This document shows positions 1 to 64,000 of a stretch of 64,000 bases of DNA, piece after piece. The stretch's first letter is position 1, and every line of letters starts with the position of its first letter. The translations under genes and the position numbers were made by a program. The DNA comes from Phaeodactylum tricornutum CCAP 1055/1. Taxonomy: Eukaryota; Bacillariophyta; Bacillariophyceae; Surirellales; Neidiaceae. The notes below the pieces were generated by a model. It worked only from the letters and a program-made list of their open reading frames with translations. It ran no database searches and was not told where the DNA came from. The DNA is taken from contig NC_011683.1 in NCBI RefSeq assembly GCF_000150955.2, positions 248,001 through 312,000 on the forward strand. The letters run 5' to 3'.

Positions 1-1
1 C

Positions 2-436
2 GAAACCATGAAGGCGGATGAACGTTTAGACCAGCTGAGTGTTATTTTTGGGGTCATCGGAAGTCCGCCCCCGGAAGATATATCAGCGATAGGAAAGGCG
101 ACCGCCTACATTGATTCTCTCGGCAAAATAGAGGGCAAACCACTAGAGAAAGTTTTCCCGGCTGCTGATCCTCTAGCCTTGGATCTGCTGCAAAAAATGC
201 TTTATTTCAATCCAAAGAAACGATGCACAGCCGAAGAGGCGTTAGAACATGCTCTTTTTAAAAACGTGCGGCGAAAAGAGCTGGAAAGAGTCGCCGATAC
301 CGCATTGGAGGGACCTGAGTTTCTAGAGTCCGAAGACATTGACCTAAAAATGGTCAAGCAACGTGTCTACGAGGAAGTCATTTGGTACCGCAGGACTCCA
401 GGAAAGGTGAAAGCTGAAGTTTCGTCTAGAGTGTAG
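2..436 (+). CDS. MAP kinase, C-terminal part (5' end outside window)
   Basis: This is the C-terminal lobe of a CMGC-type serine/threonine kinase of the MAPK (ERK-like) family. The frame is already open at the window edge, so the ATP-binding lobe and activation loop lie upstream. Visible landmarks are the MAPK-insert neighbourhood (LDQLSVIFGVIGSP) and the helix before the last conserved Arg (ALDLLQKMLYFNPKKR), followed by EEALEHALF, which matches the usual MAPK end of subdomain XI. After the kinase core there is a short basic/acidic tail ending at the TAG at 434-436. A MAPK would phosphorylate Ser/Thr-Pro sites in a cytosolic or nuclear cascade; which cascade cannot be read from this fragment. 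The in-frame ATG at 8 is internal, not a start. A CDK-like kinase is the main alternative, but the spacing fits MAPK better. Confidence 0.85.
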   Translation, partial: ETMKADERLDQLSVIFGVIGSPPPEDISAIGKATAYIDSLGKIEGKPLEKVFPAADPLALDLLQKMLYFNPKKRCTAEEALEHALFKNVRRKELERVADTALEGPEFLESEDIDLKMVKQRVYEEVIWYRRTPGKVKAEVSSRV

Positions 437-530
437 GCAGCTAACTAGAGGTAAATATTAACTGCCATCCGGGTTACAGTGGCGGTCAGCAAAGACCAAC
501 ATAGGTGATACAAAACTTTGTTCTCATTTC

Positions 531-2696
531 CTAAGCTCGTTCAATATATGGATTGTGTCTTAACAAGTACCGAGGCAGTAGCTCACCGTCCGGATGCTCC
601 TTTGCCACGTACATACCCAACAAATAGGCTCGTACTTTGGCGTCCGATACCTCATCACCAACTACAGGCCCGCCGTAATCGGCAACGGCCAAGTTCACAA
701 AGGATTCATGAACCGAAAATTGATGACGCATTTCGTTGTATCGACACACGGCGTTTTTCATGACCACGTCGTTCGCCACTCTGCTCGAGACAAAGGCTAC
801 GTTTTCGAACTTGACATCGTCGCATTCTGCCGCTCTCAGTAAGGTCAAAGCTGACTGGATCAATTGCGTCTCTGCCCCTTCTTTGGCCGGTCGGCATTCG
901 GCAAACCACAAGTTGTCGGCAGTTTGTTGTACATCCATGATGCCTCCTCGCCGCAATATCTTGAGCAAACGGAGTGGCGCTAGGACCGGTACGACACCCG
1001 GCAAAGCCGCCTTGACCCATTCCATTTCGTGGGCCTGACAAGGATAGGCCAATTCCCCAAATTCTGCATGAAATCTTGTGGCCAGTGCCTTGGGGGCAAT
1101 TCCTACCTTGTCGTAGTGCGGCGACGATAGGACTTGGGATTCCAAACAGTCGGTCGCCGTATCTTGCAACGTGCCATCGTTAGTGTCATCGTCGTCGTAG
1201 CTATCGTCATCATCATCACTGTTCTTGTTGCTTCCCATGTGCGGATCTCGTCCATATAGGAGTCGATTCAAAAGACGCGAGGCAATGTTCAGCGGTGCCA
1301 AACGAGCGTCAACAAGAACTTCGTGCCACATTTGGGCACACGCAGTCTTCATGACTTCGTAATCGACAATTTTCCCGTGCCAAAAGGGGATGGAGTGCAG
1401 GTCCATTCCGAACAGGGCAGTTCCGCTGGAACCAATCCGACTGTCCAAACCCCACGTCGTCACGTAGCGGCCATTGACAAAAATCCGTCCGGCCATGTCA
1501 GGATCCAACAGTAGCGTATGTCCGGATGGCATACATGTCACCATGGCAGGCGGGTCTGGATTGAGCATGAGAAAATTGGCTTTAATCGCCTCGGTCAGGA
1601 AATCAAAACTCGGCAGATTCGTCAATTCGTTGCCTGCCCGCGGTTTCCCTTCCAACGTCAAATGGATGCGGGTAATAGCGAATGGAAATTTCTTACTCAA
1701 AGACGAGTTCTTTGCTTTCTCTTCGGCTTGGTCGGCCTGCGCTTGTGGATCTCGTTGATTGCCGTCCGCGTGGTCCGTAACAGTGGCACACAAGGATTTC
1801 ACGAACGGATCGCCGGCGCAGGAGGCCGGCAAGCTCGGGGTCGTCCCGTTGGACAGGGTAGAATCCATGAGATCGAATTTGTACTTTTTGCCGCGGACGG
1901 AATAAATCTCGAGAACGTACTTGGCCGTTTCGTCGTAGAGGGCGGCGAGTGCGCCGAACTTGACGTCGTCGTCCACGGCACCCCCGAAACTGAGCATGGA
2001 CAATTCTTCCGCCTGCACGGCTTGTTGATTGCCGGTGGCGGGCAAACTCCGGTATTCCACCACCGCCTTGTAGAGGATGGTGGGTGGCATGTCTTCCACA
2101 TCCGTCCCATCCAATTCCCCGGGAGTAAGTCGTTCGGTGGATGCGTACAGAAGACTAACTTTCCCTAGTATCCAAGCATTCTGTGTCGTCCAGTCGTGTT
2201 GCTGTTCGAGTTCCAGTGCCGCTTGGGGATCCCTCGGCAGGCCCCGGGTCCCCAACGAAATACACGCGCTGCGCACGTACTGGTGTCGGAAGGAGAGTTT
2301 TTCCAGCGAGTAGGGCAAATCCTGCGGAACGGCCCCGTCCCGCCGTTGCGGTTCCCAGGCGTACGCCGAAGTGCAGAGATCGCGAAAACTCCACTGGTGC
2401 GGGGCGTGGACGATACGGGCGTAGTTGACGCAGCACAGCAGCGTGTGCGACAAAACTTGCTGGATTCCGTCCAAGACGCCGTCTTCGAGAGGCAACGATG
2501 CGTGTGCCATGGAACTCAGTGAGAGCGGAACGGCTTCCGTGAAGGTTTCGTAGCGCCCCGAAACGGACGCCGTGCTGCCCATGGAAGACTGGCGAGGAAT
2601 GGGCACGGTATTATCCACGGCAGCGTCAGTGGCGTTCTCGGCAGTTGTGCTGGCAGCGACATTCCCGGTGTTGCTACTATCGGTGCTGGGAAGCAT
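531..2696 (-). CDS. Unknown 721-aa protein with acidic insert
   Basis: A single uninterrupted frame runs from an ATG at 2696 to a stop at 531-533. I do not recognise a family. The N-terminal 45 residues are Ser/Thr/Ala-rich and probably disordered. A middle region (roughly residues 70-490) looks folded and mixes helices with beta-like stretches, including the phrase GRIFVNGRYVTTWG. An Asp-rich run (about DDDDDSYDDDD) near residue 505 separates it from a C-terminal folded region of about 200 residues. No signal peptide or membrane segment is evident. The gene is convergent with the MAP kinase gene, whose stop lies about 95 bp away. The length of the frame and its compositional pattern make it a real gene; function is not assigned. 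Confidence 0.75.
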   Translation of the reverse strand: MLPSTDSSNTGNVAASTTAENATDAAVDNTVPIPRQSSMGSTASVSGRYETFTEAVPLSLSSMAHASLPLEDGVLDGIQQVLSHTLLCCVNYARIVHAPHQWSFRDLCTSAYAWEPQRRDGAVPQDLPYSLEKLSFRHQYVRSACISLGTRGLPRDPQAALELEQQHDWTTQNAWILGKVSLLYASTERLTPGELDGTDVEDMPPTILYKAVVEYRSLPATGNQQAVQAEELSMLSFGGAVDDDVKFGALAALYDETAKYVLEIYSVRGKKYKFDLMDSTLSNGTTPSLPASCAGDPFVKSLCATVTDHADGNQRDPQAQADQAEEKAKNSSLSKKFPFAITRIHLTLEGKPRAGNELTNLPSFDFLTEAIKANFLMLNPDPPAMVTCMPSGHTLLLDPDMAGRIFVNGRYVTTWGLDSRIGSSGTALFGMDLHSIPFWHGKIVDYEVMKTACAQMWHEVLVDARLAPLNIASRLLNRLLYGRDPHMGSNKNSDDDDDSYDDDDTNDGTLQDTATDCLESQVLSSPHYDKVGIAPKALATRFHAEFGELAYPCQAHEMEWVKAALPGVVPVLAPLRLLKILRRGGIMDVQQTADNLWFAECRPAKEGAETQLIQSALTLLRAAECDDVKFENVAFVSSRVANDVVMKNAVCRYNEMRHQFSVHESFVNLAVADYGGPVVGDEVSDAKVRAYLLGMYVAKEHPDGELLPRYLLRHNPYIERA

Positions 2697-3878
2697 AGTG
2701 AACGAGTCGGAAGGGCGTACTGTTAATGTTGTTGGCGTGGTTGCAGTCTTTGGGTCCTTCTAGAGACGGCAAGGTATTTCGCGTTTTCGTCTTTTCTACC
2801 GTGTACCTGTGTGGCAAAGGAGGGAAAATATGGAATGAATGCAGTAGGTAGTTCTGCGTTTCGTGATTTGATTTTGTCTCCGAGGTTTTTAGTGTTCGAC
2901 CGAGTCTGGAAGCAGGGTAGTAAGTAACAAGGGTGCGGACGACTTGGAGACGCTGTGCCAAACGACGTATCTGGTAGTTTTGGCTACGGCCCGTGCTAAT
3001 CTCGAAAGTGTGCCTCTACTGTTTGTCGTCGTATTCGTTAGTCGTATGCGTCGTAGTATTAGCTGTAAAAACAACTGATGGTAATTAAGGATGTATGAAT
3101 TCACAATTATAAACGTTTACGAGTAAGAGTAGGTAATCATGGAAGGCTATTTGCCGGGGCCGGAATGTGCTTCGGGCGATTCCCAGCTCCCCCAGGTATG
3201 CAAATGACTATATGGGCAAGAATGACCACCTAGTTGATTTCCGGCAGGCGCCACAGAGTGTCGAAACGAACTTTTACAGGCACAGACTGGGATGGGACAC
3301 CTGGATCTAGGGGACTGGATTTCGTCTATTATGGTACTTTACAATTATAACCAAACTCCTTAGGTGAGTGTATTTAGGTGTGACAGTCCAGTGTTCCTGC
3401 CTTTTTTTTTTCGTTTCGGACAAGCCATACCGGTAATTGTCTGTCGCAGTGCAGTCCCCATTGCTTTGGATGAGAGGACAGACGAGATTGACAAACGTCA
3501 CAAGGGGGAAATTCAACCCGAGCCAGGATCCCTTCTTCGCCGGAAACATCGGTTCGCGACCAACGCCAAAGGGACACGTCTCCCTCCCGGCACGGTACAC
3601 CCCCGCACGAGTGAGGTCTCTTGCGTCAAAGAGAGGAAGACCGAGGCCCGACGTAGACCTACTCACACACACTCACTTTCATATATATATATATATATAT
3701 ATACATATATACATCCTCCCGTAATCCCTTACTCGGTGCGTTTGGAAGCCAACCGCTCATCGAGAGTAACGAGGATAGTAGTTCCGTGATCCTCTCGCCG
3801 TCCACGTTGTGTGTTAACAGCAAACCCCAAACGTACCTTTGCTCTTTTTTTTTTTCGTACGAAAGACAGCACGCAACA
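2697..3878. other. Intergenic region between two divergent genes
   Basis: About 1.2 kb separates the start of the unknown minus-strand gene from the PsbQ-like gene. I see only short unsupported frames, poly-T runs and one AT microsatellite. It must hold both promoters, but no specific element could be defined. Confidence 0.5.
3681..3714. repeat. (AT)n microsatellite
   Basis: An almost pure run of alternating A and T, ending in ATAC-type units, lies about 165 bp upstream of the PsbQ-like start codon. It is preceded by an AC-rich stretch (cacacacac). It is a simple repeat; a role as a promoter DNA-unwinding element is possible but not shown. Confidence 0.9.
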
Positions 3879-4873
3879 ATGCTTCGTTCCTGGTCGAGAG
3901 TCACGATTGGACTAAGCTTGCTCGTGTCGAGCACCGACATCGTGGGAGCCTACCAACCGCAACCACCACCGACACGTCGGGCCTTGTTCGATCAAGCGAT
4001 TGCCGCAACGGCAGCGGCTGTCGTGGCGGGAACGACTTGGGCGGGAGGGCCACCGGCACCCGCCTGGGCGTCGGGTGGAGCCACGGCCGGAAAATATACG
4101 TAAGTCAACTATAGTATATACGTGCATGACACGACACGACGGTCCCAGAATTTGGTCGACAGAACTGGAAACTTCTCGATCGTGGAACTCACGTGCTCGG
4201 CCGCTCGCTCACTCTCCCCCGTCATGCTTGCGCATGCCAAATACTACAGGACCATTCCGATTGCGAAACGACGTTATTATGGACGCGTCCAGCAAGCAGT
4301 GCACGAATTCTTGGCCATGGGAGGCGATGTCGTCAAGGGTGACTTTACCGCGTTTCCCGTCCAAAACTTTTTCGACGTGGAAGGAACCGTGATTGTCCCC
4401 GCCAAACGCAAAGACATTCGCGGACAGTGTACCAAAAAAGACCAGGATTGTAAAGGCAAAGAAATTCGGGACAGTCGCTACAACGACATGAAGGCTAGTA
4501 TGTACCTGCTAGGCAACGCTTTCCGGACGGATCAGCAAAAACCTCCCGATCGATTACCGTAAGTCCGCAGAAAACAATGGTTCATACCGTCGCCAAATAC
4601 AGGACATCCCGGCTGATTTGCGTTACTTCTTCCGCCTTGCTTTACAGGACCGTAAAGGCCGCCCGGGCTTTTTTCAAGGAAATCGACGCCATGGAAAAGC
4701 TAGTTGCTAAGAAAAAACCAAAAGCCGGAGACCCCGTCGTCGTTGGACACTATGCGGCGGCTTTGGAAATTCTAGACACATACCTTGACTTGGTCGAACT
4801 TCCTCCGACGAGTTCTGGTCACTACGATAAAGACTTTGATACGCTCGTGGGAGAATCTGCGCGCATCACCTAA
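3879..4873 (+). CDS. psbQ: PsbQ-like thylakoid lumen protein (oxygen-evolving complex), 3 exons
   Basis: I read three exons: 3879-4099, 4250-4558 and 4648-4873, with introns of 150 and 89 bp (gtaagt donors; ctacag and tttacag acceptors, all phases consistent). The N-terminus is a three-step presequence. An ER signal (MLRSWSRVTIGLSLLV) comes first, then a plausible cleavage before an aromatic residue (GAYQP). A twin-arginine lumen signal follows: PPTRRALF, an Ala-rich hydrophobic core and an AWA/SGG cleavage site. The mature part begins KYTTIPIAKRRYYGRV and is helical and basic, about 150 residues, as expected for the four-helix PsbQ family of red-lineage plastids. PsbQ stabilises the Mn cluster of photosystem II from the lumen side. 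The family call rests on size, targeting route and remembered diatom sequences. Another Tat-imported lumen protein is the alternative. Convergent with the PROPPIN gene, 68 bp apart. Confidence 0.7.
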
Positions 4874-4941
4874 TCTAGTATAGGAGGCGCATCGAAGCAT
4901 CGAACACAAGGTCGAGAGTTAGTAATTTACACAAATCAGCG

Positions 4942-6537
4942 CTATAGCGATACAGAAGTACCCTCTGATGTTTCGTTCTCGTCGTCCAGAGGTTCCGTGC
5001 GCAGAGAGTCTCCAACGGTACCCGACTCCAAGTTACTCGCAGCGACATCCAACGATTCCGAGTGTTCGCCAGTGATCGACGGCTGCACGTCGTGGTCAAC
5101 GCCATCGTTTATGTTCGGTTCAATTGGACTTTCGTTTGGTCGCACCGAAGTGACCGAAATGAATTCGTCCGTCTCTTCGAAATGGATCTGTTCCATGCCC
5201 TTTTCCAGAATCTCCAAACGCTCACCAACGTAAAGACGTCCGCCTTCGGGAGTTTGCGGCACCTCCGGGGTCCACCCGCGTAACCTTCGCCGGCGTCGGG
5301 CTTCTTCCGTTTCGTCTCGCACGGCCGATTTGCACAAAACGTGATAGCCTACACGTCGCGGTTCTTCGTTGGCTTGAAACTCGCTCAGTAGTAGAACCCC
5401 ATTGCCATCCGCATCCCATCCTGCTATTGCCAAAAGATTCGAGGCTTCCGCCACAAACGCACATGCCTGTGGATGAGGGATTCCACGTACTTGACAAATG
5501 CTCTTCTTGGCGTCGCCTTCTACCGATATACGCATGGAGGAAAACAGCCGCTGCGTCATGGATTCGTTACTCGCTGCAGTTTTTTCTCGTCCCCCTTCCG
5601 CTTCTTGAACAGCAAAAATGTGAGTCGTCCCCCTATCACTCGTACACGCTAGGTAGGCGTGATTCCAACTAAAAGCAAGACAGGTTATAGTGGTCCGCTC
5701 GACACCTCGGCGGAACTCATGCAAACAAGTTGCCGTGGCCACATCCCATACCCGAATCACCGTTCCCTTGCCCGAGGCGGTCGCCAATTTGGAACCATCA
5801 GCCGTCAACGCCAGTCCACGCAAGGCGCTTTCGTGTGCCTCCATTAGCTAAAAACAAAATTAGTTTTGCGGTCAAGGGTAAGCAAGGGAAAGTTTCAAAG
5901 CAACCGCCTATCTCAGGTTTTCACGTACTACTGTTTTCCGTAATCCATAAAGTTCAACACGCACATGTCCGGTCGTCACCGACGGACAAGCCAGAACCAT
6001 GTCTTGAATCTGCGTCGATAGGCACAGCAGACCGTGCGGATTATCTGCCGTATATATCTTGTCCCGTAAGCTCAGATCCGCCAAATGGTACACATAGACT
6101 CGGTCACGCAAGGCTACCGCAATCGTGTCTTTCCGCATCCGTACTCGTAGCACTACCTGCCGAAAGGTCAATTCTCCGATTTCTTTGGGAATGTGATCGT
6201 CCCAGATCAAAACTCGATGTGGCGATGCTTGCGGAGACGGGCCACCACCTACCAACGCCATGAGATTGCATCGAAAGAGCATTTCCACGACTCCTATACC
6301 ACCTTGCAGAGTCCGTGAAACGGAAACAGCGTAGTTGGGATGTAGATTGTGCACGGAGAATCCAGTGCTTGTGCCAACGGCTAGGCATCCTCCATCTTGA
6401 TTGAAAGCACAGGTAAGCAAAGGTGAAGACTTCACCTCGGTATCATCCTCATCTTCCAAGTGAGTCACGTTGTTCTGCATGATTGGAAAAGGCAATGCTG
6501 GAGCTTTGCTTCGTACTCTGTCCCCAATGAACTCCAA
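4942..6537 (-). CDS. ATG18: PROPPIN (Atg18/WIPI family), 2 exons
   Basis: Exon 1 is 6537-5929 and exon 2 is 5847-4942, joined across an 81-bp intron (donor gtacgt, acceptor tttttag, phase 0). The spliced protein is about 504 aa. It contains a WD40-type beta-propeller with the PROPPIN signature: blade 1 has CLAVGTSTGFSVHNL, the junction reads YGLRKTVLMEAHESALRG, and the phosphoinositide site is FRRG (residues about 248-251; LRRG or FRRG in the family). PROPPINs bind PI3P/PI(3,5)P2 on autophagosomal, endosomal or vacuolar membranes and recruit Atg2 or drive fission. The last 100 or so residues are acidic and low in hydrophobics, an extension beyond the propeller. I cannot separate the Atg18, WIPI3/4 and Hsv2 subtypes. 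A further 5' exon is not excluded, but the ATG at 6537 fits the propeller start. Confidence 0.88.
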
Positions 6538-7621
6538 GGAGCAACTGGGCTAATGGAACAATCACTTTTGTCCAGAGGCAATATGCAAGATCACTTGCAC
6601 GAGTGATTTTTGTTTTCTGCTTTGGCCAACCTGTTCTGTAACGGTGAATGATTTCCATCCGCTACTCCTGTCTTGAGAACTCTCGAATGGACCTAACCCT
6701 GTACATTGGTTGCGCAACGATAGGGGGGTTTTCGGCGAACTGTCCTCGTGCAGAGGGGTCCAACATGCAATGGCCCCTTCGGATCTGGGACTTGATTCGT
6801 TCGACCGAGTCGATTCAAAAGAACGACTTGTTCGACTCACAGCGTACGAGGCACAAAGCACACTAGAAAGCCATCTGCTACGGGTAGGTACGGCAGGAAT
6901 TCCCTGTAGAAACTAATCCCAAACGTCTATTCTACGAATTCCTGTGTAGACGTGGTACATTTGACGGCTCAACCATTGGAATGCCCCTCCGCACACAAAA
7001 AAGAAACTGCCTTTGAACTCGCGGGTCGACAATACCAGTCGTCCTTTTTTCAAGCCCACGCTCCTTCCTTTGAACCCCTTCCTTTCTCTAGCACATCAAC
7101 AGATATCTATTGAAACCATCGATTAAAGTATGCAATAAGAGAGATTACCAAAGATTGCAAAAGGTGAGCTTCCATTGTCGCTTGCGAGATTGGACGGAGT
7201 GGCGAATGTTCGAGCTCGTTCCCGCTTGTGAGCGAAATATTTCGCATGTCTTGGAGTGGTACTGAAGTTAGTTTTGATTGGACAGACTGGCATTTTGTAC
7301 ACTTTTGATTGGAAGCTTTCTTGTCACAACTTTTCTCTCCTGGTACACCTCTAAGAATGTGTGGTCTGCCAACGCGCTGATGTGTACGCAATGGGAACTC
7401 CGAATCATCTTTTACGATTGCTAACTATCTTCGCCCTTTCCCTTTGATCGATTACAGAGAGTCTTGAAATTCACTGTTTGGGTTTATCCCTTAGCAGTGG
7501 CTTGAGGCTCCACCCAGCGCAGTTCTTCGCTCGCACCTTTTCTCGTCGAAGTCACAGGACTGAATCGTGAAGAACGCTTTTTTTTACCCACGATACATTT
7601 GTACCCTCCACGAATCCTGTC
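6538..7621. other. Intergenic region between divergent PROPPIN and NIPP1-like genes
   Basis: About 1.1 kb with only short frames that lack recognisable protein character. I see no repeat, RNA gene or defined regulatory site. Both promoters should lie here. Confidence 0.5.
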
Positions 7622-8775
7622 ATGGTAGCTACGACTTCTACTGATGTAACCATGTCCGTCAATGTGCGACTCTGTGGGAGCATTCCTCGCCGCGACATGA
7701 AATTGTTCGGAGATGGAGCACCTGTCTCCCGATTAGCGAGTTTGACGTCATCCTGTAACCGCCTAAATATTGGCTCTTTGGCGGCAACTAACGGTTGTAA
7801 GAACGAGGACTCAACGCTTTCCACGACTTCGACTTTCAATGGAAGCGATCACACTTCTCTTTCACCTCTCAATGAACACCCCAACATGAGGGGGATTCTG
7901 ACGGAACACCAGGCATTGACTCCCTTGTTTGAACCTCCTTCATGGGCAGTCCCGGCGAAGGGTGAAGCCCATCTTGAGGTAAGCATATGAGTTTTTTTTT
8001 GCTTGTTGGTTTCTTTCAAATAACTAACATGTTGTTTCCTCTCCAGCCCGTCTGCGAAGCACTCGGACGTCAAACAGCTGTTGACCTGACTACACAAAAT
8101 GCTTATCGAGTTGGACGGTCACCCAATTGCGATGTGCAACTTATGCACGGAACCTCGTCACGCCGACACGCTATGCTCTTTCACCATTCGAACGGCTCGT
8201 GCTACGTTGTTGACTGCGGAAGTGCGCACGGAACCTTTATTAATGGTCGTCGTATCTCATCTCCGGGATGTGGTGGTATGGTTGTCCCGCACAAGGTCCG
8301 TCGCGGAGCGATTATTCGCTTCGGTGGCCCAGGCGCTCCATGCTTCGTGTTGAAGTCTTTTTCTTTTTGCTTATCCGATGTTGCTGAGGGCACGACGTCC
8401 ACACCAGATATGGGGGAACTGGTCCGGCGTAACACTCGATTCAACGCCCTTGGGAAAGCGGCAGCTGAATCTGTCAAAACTGCTGATGTCTTCAGGACTT
8501 CGACTTTTCTCTACCGAAAGCGATCGTTTGATAGTCTTGCCAGCTCAGCGACATTAGACGAAGAAGAACCTTCGGTAAAGCGCCTGCGTTGCACGTCTCC
8601 GCCGCCTTCTCCTGATTCTCCCTTGCTTCGACTTATTTCGCCCGATATGCCCTCTATGCTCGTTAGCAAACCTCGCCGTGTTCATTTTTCCACCGCGAAA
8701 CCACTGGTCTTTTTTCCGGCACTGGTCACTCCCGGAGAAGTCTCTAGCGAGGAGGAAGACAACGACGATTGCTGA
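7622..8775 (+). CDS. NIPP1-like FHA protein with C-terminal PP1-docking motif, 2 exons
   Basis: Exon 1 is 7622-7978 and exon 2 is 8047-8775, joined across a 68-bp intron (gtaagc donor, ctccag acceptor, phase 0), giving 361 aa. Just before the FHA domain is PPSWAVPAKGEAHLEP, which parallels the PTWAGKPP...HLD lead-in of NIPP1 (PPP1R8). The FHA domain (about residues 120-205) has VGRSPNCD, SRRHA and HGTFINGR, the phosphothreonine-binding loops. The region after it is Ser/Pro-rich with a short basic patch (KRLRC). Near the C-terminus is RVHF (residues 330-333), a textbook RVxF docking motif for protein phosphatase 1. NIPP1 is a nuclear inhibitor and targeting subunit of PP1 that binds splicing factors through its FHA. 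In animals RVxF follows the FHA closely; here it is about 130 residues further on. The start could be a later Met. Confidence 0.8.
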
Positions 8776-9497
8776 ACTTTTTCAATTCGATTTGGCAAGT
8801 TTTATTAATTTAGCTCTTTTTCCCTCCCTTTCTTGAAATCCCAAAAAAAACCACTCTGTAAACACCTTAATAAAACGGGCAAATCGATTGATGCATTTTA
8901 GAACGGATAAAGCTTCCATCTCTATAGCTACTAGTTCAACCAGTATATAAGGTGACTGGTCTTGAATCATCAGGTGTCAGGATACGGACGGCAACCCTTG
9001 CCAACGGTAACGTGCTGCCGTCATGGTGGGAAGTCTTGCGTAACGATCGAGCGTAACCGTTTTCAAACGCTTTATCAACAGCCTCTCCTATCACGGTGGC
9101 AGCAGGGAGTATGCTAAATTATAGTTAGTGAAAATACGTGCTAACGTGGTCTAGCGGTTGTCAGTCTGAAGAAGAGCAGCTGTTACAGTGTCCTGCAAAA
9201 GATCAACGGGAAAGTTTCTCACAGATAGGACTGGCAATGATATACACGTAGAGAGGAACGTACCTTCACCAGTTTAATTCAATTTTTGGTCACAATCTTG
9301 CATTTTTCCATACGATGCTGAAAACATTCCTACACTAAACGCCAGTCCTTGGACTGTCATTTGTCAGATCTCCTCAAAGGAGCGTAGGTGATCTTTACAA
9401 ACTTCCTCTCAGATTTGCATATACGATTAGTACATGCAATCAAGAATGGATTTCTTACGACCGTAAAAACGAAAACAAGTACGCCCTAAACCGTTTT
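8776..9497. other. Intergenic, no gene seen
   Basis: About 720 bp between the convergent NIPP1-like and sulfotransferase genes. A stretch near 9150 (tggtctagcggtt) resembles a tRNA A box but has no partner B box or cloverleaf. Nothing else stands out. Confidence 0.5.
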
Positions 9498-10676
9498 CTA
9501 CTTCTTTTGTTCAGCCGCAAGTTTGGCTTTATCTTCATCGGAGAGACAGGTCAAACATTCACCTCGAGTAAAATTGAACAAAGGATTTTCGAAATCGGCA
9601 CGGAAGAAATCCTCCACTTGTTGCTCGATTTCCGGGGTATACCATTGCCACACCTTCCATTGAGACCAGGTTGCGTGTGTACCCGCACCGCCGGATCCTT
9701 TGGACTGAAAAATTGCACTGGTGCCGTCGGTTCCCCACCCCGAGGCGCCAAATTCGTCCCAAGCGCCAACGCGAGTCAGCAATGCCTGCGCGTCGGCCGC
9801 CGAGTTTTCTACGTGGCCAACAAAGTCCATATATGGCCAAAATTTGGAATCAAGGCGGGCATTCTGCGCTCGCCAATGCTCATCGTCGCAACGCTCACAC
9901 AGCCGGAGAAACCCTGCTAATGTCTGGGCGTCTGCTATGCACGCCTGGTCCGGGCAACAGCGGTGCTGAATGTGTTGGTGGCGGTTGCTGACGGCCTTGT
10001 CCAAGAAGGCCGACAGAAATCGCTGCTTGGGATCACGAACCATGACTGCCCGAGTCCATTTAGGCGAGGTCATCATGCGGTCGGCTTCTTCCAAGGGGTA
10101 GTCGTAAAGGTATTTGAGACCGTTGACTTCCGGATTATGTGGAAGGAGCGATTGTGCGTCCTGACTTTTCCAGTCTTTTGCGCCCATCATACGACGGAAA
10201 AGCTGTTTCCAAACCGTGCATCCGACTTTGGGCGTGGTGAAAAAAAGCAACTTATGGCTTTCAACCACAATCGGTGCCGCATCCCAACGAGGTATAGCGG
10301 GGTCCTGGTAGTAAATGTAGTCCCCAGCCTGGAGGAGATTTTTGGCAGGATCCGTTGGTCGAGGTGCAATGGGAATAAACGATTGCGACGGTTTCCTATC
10401 GGACAGGGCCGGACTCTGAGGAGCCACAACCTTTTTCAAGGAAGCGACAGTTTTCTTTACGGACTCTCTCCTCAGAACCACTTTAGCGTTTCGTCGTGGT
10501 AGTGCGGATTGAGGATGCGAGGATTCCTGCACGTTCCGCAGGTGGGACATATTTAGGACCATAGCCCCGACCATGCACGCGCCCAAAAAACAATAAGCCA
10601 GCTTACTGTAACTACCTCGCGATGGCTGCACAGCTTTCCTCGTCGGTTTGTTCTTGCTGGGATTCTGCGCGTTCAT
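9498..10676 (-). CDS. Golgi-type sulfotransferase, type II membrane protein (paralogue A)
   Basis: The protein is 392 aa from the ATG at 10676; the frame extends ten codons upstream, but this Met gives a normal signal-anchor layout. A basic cytosolic tail (about residues 1-25) precedes one membrane helix (CFLGACMVGAMVLNM). A 90-residue stem follows, then a catalytic domain. The PAPS 5'-phosphosulfate loop is FFTTPKVGCTVWKQLF and the 3'-phosphate site is RAVMVRDPKQRFLSAF. Both are typical of the Sulfotransfer_2 carbohydrate sulfotransferases (CHST8-14/HNK-1 kind), which move sulfate from PAPS to glycans in the Golgi lumen. Cys pairs in the C-terminal half (RCCPDQAC, LCERC) suggest disulfides. 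The substrate is unknown; sulfated diatom wall or mucilage polysaccharides are a reasonable guess. It is clearly paralogous to the minus-strand gene at 12.3-13.3 kb. Confidence 0.85.
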   Translation of the reverse strand: MNAQNPSKNKPTRKAVQPSRGSYSKLAYCFLGACMVGAMVLNMSHLRNVQESSHPQSALPRRNAKVVLRRESVKKTVASLKKVVAPQSPALSDRKPSQSFIPIAPRPTDPAKNLLQAGDYIYYQDPAIPRWDAAPIVVESHKLLFFTTPKVGCTVWKQLFRRMMGAKDWKSQDAQSLLPHNPEVNGLKYLYDYPLEEADRMMTSPKWTRAVMVRDPKQRFLSAFLDKAVSNRHQHIQHRCCPDQACIADAQTLAGFLRLCERCDDEHWRAQNARLDSKFWPYMDFVGHVENSAADAQALLTRVGAWDEFGASGWGTDGTSAIFQSKGSGGAGTHATWSQWKVWQWYTPEIEQQVEDFFRADFENPLFNFTRGECLTCLSDEDKAKLAAEQKK

Positions 10677-11375
10677 GATCAACACCATGGTCACTTCTAT
10701 CAACACTCTCCAAAAAATTGGTGAGCAAACGGATGTCGTGCTGCCGTTTTCTTCCGTTGACTCGTCGAAACGCCAGCACGGATTTTGGCTACGTCGAGGA
10801 CTGTTTCTGTTGGTTGGCCTTTCGACGAACTTTTTGGCGCAGACGGTAAATTATAAGAATAGGGAATTTGCCGTATCCCAAGAGGGAAAACATTGTCACT
10901 ATGTGTTTCGGATTCCGCTCTGGGATTGAATTATGCGTTACTGTCAGTGAGCCTCATCTCTAATACTTTCTAAGAGCTTCCAATCCGACCAATTAGAATA
11001 GAGAATAGTTGAAGACAAAAATTCTTGACACCGTTCCACGGCCCAACGAAGCATCAACTAAATCCTTTGGCTAAAACCGAACCAATGTGGTCATTTGGTG
11101 TATTCGAATTCATACACTCACTTAGGGTCCCACAAGGTAATCAAATTCTCACGTAACGGCTTTTTTGGCGCACAAAAAGAACTTCGAAGTATGTCTGTAT
11201 AACTCGGACCGAACCGGTACAGACCAATTGTCATTCCGCCAACTTTTGGCTCCGTGTCATGCAACTTGACAGAGAAGTGTCGCTCGAGAAAAAGCATCGT
11301 CATTCGAATCCTCACAATCGACAACTTCCACAATATCTTTGACAACTTCACACCCCCAAAATCGTGTCAACCACA
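10677..11375. other. Intergenic region between divergent genes
   Basis: About 700 bp upstream of both paralogue A and the small plus-strand gene. It holds only short frames without protein-like character. No repeats or RNA genes were seen. Confidence 0.5.
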
Positions 11376-11744
11376 ATGTCCTCCCCCCAGTCAGCACGTC
11401 GAACTCGCCGCGTCAAGGCCTCGTCTACCCTCGCTGATATGATCGTGCCGGATGCTGGAACGTCACCGGATACCACCAGCTCCACGACTGATACGAACGA
11501 ACTTTCGCAACAAGAGGATTCGCAGCAGCTCAAGTCGCTGGCACGCAAGCTCCAGCAAACCAAGCGACAGCTATTGCTTAAGTCTGTCGAGCAACCACAC
11601 GACTCTATTGGCCAACTGCGCAAGCTCATGCTGGATTTGACGATGGATTCCATGGACTTCGACCATGTGGACAGATCCCCCTTCGGTTCCCTTGCTGGAT
11701 CTATTCGACGGAACAGGTCCGTCAGTGATTCGTCCTCCGAATAA
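11376..11744 (+). CDS. Small unknown Ser/Thr-rich protein (122 aa)
   Basis: The ATG at 11376 starts a 122-residue frame; a GTG four codons upstream is not needed. The N-terminus is basic and Ser-rich (ARRTRRVKASS), the middle is Ser/Thr/Asp-rich and disordered, and residues about 60-95 form a likely amphipathic helix (LKSLARKLQQTKRQLLL). The C-terminus is a basic phosphosite-like tail (RRNRSVSDSSSE). No family is recognised. It sits between two paralogous sulfotransferase genes transcribed the other way. An antisense frame of similar length covers the same bases, so coding status is moderately sure only. The plus-strand choice rests on the better protein composition and a proper ATG. Confidence 0.5.
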   Translation: MSSPQSARRTRRVKASSTLADMIVPDAGTSPDTTSSTTDTNELSQQEDSQQLKSLARKLQQTKRQLLLKSVEQPHDSIGQLRKLMLDLTMDSMDFDHVDRSPFGSLAGSIRRNRSVSDSSSE

Positions 11745-12327
11745 ATTCTCAAGGTTTTGCTTTCCCTTGCACTCCCTTTCGACAGTGATTTCAGGAATCG
11801 ATATCAGACCCTATCTTGATTTCTTGATGTGTATCCCCGTGTTTGATTTTACCTACGGACGTCAGAGTCTACTGTAATTTCTACGAGCTGAGAGAGTGCT
11901 CTCTGCCTCTGTTGGTAAGCACACTTACAATCATCAGAGAGGCAGGAGCCTTAGACATAGAGTAGTGCTGTTTGTATTTTATAAATATATTTTTTGCAAG
12001 ATTGTCTTTATCTTCGACCACCATTGTACCGTAGGTTCTCGTTGTGACCTTACTGTCGTTAACACCATCAAGAAAACGGAGAGTTTAATTCCAAAAAATT
12101 AGTTCATTGTTAGAGAGAAGTCTGTTTAGTAGTATTTCGTGCTTCAAGACTTTAAGGCTACTCTTTTTTTTTTGACGCCGTTAACTGTCACGATTGCCAA
12201 TACAGATGCAAGATAGATTAGAAGGCGCGCTCGACTATGACCAGTTTTACACCGAACTTCCGCTCGATCAACGAGAAAAATGATCTCCCGGCCGTCGTTA
12301 TTATTTTTACTGTTCTCATCAGCCACC
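11745..12327. other. Intergenic, AT-rich, no gene seen
   Basis: About 580 bp between the convergent small gene and sulfotransferase paralogue B. It contains short AT-rich stretches (such as ttttataaatatatttt near 11975) consistent with 3' ends. No further feature is supported. Confidence 0.45.
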
Positions 12328-13302
12328 TCAAATCAAGAATCGTTTTGTAGTTAGATTCATGACTGAGTTTGCATAGTCGCCGGAGTAGTATAGTTCCACT
12401 TGACGCTCGAGCGAAGGCGTATAAAACGCAGCAAAGCGTTCTTTGGCATTGGTGGCGTGTTCCCTTCCTGCACCACCTGCAGAAGTTTTGAAAATCGACA
12501 GATTTCCGGAGCGGCCCCAGCCACTTTGGCCATATAGCTTCCAGGCGCCAATCATCTTCAACAGATGTTCAGCATCTTGTGATGTTGTCTCCATATGCCC
12601 CACGAAATTGACGTAGCGCCAGTATTTTGACTCCATCCGTCGGTGTTGCGGCTTCCAGTGAGCATCCTCACAGGTTTGCACCGCATCAAAAAATCCTTGC
12701 AGTGATTCTCTAGCAGGTGCCACGCAAGCACCCGTGAACAAGCAACATTGCTTTCTGAAAAAATCTTTGTTGTCCACGACTTTGTCGAGATATGCCGATA
12801 AGAAGCGTTCCTTTGGGTCTCGTACAAAAATGGCACGGGTCCAGTCGTTGGCTATCATCATATACGATGCTACGGTGCGATTGTAATCATACAGATATTT
12901 GAGTCCATTCAACTCCGGATTCCAAGGGATAAGACGTGCTGTATTATGCACATTCCAGTCAGAAATTTTCATCATCCGACGAAACAGCTGCTTCCACACG
13001 GTACAACCAACCTTCGCCGTTGTAAAGAAAATAAGCTTATACTCTTCAAGTACGATTGGAGCGCCGTCCCAGTCTCCTCGCAGATAAATACGGTCGCCCT
13101 GTTGCACGAGCAGGTCATCGACTGGCTGTGGCTGTATCGCGGTGAACGAAATAGCGTCGGCCGGGGACGACAAGAAAGACTCGTGGCCAAACGCTCCCCT
13201 CACAGAATCACTTCTCCAAACAGTCAATACAAGATTCACGCAGCACAAACATGCCGCGAGCAAAGTCAACAACAGCAAATATCGTTGACTGACCCGCCAC
13301 AT
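12328..13302 (-). CDS. Golgi-type sulfotransferase, type II membrane protein (paralogue B)
   Basis: This 324-aa protein starts at the ATG at 13302. Residues about 8-30 form a hydrophobic signal anchor (LLLLTLLAACLCCVNLVLTV), followed by a stem much shorter than in paralogue A. The catalytic signatures are nearly the same as in A: FFTTAKVGCTVWKQLFRRM for the PAPS 5'-phosphosulfate loop and RAIFVRDPKERFLSAYLDK for the 3'-phosphate site. WNPELNGLKYLYDY and WRYVNFVGHMETT also match A. It therefore belongs to the same Sulfotransfer_2 group, probably Golgi-lumenal and acting on glycans. The one unusual point is Ala in place of Pro in the phosphosulfate loop (TTAK against TTPK in A). Reading direction and order suggest a local duplication later separated by the small plus-strand gene. 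Confidence 0.85.
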   Translation of the reverse strand: MWRVSQRYLLLLTLLAACLCCVNLVLTVWRSDSVRGAFGHESFLSSPADAISFTAIQPQPVDDLLVQQGDRIYLRGDWDGAPIVLEEYKLIFFTTAKVGCTVWKQLFRRMMKISDWNVHNTARLIPWNPELNGLKYLYDYNRTVASYMMIANDWTRAIFVRDPKERFLSAYLDKVVDNKDFFRKQCCLFTGACVAPARESLQGFFDAVQTCEDAHWKPQHRRMESKYWRYVNFVGHMETTSQDAEHLLKMIGAWKLYGQSGWGRSGNLSIFKTSAGGAGREHATNAKERFAAFYTPSLERQVELYYSGDYANSVMNLTTKRFLI

Positions 13303-13571
13303 CGTTATCAGGGATTCCTTGTTTTCATGTCATCGAGATGGCAATGCAAAGGGCCAAATGACGAGTTGAAAAAGGAAAGGCTTTCACTGCAAACGTATGA
13401 AAATAGCAGTCTAGCTAGTCAGCCATATTTTCATAGTGTTTTATTGATCCGGATTGTGTCGCAGATGACACAGATATGTCGTTAAGTCTAGGACCCATAA
13501 AATGCATCCCGCTCCGATAGAAACAGAGCTATGACAGTTAATAATGTATGGCCTAAATTGAACCGTTCCAT

Positions 13572-16500
13572 TCATACAATTTCCGTGTTGGCTGTGGCTG
13601 GAACCCAATTAGGCTCCTTTAGTCTGGCTTTCATCTTTTCTTCTAGCTCAATCAGCCGTAATCGCTGGGACCGATAGTTGACGAAGTACCACAACACTCC
13701 TAGAAGCATCACTCCGCTGATACCGATCCAAGCAACGAGGTTGACTACAAATTTGTTGTAAGGATCGCCACCACCAGCATTACCCTCGTTCTCATCCAGA
13801 TAGTTGTCCCATGCCGTCTCAATGAACACATTGATTCCCATCAAAATTGCATCGAAACTTCCGTGTAGAATGATGGCGGGGAGTACTATGCGACCCACTC
13901 CAATCCGATGACCATCATCTTTCTCACCCTCCACAAATTTTCGGATCATATTGATGCTTTGTAAGGCGGCACCCAACGCGTGGATCGGGAAGATGGAACG
14001 AAAGAATAACACAATCCACTCTTGAAAAATGTCACCGGTGGCCTCGTCGGCATTGCCGCTGCCCGGCCCTCCTCCGAGTACAAACACGTATATGAAGTTT
14101 TCCGCACAAGCCAGACCAACGGCCACGCTAATCATTCCAATTGTGATGGCCATGGCTTTTTGACGGTGCGTGCGAAAGTCTTTATGGGCGTTCTCAAATT
14201 CTGCTTCTGGATGAATGAGATCACCCAAATTGGATCGCTGATTCTGTTGCTTTTCTCGTGAAGGGCTGGCATGAAATTCTTCAAACAAGCCTTCCCGATT
14301 GAGTTCTTGCACTTTGTGAGCTGCAAAGGGATACGCGACCGCCCCACCATTGGTGGTTGTTTCATCCTGCTCAGAGCGGTCCAATCCAGTTAGAAAAATC
14401 AAATCGGGATGCTCAACTGCTCGAAAGGCGTAATACTTGCATAGCTCCTCTAGGACGGCGGCCACCATGTATGCGTTACAGAATTCGCCAAAAATCCAAA
14501 AGAATAGACGGTACTCAAACACCCAATCCTCAAAGTCTGCACCAAAAACGAGTGCAAACATTTCGTACACGCTCCAGACGCCCAATAGGATGCAATTGAC
14601 CAACAGTCCCTCAAAGACAAAGGCGGCGGGGACCGCCACGCAAAAGCCAGCGGCAAATAATTTAATAACGGCATCCAGACTCAAATCACTCTTATGGAAA
14701 ATCCAGTGTACCACGAACAGAACCAAGAAACTTTGGAGAAACGTTGCCGCCAATAGAACAATATCTTCCCACGAAAATGCAACCCTGGGGTTGAGCAGTA
14801 GTGTACCGACGATGAAGGTCGTTGCCACTACAAACGACAGCATGATATATCGACTAAGCGTACTCAGGGCTACCCAATGCAACATGGGATTTGCCGATTT
14901 GGTCCGCGCAGCGGCCATATATCCTATCCGCAAATCTTGCACCGCTTTTTGGTATTCGTGGAAGGGTTGGTGCGTGATGAAGTCTACCCGTTGGTATCGA
15001 GACGGCACCAACAGACGTATTTCACGGGCTTCCTGGGCCAAGGCGCAAACAGACAACGCCTGACACCAACATTGACAGGCAAATCCGCAGCAAATGGACA
15101 TTAGACAGCTAAAGGCCCGGGAAACGACATCCTGATGGTGCGGCTTCTTTTTCCGTCGGAAAATGCCCGTGTCGGTTACTTCCACTTCTTCATCGTCCTG
15201 GACATCAGTCACTATTTCGTCGGCGGGGTAGCAACCACAGAGGCCATGAGTACAGCCTACCTCGTACTGATCCTCTCGGGTGTCTTCAAAAGCCACCTTG
15301 TGGGCGGCATCCGCTTTGGAGGAAGCATAGAGTAGGTGATCTTCCTGGGCCCGGGCTCGAGTCAGGTAAAATCGGGTACGAATGCGTCGGCGACGTCCCA
15401 AAGTTCCCAGAAAGAGCAAAAAGGAAATGAACAGTCCAATGCGAATGTCGGAGGCCAGGTCCCGTCCGCGTTTGGTTTCCTCGTATTCTTCATTGTTTTC
15501 GGTGGAAGATTCACTCTCTTCATTGCGACGGACGCGAGACGGAACGAGCGCTTCGTCCGGTCGATTCCACTCGGCTTTCACGAACTTTACCACCGGATTC
15601 CAAAAGTTCTGGGCGTCGCGAAGTTTGAATATTCCGTTCTGGGAGCGTGGTACCGCATTTACTTCGACTTGCACTCGCCTCGCTCGATTCCCGTAGCTAT
15701 CATCACCGCTGATCGCGGTGTCGTCGCCGCCGTAGTAGTTGTAACCATCGTTTCCTCCGTTTTCCTCGTTGGGATTACCGTCGTCGTTGGTGTAGTAGTT
15801 GCGATTGTTGTAATTCTGGTTGCGGTTGTTGTAGTACCCGTCATTTTGGGCCAAGTAATCGTCCCACTCAATGGTGGCATTGTTACCGTCGGCGAATTCG
15901 TCGTCCGTAACGACGGCATCATCGGTCGCGTAGACACCCTTGTTTATCTTGACGTAGTCGTATCCTTTGGCGTACTCCGCTGCGAGACTGTGGCCGGCCC
16001 CGAATCCCAGAACGACCGAGGTGGCGAACATGGCTAATACGGTGACAACGAGGCCCCAAGCAATCGCACGGGAGGGAGTTTTGGAAAGGTGTGTCCGGGG
16101 GAACTCATCGCTTTTGTTGCGCGGACTCGTCGTCCCCCGGCGTTCGTTACGGAGCTGGAGTAGGTACTCGGTACGGTTGGACAAAACCAGACCGAAACAG
16201 CCCATACTGGCACACACGAGAGACTCGTCCAGAAAGAGCGATTCAATCGAGGTGGAAAATCCGCGGTAACGCAGAATAGTCTTGACGTCATCGGGTAAGC
16301 TTGTGTAAGTGCTGGTGGAACAGACACTGGCGCTGCGGGCGCTGTCGTTGAGCTGCGCCGAATGGCGGGAGGCCCGCGAAACGTAGGAATCTTCCGAATC
16401 GTCGTCTCCGTTGGAACTGTAAAAGACTCGAGTGGATGCGCGACTCGATCCGGACAAAGCACCCAATCGTGGGTCAACCTCTTCCGGAGCATTGTTGGAT

Positions 16501-16778
16501 TTCGCCGCGACGACAGCGGCTGTCGGGGGAATGGTGGTGGGAGGCACCGACACGGGTACCTGAGGTACTCTACGGGACGCCGATCCGGACACTTCCCGAC
16601 GAAAGAGGGTCGATATTTTTCCCGTCAAACGTTGCGATTTGGGCGGTTGGTTATGATAATCGTCCGTCTCCATAATGTGCTTGCGGCTATCTTCAGCGGA
16701 AGCGTCGAGGCCCGGTGGGACATATCTGCTGGGCGAAGAACCCCCACGAGCACTAGAACGTCGGTCTGCATTGGACAT
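13572..16778 (-). CDS. PrsW-like intramembrane metalloprotease with long N/Y-rich loop
   Basis: This 1068-aa frame starts at the ATG at 16778 (an upstream TTG three codons earlier was rejected). About 200 N-terminal residues are Ser/Arg-rich and cytosolic. A first membrane helix (IAWGLVVTVLAMFA) is followed by a soluble segment unusually rich in Asn, Tyr, Asp and Gly (YYNNRNQNYNNRNYY and similar), then another helix and a Cys-rich juxtamembrane part (CCGFACQCWCQ). The C-terminal half has at least seven more helices carrying the PrsW/CAAX-protease-like signature: VLEELCKYYAFRAV (EExxK), CAENFIYVF (the second Glu), FPIHALGAAL and ILHGSFDAILM (metal-binding His). PrsW cleaves membrane-bound anti-sigma factors in bacteria; eukaryotic homologues are little known. 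The protein probably sits in an endomembrane or the plastid envelope. The N/Y-rich stretch is not known to me from this family. Confidence 0.8.
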   Translation of the reverse strand: MSNADRRSSARGGSSPSRYVPPGLDASAEDSRKHIMETDDYHNQPPKSQRLTGKISTLFRREVSGSASRRVPQVPVSVPPTTIPPTAAVVAAKSNNAPEEVDPRLGALSGSSRASTRVFYSSNGDDDSEDSYVSRASRHSAQLNDSARSASVCSTSTYTSLPDDVKTILRYRGFSTSIESLFLDESLVCASMGCFGLVLSNRTEYLLQLRNERRGTTSPRNKSDEFPRTHLSKTPSRAIAWGLVVTVLAMFATSVVLGFGAGHSLAAEYAKGYDYVKINKGVYATDDAVVTDDEFADGNNATIEWDDYLAQNDGYYNNRNQNYNNRNYYTNDDGNPNEENGGNDGYNYYGGDDTAISGDDSYGNRARRVQVEVNAVPRSQNGIFKLRDAQNFWNPVVKFVKAEWNRPDEALVPSRVRRNEESESSTENNEEYEETKRGRDLASDIRIGLFISFLLFLGTLGRRRRIRTRFYLTRARAQEDHLLYASSKADAAHKVAFEDTREDQYEVGCTHGLCGCYPADEIVTDVQDDEEVEVTDTGIFRRKKKPHHQDVVSRAFSCLMSICCGFACQCWCQALSVCALAQEAREIRLLVPSRYQRVDFITHQPFHEYQKAVQDLRIGYMAAARTKSANPMLHWVALSTLSRYIMLSFVVATTFIVGTLLLNPRVAFSWEDIVLLAATFLQSFLVLFVVHWIFHKSDLSLDAVIKLFAAGFCVAVPAAFVFEGLLVNCILLGVWSVYEMFALVFGADFEDWVFEYRLFFWIFGEFCNAYMVAAVLEELCKYYAFRAVEHPDLIFLTGLDRSEQDETTTNGGAVAYPFAAHKVQELNREGLFEEFHASPSREKQQNQRSNLGDLIHPEAEFENAHKDFRTHRQKAMAITIGMISVAVGLACAENFIYVFVLGGGPGSGNADEATGDIFQEWIVLFFRSIFPIHALGAALQSINMIRKFVEGEKDDGHRIGVGRIVLPAIILHGSFDAILMGINVFIETAWDNYLDENEGNAGGGDPYNKFVVNLVAWIGISGVMLLGVLWYFVNYRSQRLRLIELEEKMKARLKEPNWVPATANTEIV

Positions 16779-18289
16779 TCTGGACAACTACGGAAGAAAC
16801 TGTAATTTGTCGCAACGGCGGTGGAAGGAAAGATGCGTAAAAAGGCCCACGCAGAGAGAGAAAGAGAGCGACGTCAAGAGTAGTTCGGAACGAGGGCTTC
16901 ACGCTACTCTAAAGTCACACCTGGAACCCTAGAGGATCTAAAAGGCAAAGAGGAGCGAAAGCTTGGTAAGGTACGTAATCCACGAAAGGGAAAGGCACTC
17001 TTTGTTTGCGTTCGACTCGACAATGTAGGCTACGAGAAAGTAGTGGATCCCGCTGGTCGTCGTTCAAACCCACCCAACACTGGATATCACAGTATCTCGT
17101 CTCGTCCGCACCGTTACGAAAGAGGGAACCTTGGCCTCGTGAATACAAGACCTCGATCTCCGACAACTTTGGTCTACAATGGCGCTGGCACACCAAATGT
17201 CGCGTACGCCTCTCGACGAATTCACTTACTTAGGTTTGACAGGGACTGTCAGCGAGACGCCAAACCAATCGATGCAACCGGTAACTGGAGGGAAATACCT
17301 CGGGTAGCGTGACCCATCGTTTTCAGTTGTGCCGAATGTGATAAATAAATACGAAATTATCACCTAGATAAAACCGTTGTATCCGTTCGGCTGGCAGATT
17401 TAACATAGATAGCCCGGCGTGCGGAAGCAAGCCGCTTCTACTTAGCGATAGTCTCTCGATCTAGGGTAGATATGCGACAATGCAAGCGTGCGAAACTGGG
17501 CAATGTGGCGAAGCTCACGTCTGTCGGTCTGTCTGTCTACAGTTTCGTCAGATACTTGGGAAAATGTCGTTGCGTCGTCGTCTGACCAAGCCCGGTCGTG
17601 AAAGCCTGAAGGGGTGGGAAGGTTGGGGTTCCGCTCCGCACAGCGACCTCCTCGATACAGCACGAGAGCCTCTTTCCCAAAAAGGGCCTGTTTACTATCG
17701 TACCTCGCTACCGTGTCGACTAGTCGCTCTACTTGGCGCTGGTGGGTCTCCCTTCTTACGTTTACACGTCCCGGCACGGTAAAAATAGTAGGTATACGCC
17801 CCCATCGCTGCCTGCAGAGTTGGTGGTACACAAGTTGTGCGTCTATTGATCTATCTATCTATATCTCTATCCACCCCAGGGTCCTTTGTGGGCGTGTTGG
17901 TAGAAGAGAATTACGAAACTTCTTTGGGATAGCTTGGTGTCCCTTTTGAGGACTCAAAAGACCGTTCAGGAACCTGCCTACCAATCCCCATTCGCGTCAC
18001 TCTGTGTACGTTGATTACCATCTTCGCGATTGTGCAGACAGTGTATCGCACTTGCAGTCTTGTTGGGGTTTCTGTTCTTGATTGATTCGGTCCTTACGGT
18101 GTTATCGTAGAGTCCACCGACGAAGACAGGGACACACACGTTGGTTGTTAGAGACTGGACGTCCGACAATACTCGGTACGGCGACGACTTGTGGTCTACT
18201 TATTCGTGCCGAGACTGGAAGATCCCGCCCGTACACTTGGAAAGACACGCACACTCGCTCAAAAAAGCACAGACATATACATACACAGT
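16779..18289. other. Intergenic region of 1.5 kb with a TCTA microsatellite
   Basis: The region lies between the divergent PrsW-like and Cys-rich/KH genes. Frames of 60-130 codons occur on both strands but look like random Arg/Ser/Pro-rich translations and overlap one another. A TCTA simple repeat lies at about 17850-17870. No RNA gene or transposon end was found. Confidence 0.5.
17850..17870. repeat. (CTAT)n simple repeat
   Basis: A short tetranucleotide repeat (ctatctatctat with slippage variants) in the long intergenic region before the Cys-rich/KH gene. Confidence 0.8.
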
Positions 18290-20711
18290 ATGCCTGTTCG
18301 ACCCAAACGCTCGTTGGCCAAGTACTTTCACGGTGGGGATCCTTCGGATGTCGTCGAATGCCCAGGCTACCGTGCCGCCAACAACGGCAATCAACACCGT
18401 AGCGTACACAACGCAACCATGGAGGCACTCGTACGTGGTTCCCCCGTCGCCGACACTGCCAATGGCGGGGGCGTGCTCGTACCGTCGGTGCAACCGCAGC
18501 TCTCGGCTGTACGGCATAGCAACGGTTGTTTGCACTGCCACACGGAAGACACCTCCGAAAACAACGTGCAAGTCCGCTGCGACGAATGCGGCGCCTATAT
18601 TTGCGACGAATGTCACTGGTGTCACGAATATCAGGCCAATCACGAGATTCGAGTTTGCGATCGATGTGACGGCTTTTACTGCAAGGGCTGCGACGAAATG
18701 GATCAGTGCGAAGATTGCGGCGAAGTTGTATGTGCAAGCTGTAGTACTCTCCTCAGTTGCAAATTTTGTGGTGGAGGGCTTTGTGAAGAATGCGCGACGG
18801 CCTGTGGACGGTACGTAGGCTCTGGAGTATTGTGCAACCAAACATGGACCCTTTGAACACTATACGAGAGGATACGTTTGTATTGCATACGAATTGTTCT
18901 TCTCACACGATTTTTCTCTCACTTTTGGCAGTTGCGGTATTGTGTTATGCAGCCGGGACGCCAAGTTTGCGGTAGAGTGCGATACTTGTCGACTGAGTTA
19001 CTGCCTGGTATGCTTGGCTAGTGGGGTCAAGGATCCTTGCGTCCGTTGTGGACATCGCCCTTCGAAACGCATGGAGCAACTCGTACACCTGCGACTGAAA
19101 TCCATTTACAAAGCATTCAAACAAAACAGCGGTTCCAACGGTCTGGAAGTCCGTGCTCCGCACACGGCTACCAAAACGTATGCGCGTTTACGCGAAAACG
19201 ACGAACCTTGCGACAATCCGGATTCACTATTACAGGCTGCCGCGTCAGTGGTAGCGGCCAAACATCCGGAACTATTGACTGCACCGGAAGATGTCGAATC
19301 CCAGCTAGTCCGACTCGACTTGGAACAAGAAAAAGCCGATGCAGCCGCGGCGGCGTTATTGGCGGAACTTGAAGAGGAAGAGCACGCCGAACAAGTCAAG
19401 AAAAATAAGAAAAAGAAACGCAAAGGTCGCAACGGCAATAAGAAAAGCGAGGAAGAGGTTGACAAAAAGCTTCCAGCAAAAGAAGATCTACTTCCGCAGC
19501 CGTCCAGCCCGGAACCAGTATCAGTAGCTACGGATTTGCATGTAGTAGCTACCTCACCGTCAATACCAAACTCGCCTGATCCTCCCAAAGCTTCGGCCGT
19601 CGATTCGATGCAACAAAAGCTTTGCGACCTTGTGATGAATGAGGATATGAAAGGGTTAGAAGATTTGATGGCCTCTTTAAAGGGTGTTCCGGGACAAGCA
19701 GCCTTACGCAAAAATGCAAAAAAAGCGCTGAAACGACTACAAACACCAGAGGTAGACGCCCATATTATTGAAGCCAGAGAAATTACCACTGCTACTCTGA
19801 CGACACCTTTAGACGAAGCAACCGTCCCTGATGGCGCTGCCACGCCTCCGCCTCCCACCAGCGACTTGCTTCACGTTATTTCTTATACACACAACAAATT
19901 GCCGACTCAACCTTCCAACGTCTCACATCGTGCACGCAATGCCTCCGCTACACCCAAGACGGAATGTGTCCTTCACATGGCATCCTCGATTGTCGGTTGG
20001 GTAATTGGGAAAGGCGGTCAACGTATTCGCGATCTTATGGAGGAATCCGGAGCCCGAGTTTGGATCGACCAAGAGAATCTAGGCAAAATGGATCCCCGTA
20101 TTGTTTACGTTAGCGGTCATCGGAAAAACGTGGACTCGGCGGTATATTTGCTGCAAAAACTCGTTGCGCAAACACCTACCGATCCTTCAGCGTCGAATCA
20201 AAACACACTCTTGGGGCTTAAAAGCGACAGCTCGTTAGATCCTGGGATTGTGCCATCGCGGCCGTCGGATTCGCACGAAGGCACGACTAGTGTGCGTGTG
20301 CAAACTTACGGTGTGCATGCTGATCGAGCCAGCGATACTACGGGCAAAGGCAATCATATTCTCACCTGCGATAAACGTTTCGTTCCTCTTTTGATTGGGA
20401 GGCGAGGATGGACAATTAAAAACATCCAGGATTCATCCGGGGCGCGTGTTGATATAGATCAGAACGTAGCACCTCCCCGTATTACAATCTCAGGTGCGGA
20501 AGAACAGGTTTCGATCGCGGTAGAAATGGTGCGGGATGTGTTGAGCTATCCACATTCGCAACTTCAAGGACGCGCTGGCAGGGATGAATGCGATCACGCG
20601 GCAGATCATGAAAGGAACACTCCCGGCGTTGAATTGCAGATGAGACTCTACTTCCACCGAATGTATCACCAGTGGCCGACAGGAACAGGAATTCTCCGCC
20701 GTCTTCGTTGA
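18290..20711 (+). CDS. Cys-rich zinc-binding and KH-domain RNA-binding protein, main part
   Basis: Exon 1 is 18290-18810 and exon 2 starts at 18932 (121-bp intron, gtacgt donor, ttggcag acceptor, phase 2). The frame ends at 20711. Residues about 80-245 contain many CxxC pairs (CDECGAYICDECHWC, CDRCDGFYCKGC, CEDCGEVVC, CKFCGGGLCEEC), which look like stacked treble-clef or B-box-like zinc knuckles. An acidic/Lys-rich coiled region follows. Two KH domains come next: KH1 about 518-585 with the GKGG loop (GWVIGKGGQRIRDLM) and KH2 about 649-715 with GRRG (LLIGRRGWTIKNIQ). This indicates single-stranded RNA binding. The last 50 residues of this frame, after KH2, look less natural than an overlapping frame starting at 20633, so the stop at 20711 may not be the true end. 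Function beyond RNA binding is unknown. Confidence 0.8.
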
Positions 20712-21802
20712 TTATGCCAGACGATGTTCAGAGCACGATTTCGGCTTCTTCTTCTTTGTCTTTGACTCCAGAGCCATCGACAGCGTCTTCGAACAGAACC
20801 AATTTGCACGTTCCTTCTGGACCTATGTTACCGCCCGCGTACAACGCCGGACTCTATACTTCCGGTGTCAATGCTAGATCTACTTCGTTTCAGCCAGGTT
20901 TTAATGCGTCAAACGGGCCACTTTTCACTGGCCACAGTCCGAGTATGATTCTACCGGCGGAGCAATTGTTTCGTGTGCAATCGGGTCAGTACGCAGAATT
21001 TCAGCAATCGACAAGGGATATAGGTGGCGCATCTTTATTTCCAGATCAGAATATAGGCTTTGCTGCTCCTGCTAACGTTCAGCCTCCCAACTACCTTCAG
21101 AGTCAATCTTCCTCTCCCTTTGAGTCAAATCCACTGGGATCGTACGGAAACATTCCCTCCAATCAGCAGCAAGCAGGGCTGTTTCCTCTTTCACAACCCG
21201 TATTTTCTTCCCGGAATGAACGAATTATAGGCCAGTCAACAGCTGTCGATGCGCTAAGGTCGAACTCATTGGATCCGAAAGAAAGCGCGAGTATGTGGGA
21301 ACAACTGGGGGGCGCAGCGGTTTCTCAACCGGCTGTTGCTAGCGGAGGCAGTGCCGGGTTCCACTTGGATGCCGCCGTCGAATTTCTGCAGAACAGCAAT
21401 TTGGGGCCACACTATTCGCCAATTTCCAGTGATGCCGATCAAAACATTGGGCAGTCGACTGGTGGATCTGTGAACCCTCAAAGATTTGGACCGTCGGCTA
21501 GGGGAAAGCGTACCCCAGCACACGGGAAGGCTGAGTCTCAGATGGTCGACAGCTTTTTCGGACCGAACAAGCAAGACATCAGGGACAACAGGGTTTTGAA
21601 TGGCTTGTCAGGTCTCTCCGTTGCAGACAAAGATGTATCTACTGGTCTTTGGGGTGTCCCTATACAAGCACTGCCATCACTTGGCGAGGTGGAAGGAGCG
21701 ACTATAAACAAATCCTCTGCTTTGTATGCAGCAATTCAACCGAATCTTGCGAATAAAAAAGAACAACGCCCCGAGCATTCACGCTTTAATTGGGGGCCAT
21801 GA
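20633..21802 (+). CDS. Probable C-terminal continuation of the KH protein (shifted frame)
   Basis: This frame is open from just after a stop at 20630-20632 to 21802 and has no convincing ATG near its 5' end; the first one is at about 20714. It overlaps the end of the KH frame by some 80 bp in another phase. The sequence is disordered and rich in Ser, Pro, Asn, Gln and Gly (QSQSSSPFESNPLG, PSNQQQAGLFPLSQP) and ends in FNWGP. That composition is typical of RNA-granule protein tails. A tail of 375-390 residues on the KH protein is the simplest reading. An AG acceptor at 20638-20639 (gaattgcag) gives the right phase, but I found no matching GT donor that keeps KH2 whole. A GC donor, a frame change or an assembly error remains open. 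A separate gene starting at 20714 is the alternative. Confidence 0.55.
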   Translation: MADETLLPPNVSPVADRNRNSPPSSLIMPDDVQSTISASSSLSLTPEPSTASSNRTNLHVPSGPMLPPAYNAGLYTSGVNARSTSFQPGFNASNGPLFTGHSPSMILPAEQLFRVQSGQYAEFQQSTRDIGGASLFPDQNIGFAAPANVQPPNYLQSQSSSPFESNPLGSYGNIPSNQQQAGLFPLSQPVFSSRNERIIGQSTAVDALRSNSLDPKESASMWEQLGGAAVSQPAVASGGSAGFHLDAAVEFLQNSNLGPHYSPISSDADQNIGQSTGGSVNPQRFGPSARGKRTPAHGKAESQMVDSFFGPNKQDIRDNRVLNGLSGLSVADKDVSTGLWGVPIQALPSLGEVEGATINKSSALYAAIQPNLANKKEQRPEHSRFNWGP

Positions 21803-22108
21803 AGAATTGCAAAATGTTTTGCTTGATTTTACTTTCTTGCTGTTTCTCTACCCTTTAGACGTACTGCCATTGTTTTGGTGCGGGTTGGATTGCAAGTGGA
21901 ATATTATAGACTTCTGGATTGGCAAGTAAGCGAGGCAAAAATACACACGAATAGCATGGAGAAAGCTGGCTAAAACAGGGAGAGATGCGGGTCGACATAC
22001 TGCTTCCGTGTCGATCTAGACTTGGTTTCTACATACTGCTTCTTTGTACAAACCTTGATCATCTCTCACCAATAATTAGCTCCTGCTTACTAGCTCAAAG
22101 TTTGTCTT
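21803..22108. other. Short intergenic region between convergent genes
   Basis: About 300 bp between the stop of the KH-linked frame and the dymeclin stop. It is AT-rich and has nothing further that I can support. Confidence 0.5.
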
Positions 22109-25086
22109 TTACACCACATCAGACACATCTTGGGAGTATTCCTGCACTGTCGTAGATGGCTCGTCCGTGGCGACATGAACTTCGGAGAGCATCACTTCTT
22201 CCAAAAGTGGGAAGACTTGAATTCCGTTCTTGTTCCATTCTAATGATCCTGATGTGATAACAGAAACAACTACTTCCCACACGTACGGAACGAAAAAGAT
22301 TTCAGGATCCGCTTCCTCTTCGTACGTAAAGGTGAAGTCTTCGTTTTCGCTTCTTTTTCGACGTTCGGTCACAACGGCTTTGATGCGGTCGATGTTCTCC
22401 CCTAGCACTTTCAAAGCCTTAGTTGCCGTCCGGGCGTCACCATTTTCTTCAATAATTGCCGCTGCTGCTTCTACCACCTTTCGTACTCGTCCAACCTCGC
22501 CCTTGCGAAACGGACAGTCTGTAGAACGATAGAAGTAAAGAATCTGTGAGATTTGAAAATAACATTGATAACAATTTGGTCCCTCATCATAAGAAGTGCC
22601 TTACCGGGGATTGACACTAGACGTTTGAAATCCGCTTGGTGATATACTAGCGCGTATACCAAATGCAAATTATCTTCCATATTTTTCGGACTCAAGGCAT
22701 TTTTGATGACATGTAGTAGTGTCCGTGACACTTCGCCGTGCATAGCTAATGGAGTCGAAAGATCTTCCTCGTCCTCCACGACGTTGGGAAACTGCTTTTT
22801 GAGGGACGTGTAGCGTTTCATTGACGACAGTGTGACGGCAGCCAAGCGCAGGGCGGCGTACTCATGTAGCTCTACGACTGCTGGCGCCAGGTTCATAAGT
22901 ACGGCACAGCAGTTACTCAACAGAAAGGCATCGTGCAATCGATTCATATTAAACGTCAAGGACCGTAGCAAGGATAACAATAATACAGATCCAAGACTAA
23001 TATCTTTCAAATGCCGTTCCTTGTACCAGACAACACTTGGTACCATGACACGGCGAAAGGCATCTTGCCCAAAAGAAACATCTTGTGAAAACAGGAGCAG
23101 CAGAATAACAATCACATAGAGTTGTGATTGGGATCGAAATGGACAATTCCGAATCGATAGTTTGGCACTGCCGCTTGCAACCGTGGTACGATCTGTCCCG
23201 TGTGAGTCATTGCTTGGTCTTCGACTGGATGCTCGGCCGGTGGCGTAATCTTGGGCGTCGAAATGTCGAGGCGAGCTGGCAAAATACAGCGTCCGGAGTA
23301 GAGGCAATACTAGCGTGTCAAGATCGGAACGAGCAGCCATGGCGTCAGCAAACCCAGGTGATGCTTGCAATACTGTGTAGAGCAATAATCCGCCGGGTTC
23401 CGTGTGCGCCGTTTTGCCGAACGATGCAAATAGGGTTTCAAAATTGACTGTTAACGTTGTGCTGTGTCTATGTCCACTGGGCGCTACGGGTGACGCAAAT
23501 CTATCATCATCAACGAGTGGGGTTGTCGGGTCGCTCAGATGCGTGGTCGAGTCTAAAAAGGAAGGATCGGGCAAATCGGGCAAACCTTGTCCATCCGATT
23601 CCCAACGATTGTCCGCCATAGTTTTCAATTCGGCACGAAATGGATGGTTGTCGCCCAGAACCCGTTCATTGTTGAGTAAGAGTAGCAAAAGAGCGTTCCC
23701 TAGATCTGAAACCGGGGCATCACTCAACCATAGGACATCTTTGGTCCGATTGGATTGCTGAATTCTTTGCAAGGTTTGGCGATGCGATTGGTCGTATCCT
23801 TTCTTTGAGTTCTGATGGTGCCCCCATAGTCCCAGGGCCAAGCTCACGAGTCGAAAGGGCAATAAAATAATCGAGCTCGACAAGATTAGCACGCCCTTGG
23901 TGGCATCGAAAATGATACTGTTGTGCTTCGGAGGTTGTATCGCCAATGCCGTCGACGTGTTGGCGTTCGCCGTGAGACTACCAGCAATGCTCGGTTGCTT
24001 CATAGGAGGGGCAGAGGCCTGAACGATACGGTATGATTCGTACAGGCCATCGTCGGGATTGAGCACGGCTTCCATGGGGGCCTTCCGCGACGTAGCTTGC
24101 ACTACGGAACGCGCGAGATGAGCGTGGTAGTGAGCAATGGAGCGAGCCGGAGCAGAGGGTCGTTCGATATACCAATGCAACAAGGTTGCCATCAATTCCC
24201 GAGGAGTCCAACCAACAGGTGGTCCTGGTGAGGATGATTTGGTTTTCTCGTCCTTGCTGATTAATTGCAACAGGAAGTCCCAAAAGACTTGATTGTGTTG
24301 ACGTTGACTGTGAGTACTCCGTGAACCGATACTGGAGCGCAGCGGTTGGTAGAGTTGCGTTGAGCAGCACACAAGGAGCAATTCTAGGACCAAAACGGTG
24401 GTATCGTAGATCTCCGGTATCGTGCGGGTGGCTTCATTCGAAATCGGATCGGACACTAAAAACTGCAACAACGTGTCGAACAAATCGTGCGCTGTATCCC
24501 GTCGGACCGACGTTTCCCGATTGTGATAGACGAAATAATCGGCTAACGTTCCTACCTCCGTTCCGTCATCCTCGTCCGCTTGTGGTACACTAATGTAAGT
24601 AACAATTGCGTGCACAAGTATCGTGAGTAGCTTGACAGCTCCCGCGGTTGCTCGCGCTTTCCCAATCCAACCAATGCGATTCGAGAAGTCCGTGGCGGCA
24701 TCCCCCGGAATCGTGGTACTGCTGCTCGCATGAATGTTCGCGGAAGGAGCAGTGCTGTCATCGGTGTGAGGATCCAGAGTGAGTTCGCGGAGCATGCGTG
24801 TCACGTGGGTTGTTAATGCCGCCACGTTGGAGGACCGCTGTGCGTGCAGACCGACACTGGAGCAGGCTTGTTCCAGTACACTAGCGGAATTCTCGACGAC
24901 GCCCGTGTCCTGGCGCCTGCGACTGTTTCGAATGTGATAGTGCTGAGGGTGTTCGATGTGGACCCAAACGTTGTACCCGTGCAGAATTTCGTGCCACCGA
25001 TCGTCTTGCCAAGGAATGTGTGCGGGTCCAGTAATTTGAAATAATACGTTGGCCAGACTATCGGACGGTTCCAACCGAAATGCTCT
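22109..25086 (-). CDS. DYM: Dymeclin (Golgi-associated), 5' exon not found
   Basis: The body is in two exons: 25086-22605 and 22518-22109, with an 86-bp intron (gtaagg donor, tctacag acceptor, phase 1). About 960 residues are visible. Dymeclin features are clear: LLNNERVLGDNHPFRAEL, the block ILLLLFSQDVSF...WYKERHLKDISLGS with MNRLHDAFLLSNCCAVL, and LVYALVYHQADFKRL. At the very end, FFVPYVWEVVVSV matches the family's FxPYVW motif. In animals dymeclin (DYM) is a helical-repeat protein peripheral to the Golgi, needed for vesicle traffic. The open frame has no ATG near its 5' end: it opens after an in-frame TAG at 25089-25087, which itself fits a splice acceptor (tttgtag). A short first exon, possibly starting with the family's MG..S myristoylation signal, should lie upstream but was not identified. 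Histidine- and serine-rich inserts lengthen it relative to the human protein (669 aa). Confidence 0.85.
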
Positions 25087-25845
25087 CTACAAATCGTGAA
25101 GAATTCGGGGATTGTTTCGGCGGTTATCGAAACGTAAGGGGTAGTGAGCAGAAGAAGCTGAAGTCAGAAGGAAAGTTCGGCGAACACGTGTTCCTTCATT
25201 GTCAACCAACAATCGAACGTACCTCGGGATCTCCCCACATCGTATTCGGGACGCGAGCGCAGCTTCGCTTGCGTTTCTGCGGTGCCCAAAGAAGAGTGCA
25301 AGAAAGGAAAAGGACGCTTTCTTGTACGTGCACCCACTTTTTCGATTGTTGTAAAGCGGGAACTTTTGCTTTTGTATGGGGACTTTTTTTCTGTTGGGGA
25401 CGTCCGCCATGGTCGCGATTTGAAATACCCGTTAGGTTCCGAAATAGGGTATCACGAGTCCGTCCACCGTCGACTACGACATCATCGCCGTGTCGCTGCC
25501 TTACAATTGTTCGCCCAATTCGTCCGCGACTGCATCTCACTCACCCTTGTCACGAGTAAAGTGGTGAGGCGAACGAAAAAAGTCTCGATGACGACACGGT
25601 ACGAAGCGAAACCATTCCCATAATCATGGCGGATACCTCCCCCCACCCGGAAGAATCGAGTGGATTGCCTACATCGAATGAACAGTGTACACGGCAGAGA
25701 GGTAAAACATTAAAACGCAAGTCTACGGCGAAAAGAGGCGACGTCCCGATGCGATACAATCCAATCCTGAACTAACATATACAGTTAAACGAATAGATCA
25801 GGACCACTCGGGAAACGTCAGAGAACGGTGGGTCCACAGAATTAT
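25087..25845. other. Intergenic region; likely holds the first dymeclin exon
   Basis: About 760 bp between the divergent dymeclin and F-box/MSP genes. Several short frames exist on both strands but none is protein-like. The missing minus-strand first exon of dymeclin is expected here. I could not pick it out with confidence. Confidence 0.4.
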
Positions 25846-28800
25846 ATGCCACAAACAGTGCGGAAAGAATTACTATCGTCATCCATGTCCCGTTCGTGGG
25901 ATCAAGAGTGTCTGATTGGCAACAACCTTGCGTTGCTCAATAGCGACACCGATGACGACATTGCGACACCTTTGTATCTGTACGAAACCATGGAACCGAA
26001 CATTCACCCCCGAACGGACCCACAAGCCAAAGCGAATGCATTGGACAACAAAGACGCAAGCATTGGATTCCTTGGTCACGCTAATTTACCAGACTTGCCC
26101 ACGGACGTGTTAGCCCTCGTTTTATCGCATTTGGAGTTACTCGAGATTGCCGCCGTTAGTTTGGTCTCGCGTGCCACGTATCAAGCTTGTCGCGACAGTG
26201 TCGTATGGAAAGTACTGCTAGAGTTTCGCTGGAACGTGGGTCAAGGCCGTGTATCGCCCGCTCTTTTGGAGGAGGACGAAAACTCTAGTCCTACTACACG
26301 GAGCATGGACTATTACCGAGCTTATCAAAACGCTCATCGAAATCCACATACGTTGTGGATCAGACATAGGAACATTGTGTATCCTGGAGATGGTCTTACA
26401 CCAGGACGGTGTTGTATCGACAGTAGCTCTTGTCAAAAGCACGCTTCGGAGGCTGATCGACCTAGACGACAAGGTAGTAATAATCGCTCCAAAATTCGTC
26501 TTTGCCCACATTGCCGAGCCAGACAAGAAGCGCATGAAAGCCACCACGATGAAAAGATGGATACCATTGAAACGCCAGCGCAAGCCATGGCAGCAGCAAC
26601 ACGACGAATGCATCAAAAGTTTCAGTCGTCAACAATGTGGCCATCTGTCGCGGCAGCGTCAGTACTTGTCGACGCCTCCAAAAGCGAAACTGATGCTCAG
26701 GCTTTGATGAAACAGCAACGCCGAATGCAACAAAAAGCATTTGCACAAGCCGCCACGTTTCATCGAAAGCTCCGAACAACCCAGTTTGAATCTTGCCAGC
26801 TTTCCTTTCTGACGGATTTACTGTTCTTTAACCTTACCGACCCGGCGACTAGTGAAGGACAATGGGAACTGGATCAACTCCTCCGCGAAGCCCTTTCAAC
26901 CACCTCACAAACCACCAATATTCCAAACCAACGGCATCGTCGTCCTCATCACCACTTAACCTCGCCACTACACGAAACATCAAACCATTCGTGGCATGTG
27001 GTACAGTTGACCAATTCCGACTTTTTCCGACCCATAGCATTCCAAGTGTATATAGCCCGACCAGATTGCTTTACCTGTTATCCTTCTGCGGGATACTTGG
27101 AACCGGGGGAATCGGTATCATGTGTGATCGGCGTGCGGCCTCTCGGTAGCGCCTTAGCGTACGCATTTGAAGGTCTAAACGTGGCTAGGGAAGGCTTGGA
27201 ACCGGCTTGGGCAGATTTGTATACCGCACAGGCACACTTACCGCTAGCACCACTAAGCTTCAGATATCAATTTGTCGCAACCGTGCCACAACGCTGGGTC
27301 TCACCGGCGCATGATGGTGATATCGATAATGATCTAGCCGCGTATCGCCGACAAGCAAACTCCCTGTACCCTTCTGATCCTTATGCTACTCCAACTGAAC
27401 GGACACTGGATCATCATGGTTGTAAATCTTGGGAAGCCCACAAAGTACGGACTGTGGCACTTTCGGCACACGTGCATGCTCACTATAGCTTTCAAGATTT
27501 TTTGTATGCAACGGGCTTTCGCTCATCTAGATTTGTGAGCATTACAAGGACTAACTTCGTTGCTCCTCAATTGCAAGAAAGATTTCCTGAGATCTTCAAT
27601 CGATTGGCAAACAGTGACGGTTCACAAAGACGATCTTGGAAGGCCACTTCTTCTGATCTTCTTGATACGTTTTCCACTTTAGTGAGCAAGAATACTGAGC
27701 GTCCCTGTTCTTTGTGTAATCGTCCTTGGGGGTTACGGGCTGAGGAGTTGTACCACGCCTTGGTGCTCTCAAAGCTGACGAGCTCATCGTATCAGTTTCG
27801 ACGAGACATGCAGCTGAAGAATCTACAGCGGTGTTTGCGTGTGTTAGCAACGAATACCGCCAAGAATTGTCTTAATGTACGACTTTCTAAGCTGTTCGTT
27901 TCCCTATTTACTATTTTGCAAGCGTACAAAGCTTCGCCGTGGTTAAGTTTGAAACACAAGAAAGTTTTGATCATATGGGAGATAACTTTGGACATCTTTT
28001 GCCGGCAAATACCTGTGGGTGGTGCAAATTGGGTGCCGTGGCGATTTGCGGGTATTTATCGGCATGCGTTGTGCACGGAGTCGGTACATAGCGGACCCAA
28101 TCTCCTTGACGGCGCAAATAATTTCGAGAAGTCCGAAATAAAGGAAGAGCCCGACTATCTGGATGCGTTTCGCCATCTGGCACACTCTCCGGGAAGATAT
28201 TGCCTTGGGCCACAAGAAGACCCGAACCATCTCGACGAAGCCATCGTCATCAACTCATCAAAATATGGCCGGCGTCAAAAGGGAATGATAACAGACATGT
28301 TCATGGACGATCCCGTGTCTACATTCCAAGCGGGAATATGTATGATCAATGATCCGCGGTCATTACTTGTTCATGGAATTTTTGACCGAATTCCATATCC
28401 CGGCTCTATCGTACGAAGGCCGCATTGGATGCCTCTGGAATTGTATATCGAGAGGATAGAGTATGACGATCACGCCACTAACCTGAATGTATCAGCCGGA
28501 GCGCACTTACTTTCATCCAAAGAAAGGACTGCCTACTTTCGCTTACAAAATGGGATGGACATCAACAGCATGGTCGGAGTCGACCCATCGTTAAGACAGA
28601 TAGCAGCAGTTTCAATTCTATCACACCTTTCAATGCAAAACTATTTGCACAATATTCCACCTCCAGGCGTCGGACGGTTTCCGCTGTCGAAGAGGGCGTC
28701 CGTTGGTCAGAGAGCAACTACGGAAGGAGCTGCACTCGACATTGAGCCCTTACTCTTTCATGCAAACCAACAACATTTGGAAGGCTCCTCCACGACAGTG

Positions 28801-30168
28801 AACACTACAACGGGGCAACAACAAGCTCTGCCCCATGCGACTTTTGCAGTGCCGCGCCGCAATCTCCCGCGTCCACCGAATCCTAGGGGACCTCGTCTGG
28901 TCCAGTTACTTTGGATTTTGGCTGCACAAATGGGCCTGGCAGTCGTTGACACATCCGGAGATTCTTCGGTCTACGTCGACCGGAAAATACTCATTGCGAC
29001 TCAGTGGATTAGTATTTCACTTATGATTGTTCCCCTGTTCTTGACGCTCTTTTCCCGATTTTTACAGCTTATTCCGACGCAACCCGTGGACTACAACCTA
29101 GAGAGTTTACCGTTCCACGTCACGAACAAAATGCGGTTCTTGACAGAATACGAATGCGGACAGCTAGCTTTCGGCTTGATACTGGCGTGGCTCGTACTCG
29201 GCCGATGGGTTGAGCGATATACAAGTCGCGACTTTTTGCGCATGATCATGAGCCCAGGGTCGATCACTTCTCCGCAGCTCCATCGACACCGCTGGAAAGT
29301 CTTTTCGGACTGGTTGGGGCTGACGCTTTCCAAGTGGTGGGATGCGATCTGTCCAGTCTTTTTACAAAGCCGGGCCTTTTCTCCTGAATGGAATCGCCGC
29401 TCTCGTAGTGGCATGTTGCAGCACCTCTCCTATTGGCGTAGTCGCAATTTGGCAGAACAAAGATCCTATGCCCATGCCAGTCAAAGGGCGGCTCTATTTG
29501 GTCTCCAACAAAGTGGATTGGAAGATTTTGGCAAGGTGTCGCCAAGCGGCAAGATCGCTTGGGGCATTGGAGTCACTTTGGTGAGTTTCGCCTCGAGTTC
29601 GCCGCACTTTTGGTTGAACTTGGTCACCATCTTTTCGTGTAGTCTAAGTTTGGGCATGACAGTGTCCCTGTACGCCATGGAACACGGCCGGGTGGCCGTG
29701 ACGGTCGCGTCCGGGACCACATCCGCAACCTCGTCGTTGTCGCAAATACCCGTACTAACCGTGGTCATGTTAGGATTCCTCGTTGGGCAGTTGGTGGGTA
29801 GTTCCGGCGGGACGCTGTTCTTGGCCGAATTCGTCGTGACGGCCGTCAGTCTGTTGCTGGGCGGCGCTGGCACGGTGTCCGCAAGCGCGATGGAAAGTTG
29901 GATTTGTTTTTTGTGTTTGGCGAGTACGGCTTTTGGTGGCTATCTATTGGGTCGCGTTGCCCTCATGGACAACATTCGCAACAAACAGAGCGGATACTCT
30001 TCCATGCTCTTGTCCAAAGCGATACTACTCTTGGTGGTGTTTTGGGTCCTGATTTTGTTCGTCGCGCGTTGGGACGTTCCGGTGAGTTTGGTAATTGTCC
30101 GACCGCGCTTACGGACCGACGACAATGTCGCGGTCTCCCGTGCCCAAATAGCCAAGCATTTGCAATAG
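25846..30168 (+). CDS. Giant F-box + MSP-like + polytopic membrane protein (1440 aa)
   Basis: One continuous frame starts at the ATG at 25846 (the earlier GTG was rejected; a Met at 25885 is also possible). Residues about 82-128 are an F-box (LPDLPTDVLALVLSHLELLE...WKVLL), the Skp1-binding module of SCF ubiquitin ligases. A Cys/His pattern (CPHCRARQEAHESHH) follows near residue 225. Residues about 380-480 resemble a major sperm protein/VAP domain: VVQLTNSDFFRPIAFQVY, then CYPSAGYLEPGESVSCVIGV, the beta-sandwich core that in VAPs binds FFAT motifs at the ER. The middle 500 residues are unassigned. From about residue 1015 onward there are 8-9 hydrophobic helices (for example ISISLMIVPLFLTLF, LAFGLILAWLVLG, LLLVVFWVLILFVARW). 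An ER-embedded adaptor that recruits a ubiquitin ligase is the natural inference. No intron is needed. I know no animal or plant protein with this order. Confidence 0.75.
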   Translation: MPQTVRKELLSSSMSRSWDQECLIGNNLALLNSDTDDDIATPLYLYETMEPNIHPRTDPQAKANALDNKDASIGFLGHANLPDLPTDVLALVLSHLELLEIAAVSLVSRATYQACRDSVVWKVLLEFRWNVGQGRVSPALLEEDENSSPTTRSMDYYRAYQNAHRNPHTLWIRHRNIVYPGDGLTPGRCCIDSSSCQKHASEADRPRRQGSNNRSKIRLCPHCRARQEAHESHHDEKMDTIETPAQAMAAATRRMHQKFQSSTMWPSVAAASVLVDASKSETDAQALMKQQRRMQQKAFAQAATFHRKLRTTQFESCQLSFLTDLLFFNLTDPATSEGQWELDQLLREALSTTSQTTNIPNQRHRRPHHHLTSPLHETSNHSWHVVQLTNSDFFRPIAFQVYIARPDCFTCYPSAGYLEPGESVSCVIGVRPLGSALAYAFEGLNVAREGLEPAWADLYTAQAHLPLAPLSFRYQFVATVPQRWVSPAHDGDIDNDLAAYRRQANSLYPSDPYATPTERTLDHHGCKSWEAHKVRTVALSAHVHAHYSFQDFLYATGFRSSRFVSITRTNFVAPQLQERFPEIFNRLANSDGSQRRSWKATSSDLLDTFSTLVSKNTERPCSLCNRPWGLRAEELYHALVLSKLTSSSYQFRRDMQLKNLQRCLRVLATNTAKNCLNVRLSKLFVSLFTILQAYKASPWLSLKHKKVLIIWEITLDIFCRQIPVGGANWVPWRFAGIYRHALCTESVHSGPNLLDGANNFEKSEIKEEPDYLDAFRHLAHSPGRYCLGPQEDPNHLDEAIVINSSKYGRRQKGMITDMFMDDPVSTFQAGICMINDPRSLLVHGIFDRIPYPGSIVRRPHWMPLELYIERIEYDDHATNLNVSAGAHLLSSKERTAYFRLQNGMDINSMVGVDPSLRQIAAVSILSHLSMQNYLHNIPPPGVGRFPLSKRASVGQRATTEGAALDIEPLLFHANQQHLEGSSTTVNTTTGQQQALPHATFAVPRRNLPRPPNPRGPRLVQLLWILAAQMGLAVVDTSGDSSVYVDRKILIATQWISISLMIVPLFLTLFSRFLQLIPTQPVDYNLESLPFHVTNKMRFLTEYECGQLAFGLILAWLVLGRWVERYTSRDFLRMIMSPGSITSPQLHRHRWKVFSDWLGLTLSKWWDAICPVFLQSRAFSPEWNRRSRSGMLQHLSYWRSRNLAEQRSYAHASQRAALFGLQQSGLEDFGKVSPSGKIAWGIGVTLVSFASSSPHFWLNLVTIFSCSLSLGMTVSLYAMEHGRVAVTVASGTTSATSSLSQIPVLTVVMLGFLVGQLVGSSGGTLFLAEFVVTAVSLLLGGAGTVSASAMESWICFLCLASTAFGGYLLGRVALMDNIRNKQSGYSSMLLSKAILLLVVFWVLILFVARWDVPVSLVIVRPRLRTDDNVAVSRAQIAKHLQ

Positions 30169-30359
30169 CAGCACCATTTTTGGTGTGCTTGACCTATTGA
30201 TTGATAGTGACGCGCCCGATAGGTGTGAATAAATAAGGTTCTACATTGGTATTGGTGGTGTAATTTAGAACCAAGAAACATTTATCCAGGGCCGGGCTCC
30301 ATGGAGAGTTTCCCGGTGCACACCGAAGGATAGCCGTCCCTTATGTATTCTCGTTACGG

Positions 30360-31564
30360 CTAGAGAAAGTAATCCGGTGGCGGGTTTTTAATGGGCACAC
30401 CCCGGGCTTCTTGTGGTGCCGCGTCGAAAATCTTGAAGGACCGTTCGAGGTTTTCGTCGAGTTCCAGTATGGCGGCGACGTTACCGCAGCGGTAGCAGTA
30501 ATTGGGGGCGCTCCATACGGTAACCAAGGCATCATGGAACATGCTGCGGTGTCCTTCCATGACGAGCTGGTGGGCGCGGGCGATGAGACTGAGGTCGTTG
30601 CGTTCGTTAAAGACGGCGACAATGTCACCGCCAAAAAGGTAGCCGGCACCGCGAGGCGACAATCCCCAGCCCTCGAGTTCTTCCGGGTCACTCCACATGA
30701 GATCGCACATGGCTCCATCGTGCGGGACTTCCTGTTTCCGATCAATGACCCGAATCTGATCCAACGTTGATATGGAGGGACTCAAGCCGCCGTGCACGGT
30801 AAACACCTTGTCTTCGATAATGGCCGATAGTGAGAGATAGTCGAAAATTTCGGTGCAGTATCGCCAGACGTTGACCGATCCGTATTTGCGCAAGCATTCG
30901 TCGTAGAAACCGTATACTTGTGTAATTTGTCGTGATTCGTGGTTGCCCCGAATGAGGGTAATCCGATCGGGGTATCGTACCTTGAGGGCGAGGAGCAGTA
31001 GGAATGTTTCGACCGAGTAGTACCCCCGATCGACAAAGTCGCCGAGGAAGAGATAATTTTTGTCTGGACATTCACCGCCGACTTTGAAGAGTTCGACGAG
31101 ATCGTAGAATTGACCGTGAATGTCTCCACAAATCTATTTGTGTCGGAAAAACCGAGCAGATGGGGGAATGTGTGTGAGTGTATGTGGTACATGTTTTGGA
31201 GTGTATGTGGTTCATGTATTTTGGTGTAATGGCATGTACGCTTCCGCGTCTCATTACCGTGTACAAAGTATTCCGCCCCGGAGAGGATGGTACGTACCGT
31301 GACGGGTGCGTCGACGCGTTGGACGTTGGATTCGTCCACGAGTATTTCCCGTGCTCGTAGACAGAGTGCCTTGACTTCTCCTTCGCGCAGATATTCGCAG
31401 CGTTTGAGTCGTTCAATTTGTTCGTCCAAACAGGAATTCCCCGACGCCGTAGTCAGGGAACTCGCCGTCATGTTGGTCGTCCAGGACGATGCCAAAGGCG
31501 GCACCGATGCCGGGGCGGAGGGACGCACGGTCGCCGCCGTGGACTCGGCCGGAGTCTTGTTCAT
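30360..31564 (-). CDS. PPP4C: Protein phosphatase 4 catalytic subunit, 2 exons
   Basis: Exon 1 is 31564-31298 and exon 2 is 31133-30360, joined across a 164-bp intron (gtacgt donor, aaatag acceptor, phase 0). The junction reads [18 protein letters not shown]. All PPP-family metal and catalytic motifs are present: GDIHG (residues 92-96), [19 protein letters not shown] and VHGGLSP. The C-terminus is [16 protein letters not shown], closer to PP4 (RGIP..KP..DYFL) than to PP2A (RRTPDYFL) or PP6. The final Leu is the carboxymethylation site in this family. Exon 1 starts MNKTPAEST and adds about 40 Ser/Thr/Ala-rich residues before the usual start ([14 protein letters not shown]); the total is 346 aa against about 307 elsewhere. 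PP4 acts with regulatory subunits in DNA-damage recovery, centrosome and splicing functions. The intron holds a TG-rich repeat. Confidence 0.92.
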
Positions 31565-32543
31565 GCGTGTGTGCCAAAGCGAATGAATATATAAAGATGT
31601 GTGTGTGTACTGTAGGTCTAGGTCGAGGCCCAGATGAGTACGTGTGGGTTTGCAGAAGTCAAAGGAGAAAGAATGGCCAACCGGAACCAAGTCTGGGTAG
31701 GGGAAAACCCTTGTTTGATTTCGGGCACTGTGGAGTCCGCTCGTCGGGAGTCGTTCGGAACGTCGGGTAGAGTCAAAGACTCGCAACGCTCCGTCGGCAA
31801 TCTATGGATAGATAATGTGACTAAAAGACTGCCTGCCTGACCGACTGCCTACGAGAGGGAGTTATTACCAGTGAGCAAGGAAGAAGTAGGAACAAGGGCG
31901 TTGCCTTTCGTTGTGGCACCATTGTCGGCGTATGCTCGGTCTTTCGAAAAAAACGCACACCACGGACCATGGCGAATTTATATATGTGTAGCATGTATGT
32001 ACGGTGTGTACGATACTTATGAATATATATATATTTGTGTGATAGGTACGACGTCGACACTACCTACTAGTACTGCTAGCTAATTGGAAAGAGGCTCTCA
32101 AGAACGACGGACGAGCTTTGTGTGAACCCGACCGTAACGGTCGGGCGTGGCTCTCGTGCCACCCACCCACACGACGCTCTCCCGTGCCTCGCCGATGCTT
32201 GACAGTTACATCGGTCGGTCGGTCGTAGGTAGTATGTGACTGGCGTGAGTCGGAAACATGACCGAATCCCAGAAACGCACGGTTCCCGTCCTTCGCTGTT
32301 GCTGCCCCATCCGTACTCGCAATCCAATCCCGTAGTCACCGTCGATCCGTCAGTCAGTCAGTCAGTCATTCGTTCACACGGTGTCCCGCCCAAACTTGTC
32401 TCGTGTGTCGGTCGGATCCGCGCCCGAATGGTGCGTTTCGGGACCCATGGGGGGAGGGGAGAAACCGATGGGCGTGTCCAGTGGGAAGAATCGTCGCGTC
32501 GCGTTGCCAGAACCATCGACATAACCAGCACTATCAGCAAGCA
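31565..32543. other. Bidirectional intergenic region with simple repeats
   Basis: About 980 bp between the divergent PP4 gene and the unknown gene at 32.5 kb. It contains TG/GT-rich stretches, an AT run near 32022-32034 and a CAGT repeat at about 32349-32368. Overlapping short frames on both strands look like random translation. Confidence 0.5.
32349..32368. repeat. (GTCA)n simple repeat
   Basis: Five near-perfect tandem GTCA units lie about 175 bp upstream of the unknown gene at 32544. Simple-sequence slippage repeat; no function inferred. Confidence 0.85.
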
Positions 32544-34242
32544 ATGCAGACAATGCTCTCCACCAAAGACAGTAGCGTGAGTCCCACCTCGTCGCAATGG
32601 CTGGAATTGCAACGGGGTGTGGATCAAGTCGTCCGGTTCCTCCATCCACAATCCCCGGCTTCCAAACCGGCCGCACGAGTGTCCCCGCACGAACTCCGTC
32701 GCGCCTTGCGACGCATCGATCGACTCTTGACTCGGACTTTGGAACAAGTCTCGTTGATGGCATCCGTATCCACGGTACCACACCATCCACATCGGCACGG
32801 TGCCGCGTACGCGTACGCTCCGCACGTCGTGCGACTCGTGACGTCCCTCCACTCCCACGACACAAAAAACGACGTCCGTCTTGACGACACGCGGATCGGA
32901 TCTACAAGGACTCTACACGTCGATTGGAACCACCAGTGCGCAACTCTTGATCATGGTCCCGGAAGAACGTGACCACGAGGAGGACAATGCCGGGGCTGCG
33001 GATGAAGGCAACGAAGCGTATCACGTGTCGTCCCACGACTTGACTCTCCTACTCGACGCACTCCTTCGCACCGTAGCGACGTCCGCGTACACGGAGGACT
33101 CGGTCTTGCTCGCCACCAGTCCGTGCGGATGGTTGGTAGATCTCGTCAACCACGTGTGGCTAGCGGAGGAAACCGTGCCGGCCGTGGCGGACGACACCCA
33201 GTGGCACCGGTGGTTGGAACTCATGCTCCCTCTCGCTCTCCGTTCCTGGCCTACCGCCAATGACCCGTCCTGGGAAGCCGTGGTAGGAATCCAACCCGAC
33301 GGCCACAACCCACACTCGGAATCCGCCGCCACCGAAGCCGCCTTTCAGTGGCGTGTCTTGACCGGTCTCGTTCTGGAACAAGTCGTCTGGTCCCACCACA
33401 CACCACACGTTCCGGGTACGCGCATCGGAGTGCATCACATCCAACGTCACGTCCAATTAGCCGTCGAATACGCGTTGGACGTGTTGGACAGTCTGGGTGT
33501 TTGGTTGGATGCCGGTACGGCCGTCACGTCGAATCACGCACGCGATCGGCAGCAGGCCGCCGTCGTCGTCCGCGACGGCTTGCGGCACGTCACGTACGCG
33601 ACCAATCTACTCCGCACCTGGGAAGCCTACGAACCCGGTACCGAATGGCCGGAACGCACCGTGTCGAACAAGACCCTGACGTGGGGACCCTTGGTTCAGA
33701 CCATGGCCACGAGTTTGGCCCAATCATTGAGTCCCGGTCTCGTTGGTGGGTACGCAAACACGGACGACCCGACACTACGGGAATTGGAGGAATTGGAAAC
33801 CTGGATTGTTCAACATTTGTTGCGCTTGACGTCGTTTGCCTTGGAGGGAGTGCGGGACCATGGCCACGTTTTGGAAGAGGAGGTTTGCTTACTGGTCTTC
33901 TTGCGTTCCTTGTCACGCCCCGCGTTGCTGTTGTCTTCGGACTTGTGGACGACGCTGACGAGTCGGGTGGACGATGCGGAAGTCCGTCGGGTACTCCAAA
34001 CGACCTTGCTCGTCCTGCAGTCCTCCACGAGTTTGACCGAACCTTTCGCCACCGCGAATAGTACCCACAATACCATGGCCGTGGAAACGACGTCGAGCGC
34101 CGGACACGGGTTGCAGCACCAATTGTGGCAGCTTTTGCAAAACGATAACAATTATTCCGCTGCGGGGGCAACCCCCAAGGCAGTCTCGGATCCGTGGGAC
34201 ACGCTATTTTTACGGTACCATACGGACGATCCGGTCGTCTAG
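32544..34242 (+). CDS. Unknown helical protein, probably 2 exons
   Basis: Two adjoining frames appear to form one gene. The first starts at the ATG at 32544 (MQTMLSTKDSSVSP), is helical (WLELQRGVDQVVRFL, HELRRALRRIDRLLTRTL) and runs on to a stop near 32972. The second is open from 32842 to the stop at 34240-34242 and has no early ATG until MVPEERDHEED at 32953. An intron with a gtacgc donor at 32807 or 32813 and the acceptor accaccag at 32931-32936 would join them in phase (130 or 124 bp). This is a proposal, not proven. The main part (about 430 residues) is rich in Leu, Val, Trp and Thr with long amphipathic helices (LVQTMATSLAQSLSPGL, LEELETWIVQHLLRL), like an armadillo/HEAT-type or other all-helical fold. 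No family is recognised and no targeting signal was seen. Confidence 0.6.
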
Positions 34243-34424
34243 GACTGATCAATACACACACACACAACAGGCAGGGGGGAGGGGGGAGAATAAGGTAGTG
34301 CGGGCAAGACGAGACAAATACGTAGCCGCAACGGGGGCTAACGAAAACAGGGTCACGAATGAGAGTTGTCCGCTGGTTTATAATACTTTCTACAAAGACT
34401 CAAACTGCTGCGCTACGCCAGCGT

Positions 34425-34985
34425 TCACTTTTCCAGACTACTCGCATCGAATTTTTTAGGCGTCCAGGGTACGTAGGAGACAGCCCAAACGTCATCTTCC
34501 AAAGTATCCGATTCTTCCGACACAAAACTATTGATGGGTCGCCGACGAAAGTTGAGAATCTCCGGACGAGGAATAATGGCCCCCGACTTTTTGGCTACCC
34601 GCACTTTGGTGCCGTCTTCCAGTATTTTCCGATACACTCGCGTGGGTTTGTTGGTCACCGGGTCGACCAAATTGACGTTGCTGTAGGGCAAACTGCGTTC
34701 CTTCTGAATGGTCCGTCCCTTGATGCCGCGCTCGGCGTTACCTTTGATATGTTTGACCGCCACGTTGACGTTCTCCACCAACACACGATCCTTGGCACGG
34801 AGGACTTCCTTAATTATACCCTGTTTGCCAGCTTCGCGGTGGTTACCCACCACCTGCACCTTGTCGCCGCGGACAATGTTCCACTTGCGCTTTTGCCGCA
34901 GGGCCACCTGCGCGGCCGTCTCCCGCGCCCGACGACGATGCGCCGACTCATTGAAGATGCGAGTCAAACGCATACGAGCCGACAT
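34425..34985 (-). CDS. Mitochondrial (organellar) ribosomal protein uL24
   Basis: The 186-aa protein starts at the ATG at 34985. A basic N-terminus (MSARMRLTRIFNESAHRRR) may serve as an organelle targeting region. Residues about 34-70 form the KOW motif (WNIVRGDKVQVVGNHREAGKQG), followed by VENVNVAVKHIKG and LPYSNVNLVDPVTNKPTRV. This is the uL24 order, in which the L24 loop sits on 23S-type rRNA and starts assembly of the large subunit. The last 60 residues (NFRRRPINSFVSEESDTLEDD...) are an extension typical of mitochondrial L24. A plastid location is less likely because no ER signal peptide is present, and diatom plastids often encode L24 themselves. Convergent with the unknown gene upstream, about 180 bp away. 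Confidence 0.85.
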   Translation of the reverse strand: MSARMRLTRIFNESAHRRRARETAAQVALRQKRKWNIVRGDKVQVVGNHREAGKQGIIKEVLRAKDRVLVENVNVAVKHIKGNAERGIKGRTIQKERSLPYSNVNLVDPVTNKPTRVYRKILEDGTKVRVAKKSGAIIPRPEILNFRRRPINSFVSEESDTLEDDVWAVSYVPWTPKKFDASSLEK

Positions 34986-35465
34986 TTTGGCAAATCTCTA
35001 CTAGGCTGTTTGTTAGCAAGAAAAGGAAAAGAGTTGCTGTTAATAAGGTTGGACTCTTCGGAGATGGATGATACTGGAATGCTCCGAAACAGGGTAACCT
35101 TTCCGAGATTACCGTGGGTTGGTATAGTGAGCGAGAGCGCTTGCGCCCTCGTGGCACCGTAGTGGATCCGAGAGCCGCTCCCACGTCATGGTCTGTCTGT
35201 ACCCGGCTTCTGTCTGTCAGTCAGGAGATAACCCGGATTTATAGAGTGCGTCGGATTGTGAATCGGGCCTCACGGGCAAGAGTGTCGTCTCTGTCACGTC
35301 GAGGGCAGTGACACTGGCCACTTTTGTCCAACTGTCAACCAACCTTGTGTTGCCCACAATCACCGGAATGTAGCTTCGTTTCGCTAGCTTTTCCTTTGTA
35401 CCGGTTTTTTATTCGTCCTTGCTTTGGGCAGCAACACCGGTTACTTCCATACGGTTTTGAGTTCC
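34986..35465. other. Short bidirectional intergenic region
   Basis: About 480 bp between the divergent uL24 and YciI-like genes. It contains a GTCT/GTCA-rich stretch near 35200-35225 and otherwise nothing I can name. Confidence 0.5.
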
Positions 35466-35945
35466 ATGTTTCGACTGGTCGTTTCCCCCGCACGTCCGAA
35501 AGGACGGCAATCATCCTTGTACGGCGCCGCAGCTTTCGTACTCCGACCGCCGACTCGGTGGACCACCTGTCGCTCGCTGGTGCAACACACTGTCCCGTTA
35601 CGGGCGGTGCAGTACATTCTAACGTACGAATACGTACCGGACGTCTTGGAGAAACGCGGACCGTTCCGCGACGAACACTTGCGTTTGGCCCGTGACTACG
35701 TGACCGAGAATCGGGCCGTGGCGGGGGGACCAACGGGAGCGGTGGGAACCAACGTACCGACGGGAGCACTTTTCCTCTTTACCGACCGGGACGCCGCCCG
35801 GGAGTTTGTTGCGCGAGATCCGTACGTGGCGCACGGGATTGTCACGGCCCACACCATTCAAGAATGGAACGTGGTGGTACAGAAAGCAGATGACGACGAC
35901 GGCGACTCAAAACGTGTGCACAGTAAGCAACAAGGTCCGTTGTAG
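35466..35945 (+). CDS. YciI-like (YCII domain) protein, probably organellar
   Basis: The ATG at 35466 gives 159 aa; the frame extends to an upstream TTG that was rejected. The first 45 residues (MFRLVVSPARPKGRQ..., Arg/Ser-rich and lacking acidic residues) look like a mitochondrial presequence. The rest matches the YCII dimeric alpha-beta barrel: YILTYEYVPDVLEKRGPFRDEHL, GALFLFTDRDAAREFVARDPYVAHG, and IQEWNVVV at the end. YciI-type proteins are small, related to muconolactone isomerases, and mostly of unknown reaction; a catalytic His/Asp pair is usual and HL/RDPY fit the known layout. A hydrophilic Asp/Lys-rich tail follows. No intron was seen. Confidence 0.8.
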   Translation: MFRLVVSPARPKGRQSSLYGAAAFVLRPPTRWTTCRSLVQHTVPLRAVQYILTYEYVPDVLEKRGPFRDEHLRLARDYVTENRAVAGGPTGAVGTNVPTGALFLFTDRDAAREFVARDPYVAHGIVTAHTIQEWNVVVQKADDDDGDSKRVHSKQQGPL

Positions 35946-36635
35946 TGACAAGTAGTGAGACCAATGGTCGAGATGCTGGTCGTTGGTCTTTTGTATCCAA
36001 CGGTTGTCGTGCCTGGTACAGATACAACCTTGTCTCGATTATGCCCTTTGTTACGAACGTTGCACACCTTTGCACATGACTTTAAAACTCCCAGAAAAAA
36101 TTGGGATTGTGGGGTCCAGCATGAAAAAATCTACTGTTTCTAGAGGAAAAAGGAAAGTCTCGAAAACACCGCGAGCTTGACCAATCCAGTAGACCTTTCG
36201 TGCGTAATACATTTACTGTTCGTTTGACATCTAAAACAAATCGGTTTCGCTGCTTGGCCTTACCGCTGCTTGGCCTTTGTAGGGTATCTACGCGGGAATG
36301 CGGTTAGCTTCAGTTCAATGTTGCAATGGCGTTGTGCTTGCGGCAGTGCTCGGTGGAACACGGACACAGATGAAAGACGCAAAATGTGAACTGAAAAGGA
36401 AACCGTATTTCTCGGTTTCCGGGTATTTTTGCGTGGTGTGCGAGGCAACGCGTGGCGAACCACCGAGAACACGGAAGGCCGGCCTGGCCTACCTAAAAAC
36501 ACCTTCGTCTTATGGACGTCTCTGCAGTCCTTGACACTCACTGTGTGTTGTGATGCCAACAGTGGCACCGAGGAGAACTGCCCGGGTTGTGTTGGCGCCT
36601 GACTGTCAACGCTTCCGATAAACGACTCGATCATC
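35946..36635. other. Intergenic, no gene seen
   Basis: About 690 bp upstream of the OTU protease gene. Frames on both strands are short or overlap each other without protein-like composition. A minus-strand frame (36260-36817) overlaps the OTU start and is treated as a shadow. Confidence 0.5.
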
Positions 36636-37670
36636 ATGAGAGAAAGATTTCCTGTCGGAGTGTGCCTCGCGGTAATTTTGCTTTCGTTGTTACCGCTTTC
36701 CGAAAGCAGCGGACCTGCCGCGACTAGTTCGCCCAGTTTGCCTCGATCACGCGCGATTCCGCAAAACAAACGACAACACACGCGACCATGGAATCCCAGC
36801 AACCACATTGACGTCAACGGATTCTTGTCGGGGCTTTACGACCGCATTCCGGGAGAATGGGAAGAAGAAGTCCGCTTGCAAACATCGTTTGGTACCGACT
36901 TTCCGTGTCAGATCCGGCAGGTCCCTGGCGACGGCAACTGCCTCTTTCATTCCATATCTCTATGTTTACAGTACGCTGCCAACGGAACGCATTGGGATTT
37001 GAACACCAGTGATCGCCGGGGCTTGGATGCTTTGTACGAACATTCTCAGACATTACGGCGCAAGGCCGTAGAAGTGCTCCAACACTCGCAGCGTCGCCTA
37101 TTCCTCCAAGGTCGGGAATCACTGCGAGCGCACGAACTCGTTCAAGCCGCCGCACAACAGTACAACTTGAGTCCGGAAGAATATTGCGCTTCCATGCAGC
37201 AGGATTCCGTGTGGGGCGGAGGTCCCGAAATTGTCGCCTTGTGCAATGTTTTGCAAAGACCAATACACGTGTACGAACTCGCTAGCACCACAACACGCTC
37301 GAGTAGGAATGACGACGAAAGGCAATCTTTTGTGCTCCGCCGCATGGCCTGTTTCGGATCACCCAAGTTCGATCGTCGGCAGCCCCTGCATATTTTGTCG
37401 GCCGATTCCCGGTTTCCTGACGTGACGCCAGGGCAGCAGCTGGCTTCGGGCAATCATTTTTTGGCCCTCTTTCCGCATGAACGCAAGGTACGTCGCAAAC
37501 AACGGCTACGTGGAGGGTTTGTACGGAAGTGTGTTACTGTAAGTAATGCAAGGCAAACCGACCAAGACGATGAACCGCACCTTAACGAAGACGAGGGAAA
37601 GCAGCCAGCTGGGCAACGTCGTCACGGGAGATTTACTCAATGGTGGAGGCAGCTGCTCCTTTCGCTATGA
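36636..37670 (+). CDS. OTU-family cysteine protease with N-terminal signal peptide
   Basis: The 344-aa frame starts at the ATG at 36636. Residues 1-25 (RERFPVGVCLAVILLSLLPLSES) are a good signal peptide or signal anchor. The OTU domain spans about residues 90-285. It has the catalytic block VPGDGNCLFHSIS with Asp99 and Cys102, a middle block (ESLRAHELVQAAA ... WGGGPEIVALCNVLQRPIHVYEL), and the catalytic His in SGNHFLALFP (His274). OTU proteases remove ubiquitin or ubiquitin-like modifiers. A signal peptide is unusual for a deubiquitinase and points to the secretory pathway or, in a diatom, to a compartment reached through it. The tail is basic (ERKVRRKQRLRGG) and polar. It is convergent with the USP gene, only 113 bp from its stop. 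Confidence 0.85.
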   Translation: MRERFPVGVCLAVILLSLLPLSESSGPAATSSPSLPRSRAIPQNKRQHTRPWNPSNHIDVNGFLSGLYDRIPGEWEEEVRLQTSFGTDFPCQIRQVPGDGNCLFHSISLCLQYAANGTHWDLNTSDRRGLDALYEHSQTLRRKAVEVLQHSQRRLFLQGRESLRAHELVQAAAQQYNLSPEEYCASMQQDSVWGGGPEIVALCNVLQRPIHVYELASTTTRSSRNDDERQSFVLRRMACFGSPKFDRRQPLHILSADSRFPDVTPGQQLASGNHFLALFPHERKVRRKQRLRGGFVRKCVTVSNARQTDQDDEPHLNEDEGKQPAGQRRHGRFTQWWRQLLLSL

Positions 37671-37783
37671 CCAAGTCTATGCCTAGTGCCGCGATCGGCT
37701 ATGGTCTGCGGCTAAAATAGACTATAGCTAAATATTGGATTTCATTTACTACAATACTCGACAGCCTTATCTTTTAACTTATT

Positions 37784-40700
37784 TTAGCTAATGACGCAGC
37801 GATCAGATCGGCCCTTGAGAAGAGTATCCATATCTTCCTCGCTTAATGTCCCTTCCTTCGAAGTCTCCCAAAAGTTGGAAAGATGTGCCTTCGAAACGTC
37901 CCGACGAATGTAGAACAAAATGTACGCGCTCGCATCTACTACATCGCGATCGTGAATCTCATAAATCTGTGCGTCGTTGAACAGCCGCCACTGACCATCG
38001 AATTCCGATTTGAGCGAGGCTACGTAATGTCCACCCGAGAGAGCGCCTTGGTGGTGCACTACGCCGTACAAATCGTACAGCATTTCAGAACGACCATCAT
38101 CCTTGGTCTGCCTATCCTGCCCCACGATATGCGTATCACCGTTGCTCTCTTCACCATTGGATTCAGCGTCGTTCTCCATTTTCAGGACCGTTTTGGGAGC
38201 AACCGAGTCCGGAGCCATGATGCGTGATAGATCCAAACCTTCTATGGGAAAGACAACCAAATCACGAAGCTTGCGACGCATATGTTGCGTAAATTGGAAT
38301 CGCTTCAGTTGGATGATCACCACCGGCGGCAATCGCCAAAGACTCATGCGTTTCGTTTGTACACGAAAGTCTTTGCACCGTGAGCAGTAGGCTTCCGGAA
38401 TCTTTTCCTCCTCGGCAAATGCGTCCAAACATTGCTCCAGCGTTATTGAACCAGCGTGGTTGCCCTTTACTCCGCCACAAGAACTGTGATTCTTAACGAA
38501 CACTGTTGAATGACGCGTGCGTGCCAATGTTTGTTGCGTATTTGATGCCGAGCTCCCCGGTTGCGTCAATCGTTGCCCAAAGCCACCTGTTGCTAAATCC
38601 ACCGCAAAATGCCAGTCAACCACTATGCTGTCGCCGTCCAACACAGTGGTAAATTCATCGTCATCTGGAATGAGACAACCCACGCAGCAGTCGAACCAGC
38701 GACAAATGAGACAGCGACGCCCATCACGAGACGTAATGCGCAATCGGAATCCATAGCGAGGGACAGGTCCAGCAGACACTTCTTCCATGTCTGTTGTCGT
38801 TCTGCCGACGGATTGTCGTTTGCCTGTTTTGGTGAGTTCAACTGATTGCTCTTTGAGATTGACAGTTTTTTTAGAGGAAGAAATCTCGGAAAGGAACCGA
38901 ATCGCTTGTTTGGGTACGACGTTTCGAACCCGTGCTGCAATCAGGTCGTATAAGTCACGCCCAGTACAAGTTTGAAGGTCATTCACACGCATCAGAATTG
39001 GAGTCCCAAAAACACGATGGGCCAAAGGGTGCAGGGAATTTTGCGATACAAGTTCCGAGCGCCGCTGTGCAATTGCCAAAAAGGATGCCCGGGGTTTGAC
39101 GAAGAGAACCTCGCCGTCCGAACTTTCATCTGTTGACACACCGTCGCTCTCTGTCATTGCATTACCTTGCAGCGGCGAGTCTTCAATCGGACTTTCCAGT
39201 TCGTAAACATGTAAGAGGGGTAAGTCTCCGGTCTCTTTGTTTTGGAGGTCTTGTAGAGACCATGTATTCTGCAAGAATCAAACGGACTGTCAGCACAAAA
39301 TCTTTTTCATCACCTTCGCCTTAAACGCATTTGGGAATACGTACCGGTGCTATCTTTGAAATGTAACCGTCCCGCATGTCCACAACAGAGAAATTCTGTG
39401 CCATTTTTTGGTATAAAGCTTCTCTTTCACTCCTTTCTTTTTCGCTTTCCTCGTCTGCTGCTGAATTTGACGACACGGCCTTCCCATTCTGCTCAACATA
39501 CAGTAACATTGCAAGTGCCAGCAACACATCGCGAAGCTTTCCATCACTGTTGACACGAACACAATACTTCAGCGTATCCGTACCGTCTTTCAACGGATAC
39601 ACAACCAGGGAAACTGTCAGCTGATCATCCTCAGGCAGCGGAAGTTGCAAAAACGAGAATGGCTCGAAGCGGGCGCTTTCGTATTTGCAGGATCTACAGG
39701 TCAACAAGCTCTTGTATTGACCGGTAAATAAAGCTACGATGATTGACATTTCTCGTTTCAAGTGATTTGTCCACCAAATATCAGCTAACTCGTGATCCGG
39801 TCGGCCGTCCGAGTCCGGTGCCTCAATATATGGCTTGTCCATTATTCGGTTTAAATCTTCCGAAAGACCACCGAGTAAAAAGGCGAGCAGCTCTTGTGCA
39901 TCGTGTTGCTCATTGCCAGCAAAATGATCATTGAACTTGCCTAGCGAATCCTTGAATGTCTTTGGCGTCAGAGACGGCGCGTTGACCATTGCGTACGAGC
40001 CAGGTGCCCGGACACGACGAAGAGGTACCTGAGGAGTTTGATTGAACTGCTTCCATAACGAATTAATGAGCACTGCACTGACTTGAGCCAAATGCCCTTG
40101 GTGGCCTAGTGGATTGGTGGTATTGATGTCATTGAGGTACGCCTTGGACGTAAAGTATTCCCGAAAAATTGGTGTGTGACTCAAACATTGAATCGAAGAA
40201 TTCAAGTAGCATGTATTTCTGAGAAATGTTGCAAAGAAATTAGCCGTACCGGCTTCAAGTAAAATCAGCATTCAAATTCTTTCTTCCACTTACCCCATAT
40301 TGTACAGACCTACAACCCCATCGCCCAGATCAGAATCAATTTTTTCCTGCGAACTTTTCCCTCGAAATGACCATTCTTTACCATCCACACCTCTAGGCCA
40401 CAGCCCGGTTTCCATGTCCTTGATTTCCAGAAGCAAAGTGATTGCGCCTCCGCTTTGACTTCGACGTTTTCGCTGTTCAACTATGTTTGACCTGGTATCA
40501 ACAATCCAATCGTCGCAATTTTCGTGTCGGCCGTCGGCTGTGACTGATGTGGGTTTATCGTTACTCACAACCCAAAGCCTTGCCAAGTCAGGGTCGACAT
40601 CGAGCTCTTTGCAAAGTTGAACCAATGTGACGCCCACTGGAGTGACTCGACTTAGTTGAAAGTTTTGTTGAAACGGCCGAGCTTCCCCTCGAGATGCGGC

Positions 40701-43400
40701 ATCACAAAGATACACAGTGACAAAGAACGGATACAGTTCGATTTCGTTTTCGGTTGGAATCCGCGGCTTGGAACTGTGCGGGGACGTGGGACCCGACGTT
40801 GCAATGTAGCGTACAACCGAGCGATGAATTGGTGGACCACCATCGTACCATGCCTGGAGAGCGTTCCACCCTAGCGGAGGTAAAATCTCGTATTCATGCT
40901 TCCATCGAATATTGCCTAGTAGAGCCAGACTTCCGTTTTCGGCCAGTAAGGAGGCATTGTTGATTCTAGGAATACCACGAACACCTTTCCGGGACGAGTC
41001 TGAATCGGCACCATCCTCGGGAGTTCCCGAAACCTTCTTCACGTGCGTGGCCCAGAAATTTAGCCAACTGGCGTCGATAATGTACCAAATTGTACCTCGA
41101 GGTCCTCGCCGAGAAACGCTACTCTGAGGATATCGAGCTTTATGGCGCCGTTCTATTTCAGTGATCAAAGAAATCTCCATGGATGCTAGAAGGGGAGGGA
41201 TTCCAAACAGGACGGCCGCAATCAGACGCAGATCCATCATAAGCGCTCCGAGTCGCGACGTAGGACCCGCCTCGGCCGACTGATTCCATGCACAAAAGTC
41301 GTCAAAGTCCATCACATTTTGCACTTTGGTGTGTTTCAGAGCATAATCGACCAGCGTTTTCAGCTCTATTTTTTGTCCATCCTTGGCCGTTCGACCAATC
41401 CTTGGCGGAACGATTCCCAGAAAGACTGCCGTATCCAATTCTACCAGTGCTGCTTCATCCATCGTTTTCAGTTTAGCAGCATTTATGGGATCGTCGTCGT
41501 CTTCTTCGGCAGAATCGTCGTCATCTTGTGGAGGGGAGGCTGCGTCCAACCGAAAATCGGCGTGTTCCAACAGACTAGTCAACATCCGAGCGACCTGTTG
41601 ACGGTTCAGAATCAGCTTGTGGTTGCTGTTGGTCTCATTTTCGTTGTCATTGGAAGATTGGAACATGGCAAAAAGCCATCGCAGAAGTGGTGTGTCGACA
41701 TCATCGGCTCCCACCCTAACGGCAGTACCCCCAAATTGCAAAACATTCGCCAACGTCCAGTACAATTGCGTTTCGGGTTCACCCGTGGACGTCACCGTAG
41801 CATAAGCGCCGTCGGTGCTTCGTGACGCAGAACAAGGGCGAGCGCAACCGGCTTCAAACACCAATTTGGCCAACGATGTGGGCAGATACCCGCCGTGGCC
41901 CATTTCTTCATTGGCGGTCGTGACGGCCGCGACGAAGGAATTGGTACTAATGGCTTGCTTCGGTGTCGCGACGGTGTTACTCTGTGATTCCTCTTCACTG
42001 GCGGCTGCCATGGGGTCACCCTGTAAAAGTGGGGCCGACAGGGACGATTGTACCATGGAATGGAACCGCCGCTTGACCTCGTATAAACGTGCGTCGGTCA
42101 GATCGAACCGTTCCGAGAGTGCTTGTGGCGATGCACTATCAATTGCGGACGACGACGCGGATTGTATGGTTTCGAGATACGCCGTCACGGTTTCTGGGAC
42201 ACTGGGCAGGGGCACCATGGATGATCCCAACGTGGCAACCCAATCCAGCAGTTCGTGTGACCGTGATTCGTCCTGAAAGGTATCCAGCACGCGTCGACAA
42301 AATTGCAACTCCGACACGGTGGCTTGCAAATATCCCACATCCTGATCGGAACTCTCAAATATTGCGTCCAATAGCGGTTTGTAAGGCGAATCCTTGTAGG
42401 AATCTTCACCGTAAACGTCCGTGAGAAAGCGATGAACCGTATCCCTGGTGACGACCCCCTTTTTCTGGTACGCATCGTATATTTGAAACGCCATCGTCGC
42501 CATGGTCCAGACAATTCGTTCTTGTTCCGAAAGTTGCGTATCGTCCAAAAGTGCATCCTGGCCACTCCTACTTTGGTCGTCGTCCGGACTTGTTTGGCGT
42601 ACCAATTCTTGTTGAAAGGTCGTGTACTGTCGACACACGGCGAGTAAAATGAGAACGTCCGGGATGGCAACTTTCGGATTGGCTGCCCCACCGTAATAGG
42701 TCGCTGCCGACGTGGTGGCTCGAGCCTGCAGAGCGTAACTCCAACAATCGAACAGACCCATGTGTCCGGAGGCACCCGCGTGCGGCTGTACCGACACCGG
42801 CGCCAGAAAGGCCCACAACGAGAGCTTGCTGTCCAAGGCAAAGTTACTCGCCAACCATCTTTTCCAGTACGGTGCAATCGTCAGAGGCACGGGTCCCGGT
42901 GCACCGTTCGAATCCATTGGCGGATGACGGTAAAAGAGACTCTCGAGCAACGCCGGGTCCGTGTCGGGGGCGTCGGCAGCCCGCGGCGTTGGGCCGGACG
43001 CGGGTTGGCGCAAGGCGAGAAAGGCCGTCACAATGCGCTCCACCGTGGGACGTCCGAGGATCTCACACGCCTGCCATACGGGTAGAATGTGGGACAAATG
43101 CGACTTCATGGAGACCGACAAATTGGGGACAAGCTCGTGTGTTGGTAGATTTGACTTGGTGAAACGATCGATTGCGCAATCCCACGTTCCCAAAATCAAC
43201 GGGTCATTTATTGGGCGATGCGCTCCGCGTGATAAGGAATGGAGACCAGAAATTGTTCGACGAGGAGAGTCAGAGTATTCGGAGAGGATTGCACGATTGT
43301 TGCTGTTGTGTTTTGGATTGCCTGTGAAGAGCGATTCGATGGACTCGCATAAGTAGGTGTGGTCACTGGGTTTTGCTTTTTTTCGTCTCCCCCCTACCAT
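37784..43400 (-). CDS. USP32/USP15-like ubiquitin-specific protease, 3 exons (about 1821 aa)
   Basis: Three exons join cleanly: 43400-40294, 40218-39345 and 39268-37784, with introns of 75 and 76 bp (gtaagt and gtacgt donors). The first junction rebuilds the catalytic Cys box GLYNMGNTCYLNSS (Cys about 1039). The His box is SGGHYVASL (His about 1741) with ASAYILFY after it. N-terminally there is a helical EF-hand-like region (YDAYQKKGVVTRDTVHRFL, as in USP32), then a DUSP domain (WYIIDASWLNFWATHVKK ... GWNALQAWYDGG) and a ubiquitin-like segment before the catalytic core. An insert splits the core, as in USP4/11/15/32. The enzyme removes ubiquitin from substrates. The start is the ATG at 43400; the frame runs on upstream only to a TTG. 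The EF-hand call is the weakest part because canonical Ca-binding loops are degenerate. Confidence 0.9.
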
Positions 43401-43809
43401 CGTCGTTGTATTCCGTCGTGGTGAGGTGTTCCAGGGTTTTCGGGGTCTCGCCGACTGTGTGTGCGTAGTGAGCGGTGTGGAAGGAAGCAGATTCGGTACC
43501 AATTAGGGAGAACGGTCGCTGAACCCGGATGAAATTGGCGAGTCGACTCTCGGTACTTATTGCGTTGGATACCGGAGGACATTGTCACGACAAGTGTCCG
43601 GAGACTGGAAAAAATCCGACTTCACGTCCGAATACCGCATCGTGCGATGGATCGATCGACCATGACAACGGATCCGTGAAAACGAGCCAAAGAAGCCATG
43701 CCGTCCCAACGACGAACGGCAATCCCTGATTGAACTCAAATCGATTATCTTCAATACCCTCTACAGCTAGACGATACAGAAAGGAAAAACGAACGCCCAG
43801 AAACAGAGT
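43401..43809. other. Bidirectional promoter interval
   Basis: About 410 bp separate the USP start from the next plus-strand gene, so both promoters must fit here. No defined motif was recognised. Confidence 0.5.
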
Positions 43810-45032
43810 ATGACACGTCGATTTAATGGAACATTCCTGGTCTGGGGGATTCTTCTCGTGGGATGGTCCCAAGGGTATACTTGGTCGATGGATACCAACG
43901 CTGCCTTTGGTTCCAGACGATGCGTGACAATAAAACCTACCGATCGATATCACTCATGTCGGCCGAGCAGACATCCCTCGTATCGGCAACGAGTCGTGAC
44001 GCCGTCACTCGATCGATCCAATACGGCTCGAAAGGTTGTTTCCGATTCTACCCGACAAACAGACCTCCCCCCATCATACCAAATGATCAGACGAGTATCA
44101 ATGCTTCCGAATCTCGAGTGCTAAAGCTATCGGTCTGGTCTGGAACAATACAACCCGCGTTGCTGGCCCTCTTGGGGTCCTTTCTAGCGGCGCTACTACT
44201 CCTCGCTTGGGAAGATGTCACCTGTTCCTTGGTACTACCCTCCCGTTCCCGAACCTCACTTCCCGTCAACAACGTTTGGGCCGCATCAACCATTCGTGGC
44301 ATGGGTTTTGGTGCCTCCGAACGAGCCCAGATTCAACAACAGCTACAAGACGAAGCTTTCTCTTCGACCGGGACCGACTCGGACATCGATTCGTTGCTGG
44401 AAACGTCCTTGCTTTCGTACAACGAAGTCATGGAAACCCACCGCACCGAACGTGTCGCTCGCTGGAAATCACACCCTAGCAATGACAACGTCGACGCAAT
44501 TCCGTCCTCGATTCACGTTCTCGTCGCATGCTGGCAGCAAATTGCGACTCTCCGTGCTTTGGCCAACGACTACCAGTGGGATACGATTCGGTCCCAACTC
44601 CGGTCCGCACCCTGGACTGACCTGGAACCGGCCGCCTCGAGTTTGCGCCAATACCAGTACCGCACCGCGCGTGTGGTCGTTACCAAGGATGACGACGTCA
44701 TTGGCTTCGACTGGGGCTCCTGTGCCTGGCGACACTGCGGCGCCCTCGCCGATGTCGTGGAAGCGTCCGACGAACTCGACACCCTGCTCGGTGTATTGGA
44801 ACCACTCGAGGCTAACTTTTGTTTGGACGTCATGGAGCGGAGTTTGCGCGATATGCTGACCGTTTTGCCCTGGACACTGGCGCGACCGGACGACGCCGCC
44901 ATTTACGCACGGTTGCCCACCTATCAACCGCACCGTGTATTCGATCCAGAAGACGAATTGGAAGAAGGGGAAGTTGACCCACGACTAGACGATGCATACT
45001 TGCAAGCCTTGCAAGATCTGCGTATTGACTAA
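43810..45032 (+). CDS. Unknown stramenopile protein, probably plastid-targeted; 5' end uncertain
   Basis: The well-supported part is the frame ending at 45032, whose C-terminal 250 residues are protein-like: FDWGSCAWRHCGALADV, LDTLLGVLEPLEANFCLDV and MLTVLPWTLARPDDAA. It ends in an acidic Glu/Asp tail. In that frame the first ATG is at 43863, with a hydrophobic stretch (LALLGSFLAALLLLAW) about 100 residues in. In another frame, ATG 43810 begins a good signal peptide (MTRRFNGTFLVWGILLVGW) with an aromatic residue after a possible cleavage site (SQG/YTW), as in diatom plastid presequences. An early intron may therefore join the two frames; I could not choose its splice sites. The later hydrophobic stretch would then be a thylakoid transfer or membrane domain. 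No family is recognised. Confidence 0.6.
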
Positions 45033-45598
45033 ACTAATAGATTCAATTGATGTAGGGATGTGGTTGAATTAAAGTGGAATAACGCCAAATCATTACGGTC
45101 GGCCCCCATTACTACCTCGCATTCTGCTTTTCGAACGTTTTGCCGTCGAATAAATCTATTACTAGATTAAATTGTTTTCCTCAAGAAGCGGCTCCTTTTA
45201 GGAGAAAGGGTTTTGGATTTGTCAGAAGAGTAGACCGGCTACCGCTATTCGTTGTCAAGATGATGTAATCTTTGCCGTCTAGTCATGTAGAGCAGTACAC
45301 GAATGCTTAATGTAACCTCTACGGGATACCACGATATCCGGGTTCTATTTTTCAGCTGAGGAAACTCCATGTGCACGCACTTATTCCTGTCATCAACGTA
45401 GCCGCGCCGCCGCCGCACACCGTGCTCCCTGCAAAAATCGAAGTATCTGGGGAATTTCTCGAACGTATCGCTCCGCGAATCCAAGGCAAGGCGAGCGAAT
45501 TCGTTTTTCTATCGTTATCAATATCACTGTTGAAGATGAGAATATCTGATCCGATTGTTAAGGGCGAGGGCCGATTTTCGAAGAGTTGCGTAGGCCGT
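45033..45598. other. Intergenic, no gene seen
   Basis: About 565 bp between two plus-strand genes. Short frames on both strands are present (45245-45696 region) but none is convincing. It should contain the 3' end of the previous gene and the promoter of the Tim17-family gene. Confidence 0.45.
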
Positions 45599-46188
45599 AT
45601 GAGCAGTGCTGGGGTAAGCATAAATATTGTGCTGGTGTTGTTAGGTTCCACACCTTTTCTTGCTGACAAGGACACTCTTGCGCAACACAGCTTCAAGGAG
45701 CCGTTATGGGTTCGTTCATTGGCTTGGGACAGCTTGCTTGGTATCCCGACCCTTACCGCTACGACATGAAGAACAGAGCTATTCCCAAAGCTCTAGATTT
45801 GCGTTATATGATCCGAGGCCTCCGAAGCCCAGCTCTCTGGGGTGCTCTAGTCTGCTCGACCTTCTCCATAACCGAATGTGTGATGGAGCAGCTTCGTGAT
45901 GAATCTCACGACTCTACTTGGGTCAACGCGACTGTAGGTGGAGCGGCTGCCGGAATCGTCGTGGGTAGCATGACCCGTCGCATCGATATTATGGCAGTTT
46001 CGGCCCTCGGTTTCGGCGTCGCAATGGGCATGGTGGAATACAATGGTCACTTTATCACCAATCAGCCAAACCTGAATAGACGTGAACGGATGGCGGAGAA
46101 GATAAAGAATCAACCGCAGGACAAAACGCCCGCTCCGGGCACGGTGGCTGGATTGAAAGAGCAGTACCCAGAATACAAAGACTTGTAG
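45599..46188 (+). CDS. Tim17/22/23-family inner-membrane protein with 5-codon first exon
   Basis: Exon 1 is only 45599-45613 (MSSAG); a 77-bp intron (gtaagc donor, acacag acceptor) leads to exon 2, 45691-46188. The junction reads MSSAG/LQGAVMGSFIGLGQLAW and is in phase. The protein has 165 aa. Four moderately hydrophobic, Gly- and Ala-rich helices match the Tim17/Tim22/Tim23 superfamily: GALVCSTFSITECVMEQLR, then VGGAAAGIVVGSM with the family G/A-rich turn before a positive charge, and ALGFGVAMGMVEYNG. Members are mitochondrial preprotein translocases or complex I subunit NDUFA11 (B14.7). This one could be either; the tail ends in a polar Lys/Pro segment. An ATG at 45706 alone would shorten the protein by 10 residues and remove the first Gly-rich turn, so the spliced start is preferred. 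Confidence 0.75.
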
Positions 46189-46486
46189 TAAGTTTTCTTA
46201 CTGTTGAAAAGCCTAACTTTTATATCATATTGGAAATTACGACGGGTAACGGGGCAAAATTAGGGATTATAGTAGTAAGGAAATCAGCGGACGATAGGAC
46301 TCAAGTTTGTGTATGCATGCAATCGTTGCGTCCCGTTCCTCCTTCTCTGTGACGAACTCATTTGCTAGTTGCCAGCAAACAAATAATCGGCAATAACCAA
46401 GAACAGGCGATTCTTCCCGAACTCAAAATGTGGAGCTGTAGGTTGTCTGTAGATGCCTATACCTAATGTCAGGGCCTTCCTCTAGA

Positions 46487-46495
46487 AAGGTATTT
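46487..46495. repeat. Left target-site duplication (AAGGTATTT)
   Basis: Nine bases identical to 47837-47845 directly outside the left inverted terminus. A 9-bp duplication is characteristic of Mutator-like transposons. Confidence 0.85.
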
Positions 46496-46697
46496 GAGAA
46501 AAACCGCTATTTCGGCCTCTACGACATGAAAAAATCGCTATCTCGGCCGAATCTGAAAATTTCTAAGTACTTTTGATTTAGCGCGAAACGGATTTTAAGT
46601 AAAATTAGCAATTAGAAAACAATCCAATGCTTGGTGTATGCTCTGTGTATGATATAGCGGAGGTATCGCGTTGGCATGGATGGGCTGCTTCCAACCC
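46496..46697. repeat. Left terminal inverted repeat of the DNA transposon
   Basis: This stretch of about 202 bp begins GAGAAAAACCGC and matches the reverse complement of 47632-47836 with only scattered differences. Shared internal markers include tatttcggcctct, ttagcgcgaaacgg, ggtgtatgctctgtgtatga and gctgcttccaaccc. Similarity stops abruptly after the last of these. Confidence 0.9.
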
Positions 46698-47403
46698 ATG
46701 ACTTACTGCATTCTAACCACGCCTTTTCTTGTCATGGTCCAAGCGCAGCCCCAAAAGCAAAGGGAGATTCCTGTAGCAGTTCACAGGGAAAATTATTCAA
46801 GGATGGTTGGAATAGGAACTAACTGTAAGCAACAACGCCAAGGGCAAATCAAAGTAACAATGAAACGGAATCGCTGTCGTTACAGTGAGGACAAAGCACG
46901 AGATTTCCAATGACTATCTGCCAGAAAAGCTTCGGGTCAGGAGTTCGTTGTCTTCCCAAAACTTGCCGACAGTGAAGCAATGTCAACCCAATATCCATCA
47001 CTCCCTACATAGTTCACTAGTAATAGACATACGAGAGGGAGTGCAAGAGTCGTAAGTGCAGCCTCAATAGGTTTACCAAATTTGAACTCAAACGCTGCCG
47101 CTACAGGTTTGTTGCTTGGGAACAGCCGTCGCAACTGTCGTTGTGCTATAGTCTTCCGATGCCTTTCTAGGCGTCAAAGGAGACTTTTAATTCTCGTGTA
47201 ACAAGCAAGAATTGTTTCAAAAGCCAACAGTACTTTTTCTTCTAATTTCACGTCTTGTACCGTTTCCCATCTTCATCGACAGTAAGGTTGTTCGTCCCGT
47301 TGGCCTACGTAATTTAGCTGTGAGCGCTGTCAGTTGCAGCTATCACAAGAAAAGACATTTGCACAGTGGCATTCATCATGCAAAAGACTGGTGGTGAATC
47401 AAC

Positions 47404-47623
47404 ACTTAATGTGCATTTGCTGTTCAAAACTCCTGGAGTCCTGGCGACAGTTTGTGCTCTGTATGCTTGGGGTAAAGTGTTCACAGTCAACTGCTGTGAA
47501 ACAGATTGATCGAACTTAATGTGCATTTGCTGTTCAAAACTCCAGGAGTCCTGGCGACAGTTTGTGCTCTGTATGCTTGGGGTAAAGTGTTCACAGTCAA
47601 CTGCTGTGAAACAGATTGATCGA
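47404..47623. repeat. 110-bp tandem duplication inside the transposon
   Basis: Two adjacent 110-bp copies (47404-47513 and 47514-47623) are identical except for one base (T at 47434, A at 47544). The near identity points to a recent duplication inside the element next to its right terminus. Repeats below the terminus are common in Mutator-like elements and can bind transposase. Confidence 0.95.
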
Positions 47624-47631
47624 AGCTTGAC

Positions 47632-47836
47632 GGGTTGGAAGCAGCTCATCCATGCCAATGCGATACCTCCGGTATATCATACACAGAGCATACACCAAGC
47701 ATTGGATTATTTTCTAATTGCTAATTTTACTTATAAGCCGTTTCGCGCTAAATCTAAAGAAAGTACATAAAAATTTTCAGATTCGGCCGAATAGCGATTT
47801 TTTCATGTCGCAGAGGCCGAAATAGCGGTTTTCCTC
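47632..47836. repeat. Right terminal inverted repeat of the DNA transposon
   Basis: About 205 bp, the inverted counterpart of 46496-46697, ending in ...GCGGTTTTCCTC. It carries small insertions and single-base differences relative to the left arm, for example in the aagaaagtacat stretch. Confidence 0.9.
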
Positions 47837-47845
47837 AAGGTATTT
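47837..47845. repeat. Right target-site duplication (AAGGTATTT)
   Basis: Nine bases identical to 46487-46495, directly outside the right terminus. Confidence 0.85.
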
Positions 47846-48160
47846 CTATCCTTCTAATTGACGTTATGTATGACACATTTGCTGTAACACTGGGAAAGGT
47901 TAATTGAAAGTTCCCTGCCAACTTGTCTTACCAGATTCAAACTCTGAAAGGAGATTCATTCCTCGCACTCGCATTCCGAACAAGATTCTTCTGCAAATCT
48001 TTTCGATTTGGAAAACAGATTCTTTTGATTCTTTCTGTACCATCTAGTATGCCTCATTTGTACCGACGCTCAAGTTCCTGCAGACCACAAAAAAGATCTC
48101 TGCACATTTTCGTTTACAGTTTACTGTTACACTGATTTCCCTGGTGAAAAGAATTCTTCG
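47846..48160. other. Upstream region of the anchor-I gene
   Basis: About 315 bp between the transposon and the start codon at 48161. AT-rich with no specific element recognised. The transposon insertion puts its right terminus close to this promoter. Confidence 0.4.
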
Positions 48161-50532
48161 ATGACGCAAATCTTGATCTTGACTGCCCTCCTTGCCGTCA
48201 TGGCAGAGGCTCTCACATTCTCTCGCAGTGACATGACAGGGAACAATTTTGCGGGCGATATTTTGACATTCAAAGATCGTCTCTACGTCCCTTACGGTCC
48301 AGATTTGATTTCTGATCCCCCACAGACGGACCAACCTTGGACGGGATTTGGCTACGGATTGGGAGCAACGGAGCATTGGGCGTACGATCATAAGGAGAAG
48401 TACATTTATTCCCAAAGCGAAGCTGGTGGCTACGTAACAATTATTGATTACAACGCTTTGCCAGGAGTAGTGACACCTTATAGTATGAATGTTGGTGGAC
48501 GCAATGTTGACGTGCGAGATATTGTCGTCTGTTCAGAAGAGGGACTACTCTTTCTGACGCTTACTGATCGAAGCAAGGTGCTTATGTATGAAACCGTGAA
48601 ACGGAGCTCCCCCGGAACCCCAACGTTGCTCTCTGAGATTGATGCCGGAAACTCTCCAGATGCCATGAAGTAAGTTTTTGAAGGATTTTAGCGTGTCACT
48701 TTCAAGTTAACACTCTGATCATTACCTTGTGCTGAACCTGGTTGCAGGCTCTCGAACGATTGCAGTATACTTGCAGTTGCAAACCAGAACGAGGGAACCT
48801 CAGTTTTAAATCAAGGCGCTGTCACTTTGGTGACCAATTTTCGTTCAGCAAGTGGACCCGAAACAAAAACTGTGCTGCTCAATACCTTTACGGATGAGTA
48901 CCTGTTGGGTCGTGAAGTGCACATGCCGTTGACACGAAATGCCATGATATACTGGAATGCCGAGCTCGGATTGGGCTGGGATACTCCAAATGGTCTGATT
49001 GATCAATACAATCCAGCCCTTGCGTTCGACCCTGAATTCTTGGCGTTTAACAACGACGGCACGGAGCTTTATCTAAATCTTCAACAAAACTCTGCAATGG
49101 TCCGCATCAGTACCGCTACCGGTACTGCTTTGTCCGTTGATGGATATGGCCTTAAAGATCTCACCGCCGGATCCGGTGCTGATATTGTCAAAGACGGCGA
49201 GTGCAAGCTTGTGACCAATCCTTGTCTTTTCCTCGCACGTTCACCGGACGGTATTGCGACCGTAGAGTACGAAGGCGTCAACTATGTACTATTGGCTGAG
49301 GAGGGAAGTGACTTTGATCTTGGTGACTATGAAGAAAAGGCTGACTCGAACGATATCTTTCAAGGCAATGGAACTTTTGCGTATTCTAATTTTACCTTCG
49401 ATGCGTCTTTCTTCGCGGAAGGTGACTCCAGCGCTGGTTGCTCCGCTAATTTCAATGCGGAGTGTGAAAGCAACGATCTTCCTTGGTGCTCCAACTTTGA
49501 ACTTACAGTTGGATCGTCAGCTGTCGACTATACAGACCCAACTGCTCCCAAGATGAACCGCATCGTTGGGTTTGGAGGGCGAGGAATCTCAATCTTTCGA
49601 GTACCATCTAACGTTCAGCAGCAAATTACGATGGTGTGGGAGTCCGGCTCCGAGTTTGAGGAGCGTACCTGCGCCGACTTTCCGTGGGCGAACAACGCTC
49701 TTACGGACGAAGAGTTTGCTCCCATTTGTACCGATTCAAACCAAGACTTTGAGTGCGCTCGTTGGATTCTTGTTTCCAACGACGATCGGGAGGGCATCAA
49801 CGAAAGGTAAGTCTGTCGCATCTAAACGCCGAGCATTTCTTGCGAAGAGTACAGCTATGTCATTCTCACCGCGGGTTGAAAACACGAATCAGAAATGATC
49901 CTCTTGGCGACGGATGTACCTTTAACAATGGTAGCACTGGTGCATGTCCGATGGGATCAACAGTGGATACAAAGGCGCAGCAAGACGGCCTAGGCGTCGA
50001 AACAGTTGTTGTCGGAATTGCATGTGACCATCTCGTTGCTCTGGGTTGTGGCGAGAACAATGCGATGTGCTTTCTATACGACATATCCGACATTGAGTCT
50101 CCGGTCCATCTCAAAACTTTCAACTTGAGCCCGTCATCTCGCAATAGAAACCCCGAACAGTCTTATCTCGACGATCTTGGTGATATTGATGCTGAAACGA
50201 TCCAGTTTATTTATCCCGGCCAGAGCCCTACCGGAAAGTCTGGATTTATATTTGGCGGTGCCATTAGTGGTACCCTCTCTTTCTGGGAGTTTGAGTGCGC
50301 TAGCGAAGAAACCGCTCAAAGCGGCTCTGGTGGTGGGCAGAGCCAAGAGTTAAGTGACAGCGACGAGAGTTTGGAAGGCGGGGCGATCGCAGGAATAGTG
50401 ATTGGATCGGTTGTCGGCTTGGCTTTGCTTGCTGTCATTGCCTTGAGGGCCATGGGAGGAAACAAGAAAGAAATAGACACGGGCAAAACAGGCAGTAGCG
50501 ACCATACCGAGACCGTAGATGGTCTAGCTTAA
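48161..50532 (+). CDS. Choice-of-anchor-I-like secreted beta-propeller, type I membrane protein, 3 exons
   Basis: Exons are 48161-48669, 48748-49806 and 49893-50532, with introns of 78 and 86 bp (both gtaagt; both phase 2), giving 735 aa. A signal peptide (MTQILILTALLAVMAEAL) opens the protein. The extracellular part has repeated beta-propeller-like strands with the phrase NPALAFDPEFLAFNNDGTEL, NLQQNSAMVRIS and DGIATVEYEGVNYVLLAEEG. These resemble the family of bacterial and animal proteins called choice-of-anchor I (related to mesenchyme-specific cell-surface glycoprotein and phytase-like propellers). Many Cys residues and N-glycosylation sites (NGTF, NFTF) fit a secreted location. A membrane helix lies about 30 residues from the end (GAIAGIVIGSVVGLALL) with a short Lys-rich cytosolic tail. 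Enzymatic activity is unknown. The nearest alternative is an esterase-like or phosphatase-like propeller. Confidence 0.75.
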
Positions 50533-50869
50533 TTTTGTGGAGTTCTTTTTCTTTATCAATCCGGATTGTGATTGTTTGAAGTTTCCCTGATCAATACCTG
50601 ACATCGCTTGTCTACAACTACTGGACCGAAACGGATTCACAGTCACTGTCAGTACCTTTTGCATCTATATTTAACTACTCTTGATCGTTGGCTACGCCTG
50701 CAGAATTCAACTCTTCATACAAGTCTTTTACGCCGAATCTACATACGCACAAAATTGATCTGTATTAACAGAAAGGCGGTCTACGGAACAACTATGTATG
50801 ATACAAAAAGCATATTCTTCTCCCATAGAAGAACACTAAAATACGACTGCAAACCTTCTCATCATCAAC
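50533..50869. other. Intergenic between convergent genes
   Basis: About 340 bp between the anchor-I stop and the stop of the membrane SGNH hydrolase. A plus-strand frame of about 100 codons (50608-50907) has no protein character and no signal beyond chance. Confidence 0.5.
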
Positions 50870-52161
50870 TTATTCGACATCGTTGCGTTCGTCATCTTCG
50901 AAGATGATCCGCTGTAGCTCACGCAAAATGGCATTCCCCAGGACTCGGTGTCCCTCCACCGAAAGATGAACATAGTCCGGCATAAGATCCGAAACAATCT
51001 GTTGCGACTTTGCCGTATAGTGGTCGTTGCCCAGGGTTCCCAGAAACAACGAGTCGACATCGAAGTAAACTAGGTGGTCGTGTTCTTTGCAGAATGTAGC
51101 CAATTGCTGATTGATTTTCTGAATAGAAGGCCAGAGTAAGAAGTGGCGGCGAGCCTGATTAGCCTTAAAAGTCTCTGAATGATGCCATTCAAAGAGATGA
51201 TGCGCTCGACCTCCAACTTTCTCCAGGCTCCCATTTTGCCGCGACGATCGTGGCAAAATGCCCTGAATGACCACCACCGAACCGGGGTTGCTGAAGGCAA
51301 TCTCTTCTACCGTCCGGAGAATACCCAAGACAGTCGCTTCTTCAGAGCAGCCACCCCGGGATAAATCGTTTGTTCCAATAAGTAGCCAGAAAACCTTGGA
51401 GTTCAGCGACTGCGGCAGTTCGCCGTGTTGCATTCTCCACAATAAATTGGCTGTTGAATCACCGGCAATACCCAAGGCCAGACCTTCCAATTCACCTCCA
51501 CCGGCGCTGGTAAAGGTTTCATTCCAGTATTTGCGAATTAAGTGGCCATCCTGGCTTGGTTTGTTATACCAGTAGCCGTTCCATTCTTCCGTCGTCTCGT
51601 CCCCAAAGAAAACCACATCGTAGTCAACATTTTGTTGAATACGTTTTTTGTTGGCTTCATGAGCGGGTAGCCAGCCTTGTTGTTCCTCTCGCGAGATCGT
51701 TTCGGTAAAGTCTTCGCATTGACAGGCGTCGTCTCCACCCTGAAAATCGAGAGAAAATGGGTCAGCAAGATTAAGGAGACCTTTCACGACCTACCTTTTC
51801 GTCCCTCCATTTATCAACTTACAAACAAACACCAATGATCTAACTGCGATGCTTTGAAGTTGTAGTCCAATTCGATTTTGGTATAATCGTGCGAGAGTCG
51901 GTTCCTATACATAGGCGTTTGAAAAGACTTTACGAACATGTAGAAAAGTAGTCCGATGATGGATAGGACTAGAGCTGTCGCAAGGCGCGGATAGTACTCC
52001 AAATGCAGCTTTAGGAACATACATAGCTGATCTAGTGGATGACTCGTCGAACCGGAAGAAGATTGAACCGGCATGGGTTTCATGTCGCGCCGAGACGACC
52101 TACCGTTGCTTTCCATTTCCATAGCGGCAAAGTTCGGCCTGCTTCCACCGTTTGCTGCCAT
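50870..52161 (-). CDS. Membrane-anchored SGNH/GDSL hydrolase, 2 exons
   Basis: Exon 1 is 52161-51823 and exon 2 is 51739-50870, joined across an 83-bp intron (gtaagt donor, ttttcag acceptor, phase 0), giving 402 aa. The cytosolic N-terminus (about 75 residues) is polar, and one membrane helix follows (ALVLSIIGLLFYMFV, about residue 78-95). The lumenal or extracellular domain has SGNH blocks: block I GIAGDSTANLLW (nucleophile Ser), block III LLIGTNDLSRGG (Asn) and block V YVHLSVEGHRVLG (His). The order and spacing resemble the PAF-acetylhydrolase beta/gamma group. A Cys pair (CQCEDF) sits just after the membrane region. Substrates could be acetyl esters on glycans or lipids; the family is too broad to choose. 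A type II orientation in the secretory pathway is inferred from the single helix. Confidence 0.85.
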
Positions 52162-52550
52162 GGGAGTTATCCTATCCTATGCTGTTTGCTTGGGCTGAAA
52201 GACAAAATCCTTTGAAGGTCACGAGCTTGCTTTATGCAGCGAACTACTAGATTGTACGGACGACCAAGACCGGAGCCCCCCGGGACGAAGCAAAAAAGTC
52301 ACGAATGATCCACCCGTAATGAGAGCGGAAAAGACCGACTTTATCCCGCAGATTCGCCAATAAAACCCAAAAGACCCATAATGTCAAAACTCCACTTTGT
52401 TATGTAACTGAAAGGAATTGCCCCTCCCTCTGGCCGCTTTCTACTTTACATTACATTAAATCCGATTCATTGGCAGTAGATTGCTTTACATTGAAATAAA
52501 CATAGGAATGGATCTAGAACAATCTCAGTTCAATTTTCACAAGTCCACTT
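52162..52550. other. Intergenic, no gene seen
   Basis: About 390 bp between two minus-strand genes; AT-rich 3' part (ttacattacattaaa). Presumed 3' end of Prp4 and promoter of the SGNH gene. Confidence 0.45.
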
Positions 52551-54062
52551 TTACTGCCACAGTTTGAGCGTCTTGTCAAATCCACAGGTTAGAATGGAGT
52601 TGCTGCCTAGAATTTCTATTCCCGATAGCTTGCCTTCATGGGCCTGCAGCTGGCGCAACATTTTCCAATCACGGCAGCCCCACAACCGTGCCGTCCCATC
52701 ATAGGAAGACGACGCCAGATATTCACCGGACGCATCAAACTGTAGTTTGGTTACCACGTTGGAATGCGCTGGCAAGGATGCAGCCAGTTTCCGCCTTCGC
52801 AGATCCCAAATCTTGATCGTACCGTCGTCACCGGCCGTGGCCAATTGAAAGCCGTTCGGGTGAAAAATAGCGTTTAGCACACGCTTCGCATGCCCCAGAA
52901 AGTGTTTAATAGACTTGCCAGTCCTCAAATCCCAGACCTGTACGATTCCGCCGAAATCAGTCGTGGCACATAGACTGCCGTCTGGATGGAAACCAACACC
53001 GTAACACTCCTTCCAATGACCATCTTGGAGCAGAATATTCTGGCTAGTTTCAATATCCCATAAACGCCAGGTATGATCAAAACTGGTGGTTGCGACATGT
53101 CGTTGCATCGGATGAAAAGCTGCTCGGCATAATCGGGATTGATGACCGTGTAAGACCGCTTGCTCAGTTACGGCAAAGCGCTCGGTGCTATCGACAGCTC
53201 CTGCATCGTCCAACATGACAGTGTGAGCGCTCTGCACACGGTACAACTTAGCAGTCAAATCGATGGACGTTGTTGCCATAATTGCCAGGTCTTCGTTTAC
53301 TTTCATTGTATCCAAGCCCATAATCCGGTCTTCGTGGCACATGGTCTTGCCCCCTAAGATCTCAAGCGCGGAGGAACTTCCATCCCATAACTGAACGCTT
53401 CCAGTCCAACCCCCAGTTGCAACGACGGGAATCCCATCCAAAGTTTGTGCGCTGATGCAGCTCACAACACGGCTATCACCATACTGAGAACCCTGCAGGG
53501 CCATCATCTGAATGGATTGGTACATTTTGTGACAGGATTCATCGAGCACGTCCACTTCCGTACTGGTGCCGGGTTTTTCGTCAATTTTACGCTTGCGCCG
53601 GTTCGCTTGCAAGCGGAGTCGGCGTTCCCGTTCCAGTCGCGCCCCCGCCCGTTTCAATGAAAAATTGGCAATCGCTTGACGAGCCTCAATCAACTCCTGC
53701 TCCGCACGGGTGTATTTTGTCACCTCTTCTTCGTATCTTTCATTTGCTCCGCGTTGCCCAGTCAGATCTTCTTCCTTAAAGAGCGACGCCGCATCCAGTG
53801 AGACTTTTTGATGCGCCATGGCTTCGCGCAAGCGCTGGCGCACATCGGCCAAATTTTCTCCGAACAAACGGACGGGCTGTCCCATTTCTCGCAAAGCGGC
53901 GCGCACTTGTTCCGGCAGCGTGGGCACATCCAAGGAAGCCGCAATTTTCTTAGCCTCCAGATCCAGTAGCATGGCTTGGTGGACTTCTTGCTGGGCTCGA
54001 CTCGCGGCCGTCAAACTGAGCACCTCCGTTTGAGCAGCATTGTGTTGTTGACCTCCTTGCAT
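52551..54062 (-). CDS. PRPF4: U4/U6 snRNP protein Prp4 (WD40)
   Basis: The 503-aa protein starts at the ATG at 54062 (MQGGQQHNAAQTEVLS); the frame runs further upstream only to a GTG. The N-terminal splicing-factor motif appears as DVPTLPEQVRAALREMGQPVRLFGE followed by NLADVRQRLREAMA (about residues 50-90), the region that contacts Prp3 in the U4/U6 di-snRNP. A Lys/Arg-rich helix (RLERERRLRLQANRRKRKI) follows. The last 320 residues hold seven WD40 repeats, for example AAFHPMQRHVATTSFDHTWRLWD and ATAGDDGTIKIWD. This is a core pre-mRNA splicing factor of the U4/U6.U5 tri-snRNP and acts in the nucleus. No intron is needed. It lies between two unrelated SGNH hydrolase genes. Confidence 0.92.
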   Translation of the reverse strand: MQGGQQHNAAQTEVLSLTAASRAQQEVHQAMLLDLEAKKIAASLDVPTLPEQVRAALREMGQPVRLFGENLADVRQRLREAMAHQKVSLDAASLFKEEDLTGQRGANERYEEEVTKYTRAEQELIEARQAIANFSLKRAGARLERERRLRLQANRRKRKIDEKPGTSTEVDVLDESCHKMYQSIQMMALQGSQYGDSRVVSCISAQTLDGIPVVATGGWTGSVQLWDGSSSALEILGGKTMCHEDRIMGLDTMKVNEDLAIMATTSIDLTAKLYRVQSAHTVMLDDAGAVDSTERFAVTEQAVLHGHQSRLCRAAFHPMQRHVATTSFDHTWRLWDIETSQNILLQDGHWKECYGVGFHPDGSLCATTDFGGIVQVWDLRTGKSIKHFLGHAKRVLNAIFHPNGFQLATAGDDGTIKIWDLRRRKLAASLPAHSNVVTKLQFDASGEYLASSSYDGTARLWGCRDWKMLRQLQAHEGKLSGIEILGSNSILTCGFDKTLKLWQ

Positions 54063-54487
54063 AATGAAACTAAGGAATATCTTTACACTTCGAACGCGGA
54101 TCAGATTTTGTACTACTTGTTGGATAGGAACTGGCACAGACGACCGTATTGTGAAACTCGCCTACGAGGCATATAAGTTACGGCCGTCTCATCGTTTCCA
54201 CCAGACATAAAAAGTTGGGTGGTGTTTGGTTGTCGTGTCTCAACACAACGAAACATAGGAATAGTCCTGTCTCTACGACAATCTAGAGTTCGGACAGGTA
54301 AGCTAGGACGTCCTATCCGTATACCCGCTTACTAGGTATTGGGGAGTAACATAACTATTCCGAACACTAGCTAGGGCAAAGATTTTATCAAACGTGCGCT
54401 TAAGTGTGAGCTCTAGAAGTAAGTATATTGGTTGGTAAGGCCTGAGCTTACTCAGCTCCTCGATGCCACCATGATAGGAAGGGCTCT
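54063..54487. other. Intergenic, no gene seen
   Basis: About 425 bp between Prp4 and the IAH1-like gene, both on the minus strand. Nothing beyond ordinary AT-rich sequence was seen. Confidence 0.45.
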
Positions 54488-55249
54488 TTACAGGGGGAAC
54501 GCTTTCCCGATATCTGAGTGGTCAATTTGGTCATGATACGGACCTTGGGATGAGAGTGACTCACAATGTGAGCCCGAGTTGCACCATTGGCTTGTGTACG
54601 GATCTGGAACCACAGCAAATGACGCAAAATGCTCCTGGATAGCGCGTAGTAGTGCGTTTGCAACGAATTCGTGTCCTTTTTTGGAAAAATGAAGACCGTC
54701 GTGGAAGAATCGACCAAAGTCGGCTTCAGAATGCATCAGGTCGAATAAGTTTAAACAGGGCAATTTTTTTTCTGAGGCGACCCGTTGGCAGGCCAAAGCG
54801 TATTTTCTTGTTTGCTCAAGAGTTCGTTCCAGCTCTCCCGTTGCTTTCTCGCCATAACGTTGCACTTGGTGCGCTAGCCGCTGCTCGTGATGGACTGGTG
54901 GCGGTGTGATAAGAATAATTCGTGGTGGCTTAAATTGAACTTGAAGGCGATTGAGAATTGTGTTCAAATTTTCTCGATATCGTTCCAATGGAACGTGGTG
55001 ATGGGCGGCCAAGTCAGGCAGCCCCGCGTCGTTTGCGCCGAACCAGACAACTGCCAACTGGACGTTTACTAACAACTCGTTCCACACTGTGTCCAAGTGA
55101 AGGTAGAATTCTGTATTGTAACCAGAGTATCCGCGGTTAACGACGTCAGCACGTCGTTGAAAGACGTCCGCAAGTTTTCCACTCCATCCTTCGAAGGACG
55201 TCTGCGTGAGAGAGTCACCTAACAGCAAAATTTTGGGACGTGTAGTCAT
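54488..55249 (-). CDS. IAH1: Isoamyl acetate-hydrolysing esterase-like SGNH hydrolase
   Basis: The 253-aa soluble protein starts at the ATG at 55249. Block I is ILLLGDSLTQTSF (nucleophile Ser), block II includes VVNRGYSGYNTEFYL, block III is VVWFGANDAGLPD (Asn) and block V is FFHDGLHFSKKGHEF (catalytic Asp and His). This set and the 250-residue length match the IAH1 branch of SGNH esterases, which hydrolyse short-chain acetate esters in yeast, plants and animals. No signal peptide or membrane segment is present, so a cytosolic place is likely. It is not a close relative of the membrane SGNH gene 2.5 kb away: motifs and domain layout differ. No intron seen. Confidence 0.88.
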   Translation of the reverse strand: MTTRPKILLLGDSLTQTSFEGWSGKLADVFQRRADVVNRGYSGYNTEFYLHLDTVWNELLVNVQLAVVWFGANDAGLPDLAAHHHVPLERYRENLNTILNRLQVQFKPPRIILITPPPVHHEQRLAHQVQRYGEKATGELERTLEQTRKYALACQRVASEKKLPCLNLFDLMHSEADFGRFFHDGLHFSKKGHEFVANALLRAIQEHFASFAVVPDPYTSQWCNSGSHCESLSSQGPYHDQIDHSDIGKAFPL

Positions 55250-55787
55250 GCTGCGGTTATATTTTTGAAACTAGTGGGATGGAGGTAAGGTGTCGAGGAC
55301 AGAGTGAAGGCGCGCTACCTCTTCCTTTTCCAGATCTCATCGGCTTTTCTCAGTGCCGGACTTACCAATCGAACCTGTTTTGCGTTGCCAGTGCATACGG
55401 GTCGCTGTCTTCCTGGCCGAATGAATCACGGATCAAAGTCGGGAGATTATAGATTATCGATGAGGTTTTATAAGGCCAGCAAATGGAGTCTTGTCAAAAG
55501 ACCTAACGGAAAGGATTTACACTAACTGTAAATACTATTCTTGTTGGGACCCCTGAACTATAATTGGAGTATACGATTTGATACTCCGAAAAATTAAACT
55601 TTAATAAAAGGTGTGTCTTTTCTGATAATATTAACTCAGAGATGCGACTTCCGTTTTGGCCATTCCCGACAAAGAAAGTACACTTACTTAACTTCATCGC
55701 TATAAAACGAAAGATGAGTCCCGAGAACAAAATTTAACAGCTGAGTTTTTACAGTAATCTCACACATTTCTTTAACCAACCAACATC
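55250..55787. other. Intergenic region
   Basis: About 540 bp between divergent genes, AT-rich from 55550 on. Minor frames only; no RNA gene or repeat identified. Confidence 0.45.
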
Positions 55788-56810
55788 ATGTCGAAGGGCC
55801 TTCTGATTGCAATCGTAGCGACTGTGGTACTCATCACGGCAATTGTGATTCCAGTGGCGATTCTGGTACCAAAGAGCAAGGACGAAGCCGCTGTCATCAC
55901 CACCGGTCGTAGTGGATCCTGGTCGTTCGTAAGTGGGACATCAGCCCCCACGATAGCAGCGACCACAGCTCTTCCAGTCGCACCTCCAAGCAGTTTTCCG
56001 TCAATAAATCCTGGCATAGAAGATGTTATGACTTCCGAATATATTTCGGCTCCGCCTTCCATATATCGCACGACCGCAGTACCGACGATAGTACCTTCGA
56101 TGGACGCCCCCTCTACCTTACCTAGCATCTTGGCATCCCTGGTCCCACCTTCTGGAGCACCCTCAGACCGACGCCTACTTCGACCCTCCTCCCGACCGTC
56201 CGATGTACCATCAAATTCTCCTACAGACTTCCCCGCGACTGTATCCTGGCCGCTCCCAGACGTGGATCCACACTATACTTTTACACTGAAAATGCATTGG
56301 AAGCCGTGGTACTTCTGGCAAGAGGAGGGATACGAGCGTAAATGGTGCTTGGAATGCACGCGCTGTCAAAACGTCACTGCTTCAGAATCAGGCACAAGCG
56401 TTTGCAGAGACGAGAATCCAAATGTGTTTGACTGCCAGGCAGGCGACCAACTTTGGCTTCAAACATGTAACGAGGATCTCACGGGACATCAAGGCAACGC
56501 TGAATTTCGAGTTCTTCGCCATGACGATGGTGATCAATTGCAGGTTGTCGGAACGAATTTTTGCGTTACACTTGTCCGACCCCGTTTCATGAATCTACAG
56601 CAGTGCCAGGTCGGGAATGCACTTCAGCTATGGGAAGGTTTTACGACTGATAAGCCATTTGCCTTGCATCCGAAACACAATATGGAATTGTGCGCGTCCC
56701 AGCATCATCACCCTAAAGCGAGCGAACTGTTGTTCGCCTCGGGTTGCGACCTAGCCTATAAATGGAACACTGCGTTGTGGGAAACCATTTCGGTGCTTAG
56801 AAATTTTTGA
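55788..56810 (+). CDS. Ser/Pro-linker membrane protein with lectin-like C-terminal domain (copy 1)
   Basis: The 340-aa protein starts at the ATG at 55788. A membrane helix lies almost at the N-terminus (LLIAIVATVVLITAIVIPVA), followed by AILVPKSKD and a Ser/Pro/Thr-rich linker of about 120 residues (PSTLPSILASLVPPSGAPS). The C-terminal 175 residues form a Cys-rich domain: FTLKMHWKPWYFWQEEGYER, CxxCxxC, DQLWLQTC, CVTLVRPRFMNLQQC and a final WNTALWETI. QLWLQ and LQLWEG recall the QxW repeats of ricin-B-type beta-trefoils, so carbohydrate binding is a plausible but unproved role. The topology is type II: small cytosolic tail, linker and domain outside. The PSxxPS linker is a feature of diatom wall and surface proteins. 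Copy 2 lies 0.7 kb downstream. Confidence 0.75.
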   Translation: MSKGLLIAIVATVVLITAIVIPVAILVPKSKDEAAVITTGRSGSWSFVSGTSAPTIAATTALPVAPPSSFPSINPGIEDVMTSEYISAPPSIYRTTAVPTIVPSMDAPSTLPSILASLVPPSGAPSDRRLLRPSSRPSDVPSNSPTDFPATVSWPLPDVDPHYTFTLKMHWKPWYFWQEEGYERKWCLECTRCQNVTASESGTSVCRDENPNVFDCQAGDQLWLQTCNEDLTGHQGNAEFRVLRHDDGDQLQVVGTNFCVTLVRPRFMNLQQCQVGNALQLWEGFTTDKPFALHPKHNMELCASQHHHPKASELLFASGCDLAYKWNTALWETISVLRNF

Positions 56811-57486
56811 ATGTCATTACCAATGAAAATATAATGCGTCCTCTTGTACATTAAGAGAGGGTCCAGTCCGGTTTTCGAAAGCATGCTTTCAGATATGTCT
56901 GATTGAGCAATCGGGAGAACAGATTGTTGATTTTGTGAGTCAATCGGTGATTGTACAACTGGTCACATTGCAGACGTGCTACATGTTTACTTGGGCGGGA
57001 GCATTGGTGCATTGCTCCGCGTTGGAGCAGTGCTTGCGACCTCGTCTGGACGGATAGAACAACATAAAACATGCACATGATCATCACTCTCCATCACGTT
57101 TACAGTTAGCATCGGAATAAGGTGTCGATAGAATCATGGAATATTGTGGTGTCTAGAGTAATGAGTACCGATGCAATCGTCGGGGCAATATACCTGTGGT
57201 ATATCGACTGGCGCGATGACATCACGGTATTAGTAGCGGATTCACTGCAAGTGTTAGAAAAGTTACCGGATACCGGTTCGTCCTATGAAGCGGTAGGCGC
57301 GCTCCTCTGGTATAGGTCACGAAAAATTTTCATCACAAGAGTTCGTCGCGATCATAAGAGTTCCCTCCGATCTTGGTTCGCCCACTCACCGGTCTTTTCA
57401 AACAAGCCCACATAATACACCCATCGAAACGATCTCACTTCCCGTGGATTTATTCCGTTCACTCGAAAATAGTAACCCTCGTTGCC
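56811..57486. other. Spacer between tandem lectin-like paralogues
   Basis: About 680 bp between copies 1 and 2. No obvious sequence repeats with the upstream flank of copy 1; minor frames only. Confidence 0.45.
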
Positions 57487-58335
57487 ATGGTGTCTCAGAA
57501 CGCCTTGGTCGGGACAGCAGTCGGCCTCGTTGTCATCATCATTGTTGTCATTCCAGTCGCGATCTTGGTACCAAAAAGCAACGACGACAACCGCAGCCGA
57601 GGCGGAACTTCTGCTTCGAACGAAGCGCTTCCAGGCGGCATTAATTTTCCGTCCATTTCGCCGAGTTCTTTTCCGTCGTTAAGACCTTCTGATCTTGAGC
57701 CTTCCGCCAGTCCTTCCCTTGGACCGTCCGCATTAGCTTCCGATTTCCCCTCTCTCTCTCCATCGATCGGCCCATCGCCGTCACCGTCGTCGACGCCGAC
57801 ATTTCCCCCTGTCGATCCCGACTTTGCATTTAACCTCATGATGCACTGGGAGCGCGAATACTTCTGGCAAGAAGAATACACGGAGCGTGCGTGGTGTATG
57901 GAATGCGTGAAATGTGAGGAACTCTCGGGCGCCGAGGGCAACTCCGGATGTCGTGATAGCAACTCGAACAGCTTTGACTGTGACAGTGAGGATCAGCTCT
58001 GGTTGCAGGACTGTGGTGGTCGATCCAAGGGTACTGCGGTCTTTACTATTGTGCGCCACGACTCGTCGGATCAGATTCGTGTGCAGGGATCGGATCTGTG
58101 CCTCACGCTGGTGCGTCCGCGATTCATCAACCTGCAGCCCTGTGACGAGGCTGACATTCTGCAACGTTTCCGAGGCTTTGACCGCAATCAGCCATTTGAC
58201 TTGCGCCCAGTACTGAACGACGAAGGCTGCCTTACGCAGTCACATCATCCTAGAGCTGGCGAAGTCGTCTTTAATGGTGGTTGTGAATTGGCTTACTTTT
58301 GGAATACTGCACTCTGGGATGCCATTCCCGCCTAG
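57487..58335 (+). CDS. Ser/Pro-linker membrane protein with lectin-like C-terminal domain (copy 2)
   Basis: The ATG at 57487 gives 282 aa; the open frame continues 38 codons upstream but with an unlikely N-terminus. Its order is the same as copy 1: N-terminal helix (ALVGTAVGLVVIIIVVIPVA) then AILVPKSND, a Ser/Pro repeat linker (PSASPSLGPS, SLSPSIGPSPSPSS) and the Cys-rich domain. Shared signatures are MHWEREYFWQEEYTER, WCMECVKC, DQLWLQDC, CLTLVRPRFINLQPC, QSHHPRAGE and WNTALWDAI. All Cys positions visible in copy 1 are kept. The linker is much shorter, about 60 residues. The spacing and equal orientation indicate tandem gene duplication. Type II membrane location and a ricin-B-like beta-trefoil are inferred, as for copy 1. 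Confidence 0.78.
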   Translation: MVSQNALVGTAVGLVVIIIVVIPVAILVPKSNDDNRSRGGTSASNEALPGGINFPSISPSSFPSLRPSDLEPSASPSLGPSALASDFPSLSPSIGPSPSPSSTPTFPPVDPDFAFNLMMHWEREYFWQEEYTERAWCMECVKCEELSGAEGNSGCRDSNSNSFDCDSEDQLWLQDCGGRSKGTAVFTIVRHDSSDQIRVQGSDLCLTLVRPRFINLQPCDEADILQRFRGFDRNQPFDLRPVLNDEGCLTQSHHPRAGEVVFNGGCELAYFWNTALWDAIPA

Positions 58336-59138
58336 GTACTTGTTGTCAGTGGCGATGCCCTCAGCGTTGAATGCCGGGGATGCCCGCACGGATTCGATCT
58401 CACTCTGGTTGGATCTTTCGACGATCTCCTAGTATTGGACGACTAACAGTAGACGCATGCTAATCCTAGTAACCAGAATCTGTCCAAACCCAAATGCTGT
58501 TAACTGTAAGATGTCCACACAAATCTCTAGCCAGCTTCACCTCACGGAACAGACTAGACAAAGTATGTTATTGAAACGCTTGCTTAAGACGCAACTCTAT
58601 TCCAGAGAGTGTTCATTGGATATGCCTACTAACAGTAACTTACATTGGTAACGACTTTCGTTTCGTATTCCGTGCTCCAGCCTTCCAGCAGACCGAGTGG
58701 GGATCAAGTTGACCGGATCGTGCGTAATTTTCCACTGTGCCACCTCGGAAGCACAGTTTTTCATCTGACTATTCTGACTTCTTAAGTATTTATTATTGTT
58801 CGCAATCGGAAGGGAATAGTCCAAAACGTCACCATTATAGAGACTTCCTTTGGAGACGCAGTCCCGTCCCGCCAAATATGATCGGTCTCGCGCGGAGTCT
58901 TCACGCGGGACGGTGCAGCAAAATACGGCTTTGCGACTGGACTGGAACTAAGCCTAACCCTTTGTAAAGGGACCTGCCTTAGGGTTCCATTGGATCCACA
59001 CGACAACTTCTGTGCTGCCGTTGGACCAGTTGACCGATGCGTGCTCCGCTGTCGACAAAAGAAACCGATAGCTGAAGTGTCGTGCCTGCCTACCTGCCTA
59101 CCTGCCTAATCAACGATCAACTTTAACATACAGTGACC
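58336..59138. other. Intergenic, contains an 8-bp tandem repeat
   Basis: About 800 bp between two plus-strand genes. Apart from the CCTGCCTA repeat just before the next gene, nothing was recognised. Confidence 0.5.
59085..59108. repeat. CCTGCCTA tandem repeat (3 units)
   Basis: Three perfect 8-bp units 30 bp upstream of the ATG at 59139, probably in the 5' untranslated leader. Confidence 0.9.
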
Positions 59139-60056
59139 ATGTCGGGGAATACAAACGACGACTACTTCTCCGAGCCGGACGAAGACGATGACGACGAAAT
59201 CGACTTTGTACCGGGAGCCGAAGAGGACGATGATGATGACGAGGACGAAGCGCTTCTGCTACTCGACGGAGAATTATCACTGGATTCGAATCAAAAACTC
59301 CGTTACCGAGGAGAAGGCTTTCGATTAGAATCCAGTTTACCCATTCCGTGGAATGTGTTGGATATTAGAGCAGCACAATCGTTCAAAGGCTCAGCGACGC
59401 AGAACCGAACCCTGGAATTCGTCATGATGGGACCGTGCGATCTGCATCCAAGCCAAGGAAAACCCACACCGCGGACGATGCAAGTCACTTTGACGTTACA
59501 AGACGCCAAGTCCTCCGTGTCGATCCTCAATAGAAAGGGGAAAACAGTTGGGACGCAGGAAGGAAATGAAGAAGAGGATCTTACACCTGAGTCGAAGGCA
59601 TCGTCCGTGAGTTATAACATCTACGGCATTCAACAAGACGCAAACGGCGGTGATTTGCTCGAATTCCAGGGTGCTTTTGCTCCCGTCTCCATTGAAAGTA
59701 ATGTAGACAATGGAACATCCATTGCTTTGGTGTGTCGAGTAAGACTACTCCCACCTGCGCCAGCAGCAGTAACCACCGCAGCAACGTCGCCGGCGGCCGC
59801 CGTCGGCTCCACAGCCAAAGATAGTAGCGACGAAGATTTCGACGACGCGGACGACGAAGTCGATTATGATGAACTGATTGCTCTACATGAAGACGCCGGT
59901 CTTTCGGTTGATGATTTGCGAAAACGGTATCATGAAGGTGATGGTGGAACAACGACTACCGAAAGTCCCAGCAAACGCTCCAGGCAGCCCGCTGCGCAAT
60001 TCTCATCATCTCAACCAGAGAACGATGATGATGGCGACGACGATTTTGGGTTTTGA
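59139..60056 (+). CDS. Acidic chromatin-type protein with SWR1-like ELRxxY motif
   Basis: The 305-aa frame starts at the ATG at 59139 (the GTG two codons earlier was rejected). The first 45 residues are extremely acidic (DEDDDDEIDFVPGAEEDDDD). A middle part of about 150 residues is beta-rich (LRYRGEGFRLESSLPIPWNVLD, RTMQVTLTLQDA, GDLLEFQGAFAPVS) and of unknown fold; a nucleoplasmin-like or other jelly-roll chaperone fold is possible. Near the C-terminus, after a second acidic run, comes DYDELIALHEDAGLSVDDLRKRY. That resembles the short motif (EExxxMSIEELRxxY) with which SWR1/SRCAP-type remodelers bind histone H2A.Z-H2B. The protein ends in a third acidic patch (NDDDGDDDFGF). A histone chaperone or remodeler-associated function is inferred; no catalytic domain is present. 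Confidence 0.65.
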   Translation: MSGNTNDDYFSEPDEDDDDEIDFVPGAEEDDDDDEDEALLLLDGELSLDSNQKLRYRGEGFRLESSLPIPWNVLDIRAAQSFKGSATQNRTLEFVMMGPCDLHPSQGKPTPRTMQVTLTLQDAKSSVSILNRKGKTVGTQEGNEEEDLTPESKASSVSYNIYGIQQDANGGDLLEFQGAFAPVSIESNVDNGTSIALVCRVRLLPPAPAAVTTAATSPAAAVGSTAKDSSDEDFDDADDEVDYDELIALHEDAGLSVDDLRKRYHEGDGGTTTTESPSKRSRQPAAQFSSSQPENDDDGDDDFGF

Positions 60057-60261
60057 GACGTGGACCTATCATTGGGATCTTTTTTCGTTACCGGTCACCT
60101 TGGTAAATTACAACTATGTATTTTAAATGAATTGCAGAAATTGAATCTTCTTTGACTACAGCTGGAAACAAACCTGCGCCGTGGTTCTAGTCGTTCACGA
60201 AGTGAATGCGAAAAAAATTCAGCAATCCAAATCTGGTTCTGCGCACCAAACGACACCAAGG

Positions 60262-62478
60262 CTAATCATGGCAAATAGCCTTTAACGAATGGACTGTTGC
60301 TCTCATGTAGGCTCGCAACGCACCTTCAGTGGAGCGCTGGATTTCGCGAATCTTCTCATCCGCGTCCTCTCCGTCAGTCTTTCCACCTTCCTGCAAAGTT
60401 CGTATCTTAGTGCTGAGCACATAATTGGTTTCCTGTAACGAAGCGACCTTCTGCCTCTCCAATGCGAATGCTTTGCGCAGATCTTTAGGCGGACCTGCAG
60501 CTTTTCTATTTCCTTTCAGTGTGTTGATTTCCAATCGTAAAGCATTCACAGTGTCAAACAACGCGACCGAATGGCGCTTTTCGGCTTTCAGGGCTACTTT
60601 GAGCTCGGCTTCTCTCGCACGACCTCGCATGTACGCATGGTATTCCTGTGCTCTGGTCAGATTGCTTGACGAATTGTTGGCGGCGTCCGAGTGTGCTTTT
60701 GACTCGTCGATTTGAAGACTCATCTGAGATGACGAAGCTTTCTCGACTTCCCCAGCATCGGCCATTAGTTGAGTCGAGCGTTTGCTTGGGGACGACATCA
60801 CTCGTGAAGACGGCATAGGATCCATCCCTTGGAGCTCGTACTGCACATTTTCAGCGATTGTGCGCCAGCGCATAGGAGCCATGACGACCACTTTGGGCAA
60901 GAATTCTTCTTTGTAGCCATGTTTACCGAGCAAAAAGTTTGCAATGTGCTTATTTTCGATATCGATGGGTGTTTGAATACCTGATAAATTCTCTAACGAG
61001 GAGGCAGGCAAAGTTGAAGTGTTCGTCGAGGCTTCAGAGTCAGCACTTTTGTGGACTGTGACAGAACTTTGAGTTTTCTGCCGTTTTGCATGTAAAGAGA
61101 TATCTTCATCCGTGTGCCGCTTGCCATCATGGCTGTCCTCCGAAGAAGAGGGCTTCTCCGTATTAAGCGATGGTCGCGGCGAAAAAGATCCCGCTGGTTC
61201 ATGCTTTGATTCTTCTAAAAAGTTTTTGCGGGCTTCATGAGCATGCTGCTGGCGTTTTTTTTCTTTTTCGTACTGTTCACGCTTGTTTTCTACATCCCAG
61301 CGCCATATTTCCTCCTTTTGGTCACGACTGGCTTCAGAGGTGTAATTTGTTTTGACACGCTGCGGAACCACTGTCTTCCTAAGGTGGTCCGTCTGTCTTG
61401 CTCGTCCACTTTCCCGCCGAGAGAGTTCTTCGTAGCGTTGACGGTAGGCCTCTTGCTTTCGAATGATTTCATTTTTTTCGCCATCTATAGCCACAACGTC
61501 CTCCACCGAGACTTCGTCGTCGTCTTCCTCTTCCACCTTCTCGACTTTCTGTATGTTGCCCTGATGAAACGATTCACGAGCCCGCCGGCGCTCATCCAAC
61601 TCCCTCCTTTCCTCTTCCTCGCGTCGCCGGTGCGCATTATGGCGCTGTTCGTAATTTGCTTGCTCCTTAAGACTTTCTGTGGACCGAATCGGCTCCACCA
61701 CTCGTTCACGATGAAGGGCCGATTCTTTGATAAATTTCTGCGTGCGGGCAGCTTCCTCCTCTGGTTCACGATCACGAGCTTGTTTCTCCCGCCGTTCCCG
61801 TTCCTCGCGGAAAAATCGTTCTCGAGCGGATGGTTCCTGTCCTTCGGAAGGAACCCTACCATGGCCAGCCCGCCCCAATTGTGCTTCATGCAAGGACCGA
61901 AGCTGATGCATATCCGCCTCGGTAGGCTTGGAAAGTCCTTCTACCGAGTGTAGAGGCGGCGATGGCAGGAATAATCCGGGCGTCGGGCCGTATGCCGCGT
62001 AGTGTGCCTGCGACGCACGAATCACCGCTTCCGCCTCCGGCACACCGGCCATTTGGAGCTTGTGGACCATGGCGGCTTGGACTGCTGCAGCCGTGGCGAG
62101 TCGTTGTTGCTCGTGCGCCGCTAGCAAATGCTGCTGCTGTTGACGTTGAGCCGCATACGCGTGCTGCGCCAAGACGGCTTGTTGTTGCTGTTGAACATGA
62201 TGGTGGCGCTGCTGGAGCAGTCCCAGCTCCACCGGTCCCAGCGGTCGCCGACCCGCCATCGCTGCGGCAGCTCGACTGGCGTGGGCGTGATGCGCCACCA
62301 TCGCCGCTGCTTCCTGTTGTCGCTGTGCCACCAACAAAGCCCCAGCTTGTTGGTAGGACGAAGGCTGACTTCCGCCTTGGTTGAGATGTGAATGGCGCGG
62401 CCTGCCGCTGTTACGACGGTGCCCCTGGGGCGGAACCACCTCCTCAATCTCGGAATCGTCGGTCTCGCTGGATGCCAT
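60262..62478 (-). CDS. Q/H/A-rich coiled-coil protein, unknown
   Basis: The 738-aa frame starts at the ATG at 62478. Residues 1-25 are acidic/polar; residues about 40-170 are rich in Gln, His and Ala (HHHVQQQQQAVLAQHAY), a low-complexity region common in transcription and RNA-granule proteins. Residues about 220-430 are almost continuous charged coiled coil (RERFFREERERREKQARD, RREEEERRELDERRRAR). A central Ser-rich segment has one short hydrophobic stretch (FLLGKHGYKEEFLPKVVVM) near residue 530. A C-terminal coiled coil closes the protein (FALERQKVASLQETNYVL). The composition suggests a nuclear or cytoskeletal scaffold. No family is recognised. Long antisense frames over this gene are an effect of its biased codons. 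Confidence 0.75.
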   Translation of the reverse strand: MASSETDDSEIEEVVPPQGHRRNSGRPRHSHLNQGGSQPSSYQQAGALLVAQRQQEAAAMVAHHAHASRAAAAMAGRRPLGPVELGLLQQRHHHVQQQQQAVLAQHAYAAQRQQQQHLLAAHEQQRLATAAAVQAAMVHKLQMAGVPEAEAVIRASQAHYAAYGPTPGLFLPSPPLHSVEGLSKPTEADMHQLRSLHEAQLGRAGHGRVPSEGQEPSARERFFREERERREKQARDREPEEEAARTQKFIKESALHRERVVEPIRSTESLKEQANYEQRHNAHRRREEEERRELDERRRARESFHQGNIQKVEKVEEEDDDEVSVEDVVAIDGEKNEIIRKQEAYRQRYEELSRRESGRARQTDHLRKTVVPQRVKTNYTSEASRDQKEEIWRWDVENKREQYEKEKKRQQHAHEARKNFLEESKHEPAGSFSPRPSLNTEKPSSSEDSHDGKRHTDEDISLHAKRQKTQSSVTVHKSADSEASTNTSTLPASSLENLSGIQTPIDIENKHIANFLLGKHGYKEEFLPKVVVMAPMRWRTIAENVQYELQGMDPMPSSRVMSSPSKRSTQLMADAGEVEKASSSQMSLQIDESKAHSDAANNSSSNLTRAQEYHAYMRGRAREAELKVALKAEKRHSVALFDTVNALRLEINTLKGNRKAAGPPKDLRKAFALERQKVASLQETNYVLSTKIRTLQEGGKTDGEDADEKIREIQRSTEGALRAYMRATVHSLKAICHD

Positions 62479-63754
62479 AGTGTGCCTGTTTGTTCTATCT
62501 GCTTTTTATTCTGGAAGAATGAAAGGCTCGAGATAACTATAGCCTACCAGGAACGTAGGACAGTTCGCAAAATAGTGCTTTTGAATGCTGTTCGGCTCTT
62601 GCTAGCTTTCGTTGGTAACAAAATCCTAACTGTAAATGGTTTCGTGATATTGTCTATTCGACTACGTGGCTGAAGGAGTACGGATCACTGCCAGTCAGAG
62701 TTGCTCTTTTTTACTGTAAGAAAAACATCCACCAGAATCGTGCTGGAGTTCAGCGGAGGGAACAGCGAATGGCTTGCTCGGATCTACTTTTTTCTCATCC
62801 GAGAACTCCCTGGTTCATATCGAACTTCCTACCTGTAAGTAATGAAATTGGACATCGGAGCTGTTTATTCTTGCTTACAACTACATAAATTAAGTATAAA
62901 AATGTGTAATGGAAACCCGTATAGTATTACCGTCAATCCAGGGCTGGAAATTGACCGAAGAGCCGCGCATCACGGACGACAGCTCGTTCTCCCTCTCGTA
63001 GGATTGGCCGGAAATGACAGAAGGACAGGAATAACAATAAAGCTAAGATTTCTGACAGTCAAGCAAGCGCTCCCAGCCCACGGGGAGTACTGGGAAGCGT
63101 GCAATATAAGTTACCGGCATCCAGCATGTTTGGTGATCTCCCTACTGTGTCAGAGGATTTTACAGTTAGTGTGAGTCTGAATGATCATGTCTGGAAGTCT
63201 GAGTCAACAGGTTTCGTGGAATTGATCAAACGAAATAGAAATGTGAAATAAAAGAACGAAGCCTGTGAAATGAACTGCGTAAGGCTTATGAATTTGTTCT
63301 CTAAATAGATGGGTTGCCCGGTGGCGAGTGCAGGTGTGTGACCTAGGAAAGGGCAACAATGAAGTCACGACTAGGCGCGATCAACGAGACCTCCCGGGCG
63401 ACAGAGGTCTGCGAGAATCCAGAAATGCGACGTGCGGGTATCCTAAGGCGCTATTGGTTCCGCACCTCATTGCGTCGATGTCAGTGCTATTCACAGTCAA
63501 TGCTTCCAGAAGACTTGGAGAACCCAACCAATCACAACACCATGATTGGCTATAAAATGCAACATCTAGTTTTATGTGAATTTAGTTACTCTGTAAGGAT
63601 TTATATGTGGTATATTGGCAATTGCCTTATATGAGTCAAAATGATACAAGGTCGTAAAAAGAGGTAATCTCTACATCACGGTATGCTTCCACGACTCTGC
63701 GAAAAAAGGCACTCCGGTGGTTCATGCTGTTAGCGACATAACTCAAAAATCTTG
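62479..63754. other. Intergenic, 1.3 kb, no gene supported
   Basis: Several frames of 60-110 codons exist (for example plus strand 62842-63174) but none shows domains, good start context or composition bias. No repeats or RNA genes were identified. Confidence 0.45.
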
Positions 63755-63956
63755 CTAGGCGGATTTCCCGGCTACTATTTTTGGCTGCGCGTCGCTCTTT
63801 TTCACTTTGGAGTTGCCCACGGAAGAGAAATCAAAAAGTCCACGAAACTTGTCTACAAGTTTGCCCTTCATGTTCGCCTGCCTACTCTTGCGAATTTTCT
63901 TTGTTTCTTCCGCTGCTTTAATTAGTTCATCCAGCCTGTAACCAAGTCCTAGCAGA
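63755..63956 (-). CDS. Last exon of a minus-strand gene (5' part outside window)
   Basis: The stop codon is at 63757-63755 and the frame runs to a splice acceptor (tctctctag) just upstream on the minus strand, so exon start is 63956. The 67 residues read LLGLGYRLDELIKAAEE and KKIRKSRQANMKGKLVDKF, then LFDFSSVGNSKVKKSD, ending KIVAGKSA. It is a basic amphipathic helix and looks protein-like; the preceding pyrimidine-rich tract supports splicing. The upstream exons lie past the window edge. No family can be named from this tail. Confidence 0.6.
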
Positions 63957-64000
63957 CTAGAGAGAAAAAGAGCAAGAGAGACATTCAGGTGAGCTACTCA

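Follow-up and report, generated by a model that had tools for sequence, protein, structure and literature searches.

A predicted membrane-embedded F-box protein with an MSP-like block in Phaeodactylum tricornutum

The window analyzed here, 64,000 nucleotides of contig NC_011683.1 of Phaeodactylum tricornutum, carries on its forward strand an open frame in which an F-box, a beta-sandwich-like block and a cluster of hydrophobic helices follow one another. This locus raises the question whether the frame encodes one protein and, if so, whether such a protein could act as an SCF substrate receptor that is itself fixed in a membrane. A preliminary description had read the region as a single intron-free protein of 1440 amino acids, and positions 25846 to 30168 of the forward strand indeed translate without internal stop. 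The frame begins at ATG 25846, with alternative in-frame starts at ATG 25885 and ATG 25990; a database protein 99% identical to it has 1427 amino acids, as if begun at the second ATG. A search of the genome with the gene gave one match.

Fifty-seven relatives were found, most of them metagenome proteins, and those with a named source come from diatoms and from Triparma (Parmales). The suggestion to look among other stramenopiles was thus borne out for diatoms and Parmales. Since the searches for relatives in protein databases scored only about 8000 candidates sharing most words, absence outside these two groups is not claimed; one profile search that included diatom members returned three proteins, none of them among the diatom relatives already known. 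The parts of the protein are conserved jointly. All three (F-box, MSP-like block and membrane domain) were covered in 41 of the 57 members of the alignment, from which the near-duplicate P0002 had been omitted; covered refers here to the alignment and not to a domain match. This argues for one gene, as first described, and the reading as two genes or a mis-join was rejected. Among the 41 is P0039 (MMETSP1061, taxid 37318, Pseudo-nitzschia pungens), whose source label MMETSP we take to denote a transcriptome project; it stops at the residue aligned to W1352 and thus holds TM1-TM6 only. The TM5 motif is absent from three of the covering members (P0031, P0032 and P0037).

The F-box lies at residues 81-122 (26086 to 26211, forward strand). 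The profile search agreed with the initial assignment: both PF00646 (31.8 bits, E 1.1e-7) and PF12937 (27.9 bits, E 2e-6) exceeded their curated cut-offs of 20.5 and 24.3, respectively. A full-length family profile of 18 members matched the solved F-box proteins FBXO3, GID2, FBXL3 and Skp2 in the PDB, FBXO3 being the best match (E 5.8e-7, profile positions 83-152). At E ≤ 0.01, PF12937 was recognized in 41 of 57 members (27/34 and 14/23 in two sets) and not in the other 16, the F-box region being missing from the alignment in only 5 of the 57. Hydropathy revealed no hydrophobic segment upstream of the F-box, which fits a cytosolic location of this motif. Skp1 is encoded at two places in the genome, and cullins gave seven matches, some of which are pieces of one gene. 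Nineteen other F-box-like frames of the genome, compared as single frames so that exons elsewhere are missed, contained one strongly hydrophobic segment (7 frames) or none (12 frames), while the same rule found six in the C-terminus here, the doubtful segment 1018-1036 among them. Because the F-box is over cut-off and matches solved F-box proteins, because Skp1 and cullins are encoded, and because of the six hydrophobic segments against none or one elsewhere, we consider it probable from the sequence that this is a membrane-embedded F-box protein, an SCF substrate receptor fixed in the membrane by eight C-terminal helices.

The membrane domain was delimited by hydropathy, in this protein and in the family, to residues 1046-1410 (28981 to 30075, forward strand). 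Eight or nine helices had been counted at the outset. TM1-TM8 recur across the family, and eight helices are better supported than nine: the ninth, a weak candidate spanning residues 1018-1036, qualifies in 20 of 41 members. The TM2-TM3 loop (residues 1124-1235; 29215 to 29550, forward strand) is predicted to be cytosolic from its charge count, with a mean of 18.9 K+R versus 11.5 D+E in 41 members, and this basic loop agrees with a cytosolic N-terminus. The TM7-TM8 loop is also slightly basic (2.9 K+R versus 0.9 D+E), which speaks against its predicted luminal side.

Among stretches of 15 residues, the best conserved in the protein and its family is the glycine-rich GQLVGSSGGTLFLAE motif across TM5-TM6 (residues 1314-1328; 29785 to 29829, forward strand; score 0.88). 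Six of the ten best-kept windows fall in the membrane domain and none in the F-box. E1328 is found in 95% of the 44 members having a residue at that position, and Triparma P0056 has D there, so that an acidic residue is kept. This pattern of conservation would suit a sensor or transporter with its own ligase adaptor, in which the GSSGG...E motif binds a ligand or an ion and controls SCF activity on the protein itself or on its partners. We judge this unlikely: Pfam gave no match over cut-off for the membrane domain in seven members (the best, MIP, had E 0.011 in one), and a profile of residues 1228-1425, which holds TM3-TM8 and not TM1 or TM2, retrieved from the PDB one unrelated chain at E 1.3. 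With a single sequence, a TRIC channel had matched at E 0.011 and a Na/Ca exchanger at E 3.7; neither match was reproduced with this profile, nor was the aquaporin-like one, and all three assignments were rejected. It is likewise an outside chance that receptor and ligase are combined in one chain, a polytopic domain of a kind without match here in Pfam or the PDB sensing a ligand or holding a membrane substrate, and the cytosolic F-box and MSP-like block leading from there to SCF ubiquitination at the membrane.

The block downstream of the F-box (around residues 378-545, interrupted by a variable insert; 26977 to 27480, forward strand) is supported by profile match, hhalign and a shuffle control. 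Its matched core covers about residues 386-434, and the later strands were placed by eye. On the single sequence, PF00635 reached only E 0.039 and 14.3 bits, below the curated cut-off of 25.9, so that one sequence would not prove an MSP domain, and the full-length profile of 18 members found no MSP structure in the PDB at E ≤ 10. However, a profile of the trimmed block, made from 11 sequences picked for diversity, matched VAPA in the PDB with E 0.0068 and 18.8 bits, and hhalign of the block against three VAPs gave 57% probability over 48 columns. The best of 200 column-shuffled profiles scored 3.3 bits, and 0/200 reached the scores of the real profile in this test (VAPA 21.0, VAPB 19.4 and the genome's own VAP 11.7 bits). 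The trimmed-block profile also matched HYDIN with E 5.5e-8, a value summed over many repeats; no single repeat was significant and the best one (9.5 bits) was weaker than VAPA, and membership in HYDIN was rejected. The MSP domain first proposed therefore stands as profile similarity and not as a Pfam match over cut-off: the block appears to be a real but remote member of the MSP-like superfamily, similar beyond chance, and we read it as a putative substrate-binding or scaffold module.

Some points weigh against an SCF receptor. The F-box is less conserved (mean commonest-residue fraction 0.55) than the MSP core (0.68) and TM5-TM6 (0.77), and some F-box proteins work outside SCF. Alternatively, the protein could act chiefly as a structural scaffold in the membrane that carries a HYDIN/MSP-like domain and binds Skp1 in a non-SCF complex, its F-box having ceased to serve degradation. 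The F-box is below both Pfam cut-offs in two of six members (P0030 and P0039), and the HYDIN-type Ig model PF22544 was weakly matched in 8/18 members at E ≤ 0.5, as this scaffold would predict; but the majority consensus keeps LExLSxDVxALILSHLxLxEIAxVSLVS...LWKxL and some F-box model was matched in 17/18 members at E ≤ 0.5, which makes such a scaffold distinctly improbable.

The VAPA residues contacting FFAT motifs were taken from PMC7610837; eight could be mapped by alignment, and K94, M96 and K125 could not. For the contacts named there, the members keep 0 to 2 of the eight (56 members). A tether at ER contact sites, its MSP domain binding the FFAT motifs of partners as VAP does and its F-box ubiquitinating them there, is very unlikely: the alignment of the family profile to VAPA spans 48 columns and fold-core residues are nearly always kept (N41 56/56, P63 56/56, G66 55/56, G71 57/57), but K52, T53, T54, R62 and N64 occur in 0/56 members and K50 in 3/56, whereas the genome's own separate VAP keeps all eight (K-V-K-T-T and V-R-P-N). 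Of the membrane-fixed SCF receptor at contact sites that had been proposed, the receptor fits a genome encoding Skp1 and cullins; a contact-site role via the MSP block is not supported by these residues.

Two CxxC pairs flank the block, CPHC at residues 220-223 (26503 to 26514, forward strand) and CSLC at residues 621-624 (27706 to 27717, forward strand). They occur together in 50/58 proteins and, despite a spacing of 400 residues, may share a zinc. In the membrane-embedded F-box protein that we favor, the eight helices would anchor the chain in an internal or the plasma membrane, and the long N-terminal part would be cytosolic. There, the F-box would bind Skp1 and recruit an active Skp1-Cullin-RING ligase, the MSP-like block and the conserved region round the CxxC pairs would bind or position the substrate, and the membrane domain would hold or recognize membrane partners.

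The domain order appears to be new; the kind of protein is known. FBXO3 and FBXO2/FBXO6 also have the F-box first and then a beta-sandwich substrate domain; their sandwiches are ApaG or FBA, whereas the block here is MSP-like and is followed by a polytopic membrane domain, which to our knowledge these proteins lack. VAP/MOSPD proteins, which have an MSP domain and an ER membrane anchor, share the MSP-like core in a membrane protein, but here the published FFAT contacts that could be mapped are mostly missing, eight helices replace the tail anchor and an F-box is added. The ASH-type Ig domains of HYDIN, CFAP65 and Cep192 gave weak Pfam and PDB matches on the same block; their carriers are ciliary or centrosomal repeat proteins, in contrast to the single block in a membrane protein found here. 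A literature search, with most subscription journals outside its scope, returned no paper on the family or on this domain order, in line with the view that it had no described precedent.

F-box proteins are usually soluble and reach membrane proteins via adaptors or lipid anchors. Knock-outs are established in Phaeodactylum tricornutum and the gene has one genomic match, which makes the idea testable. If true, a conserved polytopic SCF adaptor would provide a direct route from the membrane to cullin ligases in diatoms; should receptor and ligase be united in one chain, diatoms and Parmales would have an ochrophyte branch of nutrient sensing or of quality control at membranes.

The 1440 codons from 25846 to 30168 on the plus strand of the window are uninterrupted, in agreement with the single intronless frame proposed in the preliminary description. 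The frame has one match in the 27.45 Mb genome, on contig C15 (273846-278165). In-frame ATG codons lie at 25846, 25885, and 25990, and a database protein of 1427 aa that is 99% identical to the query agrees with a start at the second (25885). Successive protein searches gave 45, 31 (10 new), and 3 (2 new) proteins, that is 57 relatives. An ortholog search in other stramenopiles had been proposed, and labels among the relatives name Nitzschia, Pseudo-nitzschia, Cylindrotheca, Seminavis, and Triparma (Parmales); the code Psemu1 on one of them we take to denote Pseudo-nitzschia. In the aligned set of 57, which includes the query and excludes its near-duplicate P0002, 41 members cover the F-box, the MSP-like block, and the membrane region, three of them lacking the motif of the fifth membrane helix. 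The 16 incomplete members (718 to 1277 aa) cover F-box and MSP only (11), MSP and membrane only (3), membrane only (1), or MSP only (1). P0039, a relative with the sample label MMETSP1061, carries the F-box, the MSP block, and TM1-TM6 on one chain.

The predicted F-box (residues 81-122) was confirmed by PF00646 (E 1.1e-7) and PF12937 (E 2e-6), both exceeding the curated cut-offs. At E <= 0.01, PF12937 matched 27/34 members in one set and 14/23 in the other, and PF00646 matched 22/34 and 8/23; the region is absent from the alignment in 5/57 members. A profile of 18 family members matched 21 PDB sequences at E <= 10, every one via the F-box region, with FBXO3 at the top (E 5.8e-7). Nineteen of these are named as F-box proteins, Skp2 included, and the remaining two as 'Expressed sequence C85627' and 'cyclin A/CDK2-associated p19'. 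Directly after the F-box, the stretch LWIxHxNxVxP (residues 166-180; window 26341-26385) is among the top five family windows (conservation 0.80), and scans of the family assigned it no named Pfam domain.

The assignment of an MSP domain (about residues 378-545) held in part. PF00635 stayed under its cut-off on the query alone (E 0.039) and matched just 1/34 and 1/23 members at E <= 0.01, and the full-length 18-member profile retrieved no MSP structure from the PDB at E <= 10. Models of CFAP65, HYDIN, and Cep192, sandwiches of the same kind, were occasionally matched by members. However, a profile trimmed to the block, from 11 members hand-picked for diversity out of 30, retrieved VAPA from the PDB at E 0.0068 (18.8 bits), along with VAPB, and HYDIN at a summed E of 5.5e-8, where the best repeat scored 9.5 bits; hhalign of the block profile against three VAPs gave 57% probability and E 1e-4 for a single comparison. 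The unshuffled profile scored 21.0, 19.4, and 11.7 bits against these VAPs versus 3.3 bits for the best of 200 column shuffles, so the sequence resemblance is not due to chance, but it spans only about 48 columns. The final strands of the block were positioned by eye. H381 and H384 (window 26986-26997), at its start, and H542 (27469-27471), near its end, are conserved at 98 to 100% across 56 members and are a possible metal site.

The block had also been credited with VAP-like tethering at ER contacts. Among the VAPA residues contacting FFAT motifs that are named in PMC7610837, eight lie inside the aligned part (K50, V51, K52, T53, T54, V61, R62, and N64), while K94, M96, and K125 fall beyond it. 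None of the eight is retained in 12 of the 56 members, one in 33, and two in 11; those retained are confined to K50 (3/56), V51 (13/56), and V61 (39/56), and K52, T53, T54, R62, and N64 are found in 0/56. The query retains one, V401, equivalent to V51. Eight other VAPA positions of the same stretch, numbered as in that source (N41/P42 being chain positions 36/37), served as control: N41 is kept in 56/56, P42 in 53/56, P63 in 56/56, G66 in 55/56, P70 in 46/57, and G71 in 57/57; F49 is retained in only 19/56 (a further 36 have W or Y), and Y59 in 0/56, with F in 55. The genome's own VAP gene (locus L002, 1230-2346), which has an apparent intron inside its MSP domain, reads FKVKTT...VRPN across two frames. 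With the control positions mostly kept and the FFAT contacts mostly absent, the block follows the MSP pattern but lacks the VAP binding site over the part of that site that can be mapped, and the tethering role is disfavored.

Hydropathy places TM1-TM4 at about residues 1048-1066, 1104-1122, 1237-1255, and 1259-1277, and TM5-TM8 at about 1301-1319, 1324-1342, 1355-1373, and 1388-1406. A 19-residue mean hydropathy of 1.2 was reached for TM1-TM6 in 41, 37, 31, 40, 41, and 41 of 41 members, for TM7 in 34/37, and for TM8 in 36/36; the extra candidate at 1018-1036 reached it in 20/41, so that the eight to nine helices first counted recur as eight with an inconstant ninth. A cytosolic N-terminus fits the basic TM2-TM3 loop (18.9 K+R versus 11.5 D+E) and the rather acidic TM1-TM2 loop (2.7 versus 4.2), but not the slightly basic TM7-TM8 loop (2.9 versus 0.9). 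The highest-conserved 15-residue stretch of the protein is GQLVGSSGGTLFLAE (residues 1314-1328; mean commonest-residue fraction 0.88). The ten highest-ranking non-overlapping windows include six from the membrane domain, a single one from the MSP core, and none from the F-box, with the remaining three falling elsewhere in the protein; the mean fraction is 0.77 for TM5-TM6, 0.68 for the MSP core, 0.55 for the F-box, and 0.49 overall. This peak of conservation speaks for a membrane domain whose role would exceed anchoring. When hydrophobic segments above 1.6 were counted in single frames rather than spliced genes, the query C-terminus had six, including the doubtful 1018-1036, and the 19 other F-box-like frames of the genome had one (7 frames) or none (12).

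Two cysteine pairs, C220/C223 and C621/C624, occur together in 50 of 58 proteins, a count that takes in the query and P0002; five proteins have a gap at one or both sites, and among the 53 in which neither site is gapped, 50 have both pairs. Our guess is that the two pairs might share one zinc. In two relatives, P0022 and P0044, only the second pair is missing, and such single-pair losses count against strict dependence between the pairs; another, P0053, lacks both.

Both adjoining frames lie on the opposite strand: a Dymeclin-family frame upstream (22471-25074, minus; PF09742, E 4.3e-64) and a metallophosphatase frame (30360-30893, minus). An OTU-type protease frame (36636-37670, plus; E 4.5e-16) and a DUSP-domain frame (40290-43502, minus; E 9.6e-12) are both located less than 15 kb from the F-box gene. 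The OTU and DUSP families have links to deubiquitination; in eukaryotes, gene order seldom implies shared function.

Skp1 and cullins are encoded in the same genome, and an F-box joined to a beta-sandwich able to bind substrate is a known receptor plan (FBXO3, FBXO2, FBXO6). By analogy with these proteins, we prefer a substrate-binding role of the MSP-like sandwich over a tether role. The literature search found no publication on the order F-box, MSP-like block, and membrane domain, as the preliminary description had supposed. The best-supported reading, which we hold with moderate confidence, is that the protein would act as a membrane-embedded SCF receptor. Its domain order is new, and the kind of protein is already known.
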